This document shows positions 1 to 64,000 of a stretch of 64,000 nucleotides of DNA, piece after piece (position 1 is the stretch's first letter; every line of letters begins with the position of its first letter). The notes beneath the pieces were generated by a model. It searched no databases. It was not told the DNA's origin and was given only the letters and a program-made list of their open reading frames with translations. This DNA comes from Myxococcus stipitatus (GTDB lineage Bacteria; Myxococcota; Myxococcia; Myxococcales; Myxococcaceae): positions 62,001 to 126,000 of the forward strand of contig NZ_JAKCFI010000007.1 of assembly GCF_021412625.1 (NCBI RefSeq), given 5' to 3'. The position numbers and the translations under genes were made by a program.

Positions 1-2901
1 CCGGTTGAGGCTGAAGGTGCCGGAGGGGTTCGCCAGGTTGGCGCCCCACTTGCGCGCCGGAGGCGTCGTCGGCGAGCCGCCGTAGTCCCAGAACTCCACC
101 CGGCCGCTCGTCAGGCTCACCACGAAGCCCCCGCCCTGGGGCCGCGCGAAGCTGGTGAACGCGGGGGGCGAGGACGGCGAGGGGCGCGACGACACGGCGA
201 CGTTCCACGCGGGCTGCATGGTCGCCAGCTCCACGCCATGCACCACGCCGTCGCTGTTGCTCACCAGCACCTGGTTCGTCACCGCGTTGCGCACGAGGCT
301 CAGCTCGATGTCGCCGAGCGACAGCCGCCCCACCTCCGCGCCGGTGAGCGTGTTCAGGATGCGCAGCGAGGCCTGCGAGCCCGCATGCGTCTTCGACCCC
401 ACGTAGAGGCGGTTGTTGGCGTAGTCCACCAGCATGCCTCCGCTGACCATGCCCAGGTCCCCCGGCTGGTAGTTGAAGACCAGGGCCCCGGTGGCCGCAT
501 TGAGCGCGACCACGCGGTTCTGCGCCGGGTTGGTCAGGCGCGTGGCGAAGAAGACCAGGTCCGTGTTCGGCCTCGCGGCCTGGTAGGCGGCGTTCGCGTA
601 GTCGTAGAGCTGGCTGACCGGGAAGGACTGGATGGTGCCGATGGGCGCGCCGTTGTTGTCCCAGCGCCACAACGGAATCCCCGTCGCGGTGTCGATGGCG
701 TAGCCGACGCCGGACTGGTCCCCCACCAGGATGTACTGCCCGGGCCGCCCATGGAGGGGCACCACCGGGAAGCGGCTGCCGATGAGCCCCGACAGGGGGA
801 GCGGGCGCCAACGCTCGGCGCCGTCCTGGGCGGGGTTGCTCACCTGCGTGAGGTTGGCCACCACGGAGTCGTTGAACGCGCTGAAGACGCCCACGCCCAG
901 CTCGGTGATGGGTTGCTGACGCGCGTCCAGGCCCACGGAGTAGCACCACAGCGGGCCCCCGGCCACGCGGGCCTGGGGCGTCGCCACCAGCGCAGCGGAC
1001 GTGGGGCGGTTGCCCGCCGAGTACCACTTCACGTCATCGGCGTTGAAGACGCGGTAGTAGTACGTCGTGCCGTTGGTGACGGACGTGTCCTCGAAGGTCG
1101 TGGCGGAGCTGAACGTGTCCGCGTAGACGACCGTGGCATTGCCGAGCGTCGCGCCCGCCGCATACGTGCGTCCCGGCACGGGCGCGACGTTCGGCGCCGC
1201 GCCCGCGGCCCGCAGGATCAACACCCCATTGTGCGCCGCGGGGTTGTCCCAGTTCAGCGTCACGCTGCCGTCCCGGGCGACCGCGGTGAGGCGCTCCACC
1301 TCGGGGGCCGTGCCCGTGACCACCGTCATCGGCGTGTCGATGCGGGTGTCGGAGCCACTGGCGTAGGAGGTGGCGAGGTGGAAGCGCTGGCGGAAGGCCG
1401 TGTTCGCGGTGACGGCGCCCACCGAGCTGTACGTCACGCTGAACGAGCGCTCCCCTCCCACGGGGATGCGGTTCGCGTTGTTGTTGGCCTCCCAGGTGAT
1501 GCCCACGTTGGTGTTGCTCGTCACGCTCCAGCCGGTGACTGGCGGAACCGTGTTGGACGCCGTGAAGAAGTTCGCGGCGGGCTTGAGGATGCGGACCTCG
1601 GCCAGCGGCACCTGGCCCCGGTTCTGGACCGTGTAGACCACCGTCTGGCTCGAGTTGCCCGACAGCAGCGCGGAGGGGCTCGCGCGGACACGGTGCGCCA
1701 CGATGCGCCCCTGGGACGTACTCACCAGCGACGTCGTCACGGCGCTCCCGTCGAGGGTGGCATCCGCCCGCAGGTCGAAGATGTAGTCGGAGAACTCGGC
1801 GCCGCTGAGCTGATAGGTCCAGATGAAGTGCGCGGACGTCCCGGGCGACAGCCGCGACACGCTCGCGGGCGTGGGGCCGGAGACCAACGTCGCGCCCGCC
1901 GTCCCCCGGAGCACCGGGGCCCGGGGCGTCACGTTCAGGTACGTGGCCGTCGTGGAGGCGTTCGTGACGCTCAGCCGGACCTTCACCGTCTCACCCGCGA
2001 AGGCGTCGAGCGTGTCGACGTCCGCCGCCGCGGGCAGCACCCCCACGTTGACCATGGGGGTCGCGGCCACCTGCGAGCTGAGGTTGGCCGGGCCCGTGCC
2101 ACGCACGTACGCCACCAGCTCGCCGCCGCTGAGCGTCCTCACGCGCGCGGAGAGGATTCCGGCGCCACGCGCGGGGATGTTCACCTGGAAGTTCGCGGGC
2201 TGGAGCTCGACGATCTCGAACGACACCAGACCGACGTTCGACGTCGGCCCCTCGGCCGAGACGTTCTGCAGCGCCGTGCCCTGGCTCGTCCGGTTCTCCA
2301 GGACGATGCGAGCGGTGAGGTCCCCCTGGACGGGGAGGACGCGGGGCTGCGCGGAGACGTGGGCGAAGAGCCCCGAACGCACCCACTGGGACGCGGCATT
2401 GGTGAGGTTGCTCGCCGTGAAGTTCTGCCCCAGGCACGTATCCCGCCCGACCGTCCCCGTCGCGAAGCGCTGCCCGGCCTGGTCGCTGGCCGCCGGACTC
2501 GGAATCGTCCGGATCGTGAGCCGGACCGTCTCGTTCATGGCGAGCCCATAGTCCGCGGACGCGCAGGTGACGCCCGCGCGCGCGAAGGCGATGGTCCGCG
2601 ACGGCGCGTCGAAGTAGCTCACCATCCAGCCCGGGGGCGCCGGGCTCTCCAGGAGCGCGTGGGTGTTCGGCAGGACGAAGTAGATCTCGTTCATCCGCCG
2701 CGAGTTGTTGTTCGACGTGTTGCGCACATCGAACGTCAGCTCGGAGACCTCCTCCATCACCACGCGCGCTGTGGTCTCCCCCGGGGCACGGACCTGGGTG
2801 ATGGTGAAGGAGCGCTGGGCGAGCACCTCGGCGGGAACCAGGAGACAGGCCAGCAGCGCCACGAAGCCAAGGGTCGAGGAAGTCTTCACGGAGGCCCTCA
2901 C
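1..2901 (-). CDS. Exported PQQ-type beta-propeller repeat protein with fibronectin-like segment (3' end outside window)
   Basis: The reading frame is open for 967 codons and leaves the window without a stop. It begins with GTG one base after the upstream lipoprotein stop. The N-terminus has a signal peptide (hydrophobic core GFVALLACLLV, cleavage after VLA near residue 28). The first half is a series of beta-rich, CARDB/DUF11-like blocks of about 100 residues. Around residues 500-600 is a fibronectin-type segment (SVTLNWDNP, then TYYYRVFNADD). The last third has beta-propeller strands of the PQQ/outer-membrane-assembly type: VGYAIDTATGIPLWRW, RVVALNAATGALVF, GVVHGVELATMQPAW. The family architecture suggests a secreted or surface protein; no catalytic residues are evident and the substrate is unknown. 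It is the last gene of a cluster with an S26-like peptidase, a PqqD-like protein and a lipoprotein. Confidence 0.85.
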   Translation of the reverse strand, partial: MRASVKTSSTLGFVALLACLLVPAEVLAQRSFTITQVRAPGETTARVVMEEVSELTFDVRNTSNNNSRRMNEIYFVLPNTHALLESPAPPGWMVSYFDAPSRTIAFARAGVTCASADYGLAMNETVRLTIRTIPSPAASDQAGQRFATGTVGRDTCLGQNFTASNLTNAASQWVRSGLFAHVSAQPRVLPVQGDLTARIVLENRTSQGTALQNVSAEGPTSNVGLVSFEIVELQPANFQVNIPARGAGILSARVRTLSGGELVAYVRGTGPANLSSQVAATPMVNVGVLPAAADVDTLDAFAGETVKVRLSVTNASTTATYLNVTPRAPVLRGTAGATLVSGPTPASVSRLSPGTSAHFIWTYQLSGAEFSDYIFDLRADATLDGSAVTTSLVSTSQGRIVAHRVRASPSALLSGNSSQTVVYTVQNRGQVPLAEVRILKPAANFFTASNTVPPVTGWSVTSNTNVGITWEANNNANRIPVGGERSFSVTYSSVGAVTANTAFRQRFHLATSYASGSDTRIDTPMTVVTGTAPEVERLTAVARDGSVTLNWDNPAAHNGVLILRAAGAAPNVAPVPGRTYAAGATLGNATVVYADTFSSATTFEDTSVTNGTTYYYRVFNADDVKWYSAGNRPTSAALVATPQARVAGGPLWCYSVGLDARQQPITELGVGVFSAFNDSVVANLTQVSNPAQDGAERWRPLPLSGLIGSRFPVVPLHGRPGQYILVGDQSGVGYAIDTATGIPLWRWDNNGAPIGTIQSFPVSQLYDYANAAYQAARPNTDLVFFATRLTNPAQNRVVALNAATGALVFNYQPGDLGMVSGGMLVDYANNRLYVGSKTHAGSQASLRILNTLTGAEVGRLSLGDIELSLVRNAVTNQVLVSNSDGVVHGVELATMQPAWNVAVSSRPSPSSPPAFTSFARPQGGGFVVSLTSGRVEFWDYGGSPTTPPARKWGANLANPSGTFSLNR

Positions 2902-2902
2902 G

Positions 2903-3433
2903 TCACGGCTCCAGGGTGAAGGAGGCCGTGGTCAACGGCGCTCCATCGAGGAAGAAGCGGACCTGCCAGGTGCCGCTCATCGCGGACGTGGCCACCGTCG
3001 TCCCGGCCACCGGCATGGAGAGGCGCACCGTCTTCACCGCGTCCGGCGAGGACTGGAGGACCGAGGAGCGCCGCTCATACGGATGCCCGGAGGGCGCGAT
3101 GAACTCGACCTCCAGCGTGCCCTTCCCCCGCAGGCCCCGCACCGTCAGGTCCACGTCCACCTGGTCGACCGAGGACACGCCGCTCGAGCCGGGCTCCAGC
3201 CCCACGACCTGGGCGCTGCCCGACAACGGCACCACCGGGGCGGGCTCGCCCTCCGCGGGCACCTCGGGTGGCGGAGGCCGCGTCGAGTCGGACTCCTCCA
3301 GCACGTCCGTGGGCGCCGCCGGCGTCTCCCCCGGAGGCTCCGTCCATCCGCCCGGGCGGGGCGCGGCCCCCTGCTCCCTGCACGCGCCCAGCAGCAGCGC
3401 CACTGCGAAGCCCGCAACGCGTGCTCGCATCAC
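2903..3433 (-). CDS. Lipoprotein of unknown function
   Basis: This 176-residue protein opens with a lipoprotein signal peptide ending in lipobox LLGAC (Cys at about residue 18). A low-complexity Pro/Glu-rich linker follows (to about residue 60), then a single beta-rich domain that ends SFTLEP. The C-terminal segment GTWQVRFFLDGAPLTTASF resembles an immunoglobulin-like or bacterial macroglobulin-type fold, but I cannot name the family. It overlaps the end of the pqqD-like gene by four bases and is followed one base later by the propeller protein, so the genes are probably co-translated. The likely place is the inner leaflet of the outer membrane or the cell surface. A role as anchor or partner of the propeller protein is inference. 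Confidence 0.82.
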   Translation of the reverse strand: MMRARVAGFAVALLLGACREQGAAPRPGGWTEPPGETPAAPTDVLEESDSTRPPPPEVPAEGEPAPVVPLSGSAQVVGLEPGSSGVSSVDQVDVDLTVRGLRGKGTLEVEFIAPSGHPYERRSSVLQSSPDAVKTVRLSMPVAGTTVATSAMSGTWQVRFFLDGAPLTTASFTLEP

Positions 3434-3726
3434 CGTACCTCCTGAAGCTCGTCGATGAGGCCCAGCCGGGCCAGATCCGAGAGGAATCGAAGCGTGTCCG
3501 ACAGGACCTGCTTCACGTCCATGGAGAACTCACCGGCCACCACCTCGGCCACCGAGCGCGCCGTCCGCGACCCGTCACTGAGCTCCCAGATTCTCACCGC
3601 GGTCGCGTTGAGGCCGCGCAGCGTGCGCCCCTCCGCGTCGAGTAGCAGGTAGTCCGCGCCGAAGCGCTGGCCATCCGCGCCCGCGCGTCGCCGCGGGTGA
3701 CTCTCCGGCGCGAAGTCGCCGCTCAT
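3430..3726 (-). CDS. PqqD-like protein
   Basis: This small protein (98 residues from the chosen ATG) has the PqqD signature: DYLLLDAEGRTLRGLNATAVRIWELSDG, followed by a winged-helix-like second half (SVAEVVAGEF, LSDLARLGLIDE). PqqD-type proteins bind precursor peptides of RiPPs and pass them to maturation enzymes, but many PqqD-like proteins sit in clusters with no obvious precursor. I chose the ATG at 3726 because it overlaps the stop of the upstream peptidase gene (ATGA); an in-frame start 24 bases earlier would lie inside that gene. No radical SAM enzyme is visible nearby, so the classical PQQ role is unlikely. A peptide-recognition role is inference. Confidence 0.8.
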   Translation of the reverse strand: MSGDFAPESHPRRRAGADGQRFGADYLLLDAEGRTLRGLNATAVRIWELSDGSRTARSVAEVVAGEFSMDVKQVLSDTLRFLSDLARLGLIDELQEVR

Positions 3727-4163
3727 GCCTGCCCTCCTCGCCCCAACCACCGCGCCACCCGCCGCTTCACCACCGCCCGCACGCGCCCCAGCCGCGACGG
3801 ACCGACATCCCAGCCCTCCGCCAGCTCCACCCCGGCGCGACGGACGCGGCGCACGCGCCCCAGCACGCGGGACAGCGGCAGCGGTGGATCCTCGGACGGG
3901 GCGTTGTCACCACGCAGCGACAGCGTCCCCCGCTCCGCGCCGTGCACCCGGTGCAGCACCAACGCCGCGTCGAAGCGCGCCAGCACCACCTCACCCGGCC
4001 GGGGCGGGCCCTCCAGCGGCTCCACCCCCGCGAGGTCACCCGCGCGCAACGAGGGCCACATGCTGTCTCCCTGGACGGGAATCCAGCGCAGTCCCGGAGC
4101 AACGGCGGACGTGGACGACTCGCGCGGCATGGCGTGGAACTCTACCGCAGCCACGGACCCCAC
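3723..4163 (-). CDS. S24/S26 family peptidase, Sec11-like Ser-His type, soluble
   Basis: This 146-residue protein carries the signal-peptidase/LexA fold motifs. The nucleophile is Ser34 in QGDSMWPSL, followed by RAGDLAGVEPL and GEVVLARF. The LVLHRVHG box has His71 where bacterial leader peptidases carry the catalytic Lys. Next is LRGDN with Asp86, and a further Asp at 92. This Ser-His-Asp arrangement is that of the Sec11/archaeal signal peptidase branch. No membrane anchor is visible, which is unusual for a leader peptidase. Translation probably starts at GTG 4163 (AAGGGA lies upstream), though an internal ATG 33 bases later is possible. It is the first gene of the cluster with PqqD, a lipoprotein and the propeller protein. 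The substrate is unknown. Confidence 0.82.
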   Translation of the reverse strand: MGSVAAVEFHAMPRESSTSAVAPGLRWIPVQGDSMWPSLRAGDLAGVEPLEGPPRPGEVVLARFDAALVLHRVHGAERGTLSLRGDNAPSEDPPLPLSRVLGRVRRVRRAGVELAEGWDVGPSRLGRVRAVVKRRVARWLGRGGQA

Positions 4164-4320
4164 GCGACTGAGTCCCTTGGGATTCCCCTAGAACTTCCCA
4201 GAGGTTACAGCGCCACTCTGGTTTCCAACGAATCCCTGGGACTCCAGGACTTCATCCTCGGCTCGGCGGGGTGGCGAGCGAACGACCGTTTCCGACCGCG
4301 CCCTCCTGCCTCGTCAACGC

Positions 4321-4347
4321 GGGGCGGCGGAAAGAACCCGCCGCCCC
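4321..4347 (-). terminator. Hairpin downstream of hisS, probable terminator
   Basis: A perfect 10-bp stem (GGGGCGGCGG pairing with CCGCCGCCCC) closes a 7-base AAAGAAC loop. It begins ten bases after the hisS stop. There is no T-run on either side, so it may act as a processing or Rho-assisted end and not a classical intrinsic terminator. Confidence 0.6.
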
Positions 4348-4356
4348 TTCCGGGAC

Positions 4357-5673
4357 TCAGGCGTTCGTGCCCTTCCCGCCCTGGGGCGCCGAGGCCGTGT
4401 CGGCGCGTCGCGCCCTCACCGTGGCGATGACGGCGGCGGGCTCGAGGGCCGTCTCCCACTGTTGCCCATTGGACATCTGCTTGAGCTTGCCCTGCCCGCT
4501 GGTGCGCTCCAGTTCGCCCAGCACGAGGGTGAAGTGGGCGCCGCTCTTGTCCGCGCGCTTCATCTGGCTCTTGAGGCTGCCCCCGCGCGTGTCGAAGTCG
4601 ACCCGGAGGCCCTGGTGACGCAGCCGTCCCGCCAGCGCGAAGGCGGCGTCATGGGAGCCGGGGTCCGCCGCCGCGATGAACAGGTCCGGCACCTGGGCGA
4701 AGACCTTCCCGCTCTCCTTCAGCAGGAGCACCAGCCGGTCCAGGCCACAGGCGAAGCCCACGGCGGGGGTGTCCGGACCGCCCAGGCTCTTCACCAGCTT
4801 GTCGTAGCGCCCGCCCGCGCTCACCGTGCTCGCGGTGCCCAGCGCCGGGTGCGAGGCGATGAACTCGAAGACGGTGCGCGTGTAGTAGTCCAGGCCGCGC
4901 ACCATGCGCGGGTTGACCACGAAGCGGATGCCCAGGGTGGTCAGCTTGCGCTGCACGTCGTCGAAGTGCGCCTTGCAGGGCTCGCAGAGGAAGTCGAGCA
5001 CGCTGGGGCCCTGGGCCGCCACCGCCTGGCACTTCGGGTTCTTGCAGTCGAGCACGCGCAGCGGATTCGTCTCCAGGCGACGATGACAGTCCTCGCACAG
5101 CTCCGCCTTGTGCGCCTGGAGGTACTCGACCAGCTTCGCGTGGTAGGTGGGGCGGCACGCGTCGTCGCCGAGCGAGTTCAGGTTGAGCGTGATGTCCTGG
5201 AGGCCCAGCGCCTCGAGGAAGCGCGCCACCATGTCCATCACCTCGACGTCCTGGGCGGCGTCCTTCGAGCCGTAGGCCTCCGCGCCGATCTGCGAGAACT
5301 GGCGGTAGCGGCCCGTCTGCATCCGCTCGTAGCGGAACATGGGCCCCATGTAGAACCAGCGCGTCAGCGGCTCCTGGGTGGCGACGGAGTGCTCGATGTA
5401 CGCGCGCGCCGCGGGCGCCGTCCCCTCCGGACGCATGGACAGGCTGCGGCCCGCCTTGTCCTCGAAGGTGTACATCTCCTTGCCGACGATGTCCGTCTCC
5501 TCGCCCACGCTGCGCACGAACAGCGCGGTGTCCTCCACCATGGGCGTGCGCAGCTCCCCGAAGCCATAGCGGCCGAACACCTCGCGCGCGAGCCCCTCGA
5601 CGTGCTGCCAGAGCTCGATCTCCCCGGGGAGGAGATCCCTCATGCCCTTGACGCTGACGATCTTCTGGCTCAC
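4357..5673 (-). CDS. hisS: Histidyl-tRNA synthetase
   Basis: This class II synthetase charges tRNA-His in the cytoplasm. From the GTG at 5673 it is 438 residues. All family landmarks are visible: MRDLLPGE at the N-terminus, motif 2 with FRYERMQTGRYRQFSQ, the histidine boxes RGLDYYTRTVFEF and SAGGRYDKLV, motif 3 PAVGFACGLDRL, and a C-terminal anticodon-binding domain (LFIAAADPG through HFTLVLGE). The insertion domain has the usual NPLRVLDCK sequence with two Cys pairs (CEDC, CKNPKC) that may bind zinc. The GTG start overlaps the psd stop as GTGA, so hisS is probably translated by ribosomes finishing psd. Longer in-frame extensions upstream lie within psd and are not real. Confidence 0.97.
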   Translation of the reverse strand: MSQKIVSVKGMRDLLPGEIELWQHVEGLAREVFGRYGFGELRTPMVEDTALFVRSVGEETDIVGKEMYTFEDKAGRSLSMRPEGTAPAARAYIEHSVATQEPLTRWFYMGPMFRYERMQTGRYRQFSQIGAEAYGSKDAAQDVEVMDMVARFLEALGLQDITLNLNSLGDDACRPTYHAKLVEYLQAHKAELCEDCHRRLETNPLRVLDCKNPKCQAVAAQGPSVLDFLCEPCKAHFDDVQRKLTTLGIRFVVNPRMVRGLDYYTRTVFEFIASHPALGTASTVSAGGRYDKLVKSLGGPDTPAVGFACGLDRLVLLLKESGKVFAQVPDLFIAAADPGSHDAAFALAGRLRHQGLRVDFDTRGGSLKSQMKRADKSGAHFTLVLGELERTSGQGKLKQMSNGQQWETALEPAAVIATVRARRADTASAPQGGKGTNA

Positions 5674-6512
5674 CGCACGACTCCGATCCGCTGGCCCAGC
5701 CGGAGCACGGCGTCCTCCTGGAGGCTGGCGTCCCACGTGACGCGCCCGGGCTCGAACAACAGGATGATGGTGGAGCCCATCTCGAAGCGGCCCAGCTCGC
5801 CGCCCTTCTCCACCTTGTAGCCGTCCTGGTACCGGTGCACCTTGCCGGGCTGGCCCATGTGCGTGGTGACGTCGTCGTACGACGCCTTGATGCGCGACAC
5901 GCACGTGGCGCCCACCTTCACCACCGCGCACTTGCCGGCCGCCGTGTCCAGGTACGTCACCAGCCGCTCGTTGACGCAGAACAGGGCCTGCTTGTTCTTC
6001 ACCGACGCGGGGTTCACCGGCCAGAACTCGCCGGGGATGTACGCGTAGCCCGTGATCGTCCCGCCCAGCGGGGCGTGGATGCGGTGGTAGTCGCGCGGCG
6101 ACAGGTACACCGTCGTCCAGGCGCCGCCGTGGAACGGCTTCGCCGCCTCCGCGTCACCCAGCAGCTCGTCCACCGTGTACTCGATGCCCTTGGCCTGCAG
6201 ACACCGGCCATTGTCCGAGTAGCCCACCTGGGACACCTTGCCATCCACCGGGGACACCACCGCCTTCTCGTCCGGGTCGATGGGGCGCAGGCCCGCCTTG
6301 AGGCCGCGCGTGAAGAACTGCGCGAACGTCGGGTAGAACTCGATGGGGTGCTCGGCCTCGGCCAGGTCCACGTTGTAGGCCTTGGCGAAGGCACGCATGG
6401 CCGCCTGGTGGAGGGGCGCGGGGATGGGGACGCGGGTGGCCATGCCCACCGCCGTCGACAGGGCGGACTTGGGCAACACGCGCATCAACTTCATGAAGGT
6501 CTGGTCGTTCAT
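5670..6512 (-). CDS. psd: Phosphatidylserine decarboxylase proenzyme
   Basis: The enzyme converts phosphatidylserine to phosphatidylethanolamine at the inner membrane and uses a pyruvoyl group made by self-cleavage. At 280 residues it is the usual length. Visible family features are FAQFFTRGLK, the VVSPVDGKV block, the LSPRDYHRIHAPLGG box with catalytic His, and the self-cleavage motif GST within RFEMGSTIILLFEPG near the C-terminus; Ser of GST becomes the pyruvoyl. The ATG at 6512 gives the usual N-terminus (MNDQTFMKLMRVLPKSALS). It starts ten bases after the upstream lipoprotein gene and overlaps hisS downstream. Confidence 0.96.
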   Translation of the reverse strand: MNDQTFMKLMRVLPKSALSTAVGMATRVPIPAPLHQAAMRAFAKAYNVDLAEAEHPIEFYPTFAQFFTRGLKAGLRPIDPDEKAVVSPVDGKVSQVGYSDNGRCLQAKGIEYTVDELLGDAEAAKPFHGGAWTTVYLSPRDYHRIHAPLGGTITGYAYIPGEFWPVNPASVKNKQALFCVNERLVTYLDTAAGKCAVVKVGATCVSRIKASYDDVTTHMGQPGKVHRYQDGYKVEKGGELGRFEMGSTIILLFEPGRVTWDASLQEDAVLRLGQRIGVVR

Positions 6513-6522
6513 GGGGCGATTC

Positions 6523-7245
6523 CTACTGGCGGCCGGCGTCCGGATCGGTCCCCGCATCGAGGGTCCGGGTCGTCGTGCGCACGGAGCTCTTCGGTAACAC
6601 CATCAGCACCCGCCCTTCTTCGATGAGCAGCACCGAATCGGCGTGGGTCGGGTACTCCAGCCGGCAGGCCGTGCGCGAGTTCATCTCCCAGGTCTCCCGC
6701 AGGCCGCGCCCCTCCACGTTGATGGGGGCGCCGCGCTGGAAGCAGCCCCGGAAGCCCGCCACCAGCTCGCTCGCCGGAGTGCCCACCTGGGGGCCGGCGA
6801 TGGAGCCGGCGTCGGAGGCACCCGCGTCCGCGGCCGCGACCTCGGGCTCCTCGGCCGGCGCGGACGGCGCCTCGAGGGGCGCCGAGCCGCCGCCCGCCGT
6901 GGGGGGGAGCTCACGGGCGCTGGCCACGGCCTCCTCGCGGGCCCGCACCTCGCCCTCCATCCGGGCGCGCTCCCGCTGGATGCGCTCGAGCAGCTCCCGG
7001 GCGGACGTCGCGTCCAGGCTGTCCTGCGGCACGCGCTGCAGCTGCGCCTCGATCTCCCCCATCTGCGGGTCGAGGTACGCGTCATCCAGCTTCTGCGCGT
7101 ACAGCGACCGGAACTGGCGGGACGCCTGCTCGTACTCGGGCGAGGGCGGAGGGGGCTCCCTGCGGCACGCGGAGAGTGCCAACACGAGGGAGCCGAGAAG
7201 GGCCGCGAAGGGCCGGAGGGACACTCGAAGGACCTGGGGGCTCAC
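6523..7245 (-). CDS. Lipoprotein with coiled-coil segment, unknown function
   Basis: This 240-residue protein has a signal peptide with lipobox LALSAC (Cys at about residue 27). Residues 35-110 are a charged, helical stretch rich in Glu/Arg (ARELLERIQRERARMEGEV) and probably form a coiled coil. A low-complexity Ala/Pro/Glu linker with DAGASDAG follows. The C-terminal domain (GFRGCFQRGAPINVEGRGL to VLMVLPKSSVRT) has two Cys residues about 30 positions apart that could form a disulfide. I do not recognise the family. It lies between a phosphoesterase gene (55-base gap) and psd (10-base gap), on the same strand. Confidence 0.82.
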   Translation of the reverse strand: MSPQVLRVSLRPFAALLGSLVLALSACRREPPPPSPEYEQASRQFRSLYAQKLDDAYLDPQMGEIEAQLQRVPQDSLDATSARELLERIQRERARMEGEVRAREEAVASARELPPTAGGGSAPLEAPSAPAEEPEVAAADAGASDAGSIAGPQVGTPASELVAGFRGCFQRGAPINVEGRGLRETWEMNSRTACRLEYPTHADSVLLIEEGRVLMVLPKSSVRTTTRTLDAGTDPDAGRQ

Positions 7246-7300
7246 GACCCTGGGTTTATGTCATTTCCCGGGCCCGTGCCCACTTTTCGAGCGCGTCGCG

Positions 7301-8032
7301 TCAGACGCCCAGGAACAGCCGCTTGCCGAAGTTGAGCGCCAGGTCCGCGTCGAAGATCTTCTGCGCGGACGTCTCGATGTCGTACTCCACGCGCAGGTAC
7401 TCCACCGTGCGCGCATCCGTGTCGCAGATGACGAAGCAGGCCCGGTTGTCGTAGTCGCGGGGCTGGCCCACGCTCCCCACGGAGATGATGTACTTGTAGC
7501 CCCGGCGGATGCCGAACTTCTGGGCCACCACGTCGTTCACCTCGCCATTGCCAATGGCGAACGCCCGACACAGGTGGCTGTGCCCGATGAACGTCACCTC
7601 CGGCAGCTCCTCCACGTAGGGCGTCAGCTCCCGCGCCTGCTCCAGCGCGAAGATGTACTCGTACGCCTTCGGGTCGATGGGCGAGCCATGGCAGAAGCCC
7701 ACGTCGCCAATCTTGTACGTGTACGGCAGGCTGCGCAGCCACGCCATGTTCTCGTCCGTGAGGACGTTGGCGGACCAGTCCAGCGCGTGCCGGGCGGCGT
7801 CGTAGTAGTACGAGTAGTCCATCCGCCCCGCCACCGCCGCGTCGTGGTTGCCCAGCAGCGTCACCTCCGTCACCGAACGCACCAGCTCGCAGCACGGATT
7901 CGGGGACGCGCCGTACCCGACGATGTCCCCCAGGGACACGATGCGATCCACCTTCTGGTGGTCGCAGACCCGCAGCACCTCGGTGAGCGCCTCGATGTTG
8001 GAGTGGATGTCGGAAATGACCGCGATACGCAT
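7301..8032 (-). CDS. Calcineurin-like metallophosphoesterase (YfcE/ApaH-like fold)
   Basis: A 243-residue single-domain phosphoesterase. The dinuclear metal motifs are all present: SDIHSN near residue 8, GDIVGYG, LLGNHD, FCHGSP (the HG box) and GHSHL (the GHTH-like box). The family hydrolyses phosphodiesters or phosphomonoesters in the cytoplasm; the substrate cannot be read from the sequence. The ATG start gives MRIAVISDIHSN, the standard N-terminus. The gene follows the PilZ gene by 32 bases. Confidence 0.92.
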   Translation of the reverse strand: MRIAVISDIHSNIEALTEVLRVCDHQKVDRIVSLGDIVGYGASPNPCCELVRSVTEVTLLGNHDAAVAGRMDYSYYYDAARHALDWSANVLTDENMAWLRSLPYTYKIGDVGFCHGSPIDPKAYEYIFALEQARELTPYVEELPEVTFIGHSHLCRAFAIGNGEVNDVVAQKFGIRRGYKYIISVGSVGQPRDYDNRACFVICDTDARTVEYLRVEYDIETSAQKIFDADLALNFGKRLFLGV

Positions 8033-8064
8033 GGGGGCCTCGGTCGACCTGGGACTACCGGCGC

Positions 8065-8415
8065 TCAGCCGGCCCAGGCCGCCTTCACGGGGTTCTGCTG
8101 CTGCGAAATAATCCGCCGGAGACGTCCCAGGGTTTCCGCGTCGATATTTTCAAAGCGAAGGCCCATCCCCGGAGGATACGCGCGATCCTCCTCCTCTCGC
8201 AGCCACACCACCGTGGCGGTGGCCTGCACCTCGGGCACGTCCACCGGCGACAACCGGACGATCGCGCGGGCGCCTGGGGCCAGCGGGGTGCTCGTCCGGA
8301 GGAACAACCCGCCTTCGCTCAGATTCGTGATCCGCGCATACAGGGTGACGTTGTCTGCCTCGCACCAGCAGCGCAGCTGCGTGGAAACCCGCGTGGACTT
8401 TCGGTTCTCGCTCAA
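8065..8415 (-). CDS. Single-domain PilZ protein (c-di-GMP-binding type, myxobacterial TIGR02266 family)
   Basis: A 116-residue PilZ domain. The N-terminal motif is NRKSTR, standing for the RxxxR that grips cyclic di-GMP, and the second motif is ITNLSEGGLFL (D/NxSxxG). GARAIVRLSP, the TATVVWLREE strands and GMGLRFENID complete the domain. I chose the TTG at 8415 because GGAAGG lies six bases upstream and the protein then starts just before the RxxxR motif; extending to 8499 adds a low-complexity leader. Myxococcus genomes hold many paralogues of this family, often fused to motility or signalling proteins. The first motif contains R, K and R in the right spacing, so binding is plausible but unproven. 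Confidence 0.85.
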   Translation of the reverse strand: MSENRKSTRVSTQLRCWCEADNVTLYARITNLSEGGLFLRTSTPLAPGARAIVRLSPVDVPEVQATATVVWLREEEDRAYPPGMGLRFENIDAETLGRLRRIISQQQNPVKAAWAG

Positions 8416-8514
8416 CCCTCTTCCTTCCCCGGGCCCAGGGCGCGAAGCGTAGGGACGGCCTGAACGTAGCGTCAAGTTCGCGGGTCCCCAGGACCCCACC
8501 CGCCTGGAGGGCGC

Positions 8515-9438
8515 TCAGCGCTCCAATGGCCCCAGGTCGTCGAAGTGCGTGAGCTTCCGGAATTCCGCGAACCGAGCGTGGATCTCCGGCCGGGTCACCT
8601 CGCGCAGGCGCTCCAGGCTGAACTTCTCCACGGTGAAGGAGGCCATGACGCTGCCCATGACCATGGCGCGGCGGAGCACCTGTCCGTCCACGCCGGGCGA
8701 GGTGGCGAGCGCGCCCATGAAGCCACCGGCGAAGGTGTCCCCGGCGCCGGTGGGGTCGAAGACCTCCGCCAGGGGGAAGGCCGGGCAGGCGAAGATGTGG
8801 TCCTTCTCGAACAGGAGCGCGCCGTACTCGCCGCGCTTGATGACCACCCGGTCCGGCCCCATGGAGAGGATGGCGCGGGCGGCCTTCACGACGTTGTGCT
8901 CGCCGGCCAGCTGGCGCGCCTCCGCGTCGTTGACGAAGAGCAGGTTGACGCGGCGGAGCGTCTTGAGCAGGGCGTCCCGGCAGCCCTGGATCCAGTAGTT
9001 CATCGTGTCCGCGGCGACCAGGCGGGGGGTGTGCACCTGGTCCACGACGCGGGCCTGCAGCTCCGGGTGGATGTTGCCCAGGAAGACGTAGGGCGTGTCG
9101 CGGTAGCTCGCGGGCAGCTCCGGCGAGAAGGACTGGAAGACGTTGAGCTGCGTGTCGAGCGTCTTCGCCTCGTTCAGCTCGTAGCCGTAGCGGCCCTTCC
9201 AGCGGAAGGTGCGGCCGGGCTCCCGGGTGAGGCCCTCCAGGTCGATGCCGCGCCCGCGCAGGAAGTTGACGTGCGCCTCGGGGAAGTCCTCGCCCACCAC
9301 CGCCACCACGCGCACGGGGCTGAAGAACGACGCCGACGTGGAGAAGTACGTGGCCGAGCCGCCGAGGACGTCCTCCTTCTGGCCGAAGGGGGTTTCCACC
9401 GAGTCCAGTGCAACGGAGCCGACGACGAGGAGGGACAT
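8515..9438 (-). CDS. PfkB/ribokinase-family sugar or nucleoside kinase
   Basis: This 307-residue protein has the PfkB fold: N-terminal VVGSVALDSVETP, the glycine pair LGGSATYFS, and the C-terminal signature FDPTGAGDTFAGGFMGAL with the catalytic Asp and anion-hole Gly residues. The family phosphorylates sugars, nucleosides or related alcohols with ATP. The substrate pocket does not reveal which. The gene has no biosynthetic neighbours. Its start codon is preceded by a hairpin that covers the Shine-Dalgarno AGGAAG (see separate entry). A 99-base gap separates it from the PilZ gene downstream. Confidence 0.92.
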   Translation of the reverse strand: MSLLVVGSVALDSVETPFGQKEDVLGGSATYFSTSASFFSPVRVVAVVGEDFPEAHVNFLRGRGIDLEGLTREPGRTFRWKGRYGYELNEAKTLDTQLNVFQSFSPELPASYRDTPYVFLGNIHPELQARVVDQVHTPRLVAADTMNYWIQGCRDALLKTLRRVNLLFVNDAEARQLAGEHNVVKAARAILSMGPDRVVIKRGEYGALLFEKDHIFACPAFPLAEVFDPTGAGDTFAGGFMGALATSPGVDGQVLRRAMVMGSVMASFTVEKFSLERLREVTRPEIHARFAEFRKLTHFDDLGPLER

Positions 9439-9483
9439 GCGAGCTTCCTGGGAATGCCGTGAGGCACGGCGCTCATCCAGGAA
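9439..9483 (-). promoter_or_regulatory. Leader hairpin that can cover the ribosome-binding site of the PfkB-family gene
   Basis: Read on the minus strand, TTCCTGG (9483-9477) pairs with CCAGGAA (9451-9445), and an inner 6-bp stem GCCGTG/CACGGC (9470-9465 with 9461-9456) closes a three-base loop. The 3' arm of the outer stem contains the Shine-Dalgarno AGGAAG, six bases before the ATG. The 5' arm also carries an out-of-frame ATG. A folded leader would therefore block initiation. Function as a thermometer or a protein-controlled switch is inference. Confidence 0.5.
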
Positions 9484-9552
9484 CCCCGTGCCGGTGCCGG
9501 TTACGCGGTTTCCCGGCGCGCGTCAAGCTCGCCGGCCCGCGAAATCCAGGGC

Positions 9553-11082
9553 TCAGGGGGTCGGCAGACCCGTCGCCGTGAGGATGGCCTTCAGGTCGTC
9601 GTCCGTGAAGAACAGACCGCCGCCCACGAAGAAGTCGCGGCCGGCGATGAGCCGCTGCGTGGAGACCTCGCGCTGCTGGGCGTTGAGGATGTCGTCCATG
9701 CCCGCCACCACGAAGAGGTGGTCGAACGCGGTCGCCTTCAAGGTGGCGCGCAGCCGCGGGTAGCGCAGCTCGTCCGCGGCGAAGTTGAAGGCGTCCATCT
9801 GCAGCGTCACCGCGTCGTCGAACAGGTGCAGGTCCGCGCCCACGCCGCCCGTGGACTCGATGAGGCCCACGCGCAGGGTCGTGAAGTACCAGCGCTTGGC
9901 GAACTGGGCGCTCAGCTTCAGGCTCGCCTTCGTCACCTTCTGCGTCTGGACGACCGGATCTCCCTCCGAGGGCGGGTTGGTCTGCACCGTCTGCGTGGTC
10001 ACCGTCCCGCGCGGATCATCCACCAGCTCCAGCAGGTAGTACTTGTCCGGCTTCGGGATGAGCTTCACGGAGAAGGTGTTCTTCGACAGCCCCTGGGCCG
10101 CCAGGTACGTGCTCTGGATGCCCACCTCCGTCTGGAGGTCGGTGAGCTTGGCGGCGAAGCGGGCCACGTCCTGCACCGTCTCGCGGACCTCGCGGCCCAC
10201 GCTCTCGTCGGACAGCAGCACGCCCGCGGCGCCCTCGCCGTCCTTCACCTTGCGGGTGATCTCCTCGAGGTTGCCCAGGGTGTGGTCCAGCTTGTTGAGC
10301 GTCTGCTTCAGGCTGGTCACGCTCTCCTTGAAGTCCCCCTCCCCGCTGCCGACGATGTTCTTGACGCTGGCGAGCACCTCGCGGACGTCGCGGGTGATGA
10401 ATTCGATGTTGTCGACGATGCGGCCGACGTCGGCCTGGTTGCTCTGGGTGATCGTCCGCACGTCCGAGGACACGCCCTCGAAGTTCGCCAGGATGACGTC
10501 CAGGCGGTCCGCGTTGCGGCGCACCGTGGCGTCCACGGAGTCCGACAGGCGGACCAGGTTCTCGACGATGCGTTGGAGGGAGCCGGCGCCGCGCTCGCCA
10601 CCGAGCACCTCGCGCAGCGCCCCCGTCACCTGCTGGATGTCGGAGGTGATCTGCGACAGGGACTCGAAGATGGCCTCCATGCCCTGGGTGTCGATGACGC
10701 GGCGGATCTGCCCGCCGTTCTCCAACCGGGGCGCGTTCTCCGTGCCCGGGTTCAGGTCCAGCAGGTAGTCGCCCAGCAGCGACTCGGAGCGCTTGGTGAG
10801 GACCGCGTCCTCGCGCAGGTCCACGTCGTTGCGGATCTTCAGCACCACCCGCGCCCGGGTGCCCTCGAGGACGATGTCGTCGATCTCCCCGACCCGGATG
10901 CCGGCGATCTGCACCCGGCCCCTCACGGCGAGGCCCGACGCGTCGCGGAAGTACGCCCACACGCGCGTGGCGTCGCGGTCGCTCAGGCCACCCTCGCGCG
11001 CGAACAGGACGAAGGTGACGAAAAAGGCCCCCGCGGCGATGACCAGCAGGCCAACACGGAAGGGCGTAACGAGCTTCTTCAC
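9553..11082 (-). CDS. mlaD: MlaD/MCE-domain protein, long form with stalk and beta-rich C-terminus
   Basis: The MCE-domain subunit of a phospholipid transporter at the inner membrane. At 509 residues it is about three times the length of enterobacterial MlaD. It has an N-terminal membrane anchor (residues 8-28, VGLLVIAAGAFFVTFVLF), an MCE domain (about 36-130, with GLAVRGRVQIAGIRVGEI and LLGDYLLDLNPG), and a long amphipathic helical region (about 135-330, heptad-like, many Asp/Val/Ile). A beta-strand-rich domain follows to the end (YYLLELVDDPRG, WYFTTLRVGLIE, LRYPRLRATLKA). No MlaA, B or C gene is nearby. The arrangement is like the MlaD of Veillonella, reported to bridge both membranes in one chain. 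It lies 100 bases downstream of mlaF. Confidence 0.9.
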   Translation of the reverse strand: MKKLVTPFRVGLLVIAAGAFFVTFVLFAREGGLSDRDATRVWAYFRDASGLAVRGRVQIAGIRVGEIDDIVLEGTRARVVLKIRNDVDLREDAVLTKRSESLLGDYLLDLNPGTENAPRLENGGQIRRVIDTQGMEAIFESLSQITSDIQQVTGALREVLGGERGAGSLQRIVENLVRLSDSVDATVRRNADRLDVILANFEGVSSDVRTITQSNQADVGRIVDNIEFITRDVREVLASVKNIVGSGEGDFKESVTSLKQTLNKLDHTLGNLEEITRKVKDGEGAAGVLLSDESVGREVRETVQDVARFAAKLTDLQTEVGIQSTYLAAQGLSKNTFSVKLIPKPDKYYLLELVDDPRGTVTTQTVQTNPPSEGDPVVQTQKVTKASLKLSAQFAKRWYFTTLRVGLIESTGGVGADLHLFDDAVTLQMDAFNFAADELRYPRLRATLKATAFDHLFVVAGMDDILNAQQREVSTQRLIAGRDFFVGGGLFFTDDDLKAILTATGLPTP

Positions 11083-11182
11083 CTGATGTGACTCCGAGGG
11101 CTACCGGCCGGGCGCGACTCTAGCGTTTTGCATCCGGAGTGCCACATTTTCCTGAGGACGCCCCTCCCCGGGGCCCGCCTCT

Positions 11183-11968
11183 TCAGTTCTTCCCGAACCA
11201 GGTCTCCAGGAACACCTTCACCGCGGGCTGCTGGGACTCGCGCAGCTGCTCGGGCGTCCCGTTCTCCACGATGACCCCCTTGGAGAGGAAGGCGATCTGA
11301 TCCGCCACGTTGAAGGCGGACGAGATGTCGTGGCTGATGACCACGCTGGTGACGCCCAGACCCTTTTGAGCCGCGAGGATCATCTCGTCCACGTAGTCGG
11401 TGGTGATGGGGTCCAGGCCCGTGGTCGGCTCGTCGTAGAGGACGATCTTCGGGTCGAGCACGACGGCGCGCGCCAGGCCCACGCGCTTGCGCATGCCGCC
11501 GGAGAGGTCCGAGGGGAACTTCGACTCCACCTCCCGCTTGAGGCCCATCAGGTCCAGCTTGGCGCGGACCTTCGCGTACAGCTCGTCCTCGGACAGCTTC
11601 GTGTGCTCGCGCAGGGGGAAGGCCACGTTCTCGAACACCGTCATGGAGTCGAAGAGCGCGGCGGCCTGGAACACCATGCCGAACTTGCCACGCACCCGCT
11701 GCAGGTCCTCCACCCCCAGCGGGACGATGTCCTCCCCGTCGATGATGACCTTGCCGCTGTCGGGCTTGAGCAGGCCGATCATGTGCTTCATCAGCACCGT
11801 CTTGCCGGAGCCGGAGCCCCCGAGGATGACGCAGGTGCTGCCCACCGGCACCTTCAGGTTGATGCCGGTGAGGACCTTGTTCTCCCCGAAGGTCTTCTGG
11901 AGCTCGACGATCTCGATCATCGGCCGCGAGGCCGCGTCGCCGTCGCGAGGAGGACCGGAGGCAGCCAT
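11183..11968 (-). CDS. mlaF: Mla-type ABC transporter ATPase
   Basis: The cytoplasmic ATPase of the lipid transporter. From ATG 11968 it is 261 residues. It shows Walker A GGSGSGKTVLMK, Q-loop FQAAALFDSMTVFENV, the signature LSGGMRKRVGLARA (the M-R-K-R form typical of MlaF), Walker B IVLYDEPTTGLDP and the switch His in VISHD. The ATG overlaps the mlaE stop. A second in-frame ATG 48 bases on (before IEIVELQKTFG) would give the more compact family N-terminus and is a real alternative. It pairs with MlaE upstream and MlaD downstream. Confidence 0.95.
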   Translation of the reverse strand: MAASGPPRDGDAASRPMIEIVELQKTFGENKVLTGINLKVPVGSTCVILGGSGSGKTVLMKHMIGLLKPDSGKVIIDGEDIVPLGVEDLQRVRGKFGMVFQAAALFDSMTVFENVAFPLREHTKLSEDELYAKVRAKLDLMGLKREVESKFPSDLSGGMRKRVGLARAVVLDPKIVLYDEPTTGLDPITTDYVDEMILAAQKGLGVTSVVISHDISSAFNVADQIAFLSKGVIVENGTPEQLRESQQPAVKVFLETWFGKN

Positions 11969-12783
11969 CAGTGCAGGACGAGCCCGACCAGGAAGTCGAG
12001 GATGAAGATGGACAGGGCGCTGGCCACCATCGCCTCCGTCGTCGCCTGACCGACGCCCTTCGCGCCGCCGGAGGCGTTGAAGCCCTTGTAGCAACAGATG
12101 AGGGCCACGGCGAGGCCGAACACCGCGCCCTTGATGACGCCCTCGTAGATGTCCGCGGGCTCCAGCCACTGCTGGGTGCGGGTGAGGAAGGTGCCCGGGG
12201 AGATGCCCAGGCCCGTCACCGCGACGAAGTAGGCGCCGGACATGCCCGCGGTGCTGAAGAGGATGGTGAGCATGGGCACCATCACCAATCCGGCCAGCAC
12301 CCGGGGCACGAGCAGGTACTGCACCGGGTTGACGGCCATGGTCTCCAGCGCGTCCACCTGCTCGGTGACGCGCATGGTGCCCAGCTCCGTGCACATGGCG
12401 GATCCGGCGCGCATGGTGACCATCAGCGCGGAGAACACGGCGGCCAGCTCGCGGGTGAGCGTCAGCGCCACGGTGGGTCCCACCAGGCTCTCCGCGTCGA
12501 ACAGGCGGAAGGCCTCCGACGTCTGGAGGGCGAACACCATGCCCGTGAACAGGCCGGTCAGCCCGACGATGAAGATGGAGCCCACGCCCACGAAGTCCAG
12601 CTGGGCGAACAGGTTCTGGAGCCGGTAGGGCCGGCGGACGCTCCAGCGCGCCACGTCCAGGCCGAGCGTGACGACGCCGCCAATCGTGCTGACGACGTCG
12701 ATGAGGCCCTTGCCGAACCCCGCTACCGCCTGGGTGAACATCCCCGGCTCGCGGGCCGGCTTGGTGGGGGTCTGCGTCGTCAT
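11968..12783 (-). CDS. mlaE: Mla-type ABC transporter permease
   Basis: This inner-membrane permease has 271 residues, the usual length, with about five hydrophobic segments. Recognisable MlaE features are FVGVGSIFIVGLTGLFTGMVFALQ, the central ELAAVFSALMVTMRAGSAMCTELGTM block with the conserved RxGSAxxAELGTM-like motif, EQVDALETMAVNP, and the C-terminal YKGFNASGGAKGVGQATTEAMV. It is the first gene of the mlaEFD set and faces a zinc-ribbon gene across a 201-bp divergent region that must hold its promoter. Confidence 0.95.
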   Translation of the reverse strand: MTTQTPTKPAREPGMFTQAVAGFGKGLIDVVSTIGGVVTLGLDVARWSVRRPYRLQNLFAQLDFVGVGSIFIVGLTGLFTGMVFALQTSEAFRLFDAESLVGPTVALTLTRELAAVFSALMVTMRAGSAMCTELGTMRVTEQVDALETMAVNPVQYLLVPRVLAGLVMVPMLTILFSTAGMSGAYFVAVTGLGISPGTFLTRTQQWLEPADIYEGVIKGAVFGLAVALICCYKGFNASGGAKGVGQATTEAMVASALSIFILDFLVGLVLH

Positions 12784-12984
12784 GCGTTCGGGCGCCTACT
12801 CTTACGTGCCACGGCGGGGGGCACAAGCGAAGTGTTCCCTCGCCCCCTGGAGACGAAGCCCGGCGAGCGGGCACCCGTCGAAGGGACTACCTCCCCGGGA
12901 AGTGTTGCGTTTATCTTCCGCGCCCCTTTCCTTCCCATGCCCGGGAGCCCCAGCGGCCCCCCGGGCTCGAGAACTCAGACGAAC

Positions 12985-13554
12985 ATGGCAACTCACAAGG
13001 TCGGCGGCGAGGTGGATGCGTACTGCACCCGCTGCAAGCTCACCCTCGCGCACACCATCCTGGCGATGGTGGGGACGAAGATTGCTCGGGTGCGCTGCAA
13101 CACCTGCAACGGGGACCACGCCTATCGTGGCGCCCCGGGCACGACGGACCGCCCCACGTCCAGCAGCACCCCGCGCGCGAGCCGGGCCACGTCCTCCTCG
13201 GGCACGTCCTCCTCCTCCAAGGCGGAGAAGGTCGTCATCTCCTTCGAGGAGCAGCTGGCCGGCAAGGACATCGCCAACGCGCCGAAGTACAGCCCCAAGG
13301 ACACCTACCAGGTGGATCAGGTCATCTCCCATCCGACCTTCGGCATCGGCCTGGTGACGGCCGTGCGGGGCGACAAGGTGGACCTGACCTTCCGCACGGA
13401 CACCAAGACGCTGGTGCACGGCCGGGGCGGCCCGCCGGCCGAGAAGCCCGCCTTCAGCCCGCCCACGCGCGGCGCCACCGGCCCGGCCGACAAGCCCATG
13501 GCCGCCGAGCCCCCGCCCTCGGCTTCCGAGGATTCCGCCTCCAGCGGGGATTGA
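12985..13554 (+). CDS. Zinc-ribbon protein with CarD-like/SH3-type C-terminal domain, function unknown
   Basis: A 189-residue protein starting with ATG 12985 (MATHKVGGEVDAYCTRCK). The N-terminus has two Cys pairs, CTRC and CNTC, about 25 residues apart, forming a zinc ribbon. A Ser/Thr/Arg-rich linker (about 50-80) leads to a folded domain with PKYSPKDTYQVDQVISHPTFGIGLVTAVRGDKVDLTF. The latter resembles the small beta-barrel that begins CarD/TRCF-type RNA polymerase-binding domains. The last 40 residues are Pro/Ala/Ser-rich. A nucleic-acid or polymerase-associated role is inferred only from these two folds. It is divergent from mlaE and 40 bases ahead of the next gene. Confidence 0.8.
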   Translation: MATHKVGGEVDAYCTRCKLTLAHTILAMVGTKIARVRCNTCNGDHAYRGAPGTTDRPTSSSTPRASRATSSSGTSSSSKAEKVVISFEEQLAGKDIANAPKYSPKDTYQVDQVISHPTFGIGLVTAVRGDKVDLTFRTDTKTLVHGRGGPPAEKPAFSPPTRGATGPADKPMAAEPPPSASEDSASSGD

Positions 13555-13594
13555 CCCGAGCGAGGAGAGGGGGCGAAGTTCGGCGGAACGCCTC

Positions 13595-14977
13595 GTGAGC
13601 CTCCGCCCTCCCCTCCTTCCGCTGCTCGTGATGCTGGCCGCCGCGCCGGTCGCCCTGGGGGCGCCGGCCGCGAGCCCGGGGCTGGAGGTGTCCGCCACCC
13701 CCTCCCAGCTCCTCCTGGGACGCGACACGCAGGTGAGGCTGGAGGTCCGCGTCGCTCCGGGGACGGGACCGGTGCGGGCCGCGGCCTCGTCGGGGGCCTT
13801 CACCGAGGACCGCCTCGAGGGGGGCCCGGTGCGCGCCTTCACGTGGAAGCCGCCGCCGGTGCGCCACCCGATGGTGGCCCTCTTCCTGTTCTGGGTGGAG
13901 ACGCGCGAAGGCCCCTCGCGGGTGACGCGCCTGCGCCTCCCGCTGTCCGGCCAGACGACGCTCGACGTGGCCACCGCGCCCGGCGCCAGCGTGGTGGTGG
14001 TGGTGGGCGAGAAGCGCTTCGGCCCCGTCCAGGCGAACGCCCAGGGCAAGGCCCGCGTCCTCCTGGAGGTCCCTCCGAACGAGGTGTCCGCGCGGGTCCT
14101 CGCGACGCGCGGCGCGCTGCGCACGGATGCCGCGACGCCCTTGGACGTCCCGCGCGGCCAGCCCCTCGTCGCCGCCCTGGCTCCCGCGCCGCTCCCGTCC
14201 GACCAGGCGGGGCTGCTGCTCGTCGCGGGCGAGGAGCCGCTCACGGCCCGCCAGCTCGTCGTCTCCACCGAGGAGGCCGACCTGGAGCCGGAGCGGGAGG
14301 GCGTGGTGGTGGGCTATCGCGTCCGCGCGAGACGGGGCGTGGAGCAGGTCGTGGTGGACGTGCGGCGACACACCGCCTCGCCCCGGGACACGGCCCAGGC
14401 CCGCGTGGACGTCGTGCGTCCCGAGTCGACGCCCCCACCCGACCGGCCCACGGAGCCGCGCGCCGCGACGTGGCACTGGAGGCCGTCCTGCTTCCTGTTG
14501 GCCGGGGGAGCCTTCGCCAATGGCTCCAACACCGGACCGCTCGCCGGGCTCGGCGTGTCGGTCAGCGGGCCCTGGTGGCAGGGGCGGCTCGCGGCGGAGG
14601 TGGAGGTGGGGGCGCGCCGGGCCACCTTCGATGGGAGGGTGGACGCCCTGGGGGAGGTCCACTCCAGCGTGCTCGCGATCCCCGTGCTGGCCTCGGTGCG
14701 GGCCGAGCTGGTGCGCGCCGCCCGCGTGTCCCTGCATGCCCGGGCGGGCGGTGGAGTGGCGCCTTTCCGGCACCGACTCGGGAGCGACTTCCAGCCGGAA
14801 GTCAAAGAGCGCAGACTCGCGGGCATGGGCTTCGTCGCCGTCCAGGGGGCATACCGGTTCGGGCGCTGGAGCGCGCTCGGCGAGCTGCGGGGCACCTGGG
14901 CTCCCGCGCGCACGCCTTCGTTGGACGCGCAGCTCGGGGGCATCGCGGCGCTGGTGGGCGCGAGGGTCGAGCCATGA
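13595..14977 (+). CDS. Exported protein with C-terminal outer-membrane beta-barrel-like domain
   Basis: A 460-residue protein from GTG 13595. It has a signal peptide (LLPLLVMLAAAPVALGAPA). Residues 30-270 contain repeated Ig-like beta segments (VSATPSQLLLGRDTQVRLEV, TTLDVATAPGASVVVVVG). From about residue 295 the sequence alternates polar and aromatic/hydrophobic residues in eight or so strands (SCFLLAGGAFANGSN, GRLAAEVEVGARRATF, ALVGARVEP), as in small outer-membrane barrels. I do not recognise a named family. Its stop overlaps the start of a TIG-domain lipoprotein (ATGA), which suggests the two act together at the outer membrane. Confidence 0.8.
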   Translation: MSLRPPLLPLLVMLAAAPVALGAPAASPGLEVSATPSQLLLGRDTQVRLEVRVAPGTGPVRAAASSGAFTEDRLEGGPVRAFTWKPPPVRHPMVALFLFWVETREGPSRVTRLRLPLSGQTTLDVATAPGASVVVVVGEKRFGPVQANAQGKARVLLEVPPNEVSARVLATRGALRTDAATPLDVPRGQPLVAALAPAPLPSDQAGLLLVAGEEPLTARQLVVSTEEADLEPEREGVVVGYRVRARRGVEQVVVDVRRHTASPRDTAQARVDVVRPESTPPPDRPTEPRAATWHWRPSCFLLAGGAFANGSNTGPLAGLGVSVSGPWWQGRLAAEVEVGARRATFDGRVDALGEVHSSVLAIPVLASVRAELVRAARVSLHARAGGGVAPFRHRLGSDFQPEVKERRLAGMGFVAVQGAYRFGRWSALGELRGTWAPARTPSLDAQLGGIAALVGARVEP

Positions 14978-15729
14978 GGTACGCCGCCGTGCTTCTCGCC
15001 CTCCTGCTGGGGTGTGGCGCGAACACGGGGCTGCCTTCCCCGCGAATCACCTCCGTCAGCCCCGGCGAGGCGGCCCAGGGATACACGGGCTTCGTCCGCG
15101 TGACGATCGAAGCGGTGCTCCCCGTCCGCGTCGACTATGGCCGCCAGGAGGCCAATGCGGAGACGGCGGTGCGCGTGCTGTTCGGCTCGGAGGAGGCGCC
15201 CATCCTGGGAGTCACGCCGGACGGCTCGTTCGAGGTGCGCATCCCGGAGGCGCTCGCGCTGGGCGACCACGACGTGCGCGTCGTCCTCGCGGACGGTCGC
15301 GAGGCGCGCCGGGAGGACGGCTTCACCCTCGTCCCGGTGAATGCGCCCGACCCGACGCATGACGCGGGGACGCTCATCGACGACGGGGGGACGCCGGACG
15401 GCGGCACCTCGCAGCCCGAGCCGGGCACGCCCATGCGCGAGGGCGACATCACCGCGTACGAATTCGACGCCATCGCCGACCAGGCCCAGGGCCAGGCCTT
15501 CGTCGTCACCGTCCGCGCCATCGGCCCCCGGGCCTGGGAGTTCGAGGAGAAGGTGGAGCTGGCCCTCGGCGACGCGAGCGGCGCGGTGAGCCCCCAGGCC
15601 CTGGACCAGTTCGTCGCGGGGGTCTGCACCCAGAGCGTCACCGTCAGCGCCCAGGGCAACAGCGTGAAGCTGGTGGTGAAGGACCGCTTCGGCGTCCAGG
15701 CCACCTCCAACGCCTTCAAGGTGAGGTAG
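14974..15729 (+). CDS. Lipoprotein with TIG/IPT domain
   Basis: A 251-residue protein with lipobox LLLGCG (Cys at about residue 13). The mature protein begins with an IPT/TIG fold (PRITSVSPGEAAQGYTGF, then DHDVRVVLADGREA and a GFTLVPV strand). After a DAGTLIDDGGTPDGG linker typical of myxobacterial lipoproteins comes a second beta-rich domain with one free Cys. The start overlaps the stop of the barrel gene. The product is probably held at the outer membrane. Any binding partner is unknown; the overlap points to the preceding barrel protein. Confidence 0.82.
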   Translation: MRYAAVLLALLLGCGANTGLPSPRITSVSPGEAAQGYTGFVRVTIEAVLPVRVDYGRQEANAETAVRVLFGSEEAPILGVTPDGSFEVRIPEALALGDHDVRVVLADGREARREDGFTLVPVNAPDPTHDAGTLIDDGGTPDGGTSQPEPGTPMREGDITAYEFDAIADQAQGQAFVVTVRAIGPRAWEFEEKVELALGDASGAVSPQALDQFVAGVCTQSVTVSAQGNSVKLVVKDRFGVQATSNAFKVR

Positions 15730-15735
15730 CGCCGC

Positions 15736-16434
15736 TCAGCGCACGGTGAGGCGCAGCAGGTCCCTCGCGCGCGTCATGTCGTCGGGCAGCGGGCAGTCCA
15801 CCGCGCGCGCCTCCACGCCGGGCAGCGATGGCCACTCCACCCGCGCGGCGTGGAGCGGCGTGCGGGCGAGGACGACGGCGTCCCCCTCCCCGCCCAGCTC
15901 CGTGGCGAGCAGCGGCGTGTCCCGACCGTACTGGTGGTCCACCAGCAGCGGATGGCCGAGCGACAGCAGGTGGACGCGGATCTGATGCGTCCGTCCCGTC
16001 AACGGCTCCGCCTCCACCAGCGAGGCGCGGTCGAAGGTCTCCACCGGGCGCACGCGCGTGCGCGACGGCTTCGCGTCCGCGTCCCCGGGGCGCGCCACGC
16101 GCATGCGCCCCTTGCGCCCCGCGACGAGCGGCGCGTCCACCAGCTGGGGGGCATCCACCCGCCCCTCCACCAGCGCGACGTAGCGCTTGCGGACCTTGCC
16201 CGTCTCGAAGGCCACGGACAGCGCGCGGTGGGCGTTCGCGTCCAGCGCGAACACGAGCGCGCCGGACGTGTCCCGATCCAACCGGTGCACCACGAAGAGC
16301 TTCCGCCCGCGCCGGGACTCCAGGGCGTCGCGCAGCGAGGGGCCGCCGTCGCGCCCGGGGATGACCGGCACCCCGGGCGGCTTGTCCACCACGAGCACGC
16401 CGCCGCCCTCGAAGAGGATGCGGGGCTCGGTCAC
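15736..16434 (-). CDS. RluA-family pseudouridine synthase
   Basis: A 232-residue RNA pseudouridine synthase. The catalytic motif is VVHRLDRDTSGALVFA with the nucleophilic Asp in HRLDRDTSG. Other family landmarks are VLVVDKPPGVPVIPG at the N-terminus, KRYVALVEG and the GRTHQIRVHLLSLGHPLLVD block. There is no S4 RNA-binding domain, so this is the short RluA-type form; the target base in rRNA or tRNA cannot be assigned. The GTG at 16434 overlaps the stop of the M16 gene (GTGA), and the start is chosen for that reason and for the VTEPRILFEGGG N-terminus. It ends the six-gene operon; convergent with the TIG lipoprotein gene. Confidence 0.93.
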   Translation of the reverse strand: MTEPRILFEGGGVLVVDKPPGVPVIPGRDGGPSLRDALESRRGRKLFVVHRLDRDTSGALVFALDANAHRALSVAFETGKVRKRYVALVEGRVDAPQLVDAPLVAGRKGRMRVARPGDADAKPSRTRVRPVETFDRASLVEAEPLTGRTHQIRVHLLSLGHPLLVDHQYGRDTPLLATELGGEGDAVVLARTPLHAARVEWPSLPGVEARAVDCPLPDDMTRARDLLRLTVR

Positions 16435-17915
16435 TCGTACTCCGACGCCGGCACCACGGTGATGGGCCCCAGGTGCTTGAGCTGCTTCTTCACCGCGTCC
16501 GCCTTGCCCAGGACGACCACCGCGGGCGCCTCGGCGAAGCAATACTTCTTCGCCACCGCGGCCACCTGCTTCGGCGTCACCGCGCCCAGCCGCTCCCGGA
16601 ACCGCAGCACCCAGTCGTCGCCCAGCCCGTTGAGGCGCATGTCCGCGATGCTGCTGGCGATGGACTCGTTCGTCTCCGTGCGCAGCGGATAGAGGCCGCC
16701 CATGTACGCCTGGGCGTCGCGCAGCTCCCCGGGCTTGATGCCGCCCGTGCGCATCTTGGCGATCTCCCCCAGGGACACGTCGATGATCTCCCGGGTGGAC
16801 TCCGTCTTGGTGAAGGTGGACACGGCGAAGATGCCGTCCGCGCTCATCGCGTCGAACCAGGAGCCGATGCCGTAGGTGAGCCCGCGGTTGACGCGCACCT
16901 CGCTCATCAGCCGCGACGTGAAGCCTCCGCCGAGCGCCACGTTCATCGCGGTGCTGGGGAAGTAGTCCTCATGGCCCAGGCGGTAGCCCGGTCCGCCCAG
17001 GCGCACCTGGGACTGCGTCTGGTCCGGCTTGTCCACCACCACCACGCGCCCGGCCTGGGCCACGCGCGCCAGGGGCGGGACGACGCGCCGCTCCTCGGGG
17101 CCGCCCGTCCAGCCGGCGAAGGCCTCCTCGGCGGCCTCGGCCACGCGGCGCGGGTCCACCGCGCCCACCACCACCAGCAGGGCCACCTTGGGGCCGATGC
17201 GCTCCCGGTGATAGGCCACCACGTCGTCGCGCGTGAAGGTGCGCACCGAGCGCGCGGACCCGCCCACGTCGTGCCCGTAGGGATGGTCTCCCCACAGGGC
17301 GCGCACCATGGCGCGGTCGGCGATGACGGACGGCTCGTCCAGGTCGTTGGCGAACTGGGCCAGCGCGCGCTCCCGGGCGTCGGCCACCTCGGACTCGGGG
17401 AAGACGGGCTCGCGCACCAGCTGGCCGATGATGCCGAGCATCTGCGCGAAGTGCTCGGCCGGGGTGGTGATGGCGACGGAGAGGTTGTCCTCGCCCACGC
17501 CCACGCCCAGGCTGGCGCCCACGAACTCGACGGCCTCGTCGATGGCGCGCGCGTCCATGAGGCGCGTGCCCCGGCGCAGCAGGCGGGCGGTGAAGTCCGC
17601 CAGGCCGTGCTTGCCGGCCGGGTCATTGGCGCTGCCGGCGCGCAGCACCAGCCGCATGGACACCATGGGCAGCGGCCCGCGCTCGGCCGACACGACCTTC
17701 AGGCCGCTGGAGGTGACGCTGTCGTGGAGCGTGGGGAACGTGAGGGCGCGCGGCGCCGCGCTCGGGCGCGTGGGGGCGGCCGGCTTGCGGGACGTCCCCG
17801 CCTTGCGCGAGGAGGCCGGGGCCTTCGCGGCGCGGCGAGGGGCGGAGGACTTCGAGGGACGGCTCTTTCGGGAGGCCATGGGGGATGTGCTTTCGGGAGG
17901 GCGTTCCGGGCTCAC
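16431..17915 (-). CDS. M16 peptidase-family protein lacking the zinc motif (probable non-catalytic subunit)
   Basis: This 494-residue M16 family member has the two-lobed insulinase fold: SGLKVVSAERGPLPMVSMRLVLRAGSAND at the start and the second-lobe signature LGGGFTSRLMSEVRVNRGLTYGIGSWF. At the place of the HxxEH zinc motif it reads GLADFTARLLRRGT, with no His or Glu, so it should not bind catalytic zinc. Non-catalytic M16 subunits pair with an active one, which here is the gene just upstream (four-base GTGA overlap). The first 45 residues are a basic, Ser/Ala/Pro-rich extension; an ATG 36 bases later is an alternative start. There is no clear signal peptide, although the partner family often works in the periplasm. 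Confidence 0.93.
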   Translation of the reverse strand: MSPERPPESTSPMASRKSRPSKSSAPRRAAKAPASSRKAGTSRKPAAPTRPSAAPRALTFPTLHDSVTSSGLKVVSAERGPLPMVSMRLVLRAGSANDPAGKHGLADFTARLLRRGTRLMDARAIDEAVEFVGASLGVGVGEDNLSVAITTPAEHFAQMLGIIGQLVREPVFPESEVADARERALAQFANDLDEPSVIADRAMVRALWGDHPYGHDVGGSARSVRTFTRDDVVAYHRERIGPKVALLVVVGAVDPRRVAEAAEEAFAGWTGGPEERRVVPPLARVAQAGRVVVVDKPDQTQSQVRLGGPGYRLGHEDYFPSTAMNVALGGGFTSRLMSEVRVNRGLTYGIGSWFDAMSADGIFAVSTFTKTESTREIIDVSLGEIAKMRTGGIKPGELRDAQAYMGGLYPLRTETNESIASSIADMRLNGLGDDWVLRFRERLGAVTPKQVAAVAKKYCFAEAPAVVVLGKADAVKKQLKHLGPITVVPASEYE

Positions 17916-19225
17916 GCCTCGGTGGGCGCGGGCAGCAGCGTCACGACGGAGCGGCGCTCGGGGACGAGGTACTTCGCGGCGGCGGCCTTCACCTGGTCGC
18001 TGGTGACGGCGGCGTACGCGGAGGGAAGCGTCAGGACGTGGCGCCAGTCACCCAGCAGCGCCTCGTAGTTGCCCAGGGCATGGGCGCGGCCGTTGTTGGT
18101 GCCCAGCTCGCGCAGGTGGTCCGAGCGCAGGTTGTTGAGGGCCTTCTGCAGCTCGCGCTCGGTGATGCCGTCACGGGCGAGCTTCTCCAGCTCCGCGTAC
18201 AGCGCGGCCTCCACCTTCTGCGGGTCCGAATCAGGCTTGAGCTCCAGGAAGAACAGCACGGTGCCCGGGTCGATGCGCCAGGACCAGTCGAGCCCCACGC
18301 TGACGGCGAGCTTCTGGTCGTACACGAGCGACCGCGTCAGCCGGCTGCCCTCGCCCTTGGTCAACACGTACTGCGCCACGTCCAGGGCCAGCGTGTCCTC
18401 GTCGCGCGCGGACGGCCCCCGGTAGCCGATCATCACCGCCGGGGACTGCGCGGGGTGCCGGATGACGGAGCGGCGCTCACCGCGCTGCTCGGGCTCCGCG
18501 TTGACGACGGCCGCGGGCACCGGGCCCCGGGGAATGTCGCCGTAGTACTTGCGCACCAGCGCCAGCGTCTTCTTCGGGTCGATGTCGCCCGCGATGTAGA
18601 GCACCGCGTTGTTGGGCGCGTAGTAGGTGCGGAAGTACGCCTGGCAGTCCTCGCGGGTGATGGCGTCGATGTCCGCCATCCAGCCGATGATGGGCCAGCG
18701 GTAGGCGTGGGCCTTGTAGACGAGCGTGCCCAGCTCCTCGTCCATCAACCCGCCGATGTCGTTGTCCGTGCGGACGCGGCGCTCCTCCTTCACCACCTCG
18801 CGCTCGGAGGCGAGCATGGCGTCGGAGATGCGCAGCGAGCGCATGCGGTCCGACTCCAGGTCCAGCACCGTCTCCAGCGCGTCGGACGCGAAGTCGTCGT
18901 AGTACACCGTCATGTCGTGCGACGTGTACGCGTTGGAGCTGCCGCCGTTGGACTCCAGCGTCTTGTCGAACATCTTGGGGCCGTACTTCTTCGCCCCGTT
19001 GAACATCATGTGCTCGAACAGGTGGCTGATGCCGGTGATGCCGGGCCGCTCGTTGCGGCTGCCCACCTTGAAGAACGTGTAGAGGCTGACCACGGGCGCC
19101 AGGTGGTTCTCCAGCAGACGCACCTGGAGACCATTGGGCAGCGTGGCCTCGTGGACGTCGAACAGGGACTGGAGGGCGGGGTCCGCGGCGCGGGCGGGAG
19201 CCTTCTTCGGGGAAGCCTTGCGCAT
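17912..19225 (-). CDS. M16 zinc metallopeptidase, catalytic subunit
   Basis: A 437-residue peptidase with the inverted zinc motif HLFEH (His68, Glu71, His72) in GITGISHLFEHMMFNGA and the third ligand Glu in the REVVKEERRVRTDN helix about 75 residues on. The second lobe has RLTRSLVYDQKLAVSV, which forms the substrate pocket. It probably degrades short or unfolded peptides together with the non-catalytic subunit downstream. No signal peptide is evident; the N-terminus is basic and Ala-rich (MRKASPKKAPARAADP). The gene starts 26 bases after the response-regulator stop. Confidence 0.95.
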   Translation of the reverse strand: MRKASPKKAPARAADPALQSLFDVHEATLPNGLQVRLLENHLAPVVSLYTFFKVGSRNERPGITGISHLFEHMMFNGAKKYGPKMFDKTLESNGGSSNAYTSHDMTVYYDDFASDALETVLDLESDRMRSLRISDAMLASEREVVKEERRVRTDNDIGGLMDEELGTLVYKAHAYRWPIIGWMADIDAITREDCQAYFRTYYAPNNAVLYIAGDIDPKKTLALVRKYYGDIPRGPVPAAVVNAEPEQRGERRSVIRHPAQSPAVMIGYRGPSARDEDTLALDVAQYVLTKGEGSRLTRSLVYDQKLAVSVGLDWSWRIDPGTVLFFLELKPDSDPQKVEAALYAELEKLARDGITERELQKALNNLRSDHLRELGTNNGRAHALGNYEALLGDWRHVLTLPSAYAAVTSDQVKAAAAKYLVPERRSVVTLLPAPTEA

Positions 19226-19251
19226 AGGACCCCACCGTATACACGGCGCGG

Positions 19252-19917
19252 CTACAGGTCCACGACACCCTCACGCAGGGCCAGCACCACCGCCTCCACA
19301 TGGGAGTTGACGCCCATCTTCCGGTAGATATGCGACAGGTGCGTGCGCACCGTGCGCCGCTCCAGGGTCATCACCTGCCCCACCTCCGCGTTGGACAGGC
19401 CCTTGGCCACGTAGCGCAGCACATCGAACTCCGTGGGCGACAGGCCCCACGGGTTGTTCTCCTTCTTCTCCGGCGTCGCGGGCTTCGCCTGCACGGACTG
19501 GAAGTAGTTCCAGAAGCGGCGGGCGATGATGGGCTCCAGGACGGTGCCGCCCTCCATCACCTCCTGGATGCCGGAGCGGATCTTCTCCGGACCCACCCGC
19601 TTCACCAGGTAGCCGGAGGCCCCCGCCTGGATGGCCTCGTAGACCTTCTGCTCGTCGTCGAACGAGGTGAGGATGAGGATCTCCACCTCGGGAGCGCGGC
19701 GCTTCACCCGCTGCGTCACCTGGATGCCGTTGATGCCGGGCAGCTCCAGGTCGAGCAGCACCAGCTGCGGCCGAAGCTGGACGATGTCCTCGACCGCCGC
19801 CTCGCCCTCCTGGCTGCTGCCGACGACGACCAGCTCCTCGAAGGTGCTCAGCACCTTCAGCAGGTTCTTGAGCAGCTGGGGTTGATCCTCGACGACGAAG
19901 ATGCGGGTCGGTTCCAT
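19252..19917 (-). CDS. NarL/FixJ-type response regulator
   Basis: A 221-residue regulator. The receiver (about 1-125) has the acidic pair VEDQ, the phospho-acceptor Asp in VLLDLELPG, Thr in ILTSFDD and Lys in GYLVKR, so it should be phosphorylatable. The LuxR-type helix-turn-helix is at the C-terminus (LSPTEFDVLRYVAKGLSNAEVGQVM, then VRTHLSHIYRKMGV). No histidine kinase is adjacent; the gene starts two bases after the PEGA pseudokinase stop. That spacing makes a functional link with the pseudokinase likely, but whether it is signal input or only co-expression is inference. Confidence 0.94.
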   Translation of the reverse strand: MEPTRIFVVEDQPQLLKNLLKVLSTFEELVVVGSSQEGEAAVEDIVQLRPQLVLLDLELPGINGIQVTQRVKRRAPEVEILILTSFDDEQKVYEAIQAGASGYLVKRVGPEKIRSGIQEVMEGGTVLEPIIARRFWNYFQSVQAKPATPEKKENNPWGLSPTEFDVLRYVAKGLSNAEVGQVMTLERRTVRTHLSHIYRKMGVNSHVEAVVLALREGVVDL

Positions 19918-19919
19918 GG

Positions 19920-21992
19920 TCACCGCCGACGGAAGCTGGGCACGTTGACTTGTCGGAGCTTGCCCTTCTCGATGCGCAGCTCCAGCTGCTGGCGCTCCCC
20001 GGTCGAGATGGCCACCAGCATGATGCTGCGCACCCCGACACGGACGGGGAAGCGCGTCAGGGGCGTGCTGCGCGCGACGAGCGCCCCGTCGATGTAGACG
20101 CGGGCTGGCACGTTGGCCTCGACGGTGAGGAAGCCGCGCTGGTTCTTCGGCGGGGGCCGTGACGCGCTCAGCGGCTCCTCCTCGCCCCCCGCGGCCTCCT
20201 CCGCCCGCGCTTCGGCCTGGGCCCGGGATTGCGCGGGGGTGGGCGGCGGGCGAATGGCCTCGGGTGGAGGGGGCGGCACCGGGGCCAGCTCCGGCATCGG
20301 CGCGTCGTCCAGGGCCGTGTCGTCGTCGGAGCCCCCCAGCTTCCAGGCGGCGATGGCGAAGGAGATGAAGCCCACCAGGGCGATGGCCCCGGCGATGGCG
20401 ACCAGCATGCCCCGGCGGCCCTGGATGCGGCGGACCTCGTGGTCCGTGGTGGTGCCCCCGGGTCGGGACGGCAGCGCGGCGGCCGGCAGCGCGGGCGCGG
20501 AGGGAGGCGGCATCGCGATGTCTTCGCGGGGCCGGGCCACTGGCGCCACGGCGGGCATCGGATCCGGCAGCGTGCGGGAGCGGTCCACGGGGGGCGCCGC
20601 GCGCTTGGCGGCGGCCCGGGCGGCGGCGCGACGTCCCACGACGGAGAACTCCTCGTCGTCGTCCGGTGGCGGCGCGGGCGAGGAGAAGTCCTCCACCACG
20701 CGCAGCCGGGGATTGCGGCCTGGAGGCTTCGCGGCGCCCTGCCCCGCTCCCGCGCCCTGCCCCTGCTGGCGGCGGGGCTTGGGCGGCGCGGCGCCAGGGG
20801 GCGCATCCCAGCCCTGCGCCAGGCCGGCGGCCAGCTGCGTCCCCTCTCCCTCCGTGGGGGGCGAGGGCTGGGGCGCGCGGGTGCTGGCATGCGAGGGCGC
20901 GATGTCCGGCTCGTAGTCCTGCGGGCGATAGTCCTCGAAGGCGGGGCCGGCGGCCTCCTGCGTCTCCGCGTTGGCCTCCTCCTCCGTCAGGGCGCGGCTG
21001 TAGGGCGCGCGCTGGACGATGGAGGCCTCCGGCTCCTCCGCGCCCAGGGCGTCCATCTCCGCGCCGGAGATGGGCTCCAGCGTGAAGGGCTCCTTGAAGA
21101 CCGGAGGCGCCAGGCTGACGCTCATCTCGTTGGGGAACAGCTCGCCGACGAAGCGCCGCACGTCCTCCGCCGTCGGCATGCCACCGCTGGCGGAGAGGAA
21201 GTTGCGCAGCGCGTTCGCGAACTCCGCGCACGAGCGGAAGCGGCGGCCCGCGCTCGGGTCCAGGGCGCGGAGGATGAGCGGATCCAACCGGGCGTTGATG
21301 CGGCGATCCAACCGGCTGGGCGGAGGCAGCCCCTCGCTGCGGCGGGTGGACACGCCACCGCCGCCGGGCGCCACGGGCTCGCGCTGGGTGAGCAGCTCGT
21401 ACGCGATGGCCCCCAGCGAGTACACGTCCGACTGCTCCGAGGGCGCGTCGCCCCGGGAGACCTCCGGCGCGCGATATGTCCCCCGCCCGCGCCCCGCGAA
21501 GGACTTGCGCAGCTGCGGGACGGCCGTGAGCGCGCGGATGGCGCCGAAGTCGCAGATGGCCGGCTGCCCCGAGCGGCCCAGCACCACGTTGCCCGGCGTG
21601 AGCGCGCCGTGGAGCACGCCCGCGTCGTGCGCCTGCTGCACGGCGTCGAGGAGCTGGATGATGATGTAGAGCGCCACGGCCGGCGGCAGCACCACGTCCT
21701 TCATGTGGAGCCGCTGGAGGGCGGTGCCCAGCAGGTGGCCGTCCAGGTCCTCCCGCACGACGGCCAGCCGCTGACGCACCACGCCGATGTCCACGACATG
21801 GAGGATGCCCGGGTGGCGCACGGGCTGGAGCAGGCGCGTCGTCTCGGCCAGGTCCAGGGCGTAGGTGGGGTCGGACGTCTTGGGGTGGAAGAGCTTCACC
21901 ACCACGTCGCTGGAGGGGGCCAGGATGGCCTCGTACAGCTCGGCCAGCTCGCCGGACTCGATGCGACCCGTCAGTCGGTACGTGGCGCTCAT
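19920..21992 (-). CDS. Membrane Ser/Thr-kinase-like protein (probable pseudokinase) with PEGA domain
   Basis: A 690-residue protein from ATG 21992. Residues 5-275 form a Hanks-type kinase fold: VVVKLF has the ATP-binding Lys33, DFG is intact (148-150) and YRAPEVSRGDAPSEQSDVYSLG is the activation-segment end. The catalytic loop, however, reads HGALTPGN (128-135), so the catalytic Asp of HRD is Ala and the following Lys is Thr, and the P-loop is degenerate. It should be catalytically weak or dead. After a long Pro/Ala-rich region, one transmembrane helix (AIAGAIALVGFISFAIAAW, about 550-575) leads to a C-terminal PEGA domain (GFLTVEANVPARVYIDGALV). The start overlaps the zinc-ribbon gene (ATGA) and the response regulator follows by two bases. 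Confidence 0.9.
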   Translation of the reverse strand: MSATYRLTGRIESGELAELYEAILAPSSDVVVKLFHPKTSDPTYALDLAETTRLLQPVRHPGILHVVDIGVVRQRLAVVREDLDGHLLGTALQRLHMKDVVLPPAVALYIIIQLLDAVQQAHDAGVLHGALTPGNVVLGRSGQPAICDFGAIRALTAVPQLRKSFAGRGRGTYRAPEVSRGDAPSEQSDVYSLGAIAYELLTQREPVAPGGGGVSTRRSEGLPPPSRLDRRINARLDPLILRALDPSAGRRFRSCAEFANALRNFLSASGGMPTAEDVRRFVGELFPNEMSVSLAPPVFKEPFTLEPISGAEMDALGAEEPEASIVQRAPYSRALTEEEANAETQEAAGPAFEDYRPQDYEPDIAPSHASTRAPQPSPPTEGEGTQLAAGLAQGWDAPPGAAPPKPRRQQGQGAGAGQGAAKPPGRNPRLRVVEDFSSPAPPPDDDEEFSVVGRRAAARAAAKRAAPPVDRSRTLPDPMPAVAPVARPREDIAMPPPSAPALPAAALPSRPGGTTTDHEVRRIQGRRGMLVAIAGAIALVGFISFAIAAWKLGGSDDDTALDDAPMPELAPVPPPPPEAIRPPPTPAQSRAQAEARAEEAAGGEEEPLSASRPPPKNQRGFLTVEANVPARVYIDGALVARSTPLTRFPVRVGVRSIMLVAISTGERQQLELRIEKGKLRQVNVPSFRRR

Positions 21993-22321
21993 CGCTTCTT
22001 TCGCGTCGGGCGGCGCCGGGTCAGGGCGGAAAAGACGAAGCCGCACCACACGCAGGACTCACCGCGTCGTCCCGGTGGCAGCTCGAGCGTGCATCCCGGG
22101 CAGCGGGGGCGCGCCCGCGCGGAGGGCGACGGAGGCCTGGCCGCCTGTCCGCGGGGGGTGGCGCGCGACGCGGCGGACACGACGCGCAGCCGCGCCTCCA
22201 GCCGCCGCACCCGGTCCTCCAGCGCGGCGATCCGGTGCGTCAGTCGGGCATGTGCGGCCTCGGAGGGCTCCGAGGCCTGGCGTCGGGCGGGCGAACGCAT
22301 CGCGAAACGCGAGCGTGCCAT
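21989..22321 (-). CDS. Small coiled-coil plus zinc-ribbon protein
   Basis: A 110-residue protein. Residues 20-50 form a short coiled coil with heptad Leu/Val (LTHRIAALEDRVRRLEARLRVV). The C-terminus carries a zinc ribbon with two Cys pairs (CPGC and CVWC, 14 residues apart in RCPGCTLELPPGRRGESCVWCGF) and ends in a basic tail (RRRPTRKKR). It is the first gene of the pseudokinase operon and overlaps the pseudokinase start. Function is unknown. Confidence 0.7.
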   Translation of the reverse strand: MARSRFAMRSPARRQASEPSEAAHARLTHRIAALEDRVRRLEARLRVVSAASRATPRGQAARPPSPSARARPRCPGCTLELPPGRRGESCVWCGFVFSALTRRRPTRKKR

Positions 22322-22384
22322 GCCCCGACAGGGCCCTCAAGGACCGAGCCGCGCTCCCGGGCACGTGTTATGTGTTGACGTCCC

Positions 22385-24079
22385 GTGGCTCCAACCCTGT
22401 CCCCCTTCCGACCCATCCCGGGCGGGCCCGCGCCGGACCCGCTTCACGGGAGCTTTCGTTCGCCCCTCAACCGCGCGCGCGCCGAAGCGGCCGAGAAGCA
22501 GGCCCTGGCGCTCCTGGAGGACGAGAAGCTGGCGCGGCTGCTCGCCCTCTCGCGCGAGCCTCGAAGCGTCGTCCCGCGGGCCCGCGAGGTCTTCGTCAAT
22601 CGCAACCTGCGCATGTCCGGCGTCGAGCTGATCGGCTTCGACATGGACTACACGCTGGCCATCTACCACATGCGCCGGCTGGAGCAGCTCTCGTTCGACA
22701 TGACGCTGGCCAAGCTCATCAGCGAGTACCACTACCCTCCGCTGGTGGGCCACCTGCTCTACGACCACCACTTCGTGATGCGCGGGCTGGCGGTGGACCG
22801 CGTGAACGGCAACATCCTGAAGATGGACCGGTTCGGCCACGTGGGCCGCGCCTGGCACGGCCTGCGTCCGCTCAAGCCGGAGGTGTCGCGGGAGCTGTAC
22901 CGCAACAAGCGGGTGCGGCTGCGCAACCCCCAGTTCGCGTGGAACGACACGCTGTTCGCCCTGCCGGAGACGTGCCTGTTCGCGGGCATCATCGAGCTGC
23001 TCGAGTCGCTCGGGCAGAAGGTCGACTACGGCAAGCTGTACGACGACATCCGCGAGGCCATCGACGCGGTGCACCGGGACAACTCGCTCAAGCGCGAGGT
23101 GCGCAAGGACCTGGGGCGCTACGTGTTCCAGGATCCGGAGCTGGGGCCCGCGCTGCACAAGCTGCGCTCGGGCGGCAAGCGGCTGTTCCTGCTCACCAAC
23201 TCCGCGTGGGACTACACGGACGCGGTGATGAAGTACCTGCTCGATGGCCAGCTACCGGAGTACCCGAGCTGGAGGAACTACTTCGACGTGGTGGTGACGG
23301 CCGCGGGCAAGCCGGGCTTCTTCACCGACGGGCGCCCCTTCCTGGAGCTGGACGCGTCGACGGAGGAGGGCCGCCCCCTGGGCGAGGCCGCGTCGCTGGA
23401 TCGGGGCAAGGTGTACTCGGGCGGCAACCTGGCCCGGTTCGAGGAGCTGACCGGCTACCGGGGCGAGCACATCCTCTACGTGGGCGACCACATCTACGGC
23501 GACATCCTCAAGTCCAAGAAGTCGTCGCTGTGGCGCACGTGCATGGTGGTGCAGGAGATCGAGGACGAGATCACCTACACGGCCACGCGGCAGGAGGAGA
23601 TCGGCACGCTCACCCAGATGGAGGTCCTCCGCGAGCGCCTGGACGACGAGGTCAACCACCACAAGACGCTGCTCAACGTGCTGGAGCGGCGGCTGGAGCG
23701 CGAGCCGCTGACGGCGGACGAGCGCGCGGAGGCGGAGGACCAGCGGCGCCAGCTCAAGACGGAACTGGACCGGATGCGGCGGGCCTTGAAGGAGGCCACG
23801 GACATCGCGGACACGCTCGAGGAGGACGTCGAGGAGGGGTTCAACCCGTACTGGGGCCTGCTGTTCAAGGAGGGCACGGAGAACAGCCGCTTCGGGTACC
23901 AGGTGGAGCAGTACGCCTGCCTCTACACGAGCCGCGTCTCGAACTTCCTGCACCACTCGCCCATGCAGTACTACCGCTCGCCTCGGGACCTGATGCCGCA
24001 CGAACAGGCGGGCGCGCTGACCGCGCGGCTGTCGCCGCTCGGTGGCGAGGGACCGCCCAAGGGCGCTGGCAAGGACTGA
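22385..24079 (+). CDS. HAD-family 5'-nucleotidase (cN-II/HAD-IG type)
   Basis: A 564-residue enzyme of the HAD-IG 5'-nucleotidase group, which dephosphorylates purine nucleoside monophosphates in the cytoplasm. Motif I is GFDMDYTLA, with the nucleophile Asp and acid Asp. Motif II is [12 protein letters not shown], and motif IV is [17 protein letters not shown]. Residues 390-480 carry a long charged helical insertion ([22 protein letters not shown]) seen in this family. The start is probably GTG 22385; no strong Shine-Dalgarno is visible and only 63 bases separate it from the divergent zinc-ribbon gene. The protein ends with a Gly-rich tail. Confidence 0.9.
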
Positions 24080-24095
24080 CGAACCCGGGGGACAC

Positions 24096-25334
24096 ATGGA
24101 CACGAGGACGTGGGGGGTGCTCGGCGCGATGGTGCTGTCGGCCTGCGCCTCGACGGGAGGGAGCGCCACCGGAATCCAGGTGGGGCCCCGCCCCTACTTC
24201 CTCGTGGAGCAGCTCGAGCCGGGACCGCTGAAGCAGCGGCTGCGGCGGTGCGCGGACGGCCCCTTCCGGCGCACGACGTTCTCCATCGGACACCGGGGCG
24301 CGCCGCTCCAGTTCCCCGAGCACACGCGGGAGTCCTACGAGGCGGCCGCGCGCATGGGGGCCGGCGTCCTGGAGTGCGACGTCACCTTCACGAAGGACCG
24401 CCAGCTGGTGTGCCGCCATTCCCAGTGCGACCTGCACACCACCACCAACATCCTCGCGATTCCCGAGCTGGCGGCGAAGTGCGCGAAGCCCTTCGAGCCC
24501 GCGGACCCGGCGACGGGCCGGCCCGCGTCGGCCCGGTGCTGCACGAGCGACGTGACGCTCGCGGAGTTCAAGCGGCTGTGCGGGAAGATGGACGCCGCGG
24601 ACCCGGCGGCCACCACGGTGGAGCAGTACCTGCGAGGAACACCCGACTGGCGGACGGACCTGTATTCGACGTGCGGCACCCTCCTGTCCCACCAGGAGAG
24701 CATCGCGCTCTTCCGGAGCCTGGGGACGAAGTTCACCCCGGAGCTCAAGGCCCCCAGCGTGCCCATGCCCTACGAGGGCGACTACACGCAGGTCGCCTAC
24801 GCGCAACAGCTCGTCGACGAGTACACGCGGGCCGGAGTCCCTCCGGAGGACGTGTGGCCCCAGTCCTTCCAGCTCGACGACGTGAAGTACTGGCTCCAGC
24901 ACGCGCCACGCTTCGGACGGCAGGCGGTCTTCCTCGATGAACGCGATGACCTGCCCGGCTCGCGCTTCGACCCCGACGACCCGTCGACCTGGGAGCCGAG
25001 CATGGAGGCCCTCGCCGCGTCGGGGGTGCGCATCATCGCCCCGCCCATCTACGTGCTCCTCAAGCTGGACGCCGAGGGCCGCATCGTCCCCTCCGCCTAC
25101 GCGAGGCACGCGCGCGCCGCGGGCCTGGACCTCATCACCTGGTCCTTCGAGCGCGAGGGCCCCCTGCCTCCCGGCGGGGGCTACTACTTCCAGTCCATCG
25201 CCCCGGCGCTGAAGCGCGACGGGGACGTCCTGGTGGCGCTGGACGTCCTCGCCCGGGACGTGGGCGTGGTCGGCGTCTTCAGCGACTGGCCCGGCACGGT
25301 GACGTACTACGCGAGCTGCATGGGTCGGGACTGA
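24096..25334 (+). CDS. Secreted glycerophosphodiester phosphodiesterase, lipoprotein
   Basis: A 412-residue GDPD-family protein. The N-terminus is short with lipobox MVLSAC (Cys at about residue 17). The catalytic block begins [23 protein letters not shown] (catalytic His and the metal-binding Glu) and continues with [21 protein letters not shown] (Glu and Asp metal ligands, second catalytic His). Later family features are [18 protein letters not shown] and the C-terminal [14 protein letters not shown]. It should cleave glycerophosphodiesters from degraded phospholipids outside the inner membrane. The insertion between residues 110 and 190 has several Cys residues. It lies 16 bases after the nucleotidase gene. 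Confidence 0.92.
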
Positions 25335-25347
25335 GCACGCCGCGGCC

Positions 25348-26136
25348 TCACGGCGCCGGGGGCAGCGCGGCCACCCGCCCCCAGACGACGTCCGCGAAGC
25401 GCGACAGGGGCTCCTCGGTGAGCCCGAGCTTGCGCAGGTCGTCCGTGTACTTCGCGCCCTTCACCACCACCCAGCGACGCGCCACGCGCCGCCCCTCGGC
25501 GAGCGTCTCGGGCGTCAGCGGGGCATGCTCGGCGAAGCGCCGCAGCACCTCGAAGGCCGGCTGCGCCTTGCGGGGCTTCGCGAACATCGGGTCGAAGAAG
25601 ACGACGTCGAAGGCCCCCGAGGGCAGCGTCCGCAGGTACTCCCGCGCGTCCGCGTGCACCACCTCGACGGCGCACGAGTCCTCGCCCCGCGCGTAACGCC
25701 GCAACCCCTCGCCCGCGACCACGCACAGGGGCAGGCTCCGCTCCAGCCCCACCACGCGCCCCGCCGGCCCCACCGCGAGCGACGCCACCAGCGCGTCCTG
25801 CCCCAGGCCCAGGGTGCAGTCGAGCACGGAGTCTCCGGGACGAAGCTCCGCCACCCGAACAAAGGTGTCCGGCTCCCCTGCCCGCACCCGCATCCGCCGC
25901 AGGTGGGCCATGCCGGCGTGGAACCCGAACGAGCCCTCGGGCTCCCACAACGTCACACCATCCCCACCCACCACCAGCAACGCCTCCACCCGCGTCCCCA
26001 GCCACGGCGCCACGGACTCCTTTGCTCGTCGGGGGAGGAATGGCAGCCCCCAGCGGGCGGCGACGGCGCGCGCCTCTCGCGTCTGGGCGTCATCCACCTT
26101 GGTGCTGGTCGTCACCGCCAGGGGTACGGGGCTCAT
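25348..26136 (-). CDS. Class I SAM-dependent methyltransferase, RsmJ-like
   Basis: A 262-residue methyltransferase. Motif I is VLDCTLGLGQDALVAS, the acidic ribose-binding residue follows in VVGLERS, and motif IV is VVFFDPMFA, a DPMF variant of the DPPY/NPPF loop. The motif I form and the order ARREA/WEPEGSFGFHAGMAHLRR resemble the RsmJ/DUF548 family of 16S rRNA guanine methyltransferases, but the match is partial and other RNA targets are possible. The N-terminal 90 residues are probably a substrate-recognition domain. Convergent with the phosphodiesterase gene and divergent from the diheme oxidoreductase gene. Confidence 0.88.
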   Translation of the reverse strand: MSPVPLAVTTSTKVDDAQTREARAVAARWGLPFLPRRAKESVAPWLGTRVEALLVVGGDGVTLWEPEGSFGFHAGMAHLRRMRVRAGEPDTFVRVAELRPGDSVLDCTLGLGQDALVASLAVGPAGRVVGLERSLPLCVVAGEGLRRYARGEDSCAVEVVHADAREYLRTLPSGAFDVVFFDPMFAKPRKAQPAFEVLRRFAEHAPLTPETLAEGRRVARRWVVVKGAKYTDDLRKLGLTEEPLSRFADVVWGRVAALPPAP

Positions 26137-26344
26137 GAGCGCCGCGCATCCTGCCCGAGCACGTGCTCAACGCAATGCATCAACACACAAGCCCGAATCG
26201 CCGAGACTGTCTGGAAATCAACGGTAGTAGCCCAATTTTCCGAACATCATAGGAATTCTTGTTCGCGCGGCCTAAACCTCTACTTCCTTCGAATGGTGGA
26301 GAAAGCAGGCTCCACCAGGCGGAGGGTCCCCCTGGAGAGAACGC
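26137..26344. promoter_or_regulatory. Divergent intergenic region with AT-rich stretch and leader hairpins
   Basis: This 208-bp gap separates the methyltransferase start from the diheme oxidoreductase start. The block 26216-26285 is far richer in A and T than the surroundings and includes an interrupted inverted repeat TTCC-N10-GGAA, so it probably holds promoters; no sigma-70 match is good enough to name. Nearer the plus-strand gene is a perfect 7-bp hairpin (26295-26301 with 26310-26316). Its 3' arm overlaps a second stem (CCAGG 26315-26319 with CCTGG 26331-26335) next to the Shine-Dalgarno GGAGAG. Confidence 0.5.
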
Positions 26345-28594
<2,250 letters not shown>

Positions 28595-28625
28595 TCGGGA
28601 CGGCGGAGGCGTGCGTCACCCCGCT

Positions 28626-28651
28626 CGGGGAGTCCCCACGAGGGCTCCCCG
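28626..28651. terminator. Hairpin between convergent genes, probable bidirectional terminator
   Basis: CGGGGAG (28626-28632) pairs with CTCCCCG (28645-28651), and the stem extends inward by a T-G and two C-G pairs to leave a six-base loop, giving a stem of ten pairs. It sits in the 72-bp gap between the diheme oxidoreductase stop and the diguanylate cyclase stop. No T-run follows, so it may need Rho or simply block read-through. Confidence 0.6.
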
Positions 28652-28666
28652 GGCGCGGGCCCTGGC

Positions 28667-30838
28667 TCAGGAGGCCGACGCGTCGACCGCCTGGAGCTTG
28701 CGGCCGCCCTGCATGATGGCGACGGTGACGGACTGGTTCCGGCCGTTGCGCTTGGAGTGGTAGAGGCACTGGTCGGCCAGGTCGATGAGCTGCTGCTTCT
28801 CCATCCCGTTGTCGGGGAAGGTGGCGATGCCCAGCGACATGGTGATCTTCAGCGGCCCCATCTCCGTCTGGAAGGTCTCCGCCTTCACGGCCTCGCGGAT
28901 GCGCTCGGAGATGGTGAAGGCGCCCTTGGCGTCCGTCTCCGGCATGATGATGACGAACTCCTCGCCGCCGTAGCGCGCCACCACGTCCGTGTCGCGGGCC
29001 AGCGACTTGATGATGCGCGCCACGCCCTTGAGCACCTGGTCTCCCGTCGGGTGGCCGTAGGTGTCGTTGACGCTCTTGAAGTGGTCCACGTCCGTGAGGA
29101 CCACGGAGCACTTGCGCTGGTAGCGCCGCGCCTGGGCGAGGATCTCGTCCGCCTTCGCCTGGAAGGTGCGGTGGTTGAACAGGCCGGTGAGGCCGTCCGT
29201 CGTCGCCATCCGCTCCATCTGCTCGTAGAGCTGCGCGCGCAACACCGCCTGCGCGGCCTGGATGGCGATGACCTCGATCATCCGCAGCACGTCCTGCTCG
29301 AAGTTCGCCTTCTTGCGCGAGCCCGCCACCAGCGTGCCCAGGATGCGGTCGCCCGCCACCAGCGGGAAGATCTTCAGCGCGCCGAGCCCGCGGATCTGCG
29401 TCTCGTCGTCGAAGATGATTTGCCGGTCCATCGCCTTCAGGTCACGCCCCGGCAGCGGCGCGCCGTAGCGCACCACGTTGGCGACCAGCCCGTTGTTGTC
29501 CGGGAACGAGCGCCCCTCCAGCGCCTTGCCCTGCGCCGTCACGCCCGTCATGCGCACCACCCGGTGCATGCGCTTGCCGTCCACCTCGGACACCAGCGTC
29601 ACCGCGCAGAAGTCCAGCCCCGCCAGCTGCCGCGTGCTCTCCAGCACCGCCACGAACACCTGCTCGGGGCTGCCCGCGCGGTTGAGCTCCTCGATGGCGC
29701 GGAAGAACCGGTCCTTCTCGTCGCGCGTCTTGCGGATGTAGTTCATCACCCGCTCGACCTCGATGGAGCGCAGCACCTCGCCCGCGATGGTCGTCAGCAG
29801 CTTCTCGTCCTGGTCGCTGAACGGCTCGTTCGCCACCTTGTCCGCCACCAGCACGCCGCGCACCAGGCCGCTGCCCTCGATGATGGGCACCGCCAGCAGC
29901 GCCTGCACCGTCGGGCCGCCGCTCTCGTAGTACGTGACGCCCTTGAGCCCCTGGGGCGAGTTCATCCGCACCGGCGCGCGGCGCTTGAGCACCCCGCCGA
30001 TGATGCCCTCCCCCGCCCCGAAGCGATCCCGATGGACGCGGTCGGAGACGGAGCGGCAGTCGTAGAGCTTGAGGCTGCGGTCGTCGGAGGCGAGCAGGAA
30101 GGCCGCGCAGGTGTGCGTGCGCAGCCCCGTCTCGGCGATCTCCAGGGCGGCCTGCACCGCGCCCTCGATCTCCTTCACCGAGGCCACCAGCCACTTCTCG
30201 TCCGAGCTCATCCCGCTGAAGCTGTCCTGCGTCCCGGAGCTGACCAGGCGGAAGGTGCGCGCGCGCTCCTCCACCTCGCGGATGCGCTTCTGCACCGCGT
30301 CGCTCTCCGCGCGGCGGGCCACCGCGATGCGCGAGGCCAGCACCAGGTGGTACGCCCCCGCGAACAACGCGAGGAAGGCCGAGTGCGTGAAGAAGCTCGC
30401 CGCGTTCGTCACGGGGCCACCCAGCGTCACCAGCGCGTCGAACACCAGCGCCACGCCCAGCAGCGTCAGGCCCGCGTTGCGCGGCAGGAAGGCGACGAGG
30501 AACGCCATCAACAGGTAGACGATGGGGAACAGCTCCCCTCCCCCGATGGCCACCACGATGAAGGCCGCGGCGATGAGCCCGCCGCCCAGCTCCAGGTCGT
30601 CGCGCAGGTCGATGACCGCGCCCACCGAGCCGCGCATGGCCCGGCGCCACCCCGCCACGCCGATGCCCACCAGCAGCACCAGCACCAGCGAGGCCTCCGT
30701 CCACCCCAGCGTGTGCAGGCCGCGGAAGCCCCCGCGCGCCAGGTGGATGAACGTCGCCAGCGCGGCCGCCGGCGGAATGAGCCTCACGGCGTGACGCAGC
30801 AACCTTCCGGGCGACGGAATCGAGGTCAGCGACGTCAT
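28667..30838 (-). CDS. dmxA: Membrane diguanylate cyclase: six TM helices, two GAF domains, GGDEF (DmxA-like)
   Basis: A 723-residue protein. Residues 15-180 hold about six membrane helices. GAF 1 lies near 205-360 (FLLASDDRSLKLYDCR, VQALLAVPIIEGSGLVRGVLVADK) and GAF 2 near 380-535 (FCAVTLVSEVDGKRMHRVVRM, GALKIFPLVAGDRILGTLVAG). The C-terminal GGDEF domain is intact, with signature ARYGGEEFVIIMPE. RDTD five residues before it is the inhibitory I-site (RxxD). It should make cyclic di-GMP at the membrane with product inhibition. The architecture matches DmxA, which I recall as a Myxococcus xanthus cyclase recruited to the division site. Its ATG overlaps the ftsB-like stop, which supports a division role. 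Confidence 0.88.
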   Translation of the reverse strand: MTSLTSIPSPGRLLRHAVRLIPPAAALATFIHLARGGFRGLHTLGWTEASLVLVLLVGIGVAGWRRAMRGSVGAVIDLRDDLELGGGLIAAAFIVVAIGGGELFPIVYLLMAFLVAFLPRNAGLTLLGVALVFDALVTLGGPVTNAASFFTHSAFLALFAGAYHLVLASRIAVARRAESDAVQKRIREVEERARTFRLVSSGTQDSFSGMSSDEKWLVASVKEIEGAVQAALEIAETGLRTHTCAAFLLASDDRSLKLYDCRSVSDRVHRDRFGAGEGIIGGVLKRRAPVRMNSPQGLKGVTYYESGGPTVQALLAVPIIEGSGLVRGVLVADKVANEPFSDQDEKLLTTIAGEVLRSIEVERVMNYIRKTRDEKDRFFRAIEELNRAGSPEQVFVAVLESTRQLAGLDFCAVTLVSEVDGKRMHRVVRMTGVTAQGKALEGRSFPDNNGLVANVVRYGAPLPGRDLKAMDRQIIFDDETQIRGLGALKIFPLVAGDRILGTLVAGSRKKANFEQDVLRMIEVIAIQAAQAVLRAQLYEQMERMATTDGLTGLFNHRTFQAKADEILAQARRYQRKCSVVLTDVDHFKSVNDTYGHPTGDQVLKGVARIIKSLARDTDVVARYGGEEFVIIMPETDAKGAFTISERIREAVKAETFQTEMGPLKITMSLGIATFPDNGMEKQQLIDLADQCLYHSKRNGRNQSVTVAIMQGGRKLQAVDASAS

Positions 30839-31116
30839 GGAGACTCCAGATGGAAGACGAGCTCACCCGGCTTCACGTAGCCGAGCTCCTCCCGCACGGC
30901 CCGCTCGAGGGCCGCGGGGTCCTTGCGCAGGGCGTTGATCTCCTGGCGCAGCGCTTCGTTCTGCTGGGCCAGGGACTGGTTGCGCGCCTGGAGCGCGTCC
31001 ACGTCCTGCCGCAACGCGAGATACCGGCGGAAGCCCTTGGCGTCCGCCACCGACAGCAGGCTCAAGGCCCCCGCCACACCCACCGACACCATCAGGAGCT
31101 TTCGCCTCGCCGTCAT
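30835..31116 (-). CDS. ftsB: FtsB/DivIC-family cell-division protein
   Basis: A 93-residue bitopic membrane protein from ATG 31116. It has a short basic N-terminus (MTARRKLL), one membrane helix (MVSVGVAGALSLLSVA) and a periplasmic coiled coil (LRQDVDALQARNQSLAQQNEALRQEINALRKD). The conserved tail is REELGYVKPGELVFHL, which is the septum-formation-initiator signature. In other bacteria FtsB joins FtsL and FtsQ and helps activate septal cell-wall synthesis. It is followed, with a four-base overlap, by the diguanylate cyclase gene. An in-frame TTG 39 bases upstream adds residues without family support. Confidence 0.9.
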   Translation of the reverse strand: MTARRKLLMVSVGVAGALSLLSVADAKGFRRYLALRQDVDALQARNQSLAQQNEALRQEINALRKDPAALERAVREELGYVKPGELVFHLESP

Positions 31117-31203
31117 GAACGCCGCCGACGGTACCAGCGACCCTCGACGCCGCAAGAAATCCGCTCCAGACCTGTAGCACGCCCCGAGCGACGGTCGGAC
31201 GCG

Positions 31204-31725
31204 TCAGTCCTGGCCGAGCAGCTTCTCGATGGCCTTCGCCACGTCGTCGTGGCCCTCGACTCCCTCCCACGCCGCCACCGCGCGACCGCGGCGATCCAGG
31301 AGGACGGTGCTGGGCAGCGCCTTGATGGGGCCGAACGCGCTGCGCCCGTCCCGCATCCAGTCGGTCGCCACCAGCACCGGATAGTTCGGCGCGTAGTGGG
31401 CCGCGAACGGCGCGAGCACCTTGGCGCCCTCCAGGTCCATCCCCACCGACACCACCTGGAACCCGCGCGCGCCGTACTCCTTCTGCAGCGCCTCCAGTGT
31501 CGGGATGTCCGCCAGGCACGGGAAGCACCACGTCGCGAAGAACGAGACGAGCACCACCTTGCCCGACAGCGCGCGGACGTCGTGGCGCGTCGGCCCCACG
31601 ACGGGGAGGGCCAGGGATTGGAGGAAGGCCGGCCCCACGTCCACCGGCCGCGTCCCCCGGCAGCCGGCCAGCGCCAGCCACGCCAGGAGGGCGCCGGACG
31701 CCAGACGTCGGGCCAGGGCGCTCAT
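31204..31725 (-). CDS. TlpA/ResA-like thioredoxin-fold lipoprotein
   Basis: A 173-residue protein with a lipoprotein signal peptide (LALAGC, Cys22) and a thioredoxin fold. The active site is FATWCFPC (Cys67, Cys70), followed by LEALQKEYGARGFQVVSVGMD and the cis-Pro loop KALPSTVLLDRRG. It is probably a periplasm-facing disulfide reductase or cytochrome-maturation-type redox protein anchored to a membrane. WCFPC, with Phe-Pro between the cysteines, is a variant of the usual WCxPC. The start overlaps the fur stop (ATGA), so its synthesis follows that of the regulator. Confidence 0.92.
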   Translation of the reverse strand: MSALARRLASGALLAWLALAGCRGTRPVDVGPAFLQSLALPVVGPTRHDVRALSGKVVLVSFFATWCFPCLADIPTLEALQKEYGARGFQVVSVGMDLEGAKVLAPFAAHYAPNYPVLVATDWMRDGRSAFGPIKALPSTVLLDRRGRAVAAWEGVEGHDDVAKAIEKLLGQD

Positions 31726-32192
31726 GCCTCGGGAGCGGGCCGGCCGCCGCTGCGCTGACAGTCCCGACACAGGCCGTACAGCTCCATCTTGTGGGACGTC
31801 ACCGTGAAGCCGTGCTTGCGCGCCACCGCGTCCTGCATCGCCTCGATGCGGTCGTTCTCGAACTCGACGATGGTGCCACAGCGGGTGCAGATGAGGTGGT
31901 CGTGGTGCTCCCGGCCGGCCGCCGCCTCGTAGCGCGTCTGCCCGTCGCCGAAGTTGCGAGCATGGGCCAGGCCGCACTCGTTGAGGAGCTTCATGGTGCG
32001 ATACACGGTGGCGACGGACACCTTCGCGTCCTGCTCGCGCACCTTGTTCCAGAGCTCCTCCACCGAGAGGTGGCCTCCCACGGAGAAGAAGGTATCGATG
32101 ATGAGGCTGCGCTGGCGCGTGCTCTTCAGCCCGTGCTGGGCCATGTATCGCGCGAGCACCTCGTCCTTGGAGTCGTCTTCGTGGCCCTGCAT
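31722..32192 (-). CDS. Fur-family metal-dependent regulator
   Basis: A 156-residue regulator from ATG 32192, which has GAGGG about six bases upstream. It has the winged-helix DNA-binding half (STRQRSLIIDTFFSVGGHLSVEELW, VATVYRTMKLL) and the metal-binding half with HHDH (96-99). The structural zinc Cys pairs are CTRC (102, 105) and CRDC (142, 145). The sequence cannot decide between Fur, PerR and Zur. It is followed with overlap by a TlpA-like lipoprotein, an unusual partner; a redox-linked role such as PerR-type regulation is possible but inferred. No iron-box operator is obvious upstream. Confidence 0.93.
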   Translation of the reverse strand: MQGHEDDSKDEVLARYMAQHGLKSTRQRSLIIDTFFSVGGHLSVEELWNKVREQDAKVSVATVYRTMKLLNECGLAHARNFGDGQTRYEAAAGREHHDHLICTRCGTIVEFENDRIEAMQDAVARKHGFTVTSHKMELYGLCRDCQRSGGRPAPEA

Positions 32193-32545
32193 GGAAATCC
32201 CTCGGTAGGGGGCCCACCCTGTCCTGGCCCGCCGCTCCTGTTGTAACCCGCGCCCCGGTCGCGCGCGCTCCCCGCCGTTTCCCCCCGGCCCGGTCATCCT
32301 CGAAGTAAAACCTCAGCGATGACTGTTGGACTCCGGACGCGGGGCCTCTGATACCCCCGACCGTCGCGGCCCGCAACGTCCTGCAGCCGGCTTCGACGGG
32401 GGCTCGGTCCCCCGCCCGCCTCGCTTCTCGACTTGCAACCGCCGCTGGCTGTTTAGATTGGGGGCGGTCTGGCTCATTGACACCTGTCTGGCCGCGAAGA
32501 TAGAGGCATCCGCCCTCGTAAACGAGCATTTTTCGGCGACTTTCC
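32193..32545. promoter_or_regulatory. Divergent intergenic region between fur and the Fis-like gene, with a candidate sigma-70 promoter
   Basis: A 353-bp gap. On the plus strand TTGACA (32477-32482) is followed after 16 bases by GATAGA, a 3/6 match to the -10 consensus, about 40 bases ahead of the plus-strand ATG. A 6-bp stem with a six-base loop lies at 32398-32415 (CGGGGG with CCCCCG). I saw no convincing Fur operator and no RNA gene in the rest. Confidence 0.45.
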
Positions 32546-33754
32546 ATGACCAGCCCCTGGCAGAGAAGACGACAGCCCGACGACGTTCCAACTCCCGTGG
32601 CGGTGGCCGTCTCGGACTACTGCCGGCGCGCCAAGGCACCGGCGCCCGCACCGGAGGTTCGCGAGGCCCTCGCCCTGGTGGCCGAGGCCGAGGACTTCCG
32701 CGTGCGCGCCCTGACCGACGCGGAGCCGGAGACCTCCCCCCTGGGGCCCTTCGCCGTGGTCGACATCCTCCAGGGGACGCCCCCCGCGCTCGCCGCCCAG
32801 CGGCAGGCCTGCGGCTACTATGACGTGGTGCGTGAACTCGCCCACGTGCGGGAGCTGAAGACGCCGCCCCCCGCGCCGGCCGTCGATCCGTCCATCCCCA
32901 CCTTCGCGACCCCACCGGCCGCCCCGAAGGCCGCGACCAAGGCGGGGAAGAAGGCGGACAGCGAGGCCTCCGTCCTGGAGCGCATCGCGCCGAAGAAGCG
33001 TCAGGCAGTGGACGAAGAGACGACCGCGCCCCCGGAGGCGGAGGAGCCCAGCCAGTTCCTGCGCAGGGACCTGCCCCGCCCCCGCGGCCGCTTCACCCGC
33101 GTGGAGGCCCCTCGGACGCCGTTCGTGGAGCTGACGCGCGCCGCCGGCAAGGAGACGCTGGAGGCCGCGCTCGCGGGCTCCGAGCACCGCTTCGCCCTGC
33201 TGCGCAACCTGTCGCACCGCTTCAACGGCTCCCGCGGCGACCTCTCCCTGGTCGACCTGGAGACGGTGCTGCGCGATCATGGCCTGCTCGACGCCCTCAA
33301 GGAGAAGGAGCGGCTGCAGCTCGTGGACGCCTACACCACCCAGCGCGGAGCGACCGGGCGGGTGGCCTGGGCCCTGGGCGTGAGCCCCCCGGAGCTCCAG
33401 CGGCTCGTCTCCGCCGCGGGGCTGGTCGAGGAAGTGGAGGCCCTGCGCGAGCGGTTCCGTCGCGAGGCCCTGGCCACGCCCCACCTGACGCATCGGCTGG
33501 ATCTGCTGGGGCGCGAGAAGTACCTGGCCGACCTGGGCATCCAGCGGAAGTTCGCGGACGCCCTGCGCAAGGAGCTCGAGCGCCTGCTGCGCGACGAACT
33601 GTCGAGCGCCAGCGATCTGCACGGGCTGGCCGACGCCGTGGGCCGCAAGTACGGCGCGCCCAGCGAACTGGTCTTCCGCGCCATCGAGCGCCTGGGACTG
33701 GCCGAGGGGCTGCGCAAGCAGCTCCGCGCGTCCGTCCCGACATCAACACCCTGA
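32546..33754 (+). CDS. Myxobacterial protein with Fis-like helical C-terminal region, unknown function
   Basis: A 402-residue protein. The N-terminal 80 residues include a conserved-looking segment (VAVAVSDYCRRAKAPAPAPEVREALALV). Residues 110-190 are Lys/Ala/Pro-rich and disordered. The C-terminal half is all helical: LSLVDLETVLRDHGLLDALKEKERLQLVDAY, then a segment that resembles the two helices of a Fis-type DNA-binding motif (GRVAWALGVSPPELQRLVSAAGL). The end is coiled (ADALRKELERLLRDELSS). Similar helical parts occur in myxobacterial regulators, but I cannot name a family. No Shine-Dalgarno is visible before ATG 32546. The FmdB-like zinc protein follows after 15 bases. Confidence 0.75.
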   Translation: MTSPWQRRRQPDDVPTPVAVAVSDYCRRAKAPAPAPEVREALALVAEAEDFRVRALTDAEPETSPLGPFAVVDILQGTPPALAAQRQACGYYDVVRELAHVRELKTPPPAPAVDPSIPTFATPPAAPKAATKAGKKADSEASVLERIAPKKRQAVDEETTAPPEAEEPSQFLRRDLPRPRGRFTRVEAPRTPFVELTRAAGKETLEAALAGSEHRFALLRNLSHRFNGSRGDLSLVDLETVLRDHGLLDALKEKERLQLVDAYTTQRGATGRVAWALGVSPPELQRLVSAAGLVEEVEALRERFRREALATPHLTHRLDLLGREKYLADLGIQRKFADALRKELERLLRDELSSASDLHGLADAVGRKYGAPSELVFRAIERLGLAEGLRKQLRASVPTSTP

Positions 33755-33769
33755 AGAGGCACGACAACC

Positions 33770-34087
33770 ATGCCCATCTACGAGTACGCCTGCCAGAGCT
33801 GTGGAAAGACGATCGACGTCCTCCAGAAGATCTCCGACCCCACGCCCGCCGCCTGCACCGCCTGCGGGGCCCAGGGCTCGCTGACCAAGGTCGTCAGCCG
33901 CTCCAGCTTCCACCTCAAGGGCGGCGGCTGGTACTCCGACCTGTACAGCTCCACCAAGAAGGACGGGGGCTCGTCCTCCTCCAGCTCCAGCGGCTCCTCG
34001 AGCAGCAGCACCTCCAGCGCCAGCTCGTCGAGCACCAGCTCCAGCACGTCTTCGTCCACGGCGAGCGCCTCCGGCGACAAGTCGTAG
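33770..34087 (+). CDS. FmdB-family zinc-ribbon protein with long Ser/Thr tail
   Basis: A 105-residue protein. The first half is the FmdB zinc ribbon: MPIYEYACQSCGKTIDVLQK with CxxC, then CTACGAQGSLTKVVSRSSFHLKGGGWYSD with the second CxxC. The second half, from about residue 67, is a run of almost pure Ser and Thr with a few Gly and Ala (SSSSSSSGSSSSS type), about 35 residues long. FmdB-type proteins are small putative regulators with no proven molecular role. The tail is coded by agc/tcc/tcg mixtures, not one repeated triplet, so it is probably selected and not a slippage artefact. GAGG lies before the start. Confidence 0.82.
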   Translation: MPIYEYACQSCGKTIDVLQKISDPTPAACTACGAQGSLTKVVSRSSFHLKGGGWYSDLYSSTKKDGGSSSSSSSGSSSSSTSSASSSSTSSSTSSSTASASGDKS

Positions 34088-34157
34088 GATGTAGTCAGGC
34101 GCGCGGAGGGCGCTGAAAATTCGCGCGGGGTCCGGGAGCGGCGCACACTCGTCTCCC

Positions 34158-34358
34158 GTGCCCTTCCCGCCCTCCAAGCGACCCCCTCGCCACTGCGCGC
34201 TGTGCGGCCATCCCGAGCTGACGGATGCACGCGGCCTGGGGCGCTTCCTGCTGGTCCCGGATCCCCATGGCCGAGGTCCCGTCTGTCCGCCCCAGCGAGG
34301 GTGCCGGGGAGGCAAGCGCGAGGCGGAGGCCTCTCCGCTGACGCAGGCGTCCCGCTGA
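34158..34358 (+). CDS. Possible small Cys-rich protein
   Basis: An open frame of 66 residues from GTG, with a CALCGHPE motif and later VCPPQRGC, four Cys that could bind one zinc. The N-terminus is basic and Pro-rich. The spacing to the nearest purine-rich stretch is poor, and no family is recognisable. It could be a real zinc-binding microprotein or chance in GC-rich DNA. Confidence 0.35.
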   Translation: MPFPPSKRPPRHCALCGHPELTDARGLGRFLLVPDPHGRGPVCPPQRGCRGGKREAEASPLTQASR

Positions 34359-34400
34359 GCTAAGCAGGCACGACCGCGCGCGCTTCGCGCCGGAGGTGCC

Positions 34401-35150
34401 ATGACGCTCGCCCCACGCCCCCTCTTCCTCTCGACCTTCCTGCTGCTGGCCGCCCTCGCCTCGGGCTGCGCCAGCTACACCCGCATGGCGCCGGAGTCCC
34501 GCGCCTCGCTCCAGCGGACGCTGACCGGACCGGACGCCGAGCAGTTCCTGCGCGTCTCCGCCCACGTCACGCCCTTCTTCGGAGACGGCTCCAAGCGGCT
34601 GCTCACGCCGTACGCCCCGGAGGACCTGCGCCTGCTGGACGACAGCGGCGGCAAGCCCATCAACCCCGGCCCCGTGGAGACCACGCTGCCCGTGGGCACG
34701 AAGCTGCGCATCACCAAGGTGGAGTTCCCCACCGCGTGGGTGGTGGCCGAGCGCGTCCTCTACACGCCGCGCACGTGGCCCTGGGTGTACCTGGCCCGGG
34801 AGGACGCGCCGAACGGGCCGCCCCTCATCCTCGTGCTGCCGCCCAACCTGGAGCAGCCGGACGACTTCCGCGCGGAGCTGGAGAAGTACCTGTCGCCCCA
34901 GGGCCTGACGGCCCAGTTGGAGGCGCTCGCCGCGCCGGTGCGCGAGGCCGTCCTGGCCAAGAAGCTGGTGGCCAACATGTCCGCGGACGCCGTGCGCATG
35001 GCCTGGGGTCCGCCGGAGGTGGTGCGCCGCACGCTGGAGGGCACCGCGAAGAACGAGGAGTGGACGTACCCGGGAGGCCGCCGCAAGGCGTTCCTCACGG
35101 ACGGGCGCCTGGCGCGCGCGGAGGAAGCCGGTACGTCCGTGCTGCCGTAG
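34401..35150 (+). CDS. Lipoprotein with BamE/SmpA-like C-terminal segment
   Basis: A 249-residue protein with lipobox LASGCA (Cys at about residue 23). The middle part has SH3-like or beta-barrel strands (VETTLPVGTKLRITKVEFP, TWPWVYLARED). The end (NMSADAVRMAWGPPEVVRRTLEGTAKNEEWTYPGGRRKAFLTDGRLA) follows the pattern of the SmpA/BamE domain, in which a small lipoprotein domain begins with a 'G-MS-D-V-...-GxP' helix. GGAGG lies five bases before the ATG. A place in the outer membrane is likely; involvement in outer-membrane assembly is only suggested by the domain. Confidence 0.82.
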   Translation: MTLAPRPLFLSTFLLLAALASGCASYTRMAPESRASLQRTLTGPDAEQFLRVSAHVTPFFGDGSKRLLTPYAPEDLRLLDDSGGKPINPGPVETTLPVGTKLRITKVEFPTAWVVAERVLYTPRTWPWVYLAREDAPNGPPLILVLPPNLEQPDDFRAELEKYLSPQGLTAQLEALAAPVREAVLAKKLVANMSADAVRMAWGPPEVVRRTLEGTAKNEEWTYPGGRRKAFLTDGRLARAEEAGTSVLP

Positions 35151-35162
35151 CGGGGAAGACCC

Positions 35163-35882
35163 CTACCGCTGGCGGCGGCGACGCTTGCCACCGCCGCCCT
35201 GCTTGCGCGCCGCCTGGGCCTCGCCCGGGCGCGTGAGCCGGGGGAGCTCGCCGGCCATCACCGGCCAGAACTCGCCCTTGAGCAGCTCCGCCACCAGCTG
35301 CGCCTGCGACTCCACCGGGCGCTTGAAGAACGTGGCGCCCCGCCCCACCTCGTCGAGCGAGCCGCGCGCGTCGCTCCCGCCGGTGCAGGGCAGCTTCAGC
35401 GCCTCCGCGGCCTCCACGGCCAGGTCGTTGGCGGTCTGCTTCACGCGGGCGTTGTACCCCTCCACCGCGCTGAGCACGTTGAGGGAGCGGACATAGTCCA
35501 TGGCGGGGTTGGGGAAGTCCCGGTCGAAGGGCCGGGCCGCGACGATGGCGGCGCCCAGGGCCTTCACCTTGGGAAGACACTCCGCCGCGCTCCAGGGTTT
35601 CTCGCGGTTGCTGCCCCACATCTGCACCGGCTCCGGGGCCAGCTCCGGCTTCGGGAAGAAGCACAGGTACTGCCCCCGGTCCGTCACCAGCTCCAGCCCG
35701 ACGAAGACCTTGAGCTTCGCCTTCGCGCCGATCTCGAACAGCTCGTCGCACCCGTCCTGGGTGTTCGTCTCGGTGAAGGCCACTCCGTCCAGGCCGAACA
35801 GCGCGGCGCGCTCCAGGACGGCGCGAGGATCCAGCTCGCAGCCCTTGGAGAGGTGGGAATGGGCGTGCAGGTCGATGAGCAT
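35163..35882 (-). CDS. PHP-domain phosphoesterase
   Basis: A 239-residue PHP protein. The metal-binding motifs are DLHAHSHLSKG at the N-terminus, GVAFTETN, the Glu in VFVGLELVTDRG, and GGSDARG near residue 190. The family hydrolyses phosphate esters with two or three metal ions; family members include histidinol phosphatase and nucleoside-phosphate phosphodiesterases. The C-terminal 20 residues are very basic (KQGGGGKRRRRQR), possibly binding nucleic acid. The gene ends 12 bases from the convergent lipoprotein gene. Confidence 0.9.
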   Translation of the reverse strand: MLIDLHAHSHLSKGCELDPRAVLERAALFGLDGVAFTETNTQDGCDELFEIGAKAKLKVFVGLELVTDRGQYLCFFPKPELAPEPVQMWGSNREKPWSAAECLPKVKALGAAIVAARPFDRDFPNPAMDYVRSLNVLSAVEGYNARVKQTANDLAVEAAEALKLPCTGGSDARGSLDEVGRGATFFKRPVESQAQLVAELLKGEFWPVMAGELPRLTRPGEAQAARKQGGGGKRRRRQR

Positions 35883-35947
35883 GGGCGTCGCTCCCTAACA
35901 GGCTCCCCCCGGAGCTGTCGAGTCCGCGATGCCCCGCCCCGGGTCGC

Positions 35948-36223
35948 TCAGGCGAACGCGTAGGACTGGAAGGTCCCCTGCTTGGCCTGCGTGTTCTTCT
36001 CCTCGTACGTGCGGATGAGGTAGCCCATCAGCATCAACGAGGACGTGTTCTCCAGCACCCGCGAAGGATCCTTCGAGATGAGGTTGGCGCTGTAGTTCAG
36101 GAAGAACTGCGCCAACTCCTCTCCCGCCTCCTTGACGATGAGCGCGTTGAGCGCAGTGGGCTCCATCGTCCGGATGGTGTTGATGAAATCGACCGCGAGG
36201 TCCTTCTTGGTCTTCACGTCCAC
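35948..36223 (-). CDS. Small helical protein of unknown function
   Basis: A 91-residue, mostly helical protein (DVKTKKDLAVDFINTIRTMEPTALNALIVKEAGEELAQFF, then LMLMGYLIRTYEEKNTQ). GTG 36223 has GGGGGAGG just upstream, and a second GTG six bases on is equally possible. No transmembrane helix, no Cys. The family is not recognised. It lies 65 bases before the PHP gene on the same strand and is divergent from another small gene. Confidence 0.7.
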   Translation of the reverse strand: MDVKTKKDLAVDFINTIRTMEPTALNALIVKEAGEELAQFFLNYSANLISKDPSRVLENTSSLMLMGYLIRTYEEKNTQAKQGTFQSYAFA

Positions 36224-36384
36224 GAGCCTCCCCCTTCCCCTTCCCCAGCACGCGCCGCCACTCGTGGCCCCTGCCCCGAGCGCCCCCAGCTTCAGGTGCG
36301 ACCTGACCAATCTAGGCACGCCGCCGTTGGTGCAAACCCCCGTCGTGCGTCGATCAACGCCCTACCCGACAGGAAGCCGGGTTT

Positions 36385-36414
36385 TTGACACCTCTGAACA
36401 CCCCATGCGATAAC
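36385..36414 (+). promoter_or_regulatory. Sigma-70 promoter for the 65-residue protein
   Basis: A perfect -35 TTGACA (36385-36390), an 18-bp spacer and -10 GATAAC (36409-36414, 4/6 to consensus). The predicted transcript starts near 36421, 37 bases before the ATG with Shine-Dalgarno AAGGAG at 36443-36448. This is the best housekeeping promoter in the window. A 5-bp stem ACCCG/CGGGT lies just upstream and ends in the T-run that is part of the -35 box. Confidence 0.7.
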
Positions 36415-36457
36415 GCCCCCTTGTCCTGTGTCGGGACCGCACAAGGAGTGGCAGGCG

Positions 36458-36655
36458 ATGTTCACGGGCGTGAAGGTCTTCTCCGCCACCAAGGCGAAGG
36501 AGCGCGAGGAGCTGGGTGAGAACGTCACCCGTTGGATGAAGAGCAACGCGGATCTGGAGATCGTCGATCGCGTGATCTGCCAGTCATCCGACAACGAATT
36601 CCACTGCTACACCCTCGTGCTCTTCTACCGGCACGGGAAGACGCAGCAGCCGTAG
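36458..36655 (+). CDS. Small protein, 65 residues, function unknown
   Basis: The ATG is nine bases after a strong AAGGAG and behind a good sigma-70 promoter. The protein is MFTGVKVFSATKAKEREELG followed by a short helical part and a beta strand with NEFHCYTLVLFYRHG. It resembles no family I know. The pattern helix-strand with one Cys is compatible with a small alpha/beta domain. The promoter and ribosome site make it a firmly expressed gene, even though an in-frame GTG 30 bases earlier exists. Confidence 0.75.
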   Translation: MFTGVKVFSATKAKEREELGENVTRWMKSNADLEIVDRVICQSSDNEFHCYTLVLFYRHGKTQQP

Positions 36656-36677
36656 CCCTCCAGGGCAGCGGAAAAGA

Positions 36678-36700
36678 GAAGGGGGCGGCCCCTCCCCTTC
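36678..36700 (+). terminator. Hairpin downstream of the small gene
   Basis: GAAGGGG (36678-36684) pairs with CCCCTTC (36694-36700) in a 7-bp stem with a nine-base loop. It lies between the small gene and the convergent alpha-amylase gene and could serve both; no T-run follows. Confidence 0.45.
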
Positions 36701-36716
36701 CACCATCCCCCGGTCG

Positions 36717-38873
36717 TCACTCCGTGCGGGGCACGTAGACAGCGACGCTGCGCGGCTCGACGACCATCACGGTCTCCGCCCCGGCCAGCTGGAGCGTCCC
36801 ACCGCTGAAGACGTCCTCGTACGTCGCGGCGCTGCCCGCCAGGCTCCCCAGCATCTCCACCACCACCGGGCGCGCGACGTCCCCGCGGTTGATGGCCACG
36901 ACGGCCCCCCGCCCATCCGGCAGCGAGCGCTGGAAGATGTACAGGTCCTTCTCGATGCGCAGCGTGTGCCGCGCGCCCGTCTGCAATGCCGGGTGCGCCA
37001 GCCGCGCCTGGCCCAGGACCCGGACGTGGTTCAACAGCCCCCGCTCCAGCTCCGTCAGCTCGTTCCCGAAGCGCATCAACCGGCGGTTGTCCGGGTCGCC
37101 CGCACCGGGCAGGCCCACCTCGTCGCCGTAATAGACGAGCGGCACGCCCGGCTGGGTCAGCAGGAAGGTGAAGGCGTACTTCGCCTTCTCGAACGCCGCC
37201 GCGTCCGTCACCGTCGCCGGCGGACGCCCCGCTCCCCAGGGATCACTCCCCTCGCCCTGCAGCTGGCCGGACGCCTGGGACATGAAGCGCGCCACGTCGT
37301 GGTTGCCGATGAACGGCGAGTTGAGCGTGCCGGGCGCGTAGAACACCTCGTTCTCCCGCACCGCCTGGTCCACGCGCTCCAGCCCCTGTCCATCCGCGAA
37401 CGCCTCGCGCAGCGGCCAGTACAGCGGGAAGTCGAACTGCCCATCCAGCTCACGAGGGCCGACGTAGCGCGCGATCTGCGAGCGCCCATCCGTCCCCACG
37501 AACGTCTCGCCCACCAGGTAGAACTCCGTGCCTGTCATCGCGGTGATGTCGCGCAGGCGGCCGCGCAGGGTGCGGCCCGCCACCTGCTCCATGTGCTTCA
37601 CCGCGTCCATGCGGAAGCCATCGAAGTCCGCGGCCTCCAGCCACCACAGCGTGTCGGAGACGAACTGGTCCACCATGGGCGACGAGCGCCAGTCGTAGTC
37701 CGGCAGGTAGTCCGTGAACTTGCAGGTGAGGCGCTTGACCTCCCAGTCGCAATCCGCGGTGCCGCACACGCAGCTGGCCGCCGTGTTGAACCAGCCGTCG
37801 TCGCGGTGGGTGGTCCAGTACGGGTGCTCCTGATGGACGTGGTTGAGCACCAGGTCGGCGATGACGCGGATGCCCCGCTTGTGCGCGGCGGCCGTGAGGG
37901 CGCGCAGCTCCTCGAGCGAGCCGAAGCGGTGCTGCGTCTCCCGGGGCTTGGAGGGCCAGTAGCCGTGGTAGCCGGCGTAGTACTTTCCGCCCGTCCCGAT
38001 GAAGCGCCCCTCCGGGTTCTGGTCCACCGGGGAGATCCACAGCGTCTTCACCCCCAGGGCGTCGAAGTAGCCGTCCTCGAGCTTCTCCGTGATGCCGGCG
38101 AAGTCACCGCCCAGGTAGTTCGCGATGGGGTCCACGTCCGCCACTGGCCCGTCGTTCTCCGCGCGGGCATTGCGGAAGCGGTCCGTGAAGGCGAAGTACA
38201 TGAGCCCCGATTCCCAGCGGAACCGCTCGGGCTCCACCCAGAACGGCAGGTAGAGGGGCTCGGCGGCGCGGCCGGCCGCGTCCATGGCCACCACCTTCAC
38301 GTGGTGCTTGCCCTTCTCCAGCCCCTGCGCGCTCAGGTGGAAGCGCCCGGTGCTGGCGTCGAACGCGTCCTCCTGGGGGACGCCGTCCAGCGACAGCGCC
38401 ACCTTCTCGCGGTCCGGCCCGGCCTCGTCCACGCCATCCACGTAGTCGACCGCCACCTCCAGCGAGCCATCGGGCGTCACGGAGAAGCCCCGCAGCTCCA
38501 GGACCGGCTGGCGGCAGTCGGGCACCCTCAGGCGCGAATACTCCTCCGCGCGGACCCAGCGGGAGTACGGGTTCTGCGGGTCCATCAGCTCACTCTTGCC
38601 CACGACGAAGCGGTAGCCGTAGTCGCGCGGCTCCAGCCCATCGAGGCGCAGGGTGTAGACGCCGTCACCCCGGTCCTTCATCTCCAGCCGCTCGGACGCG
38701 AAGCCATTCCATTCGCCCGAGACGAAGACGGGGACGTCCAGCGACTGCTGGGGCGCGTACGTCAGCGCCACCTCACAGGTCCGGACGGAGACGGTGTCCT
38801 CGGAGTCACCACAGGCGGAGGCCAGCAGCAGCGCGGAGAGCGCGACGGTTCGAGAGGTGCGGAGGTGCGCCAT
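36717..38873 (-). CDS. Alpha-amylase-family (GH13) lipoprotein
   Basis: A 718-residue secreted glycoside hydrolase with lipobox LLASAC (Cys21). Residues 30-120 form an N-terminal CBM48-like domain (VPVFVSGEWNGFASERLEMKDRG), followed by a second beta domain (about 125-210). The catalytic barrel has the four GH13 regions: VIADLVLNHV (I), GFRMDAVKH (II, nucleophile Asp423), EFYLVGETF (III, acid/base Glu456) and FIGNHDVARF (IV, Asp526). A small C-terminal beta domain closes the protein. It probably splits or rearranges alpha-1,4-glucans outside the cell while attached to the membrane. A pair of Cys (CVCGTADC) sits in the barrel. Convergent with the small gene. Confidence 0.94.
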   Translation of the reverse strand: MAHLRTSRTVALSALLLASACGDSEDTVSVRTCEVALTYAPQQSLDVPVFVSGEWNGFASERLEMKDRGDGVYTLRLDGLEPRDYGYRFVVGKSELMDPQNPYSRWVRAEEYSRLRVPDCRQPVLELRGFSVTPDGSLEVAVDYVDGVDEAGPDREKVALSLDGVPQEDAFDASTGRFHLSAQGLEKGKHHVKVVAMDAAGRAAEPLYLPFWVEPERFRWESGLMYFAFTDRFRNARAENDGPVADVDPIANYLGGDFAGITEKLEDGYFDALGVKTLWISPVDQNPEGRFIGTGGKYYAGYHGYWPSKPRETQHRFGSLEELRALTAAAHKRGIRVIADLVLNHVHQEHPYWTTHRDDGWFNTAASCVCGTADCDWEVKRLTCKFTDYLPDYDWRSSPMVDQFVSDTLWWLEAADFDGFRMDAVKHMEQVAGRTLRGRLRDITAMTGTEFYLVGETFVGTDGRSQIARYVGPRELDGQFDFPLYWPLREAFADGQGLERVDQAVRENEVFYAPGTLNSPFIGNHDVARFMSQASGQLQGEGSDPWGAGRPPATVTDAAAFEKAKYAFTFLLTQPGVPLVYYGDEVGLPGAGDPDNRRLMRFGNELTELERGLLNHVRVLGQARLAHPALQTGARHTLRIEKDLYIFQRSLPDGRGAVVAINRGDVARPVVVEMLGSLAGSAATYEDVFSGGTLQLAGAETVMVVEPRSVAVYVPRTE

Positions 38874-38894
38874 GCGGCTGCCTTTCTACGGGAG

Positions 38895-38924
38895 GCGCCC
38901 GGGCTTTTCCAAGCCCCCGGGCGC
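38895..38924 (-). promoter_or_regulatory. Strong hairpin in the leader of the amylase gene
   Basis: GCGCCCGGGCTT (38895-38906) pairs with AAGCCCCCGGGCGC (38911-38924) around a TTCC loop, giving a 12-bp stem with a two-base bulge, 21 bases upstream of the ATG. On the minus strand it would sit in the untranslated leader. It could stabilise the mRNA or slow initiation. Confidence 0.4.
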
Positions 38925-39105
38925 GGGCGGAATGACTTGGCGTGTCGTACCCCTCTGGGGACTGGCCAACATCCCCGGGGCCTCTCGTACCGGAGGGCCA
39001 CCCGCCGGGAAGGCCCGATGCCATAGGTAGGGTCTGCCGGCGAACCGCGCGCACGACTGGGTTCCACACCCCGCCTCTCCCGTCCCCTCCCTCCCAGGAG
39101 CCTCC

Positions 39106-40479
39106 ATGGGTCCGTCCCGTCTGTCGCTGCGTCTTCTCGTGGTCTGTCTGTCCCTGCTGGCGGGGGGCGCGTGGGCCTCCAGCCACCGCGAGGCCCCGCT
39201 CATCAGCAACGACCCGGCGGCCGACGGCACCGACCTCTATGCCTGGAAGCAGGGCGCCAACCTGGTGCTGGTCGCCAACTACTACCCCATCGGCATCCCG
39301 TACGGCGGGCCGAACTACTACCTGTTCGACGACAACGTCCTCTACGAAATCCAGATCGACCAGACCGGGGATGGGGCGCCGGACGTCCGCTACCAGTTCC
39401 GCTTCCGCACCCAGCTGCGCCAGAGCGCGCTGCCCACGGTGAGCAACTCCGCCGGCTACAACGCCTACAAGGACTCGTTCCTCTATGCGTTCGCGGGGGT
39501 CCGGTCCGCCACCGCGCCGGAGATCCTCCGCTTCCAGACGTACACGCTGACGCGCATCGCCAGCGGAGGACAACAGCAGGTCATCGTCCGGGACGCCCCG
39601 GTGGCGCCCAACAACGTGGGGCGGCTGACGACGCCGGGCTATCCCCAGACCGATGGCACGACGGCGCTGGACCCCATCACCCAGAGCGCCATCCAGGCCG
39701 GCACCGGCACGGCCTCCGCCTACAAGGTCTTCGCCGGCCCCCGGGACGACCCCTTCTTCGTGAACCTCTCGAAGACCTTCGACTTCCTCAACTACGACGG
39801 ACAGCCGAACCGGGACGACCTGGCGGGCCTCAACGTCCTGTCGCTCGTCATCGAGGCGCCGCTGACGGAGTTCAGCTCGCCGCACCTGGGCATCTGGACC
39901 ACCGCGAGCCGGCCCAAGGTGACCACCCGCCGCGCGGACGGCGGGGTGGACACCTCCGGCGCCTGGGTCCAGGTGTCGCGCCTGGGCAATCCCCTGGTCA
40001 ACGAGGTCGTCATCCCGCTGAAGTTCAAGGACCTCTTCAATGCCTCCAAGCCCCAGAACGACCTGAAGACGCCGACCATCGTCGCCATCGTCACCAACCC
40101 CGAGCTGCCCCAGCTGCTCCAGGCCAAGGGCTTCATCCCGCTGGCCCCTCCGGCGCCGCGCACGGACCTCGTCGCCCTCTTCACGCGCAACACCAACGGC
40201 GCCTCCACGGGGGAGATGCTCCACATCGACACCAGCAAGGCCTCCGCCTTCCCCAACGGGCGTCAGCTCACCGACGACGTGACGGACGTGGCGCTCAAGG
40301 CCGTGGGGGGCGCGTTCTTCACCACCTTCGCGGACGGGGGGCCCGCCACCCTGCCGGACGGCGGCACCTTCGCCGCGGCCGCCGCGAACCTCGGCGACGG
40401 CGTCGCCGCCAACGACGTGCCCTTCCTCGCCGTCTTCCCCTACCTCGCCCCGCCCCACTCCGGCGACCCGACCCCCTGA
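39106..40479 (+). CDS. DUF4331-family exported protein
   Basis: A 457-residue protein with signal peptide (LLVVCLSLLAGGAWA). The family signature follows cleavage: SSHREAPLISNDPAADGTDLYAW, then LVLVANYYPIGIPYGGPNYYLFDDNVLYEIQID. DUF4331 proteins are secreted, without known biochemical function. The rest is beta-rich with GQPNRDDLAGLNVLSLVIEAPL and ends at FLAVFPYLAPPHSG. The ATG has GGAG six bases before it. It is followed after ten bases by a TPR protein gene, and this pair (DUF4331 plus TPR) is a recurring combination I associate with secretion-like loci, though I cannot name the process. Confidence 0.9.
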   Translation: MGPSRLSLRLLVVCLSLLAGGAWASSHREAPLISNDPAADGTDLYAWKQGANLVLVANYYPIGIPYGGPNYYLFDDNVLYEIQIDQTGDGAPDVRYQFRFRTQLRQSALPTVSNSAGYNAYKDSFLYAFAGVRSATAPEILRFQTYTLTRIASGGQQQVIVRDAPVAPNNVGRLTTPGYPQTDGTTALDPITQSAIQAGTGTASAYKVFAGPRDDPFFVNLSKTFDFLNYDGQPNRDDLAGLNVLSLVIEAPLTEFSSPHLGIWTTASRPKVTTRRADGGVDTSGAWVQVSRLGNPLVNEVVIPLKFKDLFNASKPQNDLKTPTIVAIVTNPELPQLLQAKGFIPLAPPAPRTDLVALFTRNTNGASTGEMLHIDTSKASAFPNGRQLTDDVTDVALKAVGGAFFTTFADGGPATLPDGGTFAAAAANLGDGVAANDVPFLAVFPYLAPPHSGDPTP

Positions 40480-40489
40480 GGCTCCGGAC

Positions 40490-41767
40490 ATGGCCGCTCC
40501 ACGACTCATGGCCGTGGGTGTCGCCCTCGCGGCCGTCGCCGCGGGTGGGCTCGTGCGGTGGTTCGCGGGAGCCTCGCACGAGCCCCCACCGCACGAGGGC
40601 CCCGCGCCCCTCATCCGCCTGGAGCAGGCCGCCCGGGAGGACGACGCCAATGCCCAGGCCCGCCTCGCCATGGCCTGGATGGGCGAGGCGAAGCGCACGG
40701 GAGAGTCCCGCTTCGTCGAGCGCGCCCGGCTCGCGGCCCGCCGCGCGCTGCTGGTGGACCCCGAGCAGGTGGAGGCGTTGAAGGTGGAGTTGCTCATCCT
40801 CCACCAGGGCCACCAGTTCCAGGCCCTGCGCGAAGCGGCGCTCGGTCTGACGCGGGAGCATCCGCACGACGCCTTCTTCCATGGGCTGCTCGGCGACGCG
40901 CTCATGGAGCTCGGGCGCTATGACGAAGCGGCGGCGGCCTACCAGCGGATGATGGACTTGAAGCCCTCGCACGCCACCTACACGCGCGTGGGCTATCTGC
41001 GGCTGCTGGAGGGGGACGTGGAGGGCGCCATCTCCGTCCTGAAGCTCGCGGCCTCCTCGGCGGACCCCATGGACGACGACACCGTGGCCCGGGCCCTGTG
41101 CGAGTTGGGCGACGCGTTCCTCGCCCAGGGCTCGCCCGATGTCGCCTTCGACTACTTCACCGTCGCCCTGTCCCGTCGCCCCGGGTTGGATCGGGCGCAT
41201 GTGGGCCGGGGACACGTGCTCCGCGCGCGAGGCGATGACGCCGCCGCGGCCGACGAGTTCCGGGCCGCCGTGGCCGCGCGCCCCCTGGCCACCCACCACG
41301 CCCTCCTCGCCGAGGCCCTGGAGGCGCAGGGCCTCAAAGCCCAGGCCCAGGTGGAATATGGCAGGGCGCTCGCGAGCGCCTCGCGCGAGGACGACCGGGA
41401 GCACGCGCGCCTCCTGCTGGACCTGGGACGGGACGCGGCGCGGGCCGAGCAGCTCGCGCGACGGGAGCACGAACGGCGGCAGGATGTCTTCACCCAGGCC
41501 GTGCTCGCCCAGGCGCTGCTCGCCGTCGGAAAGGTGGACGAGGCGCGCGCCATGGCCCGGTCCGCCATGCGCCTGGGCACGCCGAGCGCCCGGATCGCCT
41601 ATGTCGCGGGCCTCGTGGCGGCGGCCACCGGCGACCCGGAGACGGCGCGCCAGCAGCTCACCGCGGCACTCCAGGGAATCCCTCGCCTGTCGCCACGACA
41701 GGCGGCCCGGGCTCGGAACCTGCTCGCGGCGGAGACGGCCCCCCGCGCAGGACAGCCGAGCCCTTGA
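40490..41767 (+). CDS. TPR-repeat protein, membrane-anchored or exported
   Basis: A 425-residue protein. An N-terminal hydrophobic segment (LMAVGVALAAVAAGGLVRWF) acts as a signal anchor. The remainder is a chain of TPR-like helical hairpins: LARRALLVDPEQVEALK, HDAFFHGLLGDALMELGRYDEAAAAYQRMMDLKP, GDAFLAQGSPDVAFDYFTVALSRRPG and others up to PSARIAYVAGLVAAATGDPETARQQL. TPRs bind other proteins. Its place directly after the DUF4331 gene suggests that they work together. Convergent with the first kinase of the array; 21 bp separate the stops. Confidence 0.88.
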   Translation: MAAPRLMAVGVALAAVAAGGLVRWFAGASHEPPPHEGPAPLIRLEQAAREDDANAQARLAMAWMGEAKRTGESRFVERARLAARRALLVDPEQVEALKVELLILHQGHQFQALREAALGLTREHPHDAFFHGLLGDALMELGRYDEAAAAYQRMMDLKPSHATYTRVGYLRLLEGDVEGAISVLKLAASSADPMDDDTVARALCELGDAFLAQGSPDVAFDYFTVALSRRPGLDRAHVGRGHVLRARGDDAAAADEFRAAVAARPLATHHALLAEALEAQGLKAQAQVEYGRALASASREDDREHARLLLDLGRDAARAEQLARREHERRQDVFTQAVLAQALLAVGKVDEARAMARSAMRLGTPSARIAYVAGLVAAATGDPETARQQLTAALQGIPRLSPRQAARARNLLAAETAPRAGQPSP

Positions 41768-41788
41768 GCGGGAGGGGCGCCACCGTCG

Positions 41789-44311
41789 TCACGGCACATC
41801 GTGACTGCGCAGCTCCTGCTCGTACTTGTACTTGGAGAGCTCGCGGATGACCTCTCCCGCTTGGGGATGGATGAAGCCAGGCGGCAGGGTGTCGAGGAAG
41901 AGCTGATAGTGGTCGGCCCCTTCGTCGAGCCGCCCGAGCCTGGCCGCGGTCTTCCCCAGCAACAGATGACATTCGAAGTGCTTGGGCTCCATGGCGACAC
42001 ACTCGCGGAGCCGGACGCGCGCGGCCTCCAGTTGATTGGCACGGGACAGTTGTCGGGCCTGCTCCAGCGCCAGATCGCCTCGCGTTGGAGGCGGCTTGGA
42101 CTCTTCGGAGGCGGCCTGATGGGCGGCGGCGGACGGGTCGGGTCTGGGGGCGGCACGCGAACCGGCGGCGGCCGAGGCTGCGGCCCGGGTGCGCTTCGAT
42201 TCGATGTGGAGCGTCATCGCCCCTTCGTTGTCCGACAGGTCATTGTCGACGAAGCCACACCGCAACCCCTGCAACCCGGTGACCCGGAAGGGAGGGCGCC
42301 CCCGGAGCAGGAGGAAGCGCTGCGCCTTCTCGGGTCCGATGTACGAGCCCTCACGGGTGACGGGCATCTCCTGGAGACAGGCCACCATGCCGACGGGACC
42401 ATGCGCGCGCCCCCGCGTGAAGGCGCCATCGCCCACGTTCTCCACGGACAGGAAGTACTCCTCCGCGGGGTCCATCCCCTGGATGAGGAAGGCGCGGTCC
42501 ACCTGCGTCGTCATCCGCTCCGGATGCACCGTGATGCGGCGGGCCTCCTTCGTCAGGCCGTGTGTCACGGTGACGACGCGCTCCGGGAGATCGACCTTCG
42601 TCGTCTCGGCCCCCACGGTGAAGAACAACACCCCCGTGGCTCCCTGGAAGGCTTCGCCCCGGCGACTGAGCAGCCCCAGCGAGACGTCCGCCGAGAAGTC
42701 CGGCCCGGTGAAGAGATAGAAGAGCTGCGGCTGCGGCTTGTTGCGCTCGGAGGCGGCCGACACCGGCAGCTCCTGGATGCGATAGCTCGCCCGGGGGTCC
42801 AGGCTCGCCATGCCGGCGAGCCCCTCCGAGACCTTGAAGACGTCGCGCTTCGCCTCGAGCTGGACGAACTCCACAGGCATCGACGCGGAAGCGGGGCGTT
42901 CGGGCGCGGGCTCGACGGGCTTCGCGGCGCTGGCCCCCGTCATCGGAGCCTTGAGCGCCCCTGGACCCTGCCCCTCCAGGGACGGCTTGCCGATGGGAGG
43001 ACGGGACCCCGCTGTCGCTTCGCTCTGTTCGCGAGGCGCCCAGTCCGGCTTGAGCTTGCTGAAGGACGACCACAGCATCCAGCCCAGCACCAGCAGCCCG
43101 CCCGCGACCACCGCGTGGTGCAGCGAGAAGCGCAGCCCACCCCGTTCGATGAAGTTGCCGCGATCCGGCGAGTTGCCGCCCTCTTCCCCCTCCTCCTCGT
43201 CGACCGCGCCCTCCTCCCGCTGCGCACCGCGCGTCTCCGCCTGCTGCGTCCGAGGAGTCTCGTCGAGCTGGGGGAGGACCTCCGTGGGCTTGGGGAGATT
43301 CGTGGTGGCGCGCCAGACGGACAGCTCCTCGACGAACGAGGAGGGGACCTTCGTATCCCTGCCCAGCTCCCGCAGGTCCTCGCGGAACAGCTCGCGCAGC
43401 AGGAACCCCGCGGACATGGCGGAGAAGCGTGGCGCGGCCTTGAAGAGGAACCCCGCGAGCGCATCCGCGAAGGCATGGGCGGACTCGAAGCGCTCCTCCT
43501 TGTTCAGGGCGAGTGCCTTCTGGAGGATGGCATCCAACCGGGCGGGAAGATCCTGCTTCAAGTCCCGCGCGCGAGGAAGGGCCACGCGGTTGTGCAGCTT
43601 GTGCATCACCACGTACTCGGGCCCCTCCAATGGCAAGCGCCCGCAGAGCATCTCGAAGAGCACCACGCCGGTCGCCCAGACATCCGTGCGCGCGTCGACC
43701 TCTTCTCCCCGCGCCTGCTCGGGCGAGAAGAAGAGGTACTTCCCCTTCACCACTCCCGGGGCGGTGTCGAAGCTGCGCAGCGAGCGCGCCTTGGCGATGC
43801 CGAAGTCGACGATCTTGATCTGCCCCTCGTAGCTGATGAGCACGTTGTCCGGAGAGATGTCCCGGTGGACGATGCCCAGGGGGGCTCCCGCGTCATCGAC
43901 CCGCGTGTGGGCGTAGTGCAATCCCCGGCACATCTCCAAGGCGATGTACGTGGCGATGGGGACCGGCAGGCTGGCGTACCCCGAGCGCAAGGCGCGCTTC
44001 ATCACGCGGTGGAGCGGCTGGCCGTCCACGAACTCCATCGCGAGGAAATACTCACCATCCACCTCTCCGAAATCGAAGACCTGGGCGATGGCGCCATGCG
44101 ACAGCGTGGCGGAGATGCGCGCCTCGCTGATGAACATGGAGGTGAACGCCTCGTCGTCGGCGTACTCCGGCAGGACCTTCTTGATGAGCACGGGCTTGGT
44201 GACGCCCGCGGCCCCCTTGAGCTGGGCCCGCCACGTCTCGGCCATTCCCCCCCGGCCGATACGCGTCTGGAGCTTGTACCGTCCGAACTGTCCGCCCTGC
44301 TCGTTGGCCAT
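41789..44311 (-). CDS. Membrane Ser/Thr protein kinase (last of the tandem array)
   Basis: An 840-residue Hanks-type kinase. The kinase domain (11-290) is complete: GRGGMAETW P-loop (19-27), Lys44 in VLIKK, HRDISPDN with HRD at 149-151, DFG at 169-171, and SPE at 196-198 in the activation-segment end. A linker with a Glu-rich patch and a transmembrane helix (397-416, HHAVVAGGLLVLGWMLW) leads to a large C-terminal region with two beta-rich parts and a TPR-like end (EARVRLRECVAMEPKHFECHLLLGKTAARLG). No PASTA repeats. It follows the second kinase by 45 bases and is the most divergent of the four paralogues. The kinase should face the cytoplasm and the TPR part the other side of the membrane. Confidence 0.94.
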   Translation of the reverse strand: MANEQGGQFGRYKLQTRIGRGGMAETWRAQLKGAAGVTKPVLIKKVLPEYADDEAFTSMFISEARISATLSHGAIAQVFDFGEVDGEYFLAMEFVDGQPLHRVMKRALRSGYASLPVPIATYIALEMCRGLHYAHTRVDDAGAPLGIVHRDISPDNVLISYEGQIKIVDFGIAKARSLRSFDTAPGVVKGKYLFFSPEQARGEEVDARTDVWATGVVLFEMLCGRLPLEGPEYVVMHKLHNRVALPRARDLKQDLPARLDAILQKALALNKEERFESAHAFADALAGFLFKAAPRFSAMSAGFLLRELFREDLRELGRDTKVPSSFVEELSVWRATTNLPKPTEVLPQLDETPRTQQAETRGAQREEGAVDEEEGEEGGNSPDRGNFIERGGLRFSLHHAVVAGGLLVLGWMLWSSFSKLKPDWAPREQSEATAGSRPPIGKPSLEGQGPGALKAPMTGASAAKPVEPAPERPASASMPVEFVQLEAKRDVFKVSEGLAGMASLDPRASYRIQELPVSAASERNKPQPQLFYLFTGPDFSADVSLGLLSRRGEAFQGATGVLFFTVGAETTKVDLPERVVTVTHGLTKEARRITVHPERMTTQVDRAFLIQGMDPAEEYFLSVENVGDGAFTRGRAHGPVGMVACLQEMPVTREGSYIGPEKAQRFLLLRGRPPFRVTGLQGLRCGFVDNDLSDNEGAMTLHIESKRTRAAASAAAGSRAAPRPDPSAAAHQAASEESKPPPTRGDLALEQARQLSRANQLEAARVRLRECVAMEPKHFECHLLLGKTAARLGRLDEGADHYQLFLDTLPPGFIHPQAGEVIRELSKYKYEQELRSHDVP

Positions 44312-44356
44312 TGAACTGAATGTAACACAGCCACACCGACGCCATCCGCTCCCGGG

Positions 44357-46873
44357 TCAGCGGGTACCGGCATGCCCCTCGTCGTATCGCTTGAGCAGAT
44401 CCTTCACGGGCGGCGTCTGCTCATGATTGGGATGGTGTCTGACAAAGGCCCGATAGCGGATGATGGCCTCCTCATTGGAGCCGAGCCGCGCCAGCATGAT
44501 GGCGGAGAGCAACAGGCATTCCGCGTGGTTGGGGACGATGGACAGACAGTCCTCGGCCAGGAGGAAGGCGTCGCGGGACTCATCTGGCTTCGCGGACTTC
44601 GCCAGCCGCCGAGCCATCATCTCGAGCCGCCCGGCCTCCCGGAGCTGTTCCTCGGACGGAGGCGGCGGGGGCGCGGCCTCCCTTCCCCGACGAGGCCCCA
44701 ACGACACCGACTCCGGACGAGGGGTGACGCGAACGGTCATCGCGCCCGAATTGCCCTCGGGGGTGTCATCGATGAAGCCACAGCGCAGCGCGCTCACGCC
44801 TCGGACCCGGACCTCCTGCCCCGAGGCCAGCTCGAACTGGACCTGTCGCTCCGGATAGACAGGCACGTCGCGGGCCTCTGGCCGCGCGGGTGCGGGCTCG
44901 CGGTCGTCCTGGGCGCAGACGACGCGGGCGATCTCCCCGAGCTCCTGCCCCCAGAGGAACGCCGCCTGCTTCGTGCGGCTGAGCGACAGTCCATAGGTCT
45001 GCCTCGGGTCGAGCCCCTTCAGCAGGAAGGCCTGTGACGGCACGACCCGTCGCGAGTCGGGCTTGAAAACGATGCGGCGAACCATGCCCGCACCAACCCG
45101 GCTCAGCTGGAAGGTCCGCTCGGGCTGACCTTCGTCGATGGGCGCGCCGACGACGAAGAGGGCGAGACGGGTGGCGCCCTGGAATGAAACGCGACGACGA
45201 GACACCACCCCTACCCGGGCATCGGCTTGGAGCTTCTTGCCGGTGGCGAGGAAGAAGACGGGAGACAGGCGGCGCGGCGACGGCTCGAGGACCCCGGTGG
45301 GGCTCACCGCGCCCTCGCGTTGCGTCACCTCCTCGAGGTGATAGGTCGCCGCGGGGTCCAGGTCCTTCACCTCGGTCAGTGAGTCGGGAACGAGGATCAC
45401 GTCTCGCGTGGCGTCGAGCGTGAAAGTCGAGACCGCGGGGAACTCGGCCGTCGCGAACGACGGGGCCGGGGTGTCCGTCCCGGGGGACGCGGTCGAGCGC
45501 TCTCGCGACGCCCCCTCCTCTTTCGTGCCCTGGGGAGTGACCGCTGGCGGGCCCACGTCCTCCGGGGGAGGCGTTCGTGTCTCGGACGCGAACATCCCCG
45601 TGGCCCAGGGGACGGCCACGAGCGCCACGAGCAACACCACCCCGCCCCCCACGGCGAGCCACGGCCTCCTTCGCTCGACACGCGGGAGCAGCTCCGTGGA
45701 GGCGACGTATCCGGACAGACCGGGGACGATCACCGTGGGAGCCATGTTGGGATCCCTGCTCGGCTTCAGGGACAGCGTGTCCCCGTCCAGCGGAGGTGGC
45801 TCCGGAGGGGGCGTGCGCGGAGGGGGCGTCTTGCGACGCGGTGGTTCGGTCGAGGGAGCCCCGGAGGCCCGCTTCTGCCATCGCGCCAGTTCGTCCTTGA
45901 AGGACGGGGGCACGGACAGCTCCCGCCCATCGACGTTGAGCTCCTCGCGGAACAGCTCTCGCAGCAGGTGCGCCAGACTCAAGGAGGAGAAGCGTGGGTC
46001 GATGGAGAAGAGGAAACCCGCGAGCGCGTCCCCGAAGGCATGGGCGGAGTCGTAACGCTCCCCCACGTCGACCGCGAGCGCCTTCATGACGATGGCGTTC
46101 AACTCCGGAGGGACGCCCCGGGAGACATCGCGTGGACTGGGGAATTCACCATGCGCCATGCGCATCATCACCGTCGCCTGGCCTCCGGCGACCGGCATCT
46201 GCCCGCACAGCATCTCGTAGAGCACGAGCCCCGTGGCCCACACGTCCGTGCGCGCATCCACCTCCTTGCCCCGTGCCTGCTCCGGCGAGAAGTAGAGGTA
46301 CTTGCCCCGCACGATTCCCGGCTCGGTGTCGAAGGTGCGCTGCATGCGCGCCTTGGCGATGCCGAAGTCGACGATCTTGACCTGCCCTTCGTAGCTGATG
46401 AGCACGTTGTCCGGGGAGATGTCCCGGTGCACGATGCCCAGCGGCGCGCCCTTCTCATCCGTGCGTTGGTGGGCGTAGTGCAGCCCCCGGCACATCTCCA
46501 GGGCGATGAACACGGCCACGGGGGCGGGCAGGGATTGGAGGCCCGTCCGAAGCGCGCGCTTGAGGATGCGATGGAGCGGCTGTCCATCGACCAGCTCCAT
46601 CGCGAGGAAGTACTGACCGTCCACCTGCCCGAAGTCGAAGACCTGCGCGATGTTCCCGTGCGACAGCGTCGTGGAGATCCGCGCCTCGCGGATGAACATG
46701 GAGATGAACGCGTCGTCGTTGGCGAACTCCGGCAACACCTTCTTGATGAGGACGGGCTTGGTGACGCCCGCCGCGCCCACCAGGCGCGCACGCCACGTCT
46801 CCGCCATTCCGCCCCGGCCCAGCTCGGCCAGCAGTTCGTAGCGCCCGAAGCTCATCCCAGGTCCGTTGCTCAT
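44357..46873 (-). CDS. Membrane Ser/Thr protein kinase (third gene of the array in transcription order)
   Basis: An 838-residue paralogue with the same kinase layout and register (Lys44; HRD 149-151; DFG 169-171; SPE 196-198) and all catalytic residues present. The linker is Pro-rich (RRKTPPPRTPPPEPPPLDG), followed by a transmembrane helix (WLAVGGGVVLLVALVAVPW, about 410-430). The C-terminal part has beta-rich blocks (VSTFTLDATRDVILVPDSLT; SRRRVSFQGATRLALFVVG) that correspond to those of the last kinase of the array, and a TPR end (NHAECLLLSAIMLARLGSNEEAIIRYRAFVRHHPNH). Sequence similarity to its downstream neighbour extends through the whole chain. It lies 64 bases after the kinase upstream. 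Confidence 0.94.
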   Translation of the reverse strand: MSNGPGMSFGRYELLAELGRGGMAETWRARLVGAAGVTKPVLIKKVLPEFANDDAFISMFIREARISTTLSHGNIAQVFDFGQVDGQYFLAMELVDGQPLHRILKRALRTGLQSLPAPVAVFIALEMCRGLHYAHQRTDEKGAPLGIVHRDISPDNVLISYEGQVKIVDFGIAKARMQRTFDTEPGIVRGKYLYFSPEQARGKEVDARTDVWATGLVLYEMLCGQMPVAGGQATVMMRMAHGEFPSPRDVSRGVPPELNAIVMKALAVDVGERYDSAHAFGDALAGFLFSIDPRFSSLSLAHLLRELFREELNVDGRELSVPPSFKDELARWQKRASGAPSTEPPRRKTPPPRTPPPEPPPLDGDTLSLKPSRDPNMAPTVIVPGLSGYVASTELLPRVERRRPWLAVGGGVVLLVALVAVPWATGMFASETRTPPPEDVGPPAVTPQGTKEEGASRERSTASPGTDTPAPSFATAEFPAVSTFTLDATRDVILVPDSLTEVKDLDPAATYHLEEVTQREGAVSPTGVLEPSPRRLSPVFFLATGKKLQADARVGVVSRRRVSFQGATRLALFVVGAPIDEGQPERTFQLSRVGAGMVRRIVFKPDSRRVVPSQAFLLKGLDPRQTYGLSLSRTKQAAFLWGQELGEIARVVCAQDDREPAPARPEARDVPVYPERQVQFELASGQEVRVRGVSALRCGFIDDTPEGNSGAMTVRVTPRPESVSLGPRRGREAAPPPPPSEEQLREAGRLEMMARRLAKSAKPDESRDAFLLAEDCLSIVPNHAECLLLSAIMLARLGSNEEAIIRYRAFVRHHPNHEQTPPVKDLLKRYDEGHAGTR

Positions 46874-46937
46874 GCGCGCGTCCGTGCCACGTCAGAAGCC
46901 ATCGCCCGCCGCGTTCGACCTCGCTCCTCGCGCGCGG

Positions 46938-48971
46938 TCATCGCGCGGCCTCGTACTCCGCGACCAGCTTCTCGACCCTCGCGGCGTGGGGGTGGTTCGG
47001 CGCGAGCTCCACGAAGCGCCGATAGTGGGTGGCGGCTTCCGAGGTGCGCTCCAAGAGCGCCAACGCGGCCCCCAGGAACAGATGGCATTCCGGTGCGCTC
47101 GGATAGCGCTCCAAACACGTCTCCCCCTCTTCCACCGCGACGGTGGCTCTCTTCTCCCTGAGCGCCGCCCGCATCGCCTCGACGTGAGACTGGACGCTCT
47201 GGGCTCTCTTCTCGGACGTGCGTCTCGTCCCAATCGGGGCGAGCATGCCCTTGTCCTCATCCCCCTTCTCGCTGAGCGACTCTGGGGGCGGAGGCCGGGT
47301 CTCGGAGACTTGAACGGTGTCACTCACCGCGCGCAGATAGTCATCGAGGAGCAAGACGGTCAGGTGGGCGTGTTCAGGCTTGCGCGGAACCTCCTTGAAG
47401 CGGCGCAATCGCCGGTCACCCTCTTCGACCCGCCCCAGGCGGGCAAGACTCGCCGCCGAAAGCAGGAGGCACGTGGAGTGGTCGGGCTCGTTGTCGAGAC
47501 ACCGCTCCGCCTCCGAATGCGCCTCCGCGAACTTCCGGTCGACGTAGTGGACCCGCGCCTGCGCCAGACGCTCGGCGGTCTGGGTCTTCCGCTCGGAGGG
47601 CGAGAGGGGGCGAGGATCGCCGGACGTCGCGGCCCGCTCGGCCCGGTTCGTGTCGACGATGGGCGTCGCGGGAGGGACGAATGGAGGCAGCGTCCGTTCG
47701 GTCGACCCTGTCGCCAGGACCCACAGCAGCAGGCCCGTCCCCACGGAGCCAGCGCCCAGGAGCCACCCGATTCTCCCCGTCCCCCGTGCTGGCTCCGGAT
47801 CGAGCGCCGACTCCGTGATGGAAGACTCACGCCCGGTCGAGATGCGGCCCCCTGTCTCCCGTCCGGGGAGGGGCGCGGTGGGCGGCCCTTGAGCCTCCCA
47901 GGACGCCACGTTCGGGGCGAGGGGCTTGTGGGGACCCTGCGGCTTCAGGGCCGGCACGCTGGCCGTCCCGGTCTGCCAGAGGGTCAGCTCCTCGATGAAC
48001 GACTGGGGCACCGACAGCTCTCGCCCTTCCTCCGCGAGGACGGGCTGGAACAGGGTACGGACGAGGTAGGCCAGGTTCATCGGGGAGAACCGTGGCGCGA
48101 ACGAATACAGGAACGCGGCGAGCGAATCCCCAAAGGCATTCGCTGACTCGAAGCGCCCTTCCAGACTCACCGACAGCGCCCTCATCACGATTTCGTTGAG
48201 CGCCGAGGGGATCTCCTTGCGGACCTCCTTCGGCGACGGGAACTCCCCGTGCGCCATCCGCATCATCACCGCCGTCTGGCCTCCCTCCACGGGCATCTGT
48301 CCGCACAGCAGTTCGTACAACACCAGCCCCGTGGCCCAGACGTCCGTCCGAGCATCCACCTCCTTGCCCCGCGCCTGCTCCGGCGAGAAGTAGAGGAACT
48401 TCCCCTTCACCACCCCGGGCTCGGTGTCGAAGTTCCGCTGCATGCGCGCCTTGGCGATGCCGAAGTCGACGATCTTGACCTGGCCCTCGTAGCTGATGAG
48501 CACGTTGTCCGGAGAGATGTCCCGGTGGACGATGCCCAGGGGCATTCCCTTGTCGTCCGTCCGCGTGTGCGCGTAGTGCAGCCCCCGGCACATCTCCAGG
48601 ACGATGTAGACGGCCAAGGGAATCGGCAGGGTCTGCAGCCCCGTCTTCTGCGCCCGCCTCAGCACCCGGTGCAACGGCTGCCCGTCCACCAGCTCCATCG
48701 CCAGGTAGTACTGCCCATCCACCCGCCCGAAGTCGAACACCTGCGCGATGTTCCCGTGCGACAGCGTCGCGGAGATGCGCGCCTCGCTGATGAACATGGA
48801 GATGAACGCGTCGTCGTTGGCGAACTCCGGCAACACCTTCTTGATGAGCACGGACTTGGACACACCAGCGTCGCCCACCCACCGGGCGCGCCACGTCTCC
48901 GCCATTCCGCCTCGCCCCAGGGGCGACACCAGTTCGTACCGGCCGAATGCCTTCACGGGTTCGTTGCTCAT
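46938..48971 (-). CDS. Membrane Ser/Thr protein kinase (second gene of the array in transcription order)
   Basis: A 677-residue kinase from ATG 48971, which has GAGGAG upstream and gives the family N-terminus MSNEPVKAFGRYELVSPLGRGG. The kinase domain is intact and in the same register as the other three. A transmembrane helix (WLLGAGSVGTGLLLWVLATG) lies near residue 435. The rest holds two TPR-like units: SEAERCLDNEPDHSTCLLLSAASLARLGRVEEGDRR and VEEGETCLERYPSAPECHLFLGAALALLERTSEAATHY. The beta-rich blocks of the longer paralogues are missing. The upstream kinase stop is only 13 bases away. Confidence 0.94.
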   Translation of the reverse strand: MSNEPVKAFGRYELVSPLGRGGMAETWRARWVGDAGVSKSVLIKKVLPEFANDDAFISMFISEARISATLSHGNIAQVFDFGRVDGQYYLAMELVDGQPLHRVLRRAQKTGLQTLPIPLAVYIVLEMCRGLHYAHTRTDDKGMPLGIVHRDISPDNVLISYEGQVKIVDFGIAKARMQRNFDTEPGVVKGKFLYFSPEQARGKEVDARTDVWATGLVLYELLCGQMPVEGGQTAVMMRMAHGEFPSPKEVRKEIPSALNEIVMRALSVSLEGRFESANAFGDSLAAFLYSFAPRFSPMNLAYLVRTLFQPVLAEEGRELSVPQSFIEELTLWQTGTASVPALKPQGPHKPLAPNVASWEAQGPPTAPLPGRETGGRISTGRESSITESALDPEPARGTGRIGWLLGAGSVGTGLLLWVLATGSTERTLPPFVPPATPIVDTNRAERAATSGDPRPLSPSERKTQTAERLAQARVHYVDRKFAEAHSEAERCLDNEPDHSTCLLLSAASLARLGRVEEGDRRLRRFKEVPRKPEHAHLTVLLLDDYLRAVSDTVQVSETRPPPPESLSEKGDEDKGMLAPIGTRRTSEKRAQSVQSHVEAMRAALREKRATVAVEEGETCLERYPSAPECHLFLGAALALLERTSEAATHYRRFVELAPNHPHAARVEKLVAEYEAAR
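48063..48152 (+). repeat. 90-bp block identical to one in the neighbouring kinase gene
   Basis: Bases 48063-48152 are identical to 49768-49857, inside the two neighbouring kinase genes (offset 1705). They code for the part just after the kinase domain (SANAFGDSLAAFLYSFAPRF). Flanking sequence differs by single third-position bases, so the run marks recent duplication or gene conversion. Confidence 0.85.
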
Positions 48972-48984
48972 TCGGGTGGTCTCC

Positions 48985-50676
48985 TCACGGATGTGCCTGG
49001 TCGTAATCCCTGAGCAGCCCACGCACCATTTCGCGCCTGGGGTCATTGGGCGGCGCGAACTCCACGAAGCGTTGGTAGGATGTGTATGCCTCCTCGGGGC
49101 GCGCATTCCTGGCCAGCGCCGACCCGAGGAGCAGATGGCATTCCGCTTCGGCTGGAGACTGCTCCACGCACCTCTTCCCGATCTCCACCGCGCGTTCATA
49201 CCGGCGGGCCCTGATCAACCTGCCCATCTCTTCGATCATCTTCCCGATGGCAAGCCTGTCGACAGGCGGACGCGGAGTGGCGCGAACCCCCTCGGACGGG
49301 TCGGCTCGCGCTCCCTCTGAAGGCGGCGCGGGTGGCTCCGCCGGCCCCCCCGCGTCCACGATGGCGGGCACCACGGGAGTCAAGGCATGGAGCGAGGGTG
49401 AGGGCTCGGACTCGATGTCATGGATGATCGCGGCTCCGCCCAGCAGGGCGGCCACGGCGACGCCCACTCCAAGCAGCTGGCCGCCGCGCCATGAGTCGGG
49501 TGGATTCCCGCCCGTCACGACGGGCAGCTCACGCAAGGTCGTGGACGGCCGCTCGGCCCCGCGTGCGGGACTCGGAGCCGTTGGCGCTTCCTCCGCCTCC
49601 GCTCCAAGCTCGATGCGCTCCGGCAGGAGCTTGCGCGAGCCTTGTGGCTTGACCGCGGGCATGGCCGCCGTCCCCGTCCGCCACAAGGCCAGCTCCTCGA
49701 TGAACGACTGGGGCACCGCCAGCTCCCGCCCCTCCACCGCGATGTCTCCCCGGAACAACACCCGGATGAGGTAGGCCAGGTTCATCGGGGAGAACCGTGG
49801 CGCGAACGAATACAGGAACGCGGCGAGCGAATCCCCAAAGGCATTCGCTGACTCGAAACGCCCTTCCAGGCTCACCGACAGCGCCCGCATCACGATTTCA
49901 TTCAGCGCCGAGGGGATCTCCTTGCGGACCTCCCTTGGCGAAGGGAACTCCCCGTGCGCCATCCGCATCATCACCGACGCCTGCGTCCCCTCCACCGGCA
50001 TCTGCCCGCACAGCAGCTCGTACAACACCAACCCCGTGGCCCACACGTCCGTGCGCGCATCCACTTCCCTGCCCCGCGCCTGCTCCGGCGAGAAGTAGAG
50101 GAACTTCCCCTTCACCACCCCGGGCTCGGTGCTGAAGTTGCGCTGCATCCGCGCCTTGGCGATGCCGAAGTCGACGATCTTGACCTGGCCCTCGTAGCTG
50201 ATGAGCACGTTGTCCGGAGAGATGTCCCGGTGAACGATGCCCAGCGGCTGTCCCCTGTCGTCCGTCCGCGTGTGCGCGTAGAACAGCCCCCGGCACATCT
50301 CCAGGACGATGTAGACCGCGAGCGGGATGGGAAACGCCTGCAGCCCCGTCTTCTGCGCCCGCTTCAGCACCCGGTGCAACGGCTGCCCATCCACCAACTC
50401 CATCGCCAGGTAGTACTGCCCATCCACCCGCCCGAAGTCGAACACCTGCGCGATGTTCCCGTGCGACAACGTCGCGGAGATACGCGCCTCGCTGATGAAC
50501 ATGGAGATGAACGCGTCGTCATTGGCGAACTGCGGCAACACCTTCTTGATGAGGACGGACTTGGACACGCCAGCGTCGCCCACCCAGCGGGCGCGCCACG
50601 TCTCCGCCATTCCCCCCCGACCAAGCCATGAAACCAGCTCGTATCGGCCGAACCTGTCACCGGGTTGCAAGGCCAT
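48985..50676 (-). CDS. Membrane Ser/Thr protein kinase (first gene of the array)
   Basis: A 563-residue kinase, the shortest of the four and the first in transcription order. The kinase domain carries GRGGMAETW, Lys44, HRDISPDN and DFG, all intact. The transmembrane helix (LLGVGVAVAALLGGAAII) is near residue 410. The C-terminus has a single TPR-like pair (AVEIGKRCVEQSPAEAECHLLLGSALARNARPEEAYTSYQRFVE). GGAAAG lies before the start. Divergent from the FHA-type sigma-54 activator across 61 bp. Its kinase domain is nearly the same as that of the next gene, including a 90-bp stretch with no differences. Confidence 0.94.
   Translation of the reverse strand: MALQPGDRFGRYELVSWLGRGGMAETWRARWVGDAGVSKSVLIKKVLPQFANDDAFISMFISEARISATLSHGNIAQVFDFGRVDGQYYLAMELVDGQPLHRVLKRAQKTGLQAFPIPLAVYIVLEMCRGLFYAHTRTDDRGQPLGIVHRDISPDNVLISYEGQVKIVDFGIAKARMQRNFSTEPGVVKGKFLYFSPEQARGREVDARTDVWATGLVLYELLCGQMPVEGTQASVMMRMAHGEFPSPREVRKEIPSALNEIVMRALSVSLEGRFESANAFGDSLAAFLYSFAPRFSPMNLAYLIRVLFRGDIAVEGRELAVPQSFIEELALWRTGTAAMPAVKPQGSRKLLPERIELGAEAEEAPTAPSPARGAERPSTTLRELPVVTGGNPPDSWRGGQLLGVGVAVAALLGGAAIIHDIESEPSPSLHALTPVVPAIVDAGGPAEPPAPPSEGARADPSEGVRATPRPPVDRLAIGKMIEEMGRLIRARRYERAVEIGKRCVEQSPAEAECHLLLGSALARNARPEEAYTSYQRFVEFAPPNDPRREMVRGLLRDYDQAHP
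49768..49857 (+). repeat. 90-bp block, second copy
   Basis: This is the partner of the block at 48063-48152 and lies in the first kinase gene of the array. The first difference after the block is a single base (a here, g in the other copy) at 49858. Confidence 0.85.
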
Positions 50677-50737
50677 AGCTTTCCGGACCCTACCGCAAGT
50701 TCATGATGGGCCGAACTTCCGGGGTCTTCAGCGTGCT
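50677..50737. promoter_or_regulatory. Divergent promoter region between kinase array and FHA-type activator
   Basis: Only 61 bp separate the kinase start from the activator start (82 bp if the activator begins at 50759). Both promoters must overlap. I found no clear sigma-54 -24/-12 pair or sigma-70 pair. A TGGCAC at 50751-50756 is not followed by a TTGC. Confidence 0.4.
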
Positions 50738-52129
<1,392 letters not shown>

Positions 52130-52291
52130 CGCCCGGGGCGACGAGGCGCGGCCCCGTTGCCCTCCCGCTCGCACAGTACGAAGGCGCCTCGCCATGAGTG
52201 AGGTCCCGTGGCCGATGGGCGCAAACGAGAGTCCTCTCGGCGAAACGGCCCACACGGCTACTCGGGCCCATTCCCCTGGAGCAGACACCCC

Positions 52292-53218
52292 ATGTCGATT
52301 CCTTCACGTCGTCGAGCGGCTCTCGCCGCGACACTCGCGCTCGCCCTCGCCACGCTGGTGGGCTGTGGCGGCAATGATGGCAAGGTCACCGTCCTCATGA
52401 CGGATGCTCCGGGTGACGACATCCAGACCGCCGTCGTCACCATCTCGGAGATCTACCTCCAGGGCGGAGACGAGGGCGGCCGTGTCGTGCTGCGCTCCGA
52501 ACCCGCGACGGTCAGCCTCCTGGACCTGGCCAACTCCACCGCGGAGCTCGTATCCGAGGCCGAGGTCCCGAACGGCGATTACTCCGAGCTGCGCTTCGTC
52601 ATCACCGGCGGCTATGTGGAGGCGAAGAACGCGGACGGCACGACGTCCATCTTCGCCACGTCGAATGACTACGCCGGCCTGCCCGCGGGCGCCGTCGTCG
52701 CCGGCCAGCTCCACATGCCCAGCTATGGCAGCTCCGGGCTCAAGGTGAAGTTCGCCGAGACGCTCACCATCGAGGGCGAGCAGAAGATCCTCCTCGTCGA
52801 CTTCGACGTGGCGCAGAGCTTCGGCAAGGAGGCCGGTGGCTCCGGCAAGTGGGTGATGAGCCCGGTCATCAAGGCCGCGGAAATCACCGCCTCCGCGAGC
52901 GTCCACGTCACCGCCACGCTGGGCGAGGGCGTGACGCTCCCCAGCCTCGAGGGCCACGCCCTGACGCTCGCGGACGTCAACGCCGTGCTCGTCAACGCCG
53001 AGGGCAGCCGGGAGCCGCAGCCCCTGACGGACGTGGACGGCGACGGGACCTTCGAGGCCACCTTCAAGTTCCTCATCCCCGGCACCTTCCAGGTCGAACT
53101 CGAGGGGCCGGCGGGCGTCGTCCTCACCACCACCCCTGGACAGCCCGCGTCCATCCAGCTGGCCTCGGGCAAGGATCAAACCCAGGCCTTCGTCGTCACG
53201 AGCGTCCAGACGCCCTGA
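52292..53218 (+). CDS. DUF4382-family lipoprotein
   Basis: A 308-residue protein with lipobox TLVGCG (Cys at about residue 25). The family block is GKVTVLMTDAPGDDIQTAVVTISEIYLQGGDEGG through VPNGDYSELRFVITGGYVEAK, as in DUF4382. The last 100 residues form a second beta domain (EGHALTLADVNAVLVNAEGS, ending QAFVVTSVQTP). The start is the ATG after GAGCAGACACCC. It follows the activator by 160 bases and is followed by a hairpin and an intrinsic terminator. Function is unknown; surface-exposed lipoprotein is likely. Confidence 0.9.
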   Translation: MSIPSRRRAALAATLALALATLVGCGGNDGKVTVLMTDAPGDDIQTAVVTISEIYLQGGDEGGRVVLRSEPATVSLLDLANSTAELVSEAEVPNGDYSELRFVITGGYVEAKNADGTTSIFATSNDYAGLPAGAVVAGQLHMPSYGSSGLKVKFAETLTIEGEQKILLVDFDVAQSFGKEAGGSGKWVMSPVIKAAEITASASVHVTATLGEGVTLPSLEGHALTLADVNAVLVNAEGSREPQPLTDVDGDGTFEATFKFLIPGTFQVELEGPAGVVLTTTPGQPASIQLASGKDQTQAFVVTSVQTP

Positions 53219-53251
53219 CATCGCCCCAGGTTTCCAACCACCCGCCCACCT

Positions 53252-53292
53252 CGACCTCCGCCGCCGCGCGGGGAATGCCCGAGCGGAGGTCG
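53252..53292. other. Two-tier hairpin in the region after the DUF4382 gene
   Basis: CGACCTCCG (53252-53260) pairs with CGGAGGTCG (53284-53292), nine perfect pairs, and an inner CGGG/CCCG stem closes a five-base loop. It lies 33 bases after the stop, so it could protect the mRNA 3' end. Confidence 0.5.
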
Positions 53293-53397
53293 TGGTCGCG
53301 TGGCCGGGGGACGGGATGCCGGGTCCTCTCCACGCGGGTCCCTGATGGTGGGGACCTGGTGTTGACGCTGGGGTTGGCGCGGGGCCAGCTCCACAGG

Positions 53398-53436
53398 CGA
53401 GGCGTCGGGATGAAGTCTCCCGGCGCCTCGTTTTTT
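53398..53436 (+). terminator. Intrinsic terminator
   Basis: A GC-rich stem CGAGGCG-TCGGGA with CTCCCGG-CGCCTCG (53398-53410 and 53418-53430) is followed at once by six T. It is the clearest Rho-independent terminator in the window, 180 bases downstream of the DUF4382 stop on the plus strand. Confidence 0.88.
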
Positions 53437-53455
53437 CGTTCCACGCCCGGCGTGC

Positions 53456-54415
53456 TCAGTAGACGACGAGCGGCTGCGGCGCGTGGTAGCTGACGATGGT
53501 CAGCACGGGGATGCGCGGCGCCTCTGCGTCGTCGTCCGCGCCTCCCGACGTGAGCCGCACGCCATCGAAGCGAGCCAGGAAGACGTAGTCCCTGCGCGTC
53601 TCCAGGAACGGGTCCGCCTTGGCCAGACGCCCCAGCGCCTCGCGCCCCGTCTCGTCGGAGATGTTGTCGAAGTTGCGCTGCGTCACGGAGAAGTCGCTGC
53701 GCTCGCGCGTCACCAGGTTGCCGCCCAGCCGCCCAGGCCCGGTCAGCTGCGTCTGCCCACCCAGGTCTCCGGAGGAGGACGTGGTGGTGTCGATCCGCTC
53801 GCCGTACCCCACCGGCGCGCTCGTCTCCACCGAAGTGAGGGTGTGCTCCACCAGCCACACGGTGGGGCGCTCGCCCTCCACCCGCTGGTCCGCCACCTGC
53901 GCGCGCACCAGGACGTAGCGACCCTTGTACGTGTCGGGGCGATCCACCGCCGAGGCCAGGGAGAAGATGGGGATCTTCTTCTCCTGGAGGTACGGCAGCT
54001 CGCCGTTCACGCTGCCGCCACGCTGGGCCACGACCCTCGCGATGAGCGAGGCGGCCTCCGGCCGCGTGCGCAGCTCCTCCGTCCACGCGGAGCCGAGCAG
54101 CGCGCGAATCTGGGTGAAGGGCGTCAGCTCGATGCACGCCTTGAGCGCGGCCCAGGCTTCCTCTCGCGACTCGGGCTGGATGCGCCGCGCGGCGGCCTCG
54201 CAGAGCGCCGGGTTGGGATTGCGCGCGACGAACGCCTTCGGGTCCTCGGAGACGCGCGGCGGCGGCGGCGACGGGGCCTCCACGACGCGCGGAGGCATCT
54301 CGTCGCGAGCGGGCGCCTCCGACCAGGACACGTGGGAGTGCGAGGCGCCACAGCCCGCGGAGACGAGCGAGCCGAGGACGACCCAGGGGGAGAGCGACCG
54401 GGTGGGACGGAGCAT
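53456..54415 (-). CDS. Lipoprotein of unknown function
   Basis: A 319-residue protein with lipobox VSAGCG (Cys at about residue 22). A Pro-rich stretch follows. The middle contains a helical part with two Cys (NPALCEAAARRI, EEAWAALKACIELTPFTQ). The second half is beta-rich (YKGRYVLVRAQVADQRVEG, TVWLVEHTLTSVETSAPVGYGERIDT) and ends with TIVSYHAPQPLVVY. I cannot assign a family. It is the second gene of a two-gene unit with the Cys-rich protein upstream (12-base gap). Confidence 0.82.
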   Translation of the reverse strand: MLRPTRSLSPWVVLGSLVSAGCGASHSHVSWSEAPARDEMPPRVVEAPSPPPPRVSEDPKAFVARNPNPALCEAAARRIQPESREEAWAALKACIELTPFTQIRALLGSAWTEELRTRPEAASLIARVVAQRGGSVNGELPYLQEKKIPIFSLASAVDRPDTYKGRYVLVRAQVADQRVEGERPTVWLVEHTLTSVETSAPVGYGERIDTTTSSSGDLGGQTQLTGPGRLGGNLVTRERSDFSVTQRNFDNISDETGREALGRLAKADPFLETRRDYVFLARFDGVRLTSGGADDDAEAPRIPVLTIVSYHAPQPLVVY

Positions 54416-54427
54416 GGAGGCGGACTC

Positions 54428-55120
54428 CTAGAGCGAAGCGGAACCGGAGCGCGACGTGCGCTCGGGCGGGGTGGACGAGGTGCGGGAGCTGCTCGCCTCG
54501 GTCGAGGGCAGCACCATGGAGCACGCCGACTCGCAGCGCTCGTTGAGGCACGCCAGCGTCGCGGGCGTGGCCACCTGGCGGGCGAGGTCCGCGAAGCAGC
54601 GGTCCCCCGTCCCCGGACAGCCGTTGCGCGCGGCGCACTCGCAACACGGCGCGGCCACGGACGCCATCAGCTGGACGTCCTGGAGCACGCCGGACAGCGC
54701 GCGGTAGCACGCGCGGGCCTGCGCCACGAAGCGCCCCTTCGCGTCGACGACGGGCGCGGTGCCGCGCAGGCCACACTGCTCGACCGCGGCGACGTAGCGA
54801 CGCTCACACAGGGACGTCAGCGCCGCGTCCACCCGGCCCTCGCGCGCGTTGCTCACCGCCTCCGAACACAGGAGGTTGGAGATGTCCTTGAGCAGCTTGC
54901 GGTTGGCGGAGTCCTGCTGCGCGTTCGGCGTCGAGGAGGCGACCGTGTCCGATTCGAAGACACACTCCTTGCCCTCTCGCAGGGTGTCGACGGTGCACGC
55001 CCACGCGGTGGGCGTCTCGTCCGCCAGCGGAGGCGCCGCGAGCGAGTCGGGGGAAAGAGGGGGCGTCGTGCCATCGGGAGCCGCGCCCAGGAGGAGGAGG
55101 GAGACGAGGATCGCCTTCAT
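54428..55120 (-). CDS. Exported Cys-rich protein of unknown function
   Basis: A 230-residue protein with a short signal peptide (MKAILVSLLLLGAAPDG). The mature part has about fourteen Cys residues, including CCECAARNGCPGTGDRC and CLNERCESAC, so several disulfides are expected outside the cytoplasm. The rest is helical. The C-terminus is Ser/Thr-rich. It could be a binding or structural protein; family not recognised. Same strand as the lipoprotein that follows. Confidence 0.8.
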   Translation of the reverse strand: MKAILVSLLLLGAAPDGTTPPLSPDSLAAPPLADETPTAWACTVDTLREGKECVFESDTVASSTPNAQQDSANRKLLKDISNLLCSEAVSNAREGRVDAALTSLCERRYVAAVEQCGLRGTAPVVDAKGRFVAQARACYRALSGVLQDVQLMASVAAPCCECAARNGCPGTGDRCFADLARQVATPATLACLNERCESACSMVLPSTEASSSRTSSTPPERTSRSGSASL

Positions 55121-55346
55121 GGACGTGACAGGTTAGGCCGTTGCCTCCCGCCACACAAACCCGCTCACGACGCAGTGTTCCACGGCGGTCTCACGTCCTC
55201 GGGGATGTCGGCCCACCGGCATCCGCGGGCTCGTCGCATCACCCCACGGGTCCGAAGTGTCCTGTGTCACGCGCCCGCGCCCCACCCGTGGGACGCAGAC
55301 CGCTGTCCGGTCGTCATCCCCCCGCGCCCGCGCGCCCAGCGTCCCC

Positions 55347-55682
55347 TCACCCCGGAGGTCGGATCCGGCGATGGCGTGGTGTCTCCAGGGGAAGGTCACG
55401 CGCGCCTCGCGCCACGTCCGGGCGCTTCCGGGCCCGCGCTCGCGGCGACCGCTCCCCGGGGCGCCCGTCGGTGAGCACCTGGTAGCCGAGGAGCAGCGAA
55501 CCGGCCACCGCGCAGACGAGCGCGGCGATGAGCACGAAGCGGGAGAGGTGTCCCTGTCGCGCTGCGAGCGTGAGCACCGCGGCGAGCGCGACGAGGAACA
55601 CCGAGCACAGGGCGAGCACCCGTCGTGGGAAGCGGGGCGTGCCCATCCCCGACGTGCGTGGCATGGACGGTTCGGCTGGCAT
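55347..55682 (-). CDS. Small two-helix membrane protein, probable
   Basis: A 111-residue protein from ATG 55682. Two hydrophobic segments (VLALCSVFLVALAAVLTLAA and FVLIAALVCAVAGSLLLGYQVL) separated by a short polar loop predict two membrane helices with both ends inside. The C-terminal 35 residues are strongly basic and Pro/Arg-rich. No family is recognised. Its reality rests on the two helices; base composition cannot decide. Confidence 0.5.
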   Translation of the reverse strand: MPAEPSMPRTSGMGTPRFPRRVLALCSVFLVALAAVLTLAARQGHLSRFVLIAALVCAVAGSLLLGYQVLTDGRPGERSPRARARKRPDVARGARDLPLETPRHRRIRPPG

Positions 55683-55891
55683 GACGCGGGCCTCCTCGTC
55701 TCGACTCGACCGGACACATCGCGCTCGGTACCACATCGGGCGCGCGGCCCGCCCCTCCTGCGGCGCGGCGTCAGCCAGGGGAACCTCCCTTCAACGTCAG
55801 GCGAGTCCTGTTCGCGCGCAATGGGCCGGACGCGGCCTGGAGCGCGAGCCCCTTGCATGCCCGACGTGGGGGCTGGGATGGTGGCGCTCCC

Positions 55892-56458
55892 ATGAGCACG
55901 CGCATCCACCTCGACTGTGGCCCCTGTGTCCTGCGCCCCTGGCGGCGAGGAGACGAGGCCGCGCTCATCCGGCACGCGAACAACCGCGCCCTCTGGAAGA
56001 ACCTGAGAGATCGCTTCCCCCACCCCTACACGCAGGCGGACGCCGAGTGGTGGGTGGCCCATGCCTCCTCGGCCCCCGAGCCTCCGCTCAACCTCGCCAT
56101 CGAGGTGGAGGGAGAGGCCGCGGGGTCCATCGGCCTGATTCCCGGGACGGACATCGAGCGCTACTCGGCGGAGGTCGGCTACTGGCTCGGCGAGGCGCAC
56201 TGGGGCAAGGGCATCGTCTCCGCGGCGCTGGCGTCCTTCTCCACCTGGACCTTCGCGACCCTGCCCTTCATCCGGCTGTTCGCCCTCCCCTTCGCCACCA
56301 ACCTGGGCTCGCGTCGCGTGCTCGAGAAGGCCGGCTATTCGTACGAGGGCACCCTGCGTTCGCACGCGGTGAAGGACGGCCAGGTCCTCGACATGGCGTT
56401 GTACGCACGCCTCCATCCAGAAGGCGCTCGCGCCCCGGCCCTCCGCGCCGCGCCTTGA
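55892..56458 (+). CDS. GNAT-family N-acetyltransferase (RimJ/RimL type)
   Basis: A 188-residue acetyltransferase. Family landmarks are CVLRPWRRGDEAALIRHANNR at the start, the acetyl-CoA region GYWLGEAHWGKGIVSAALASFS with the Q/RxxGxG/A-type pattern, and the closing FATNLGSRRVLEKAGYSYEGTLR. It probably acetylates a protein N-terminus or small amine. The cluster of three plus-strand genes (acetyltransferase, phosphoesterase, small protein) begins here. Gap to the next gene is 20 bases. Confidence 0.92.
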   Translation: MSTRIHLDCGPCVLRPWRRGDEAALIRHANNRALWKNLRDRFPHPYTQADAEWWVAHASSAPEPPLNLAIEVEGEAAGSIGLIPGTDIERYSAEVGYWLGEAHWGKGIVSAALASFSTWTFATLPFIRLFALPFATNLGSRRVLEKAGYSYEGTLRSHAVKDGQVLDMALYARLHPEGARAPALRAAP

Positions 56459-56478
56459 ACGAAAGGAAGGGCCGTCCC

Positions 56479-57132
56479 ATGCGCCTCGTCGCGGTCGCCG
56501 ACACACACCTCTTCCACGACGACCTCCGCCTTCCGCCGGGGGATGTCTTCATCCACGCGGGAGACATGTGCCGCCGGGGAGACCTCGAGGAGCTGGAGCG
56601 CGCCTTGGACTGGATTCGGGGCCTGCCCTACCGACACAAGGTCATCGTCGCGGGCAATCACGACTGGGCCTTCGCTCGGATGCCAGGAAGGGCGCGCGCG
56701 CTGCTCGGGGACGACCTCACCTACCTCGAGGACTCCGAGGTCGTCATCGACGGGCTTCGCTTCTGGGGCAGCCCCTGGCAACCGGCCTATGGCGGCTGGG
56801 CCTTCAACCTCCCACGTGGCGGGCCGCTCGCGGACAAGTGGGCGCGCATCCCCGAGGGCCTCGACGTGCTCGTCACCCATGGCCCGCCCGAGGGAGTGGG
56901 AGATGGCTCCTCCGTCGCGGGCCGTATGGGCTGCGCGGACCTGCGCGAGCGTGTCCGCCTCACCCGCCCGCGGCTGCACCTGTTCGGCCACATCCACGAG
57001 GATGGCGGACTCTGGCGCGCGGACGCGACCTGTTACGCGAACGTGACGACCTGGGAGTGCGAGCGCGCCGCGACGGTCATCGATATCGACCCCCACGCCA
57101 TCACCGAGGTCCACGTCCCACCCGCGCGCTGA
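56479..57132 (+). CDS. Calcineurin-like metallophosphoesterase
   Basis: A 217-residue phosphoesterase. Metal motifs are VAVADTHL (DTH in place of DxH), HAGDMCRRG, VIVAGNHDWAF, LVTHGPPEG and LFGHIHEDGG. This short form resembles the MPPED2/YfcE-type class III phosphodiesterases. Shine-Dalgarno AAGGAAGG precedes ATG 56479. It is unrelated in sequence to the longer phosphoesterase at 7301-8032 apart from the fold. The neighbourhood gives no clue to the substrate. Confidence 0.92.
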   Translation: MRLVAVADTHLFHDDLRLPPGDVFIHAGDMCRRGDLEELERALDWIRGLPYRHKVIVAGNHDWAFARMPGRARALLGDDLTYLEDSEVVIDGLRFWGSPWQPAYGGWAFNLPRGGPLADKWARIPEGLDVLVTHGPPEGVGDGSSVAGRMGCADLRERVRLTRPRLHLFGHIHEDGGLWRADATCYANVTTWECERAATVIDIDPHAITEVHVPPAR

Positions 57133-57156
57133 GGCGCCGTTCGGACAGGAGCGCCG

Positions 57157-57507
57157 ATGGAACAGCATCCCCCAGGCTGGAGCCCCTACGACGGAGGAGC
57201 CTCCATCGGATGGATGGGCACCCAGGGCGGCGCCATCGCCCGCGACGAGGTCTTCGCGGAGCAGCTCCGGCTGACCTACGAGGCCGATGAGTCCCGCTCG
57301 TTCCACGCCATCACCTGCACCGTCGCGGGCTGGCTCATGCATCACCGCTTCTTCGACGATGCCGGGGACGCCCACGCGGCGTTCGAGGCGATGAAGCCCG
57401 CCATGGAGGCGCTGGGCGCGCGGCTCCGGGAGGGAGGCCCGCGGTCGCCCCAGGAGGCCCGCGAGGGAGGTCCGCTCCTCGCGGACTTCATCGCTCGCTT
57501 CCCATGA
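57157..57507 (+). CDS. Small protein of unknown function
   Basis: A 116-residue protein with GGAG six bases before the ATG. The middle is helical (SRSFHAITCTVAGWLMHHRFFDDAGDAHAAFEAMKPAMEALGARL). No membrane helix or known motif. It stands between the phosphoesterase and the ankyrin-SUKH gene with short gaps, so co-expression is likely. Confidence 0.65.
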   Translation: MEQHPPGWSPYDGGASIGWMGTQGGAIARDEVFAEQLRLTYEADESRSFHAITCTVAGWLMHHRFFDDAGDAHAAFEAMKPAMEALGARLREGGPRSPQEAREGGPLLADFIARFP

Positions 57508-57577
57508 AGCCGGGGGCGCGACTTTCCGGCGCCTCCTTCGTTGATGAAGGCAACCGCAGGTCCGCTGGAGAGCCTTC

Positions 57578-58816
57578 ATGCCGCCCAGGAAGAAATCGAA
57601 GTCGCTGGAGTCCGAACTCTTCTCCGCCCTCGAGGACGGTGACGCCAAGGCCGTGGCCCGGTTCCTGGAGCAAGGTGCTCCGGTCGACGCGCGCAACGAG
57701 TTCGAGCAGACCCCGCTCATGGTCGCCACCGACCACAAGTCCCCGGAGCTCGCGAAGCTGCTGCTGGAGCACGGCGCGGACCTCCACGCCGAGGATGGGA
57801 GCGGGCTCACCGCCCTGCTGACCGCCGTCAGGTCCGGCAACGCCCCCGTGGTGGCCCTCCTGCTCGAACGGGGCGCCGACGTCCACCACGCCTGCGAGGA
57901 TGACGCCGGCAACCATGCGCTGACGCTCGCGGTCGACCCCAATGAACTGTCGGGGGACCCATCGAAGGCCGTGCTCGAGGCGCTGCTGCGCGCCGGAGCG
58001 GATCCGAACCGGCCCAACGCGAATGACTGGTCACCCCTCCAACTCGCCGCGGGCTTCGATGACGCGGCGCTGACCGACGTGCTCCTGCGCGGGGGAGCGG
58101 ACCCCAAGCGCGGTCGCGGCGTCGGCTACCTGCCCATCGACATCGCCGACAACTTCGGCCACGAGGCCGTGAAGAAGCGCCTCCTGGCGGCGGGGAGTCC
58201 CACGCTGGAGCAGGCCGCCCAGGCGCGGATGGATCGCCTCTGGAAGCAGCTGGGAGACTGGTTCGGAAGGAAGTGCCCTCCCTACGCGGACCAGATCGAG
58301 AACATGCGCCCCGCCACCGCGGCGCAGCTCGCGGCGCTGGAGAAGGCCCTCTCGGTCGAGCTGACGCCGGACTTCCTGGCGTTCCTCCGGCGCTTCGGAG
58401 GCGGGACCTCGAATGGGAACACGCCCATCCACATCTTCGAGTACGCGGTCCTGTCCACGAAGCAGATCCAGGACCGCTGGAAGGGGCTCGACGCGCTTCG
58501 TCGGGAAGGGACCTTCAAGAAGAGCAAACCCCACGACCTCGACGACACGCAGGAGGAGGTGAAGGTCACCTGGTGGGACTCCGGCTGGATTCCGTTCGCC
58601 CAGGACGGCGGTGGGAACCTGTACTGCGTGGACCTGGCCCCGGGCCCGGACGGTAGCCGGGGCCAGGTGATTGCCTGGGAGATGCACGGCGGGCCCTCGG
58701 TCCCCTGGGCCTCCTCGCTCGACGCGTTCTTCGAGAAGTACCTCGAGGTCATCGAGGCCGGCCGCACGCACTTCGACGGGGAGACGCTGACCCGCGACGG
58801 GCGCTGGCCGCGCTGA
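57578..58816 (+). CDS. Ankyrin-repeat protein with C-terminal SMI1/KNR4 (SUKH) domain
   Basis: A 412-residue cytoplasmic protein. Residues 12-205 hold five or six ankyrin repeats (LFSALEDGDAKAVARFLEQGAPVDARNEFEQTPLM, ELAKLLLEHGADLHAEDGSGLTALLTAV, and so on, the last with GYLPIDIADNFGHEAVKKRLLAAG). From about residue 240 to the end is a SUKH domain: ATAAQLAALEKALSVELTPDFLAFLRRFGGG, then WIPFAQDGGGNLYCVDLAP and the C-terminal FFEKYLEVIEAG. SUKH proteins are typical immunity proteins of polymorphic toxin systems, and also occur as adaptors. No toxin gene is visible nearby. GGAGAG precedes the ATG. Confidence 0.92.
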   Translation: MPPRKKSKSLESELFSALEDGDAKAVARFLEQGAPVDARNEFEQTPLMVATDHKSPELAKLLLEHGADLHAEDGSGLTALLTAVRSGNAPVVALLLERGADVHHACEDDAGNHALTLAVDPNELSGDPSKAVLEALLRAGADPNRPNANDWSPLQLAAGFDDAALTDVLLRGGADPKRGRGVGYLPIDIADNFGHEAVKKRLLAAGSPTLEQAAQARMDRLWKQLGDWFGRKCPPYADQIENMRPATAAQLAALEKALSVELTPDFLAFLRRFGGGTSNGNTPIHIFEYAVLSTKQIQDRWKGLDALRREGTFKKSKPHDLDDTQEEVKVTWWDSGWIPFAQDGGGNLYCVDLAPGPDGSRGQVIAWEMHGGPSVPWASSLDAFFEKYLEVIEAGRTHFDGETLTRDGRWPR

Positions 58817-58846
58817 CGATGCGGGCCCCCCGGAAGCGCGAGGGGC

Positions 58847-60280
58847 TCACACCGGGGCCAGCGCCTGGCCCGTGAAGGACACCTCGAGCCCGCCGTACTC
58901 GGACGGGCCGAGCGTCAACGTCCAGCCATGGACCTGGGCCACGTGGTGGGCGATGTGCAGGCCCAGCCCCTGACCTTCGGGGGCGCGGGTCCGGGCGACG
59001 TTGGTGCGGAAGCCCCGCTCCAGCAGCCGCGCCCGCTCCTCCTGGGCGATGCCAGGCCCATCATCGAGCACGCGCAGCAGGAAGTGCCCCCGCCGCGTGC
59101 GCTCCAGCACCACGGCGACGTGGCCCCCTTCCCTGCCGTACCGGACGCCGTTGCCCACGACGTTGCTCACGGCCTGCTCGATGAGCGTGACGTCCCCGGA
59201 GACGAGGACGGGGCTTCCGGGCGGCACCCCGCTCTCGAGGGCGATGCGCTGCTGGCGAGCGATGGGCTGATGCCGGGCGAGCACGCGGGCCACCACCGCG
59301 TTGAGGTCCACCGGGGCGCGCTGGACGTGGGGCTCGCCCGCCTCCAGCCGTGTCGCCGCCGCGAGGTTGTGGACGAGCGAGGCCATGTAATGCGCCTCGT
59401 TCATCGCGGACGCCACGGAGGCGGGGTCCACGGCCTCGCCGCGGGCCACGCGCTGCTGCATCGCGGACAGGTTGCCTTGCAAGACGGTGAGCGGCGTCAT
59501 CACGTCATGCGTGGTGTTCGCCAGGAAGTCGCGCAGGGTCTGCTCGCGGGCCTCCTGCTGGGCCATCTGCCCCTGGATCTCCGCGCGGGCCTCCTGGAAC
59601 GCGCGCGCCAGGTCCGCGACCTCGTCCCTTCCCCGGACCGACACAGGCTGCGCGTACCGGCTTCGCGCGGAGGCCCGCACCTCTTCGGTGAGCACGCGGA
59701 TCCTCCGCACCACCGGGCCGAGCGCGAAGACCACCGCCGCGACGACGATGGACACCAGCAGCGACCAGTCCTTGAGCGGTGGGAAGAAGGGCAGCGGGAG
59801 GTTCGGTGACTCCGTGCGACGGGCCAGGACGAAGACGCAGGGCCCGTCGTCCCAGGGCATCCGCAGCAGGATGTCGAGCACCCGCGAGCCGTCGACACGG
59901 CTGCGGCGGACGACGGTCGCCGCGCCACCGAGCGCCTCCTCGCGCAGGTCCTCCGACAGCGCGGGCGCCTTCGGGTTGCGCGAGTCGAGCGCGCGATCGT
60001 ACGGGAAGTACTGCACCCGCGGCGGTGGGGGGCCACCGAAAGGCCCATCCCCTCCGAGCTCCGGCATCCCTGGAGGCCGCCGCTCCGTGGACCGCGGCCT
60101 CCAGGTGGCCGGAGACGCCTCGCAGCGAGCACGCTCCAGCAGCATCTGCGCCGTCGCGGACGCCTCGAGGACCTCCTCCTGCGAGCGCTCGCGCAGCGAC
60201 TGCTGGAAGTACGCCATCGCGCCGACGACGGGGAGCGCGGCCACCACCGCCGTGAGCGCCAGCCGCAGCCTCAGCCTCAA
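58847..60280 (-). CDS. Sensor histidine kinase
   Basis: A 477-residue membrane kinase from TTG 60280, whose TTGA overlaps the stop of the response regulator. There are two membrane helices (about 5-24, LALTAVVAALPVVGAMAY; about 160-180, SLLVSIVVAAVVFALGPVV) around a Pro-rich periplasmic part. A HAMP-like segment precedes the dimerisation box ANTTHDVMTPLTVLQGNL with the phosphorylated His. The ATPase domain has the N box AVSNVVGNGVRYG, G1 DDGPGI and G2 GQGLGLHIAHHV. It phosphorylates the OmpR-type regulator just upstream. The signal is unknown. Convergent with the ankyrin-SUKH gene. Confidence 0.94.
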   Translation of the reverse strand: MRLRLRLALTAVVAALPVVGAMAYFQQSLRERSQEEVLEASATAQMLLERARCEASPATWRPRSTERRPPGMPELGGDGPFGGPPPPRVQYFPYDRALDSRNPKAPALSEDLREEALGGAATVVRRSRVDGSRVLDILLRMPWDDGPCVFVLARRTESPNLPLPFFPPLKDWSLLVSIVVAAVVFALGPVVRRIRVLTEEVRASARSRYAQPVSVRGRDEVADLARAFQEARAEIQGQMAQQEAREQTLRDFLANTTHDVMTPLTVLQGNLSAMQQRVARGEAVDPASVASAMNEAHYMASLVHNLAAATRLEAGEPHVQRAPVDLNAVVARVLARHQPIARQQRIALESGVPPGSPVLVSGDVTLIEQAVSNVVGNGVRYGREGGHVAVVLERTRRGHFLLRVLDDGPGIAQEERARLLERGFRTNVARTRAPEGQGLGLHIAHHVAQVHGWTLTLGPSEYGGLEVSFTGQALAPV

Positions 60281-60951
60281 GCGCCCGCTCCCGCGACGAG
60301 CCGGTAGCCCACGCCCCACACCGTCTCCACGCACTGCGCGGGTGCCAGCTTGCGCCGCAGCCGCGACACATGGACATCCAACGTGCGCTCCGTCCCCTCG
60401 CGCTCCGGGTCCAGCACGTGCTCCGCCAGCCACTGCCGCGTCAGCGCCTCGCCGGGCCTGCGCCCCAGCGCCGCGAGCAGCTCGAACTCCACCCGCGTCA
60501 GCTCCACCACCCGCCCATCGACGCGGACCTCACGGCCCTGGAAGTCCAGCCGCAGCGGCCCCAGCTCCAGCACGGCGTCGCCCTTCTGGAGCGCCGGACG
60601 GCGCAGGCGCGCCCGCACCCGCTCGATGAGCTCCTCCGGCCAGAAGGGCTTCGTCAGGTAGTCGTCCGCGCCCAGCTTCAAGGCACGCACCTTGTCCAGC
60701 GTGTCGTTGCGCGCGCTGAGGATGAGCACCGGGACCTCCGAGAAGGCCCTCAGCGCCTTGAGCATGTCCAGGCCGTACGTGCCCGGCAGCATCAGGTCGA
60801 GCACCACGAGCCGGACATCCGGAAGCTCCCCGGGCAGCAGCGTCCTGCCCTCCGTCCACCACACCGACTCGAAGCCCGCCTCCCGCAGGTGCTCGACGAT
60901 CTGCGCCCCGAGCCGAGCGTCGTCCTCCACCAGCAGGATTCGCTCCGCCAT
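60277..60951 (-). CDS. OmpR/PhoB-family response regulator
   Basis: A 224-residue regulator. The receiver has VEDDARLG, the phospho-acceptor Asp in LVVLDLMLPG, Ser in LILSARND and Lys in YLTKPFWPEEL. The winged-helix domain is complete (VVELTRVEFELLAALGRRPGEALTR, GTERTLDVHVSRLRRKL, VETVWGVGYRL). The start at ATG 60951 is chosen because GGAG is six bases upstream; an earlier ATG at 60963 is also in frame. It is followed by the histidine kinase, overlapping four bases, and preceded by an ECF sigma factor on the same strand, 114 bases away. Confidence 0.95.
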   Translation of the reverse strand: MAERILLVEDDARLGAQIVEHLREAGFESVWWTEGRTLLPGELPDVRLVVLDLMLPGTYGLDMLKALRAFSEVPVLILSARNDTLDKVRALKLGADDYLTKPFWPEELIERVRARLRRPALQKGDAVLELGPLRLDFQGREVRVDGRVVELTRVEFELLAALGRRPGEALTRQWLAEHVLDPEREGTERTLDVHVSRLRRKLAPAQCVETVWGVGYRLVAGAGA

Positions 60952-61065
60952 TCGCCGCTCCATCCCTCATGCCTGCCTGAATGAAGGCCCACGGTACCGC
61001 TGAATCCTTAAGACTCTCTGAACGCCCAGGCAGGGCCCCCGGGCCGGAGTGCGAGCGGCGGGCCT

Positions 61066-61671
61066 TCAGTCTCCCGTGACGTCGGAGCCCTCGCCCAGCA
61101 GGTCGGCCAGCTTCTCCAGCCCGAGCCGCGCCCGCGTCTTCACCGTCCCCAGCGGGTCCCCCGTCCGCTCGGAGATCTCCCGCTGGGACAGCCCCTCGAA
61201 GTACGCCAGCTCCACCACCTCGCGCTGCTCGGGCGGCAGCCGCAGCAGCGCCGCGCGGACTCGCACGCGGTCCTCTCCGAGCGCGGCGGCCTCGTCCGGC
61301 GCCACCGGCGTCGCGCTCGCCGGTGGAGGCTGCTGGGCCGCGCCCACCGCCAGCCGCGCCACCGTGCCCTGCGCGCGCAGCCGGTCGATGGCGCGCGTGC
61401 GGGCGATGGTCGCCACCCACGCCTCGAGCCCGCCCCGCGCCGGGTCGAAGTCCCGCGCGCGGCGCCACACCTCCAGGAAGGCCTCCTGGAGCACCTCCTC
61501 CGCGTCCGCGCGCGAGGGCAGCAGCCGCAGCGTCACCGCGAAGGCCCGGGCCCCACATCGCGCGTACACCTCCCGCATGGCCGCGCCGCTGCCCAGGGCC
61601 ACCTGCTGGAGCAGCGATTTGTCGGCCGCCGGATCGCTCGCCCGGGGAGCCGGAGGTGAGGGAGGCACCAT
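61066..61671 (-). CDS. ECF-type RNA polymerase sigma factor
   Basis: A 201-residue sigma factor. Region 2 is visible in LPSRADAEEVLQEAFLEVWRRA (the 2.1/2.2 helix) and WVATIARTRAIDRLRAQGT (2.4), and region 4 in LLRLPPEQREVVELAYFEGLSQREISERTGDPLGTVKTRARLGLEKL. Between is a short Pro/Ala-rich linker. No anti-sigma factor gene is adjacent: the next gene downstream is a response regulator and the divergent neighbour is glgE. The start at ATG 61671 (GGAGGTGAGGGAGG upstream) fits; in-frame upstream extension to 61734 is low-complexity. Confidence 0.93.
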   Translation of the reverse strand: MVPPSPPAPRASDPAADKSLLQQVALGSGAAMREVYARCGARAFAVTLRLLPSRADAEEVLQEAFLEVWRRARDFDPARGGLEAWVATIARTRAIDRLRAQGTVARLAVGAAQQPPPASATPVAPDEAAALGEDRVRVRAALLRLPPEQREVVELAYFEGLSQREISERTGDPLGTVKTRARLGLEKLADLLGEGSDVTGD

Positions 61672-61891
61672 GGAATCCCCGGATAGCGCACTCCGAGGGG
61701 CGGATCCCAGCCTCAAGTGGGAGCAGGCGGGCATCCGGCCCCTTCGGGCCCTTCGGGTGGGCGCCCTTCCCCCGCGTCCCTAACGTTGACGAGCCAACGC
61801 GGCCGCCGCGACCGCCGTCCATCCGCAACGCACCCCGCGACACGCCGCCCGGCTTCACCCAACCTCAGACCTGTGAGGGCCGCGAGCCGCC
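61672..61891. promoter_or_regulatory. Divergent region between the ECF sigma factor and glgE
   Basis: This 220-bp gap contains a tandem direct repeat CCCTTCGGG near 61740-61760, and Pro-codon-like GC stretches. I could not find a convincing -35/-10 pair; an ECF autoregulatory promoter would be expected here but is not seen. No RNA gene is recognised. Confidence 0.4.
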
Positions 61892-63886
61892 ATGAACGAC
61901 AGAATCGGGAGCGTGTTCATCGAGGGAGTGCAGCCTGGATTGGACGCTGGCCGGCACGCCGTCAAGCGCGTCGCCGGGGAGCGGCTCACCGTCCGCGCGG
62001 ACATCTTCAAGGAAGGCCATGACGTCCTCGTCGCCGTCGTGCGCTGGCGCCAGGTCGCCCCCCAGGGCCAACAGACCGACTGGGCCGAGGCTCCCATGCG
62101 TGCGCTCGGCAACGACGCCTGGGAGGCCGACTTCCCGCTCGAGCGCAATGGCCGCTACCAATACACGATTGAAGCCTGGCCGGACCTGTTTCGCACCTGG
62201 ACGTCCGAGCTGAAGCGCAAGGTGGACGCCGGCCGCGACGTGCGCAGCGAGCTGTTGGAGGGCGCGGCCCTCCTGGAGTCCGCGGCCGCCCGCGCCAGGG
62301 GCGTGGACGCGGACGACGCGCGGCTGCTGTCCGAGGCGGCGGTGAGGTTGCGTCAGCCCGCGGGGCCGGAGCTGGTCGCCGTGGCGCTGGCGCCGGAGCT
62401 GGCCGCCGTCGCATCGAATCATCCGGACCGCGCGCTGGCCCGGCGCCACGAGACGGTGTTCGAGGTCTTCGCGGACCGGGAGAAGGCGCGCTTCGGCGCC
62501 TGGTACGAGTTCTTCCCCCGCTCGGCCAAGCGCGACGGCCGCACGCACGGCACCTTCAAGGACGCGGAGGCGTGGCTGCCGTATGTCCAGGACCTGGGCT
62601 TCGACGTCGTGTACCTGCCGCCCATCCACCCCATCGGCCGCACCGCGCGCAAGGGCAGGAACAACAGCCTGAAGGCGGGCCCGGAGGACGTGGGCAGCCC
62701 CTGGGCCATCGGCGCCGCCGAGGGGGGACACAAGGCCGTGCACCCCCAGCTGGGGACGCTCGCGGACTTCCGCCACTTCGTGGAGGCGGCGCAGGCGCGC
62801 GGCATCGAGGTGGCGCTGGACCTGGCGTTCCAGTGCTCCCCGGACCACCCCTACGTGAAGGAGCACCCGGAGTGGTTCCAGCGGCGCCCGGACGGCACCA
62901 TCAAGACGGCGGAGAACCCGCCCAAGCGCTACGAGGACATCGTCAACTTCGACTGGATGGGCCCCGCGCGCGAGGCGCTGTGGACGGAGCTGGAGTCGGT
63001 GGTGCTGCACTGGGTCCAGCAGGGCGTGCGCACCTTCCGCGTGGACAACCCCCACACCAAGCCCATCCAGTTCTGGGAGTGGCTCATCCGCCGCGTGCAG
63101 GACCGCCACCCCGACGTCCTCTTCCTCTCCGAGGCCTTCACCCGCCCCAAGGTGATGAAGGCCCTGGCGAAGGTGGGCTTCACCCAGTCGTACACGTACT
63201 TCACGTGGCGCAACTTCAAGGGGGAGCTGGAGGCGTATCTGGAGGAGATCACCCGGCCGCCGGTGTCCGACTACTTCCGCGGCAACCTGTGGCCCAACAC
63301 GCCGGACATCCTCCCGGAGCTGCTCCAGAACGCGGGGCCCGGCGCGTTCCGCCTGCGCGCGGCGCTTGCCGCCACGCTCTCCTCCGTCTACGGGATGTAC
63401 TGCGGCTTCGAGCTGTGCGAGGGCCGCCCCCTGCCCGGCAAGGAGGAGTATCTGGACTCGGAGAAGTACCAGCTCGTCGCGTGGGACTGGGAGCGGCCCG
63501 GCCACATCCGGGACTGGATTGCCCGCCTCAACTCCGCCCGGCGCACGCTGCCCGCGCTCCACGCGTACGACACGCTGCGCTTCTTCGAGTCCGACAACGA
63601 GCGCGTGGTGTTCTATGGCAAACGCTCGGTGGATGGGACGAGCGCCGTCCTGGTGGCGGTGAGCCTGGACCCGTACGCGCCCCAGGAGGCGCTCCTGCGC
63701 CTCCCGCTGGACTGGCTGGGCGCGGCGCCGGACGAGACCTATCAGGTCCACGAGCGGATGACCGACCAGCGCTCGCTCTGGCAGGGCCCGGACCTGCAAG
63801 TGCGCTTGACACCCGAGCAGCCCGCGACCATCTGGGCCGTCTACCGCTTCCGCCGTACCGAGCACGCGTTCGACTACTACGAGTGA
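61892..63886 (+). CDS. glgE: Alpha-1,4-glucan:maltose-1-phosphate maltosyltransferase
   Basis: A 664-residue GH13_3 enzyme that adds maltose from maltose 1-phosphate to alpha-glucan. The N-terminal beta domain (about 1-100) leads to the barrel with the family marks FGAWYEFFPRS, DVVYLPPIHPIG, GRTARKGRNN and EVALDLAFQCSPDHPYV. The nucleophile Asp385 is in FRVDNPHTKP and the acid/base Glu414 in LFLSEAFTRP. The 29-residue spacing between them equals that of characterised GlgE enzymes. The C-terminal domain is normal. The next gene (treS-like) starts 15 bases later, as usual for the trehalose-to-glucan pathway. Confidence 0.96.
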   Translation: MNDRIGSVFIEGVQPGLDAGRHAVKRVAGERLTVRADIFKEGHDVLVAVVRWRQVAPQGQQTDWAEAPMRALGNDAWEADFPLERNGRYQYTIEAWPDLFRTWTSELKRKVDAGRDVRSELLEGAALLESAAARARGVDADDARLLSEAAVRLRQPAGPELVAVALAPELAAVASNHPDRALARRHETVFEVFADREKARFGAWYEFFPRSAKRDGRTHGTFKDAEAWLPYVQDLGFDVVYLPPIHPIGRTARKGRNNSLKAGPEDVGSPWAIGAAEGGHKAVHPQLGTLADFRHFVEAAQARGIEVALDLAFQCSPDHPYVKEHPEWFQRRPDGTIKTAENPPKRYEDIVNFDWMGPAREALWTELESVVLHWVQQGVRTFRVDNPHTKPIQFWEWLIRRVQDRHPDVLFLSEAFTRPKVMKALAKVGFTQSYTYFTWRNFKGELEAYLEEITRPPVSDYFRGNLWPNTPDILPELLQNAGPGAFRLRAALAATLSSVYGMYCGFELCEGRPLPGKEEYLDSEKYQLVAWDWERPGHIRDWIARLNSARRTLPALHAYDTLRFFESDNERVVFYGKRSVDGTSAVLVAVSLDPYAPQEALLRLPLDWLGAAPDETYQVHERMTDQRSLWQGPDLQVRLTPEQPATIWAVYRFRRTEHAFDYYE

Positions 63887-63901
63887 CACCCTGAGAGGCG
63901 T

Positions 63902-64000
63902 ATGGACCTGGATCCCCTCTGGTACAAGAAGGCCCTCATCTACGAGCTGCACCTGCGAGCGTTCTACGACTCCAACGGTGATGGCCACGGGGACATCCCG
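63902..64000 (+). CDS. treS: Trehalose synthase (TreS-like), N-terminal part
   Basis: The first 33 codons only. The start is MDLDPLWYKKALIYELHLRA followed by FYDSNGDGHGDIP, which is the opening of GH13 trehalose synthases (the calcium-binding NGDGxGD). It follows glgE by 15 bases on the same strand. TreS turns trehalose into maltose, which after phosphorylation feeds GlgE. A TreS-Pep2 fusion cannot be excluded because the rest is outside. Confidence 0.88.
   Translation, partial: MDLDPLWYKKALIYELHLRAFYDSNGDGHGDIP

Follow-up and report, generated by a model that had tools for sequence, protein, structure and literature searches.

Among the MCE proteins of Escherichia coli that span the periplasm, LetB (YebT) carries several MCE domains per chain. 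The same holds for PqiB, and in Mycobacterium Mce1 six different MCE chains each contribute one strand to a small barrel (PMC10665443). The closest described system is MlaEFD of Veillonella parvula, whose MlaD ends in a barrel of its own, a design called widespread and documented in that organism by localisation and mutant data (Grasekamp et al. 2023, PMC10665443). The Myxococcota are not named in the main text of that paper.

We analysed a window of 64,000 nucleotides from Myxococcus stipitatus (contig NZ_JAKCFI010000007.1, positions 62,001 to 126,000), in which three genes on the reverse strand resemble the V. parvula system. Both operons have the gene order E-F-D and lack MlaA and MlaC, and both MlaD proteins consist of an anchor, an MCE domain, a long helical part and a ten-stranded C-terminal barrel (the last two predicted here), a likeness of architecture. 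In contrast to V. parvula, tamB is not beside mlaEFD, a TolC-like gene lies about 20 kb off, and the genome also contains LolA and MlaC-family matches.

Other MCE systems fit less well. E. coli Mla (MlaFEDB-MlaC-MlaA) shares MlaE, MlaF and the MCE domain with this locus, but here MlaA is missing from the genome, the operon has no room for MlaB or MlaC, and MlaD is nearly three times as long (509 versus 183 residues); the canonical six-gene system was rejected on this lack of MlaA and on a TIGR04430 score of 69.6 bits against a cut-off of 135. Mycobacterium Mce1 (8fed/8fef) provides the top Foldseek matches of the full MlaD model and likewise combines MCE domains with a long helical needle; here, however, a single gene encodes what is predicted to be a complete barrel, and the actinobacterial Mce model (TIGR00996) gives 83.5 bits against a cut-off of 140.5. 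The PqiB/LetB type would share the property of spanning the periplasm, but it was set aside because MlaD has one MCE stretch. As barrel-ended MlaEFD was described in Veillonella in 2023, the Myxococcus case is a well-supported new example, not a new idea.

The mlaEFD operon

The operon, with a permease, an ATPase and an MCE protein, occupies positions 9553-12783 (reverse strand). The open reading frames match the earlier coordinates, and together with the PF02405, PF00005 and PF02470 matches they bear out the gene assignments of the first-pass annotation; by Pfam, the PF02470 match (E 2.8e-14) is the sole MCE stretch in MlaD. Scored against NCBIfam models, mlaE reaches 230.8 bits with TIGR00056 (cut-off 212.2), and the top model for mlaF is MlaF PRK11831, at 214 bits and under its cut-off of 441. 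For mlaF we chose the ATG that overlaps the mlaE stop. With this overlap of one base and a gap of about 100 bases between mlaF and mlaD, the operon leaves no room for an extra gene such as MlaB or MlaC.

Table. Features of the mlaEFD operon and of MlaD (window coordinates)
Feature	Position	Strand	Basis
mlaE, permease, first in operon	11968..12783	-	271 aa; PF02405 E 2.6e-78
mlaF, ABC ATPase	11183..11968	-	261 aa; PF00005 E 1.8e-33
mlaD, long MCE protein	9553..11082	-	509 aa, GTG start
MlaD residues 8-29, inner-membrane anchor helix	10996..11061	-	hydrophobic stretch by eye; model helix, pLDDT about 35
MlaD residues 39-113, MCE domain	10744..10968	-	Pfam; structural match 5uw8
MlaD residues 132-316, linker of 185 aa predicted to be helical	10135..10689	-	model helices, pLDDT about 28
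MlaD residues 317-493, predicted 10-stranded barrel	9604..10134	-	domain model, Foldseek, VIA, hydrophobic alternation
MlaD residues 494-503, short C-terminal helix, conserved FTDDDLK region	9574..9603	-	models; alignments A1, A2

Among 20 relatives with mlaD, mlaF was present in 19 and mlaE in 17; one stretch in this sample (L048) ends early, and at two loci (L050, L057) no mlaE was found beside mlaF although the sequence there is present. Genes for PfkB, PilZ, a metallophosphoesterase and phosphatidylserine decarboxylase (PF02666 E 1.8e-63, 3 kb downstream) follow mlaD and stay nearby in Myxococcus relatives. They were rejected as parts of the system because E, F and D are the only genes that recur once more distant loci are compared. 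A scan for relatives on viral contigs gave nothing useful.

Linker and C-terminal domain of MlaD

The layout proposed in the first-pass annotation for the 509 residues (anchor, MCE domain, long helix, beta-rich end) was reproduced by AlphaFold2 secondary structure, with about 185 helical and about 177 beta residues, the helical part at very low confidence. The model of the whole protein is of poor quality (mean pLDDT 46, about 28 in the linker), but its MCE part superposes on the E. coli MlaD MCE core (5uw8) at 1.6 Å over 102 columns.

Linker length was counted from anchor positions in 41 sequences that we selected from genomes with the domain. The median was 185 residues (range 160 to 234), with 28/41 within 180-190, 23/41 within 182-187 and 13/41 outside 180-190. 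An alignment-bounded count placed 17/21 within 182-187, compared with 23/41 by the looser anchor-based measure, and a strictly invariant linker was rejected. The hydrophobic moment (1.37 at 100 degrees versus 0.71 at 160, with no shuffle control) suggests helix-like periodicity. As a straight helix, 185 residues would extend at most 278 Å (about 280 Å), the MCE ring being extra, and PMC9603273 gives the M. xanthus periplasm as 327 +/- 28.4 Å. In V. parvula, by comparison, the linker has about 150 residues and the periplasm measures 24.2 nm. These values support the view that linker length is compatible with periplasm width.

The last 195 residues of MlaD, modelled alone, formed ten main strands and one short hairpin (pTM 0.59); the five models had pLDDT values of 68.5, 57.2, 41.4, 39.4 and 36.4, the best being fair and the others not. 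In VIA, the top match of the best model was a transmembrane barrel of 10 strands made by design (Z 13.0, 2.7 Å, 129 residues), ahead of OpcA (Z 12.8) and Pla (Z 11.2), and Foldseek returned OmpG (E 3.1e-4) and this same designed barrel (E 4.9e-4) at the head of eight best matches that are all membrane barrels. Soluble 10-stranded barrels appeared in VIA at Z 10-11 (Rv0813 11.0, nitrobindin 10.9). Soluble barrels filled 14 of the best 20 VIA rows (8 of them nitrobindin entries) and membrane barrels 6, and among the best 50 rows membrane barrels numbered 35. The barrel that had been envisaged at the C-terminus is thus found in the isolated-domain model, where 10-stranded barrels are its best matches, and we take the domain to be a predicted ten-stranded barrel. 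A profile search against solved structures gave nothing meaningful (best E 0.88), and assignment to a known Pfam family was rejected, the best match among 23 members of alignment A2 being to an unrelated family (E 0.048).

Hydrophobic alternation scored over nine strands gave a mean difference of 3.30 compared with 1.49 +/- 0.36 after shuffling (0/20,000 shuffles reached 3.30); one strand, at residues 347-356, showed none. Conservation was higher on the polar strand face than on the hydrophobic one (entropy 1.18 versus 1.47), as expected for a membrane barrel, yet with p = 0.09. In an alignment of 22 rows, R404, G406, G413, G415, R443 and G461 are invariant and lie on the polar face, and the hydrophobic face is mostly variable. 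The soluble MCE domain shows the opposite pattern, a conserved hydrophobic face (1.12 versus 1.80, p = 0.012, 21 sequences). Taken together, the models and these patterns indicate that the MlaD barrel is likely a membrane barrel.

The domain was found in 59/61 of the nearest genomes and in 156/174 of the phylum genomes searched, a retention that argues against the layout being a product of chance. It persists in 29 of the 38 genomes among these 174 that lack MlaC, including 8/8 of those sampled from one genus (g21).

MlaA, MlaB and MlaC relatives

No MlaA (PF04333) was found in this genome at E<=1 or in any of the 174 phylum genomes at E<=0.001, under which E. coli and Caulobacter controls were positive. 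MlaB-type STAS_2 domains occur in at least five places in the genome (150 of 253 first-look candidates scored). Within about 430 kb of the operon on its contig no STAS_2 match was found among the scored candidates, and a nearby MlaB was rejected. MlaC-family (PF05494) genes are present at two places. One is some 22 kb from mlaEFD and adjoins the single TolC-like gene observed on this contig. Each of the two MlaC-family genes has HpnN-like RND genes within 5 kb, and the best score of both is to HpnM, below its cut-off. On these grounds the idea that either is the missing shuttle was rejected as improbable; both proteins resemble rather the HpnM-type proteins that pair with RND exporters. A PF05494 match is not proof of a working Mla shuttle. 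Two TamB-family proteins are encoded on contigs other than that of mlaEFD. The initial claim that MlaA, MlaB and MlaC are missing therefore stands for MlaA throughout the genome and for all three within the operon, but not for MlaC-family and STAS_2 genes elsewhere.

Across the phylum, MlaC-family genes were found in 136/174 genomes. At 20 loci drawn from these 136 genomes, four of them on stretches that end at contig ends, we found an RND relative at 7, a TolC-like gene at 13, a serine-palmitoyltransferase-like gene at 4 and MlaE at 2 (L075, L080); the BLAST queries were proteins of this genome only, a choice under which divergent RND proteins could escape detection. Proximity of MlaC to RND genes is not a phylum-wide rule, and the two loci with MlaE suggest that MlaC elsewhere may serve an MCE transporter. 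Our literature search found no paper linking MlaC, HpnN and ceramide, and on Mla or MCE in Myxococcus nothing useful among the matches listed.

A proposed bridge and its alternatives

We interpret the three genes as encoding a lipid ABC transporter, an MlaEFD of the barrel-ended type, in which an MlaD hexamer would bridge the envelope and move lipid without MlaA or MlaC (probability roughly 0.7). The likeness to Veillonella MlaD drawn in the first-pass annotation is supported by the ten-stranded barrel model, the absence of MlaA from all 174 phylum genomes and the periplasm-compatible linker. We infer an assembly in which two MlaF and two MlaE would sit under an inner-membrane MlaD hexamer, six helical segments of about 185 residues would enclose a tunnel with a hydrophobic lining that crosses the periplasm, and ten-stranded barrels inserted in the outer membrane would anchor its far end. 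Powered by ATP hydrolysis, glycerophospholipid would travel along this tunnel, most likely inward from the outer to the inner membrane, with no MlaA or MlaC shuttle.

How the path would end at the outer membrane bears on two alternatives. The C-terminal domain could instead be a soluble, nitrobindin-like lipid-binding barrel at the needle tip, with an MlaC-family shuttle or another outer-membrane partner completing the path. The many soluble barrels in the VIA results take slightly from the weight of the bridge interpretation and add to this one, and two MlaC-family genes are at hand, one of them close to mlaEFD. We nevertheless consider a soluble barrel improbable: the top three VIA and top eight Foldseek rows are membrane barrels, the invariant residues line the polar face in the reverse of the MCE pattern, barrel-ended MlaD occurs without MlaC in 29 genomes, and both MlaC genes lie near RND genes. 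About evenly balanced is the possibility that the barrels are anchors only, so that MlaD bridges the membranes and lipid crosses the side of the tunnel close to the outer membrane, or uses another protein, instead of passing through the barrels. A ten-stranded barrel alone is probably too narrow for lipid passage; the same was stated for V. parvula, where prediction made a ring of six barrels seem unlikely (PMC10665443), and the conserved polar strand face would fit a filled lumen. This variant, however, departs from the bridge interpretation at the last step only and overlaps it as a refinement.

Direction is a separate matter. The bridge might carry phospholipid outward to supply the outer membrane, and the phosphatidylserine decarboxylase gene kept nearby in Myxococcus relatives would fit such a role; the direction of Mla transport is itself disputed, with the titles of PMC6365058 and PMC7500953 taking opposite sides for Acinetobacter. 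Against this, results from V. parvula mutants and tamB suppressors speak for retrograde transport (PMC10665443), and the two TamB-family proteins could supply outward flow, and we regard outward transport by MlaEFD as unlikely.

More tentatively, the Mla parts of Myxococcota may have split into two independent routes, one a barrel-ended MlaEFD bridge with its linker tuned to periplasm width, the other using shuttles of the MlaC fold that have been redeployed to HpnN-like RND exporters, one of them in a cluster resembling those for ceramide synthesis. In that case the bridge would be shuttle-free even though the cell owns two such proteins.

With this operon the barrel-ended MlaD is placed in a phylum in which nearly all genomes have it (156/174 searched) and to which a tractable model, M. 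xanthus, belongs. The conserved linker length offers a simple physical handle for testing the bridge idea, and because the genome has MlaC-family, LolA and TamB matches, the question whether an MCE bridge across the envelope makes a shuttle unnecessary could be put directly to a genetic test in such a bacterium.

Operon and layout of MlaD

The first-pass annotation had read a permease, an ATPase and an MCE protein at 9553-12783, and Pfam and NCBIfam families confirmed this set, which runs in the order mlaE, mlaF, mlaD over 12783-9553 on the - strand of a 10.1 Mb genome. Myxococcus dinghuensis was the nearest named relative found (MlaD identity 97%). Downstream of mlaD, at a distance of 3 kb, is a phosphatidylserine decarboxylase gene (window 5670-6557, - strand; PF02666, E 1.8e-63), which stays near mlaD in Myxococcus relatives whose locus extends that far. 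A Myxococcus-like locus with the same neighbours and an 83% identical MlaD was also found in BNCN01000013.1, titled Comamonas sp. KCTC 72670, which is probably a wrong label.

Features of the operon, of MlaD and of related loci (G000, this genome; C3, C5 and C7, its contigs; L032 and L033, its MlaC loci)
Feature	Position	Strand	Description
mlaE	11968-12783	-	MlaE permease by Pfam and NCBIfam
mlaF	11183-11968	-	ABC ATPase, nearest family MlaF (Pfam, NCBIfam)
mlaD	9553-11082	-	509 residues; one MCE domain, residues 39-113 (Pfam)
MlaD N-terminal helix	start of chain		AlphaFold2 full-length model
MlaD MCE domain	residues 39-113		fair in AlphaFold2 model, pLDDT about 75
MlaD helices	residues 132-313		AlphaFold2 model, pLDDT about 28
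MlaD strands	residues 317-493		AlphaFold2 full-length model
L032 cluster	G000:C7:42001-62000, outside window		serine-palmitoyltransferase-like, GNAT, NAD-epimerase, HpnN-like RND, MlaC-family and TolC-like genes
L033 cluster	L033:9615-15438		second MlaC-family gene, then PF10136 'site-specific recombinase' protein (E 9.8e-199) and RND/MMPL gene
MCE locus on C3			mlaE, mlaF, MCE protein
MCE locus on C5			ABC gene, two MlaE-like genes in tandem, MCE protein of 336 residues

The proposed layout of MlaD (anchor, MCE domain, helix and beta-rich end) was seen in AlphaFold2 models, although the overall confidence of the full-length model, built with 23 sequences, was low (46). When residues 315-509 were modelled alone, the best of five models (pLDDT 68.5, pTM 0.59; the other four, pLDDT 57 to 36) showed ten strands of at least 8 residues and two short ones, with a short helix at the C-terminus. 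Ten strands are likewise described for the V. parvula MlaD barrel in the available text of Grasekamp et al. (PMC10665443). Among known structures, PDB 13hr chain I (312 residues, titled 'Mce/MlaD domain-containing protein') aligns with residues 11-281 of MlaD (E 3.5e-9) and is possibly a solved relative with a long linker.

Predicted barrel and linker

The barrel suspected at the C-terminus was predicted, with membrane barrels as its top structural matches and soluble barrels close behind. The leading Foldseek matches were OmpG, at E 3.1e-4, and a transmembrane barrel designed with ten strands, at 4.9e-4; only 3 of 1,097 matches had E <= 0.001. The same designed barrel was the first VIA-align match (Z 13.0, rmsd 2.7, 129 residues), followed by OpcA (12.8) and Pla (11.2) and, close behind, the soluble ten-stranded barrels Rv0813 (11.0) and nitrobindin (10.9); soluble barrels fill 14 of the top 20 rows, membrane barrels 35 of all 50. 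Hydrophobic alternation over nine strands was 3.30, against 1.49 +/- 0.36 for shuffled positions (reached in 0 of 20,000 shuffles; one strand lacks alternation), a pattern that by itself cannot separate the inside face from the outside. The polar face of the domain is more conserved than the hydrophobic one (entropy 1.18 vs 1.47, p = 0.09), whereas the MCE domain shows the opposite pattern (hydrophobic face 1.12 vs 1.80, p = 0.012). This favours, though not conclusively, a membrane barrel whose interior is polar.

The linker was measured in 41 sequences (the window MlaD and 40 chosen by us from genomes with the domain), counting between two conserved aspartates, that of the MCE-domain motif SLLGD and that of the barrel motif PDK. 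These anchors are 241 residues apart in 14 of the 41; linker length has a median of 185, lies at 180-190 in 28 and ranges from 160 to 234, while linker identity to the window MlaD averages 42% (minimum 29%; 20 nearer sequences). As a straight helix at 1.5 A per residue, 185 residues would reach 278 A, an upper bound because the helix may be broken. With the MCE ring added, this would come close to the M. xanthus periplasm, 327 +/- 28.4 A in the available text of PMC9603273. V. parvula MlaD, as described in the accessible part of PMC10665443, has about 150 helical residues, compared with the median of 185 in this Myxococcota sample, and a modelled length of 23.5 nm in a periplasm of 24.2 nm.

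Distribution and envelope partners

Searches detected the C-terminal domain in 59 of the 61 nearest genomes (26/28 genera) and, using a profile of 23 sequences (alignment A2), in 156 of the 174 phylum genomes at least 85% complete that the search covered (71/82 genera); six of the 18 without a match are small genomes (0.3-1.8 Mb) of one family. Twenty loci at family and order level were fetched; mlaD was identified in all, mlaF in all but one and mlaE in 17. One locus (L048) ends at a contig end, and in two (L050, L057) mlaE was not found though the sequence runs on beyond mlaF. None of the window's other neighbours tested recurs widely among order-level loci. Two more MCE loci lie on C3 and C5 (L034, L035); neither matches the barrel profile, leaving the window copy as the sole barrel match in the genome.

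MlaA, MlaB and MlaC had all been called missing. For MlaA this held: PF04333 had no match in the genome at E <= 1 and none in the 174 phylum genomes at E <= 0.001, with E. coli and Caulobacter controls positive. For MlaB, at least five STAS_2 (MlaB fold) matches lie elsewhere in the genome and none close to the operon, among 150 of 253 initial candidates scored. Similarly, the operon consists of mlaE, mlaF and mlaD only, but the genome has two MlaC matches (PF05494), a family present in 136 of the 174 genomes. Barrel MlaD and MlaC occur together in 127 genomes, barrel alone in 29, MlaC alone in 9 and neither in 9; one genus (g21) has the barrel without MlaC in all eight genomes sampled. In several genera of family f1 the stronger MlaC match and the barrel MlaD share a contig and are, by eye, about 19-38 kb apart, a spacing that is probably general synteny. 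LolA (whose profile also matches in two archaea) and TamB each have two matches in the genome.

Each of this genome's two MlaC genes has an MMPL/RND gene within 5 kb. By bit score, one RND protein is nearest HpnN (272 bits), and the other is matched equally well by the sterol transporter BstA (182) and by HpnN (181); none of these scores reaches its cut-off. For both MlaC proteins HpnM is the top family, but at 77 and 35 bits they fall short of its cut-off of 160 and do not count as curated HpnM. Both fit an HpnM-type arrangement better than Mla, and they probably serve RND exporters. L032, whose gene set we take to resemble published ceramide genes, may be a locus for making and exporting sphingolipids. 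Its serine-palmitoyltransferase-like gene scores 515.6 bits to NF047600 (cut-off 640). The available text of PMC11324152 mentions neither Myxococcus nor MlaC. Twenty MlaC loci from other genomes were mixed: RND in 7, TolC-like in 13, MlaE in 2 and a serine-palmitoyltransferase-like gene in 4 (L071, L073, L076, L081). In two genomes of family f16 (L075, L080), MlaE-like, TolC-like and MlaC genes lie within 7 kb, L080 having an MCE match as well; these may encode an MCE transporter using MlaC and TolC.

Precedent and significance

The best reading is a retrograde MlaEFD that would span the periplasm and bring phospholipid back to the inner membrane. The available text of Grasekamp et al. (PMC10665443) describes the same design for V. 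parvula, where mutants, suppression by tamB and cell fractionation were studied, and reports barrel-ended MlaD as widespread in diderm Terrabacteria and present in some Proteobacteria and close phyla. 'Myxococc' and 'deltaproteobacter' are absent from its main text, and its supplement may list myxobacterial examples. Among the papers listed by literature searches, none was a dedicated study of Mla or MCE in Myxococcus, Myxococcota or deltaproteobacteria. The operon is therefore best seen as a new example of a design already described. Added here are the near universality of barrel MlaD in one phylum, the conservation of linker length, and the co-existence of barrel MlaD with MlaC-family genes whose probable role in this genome is with RND exporters.
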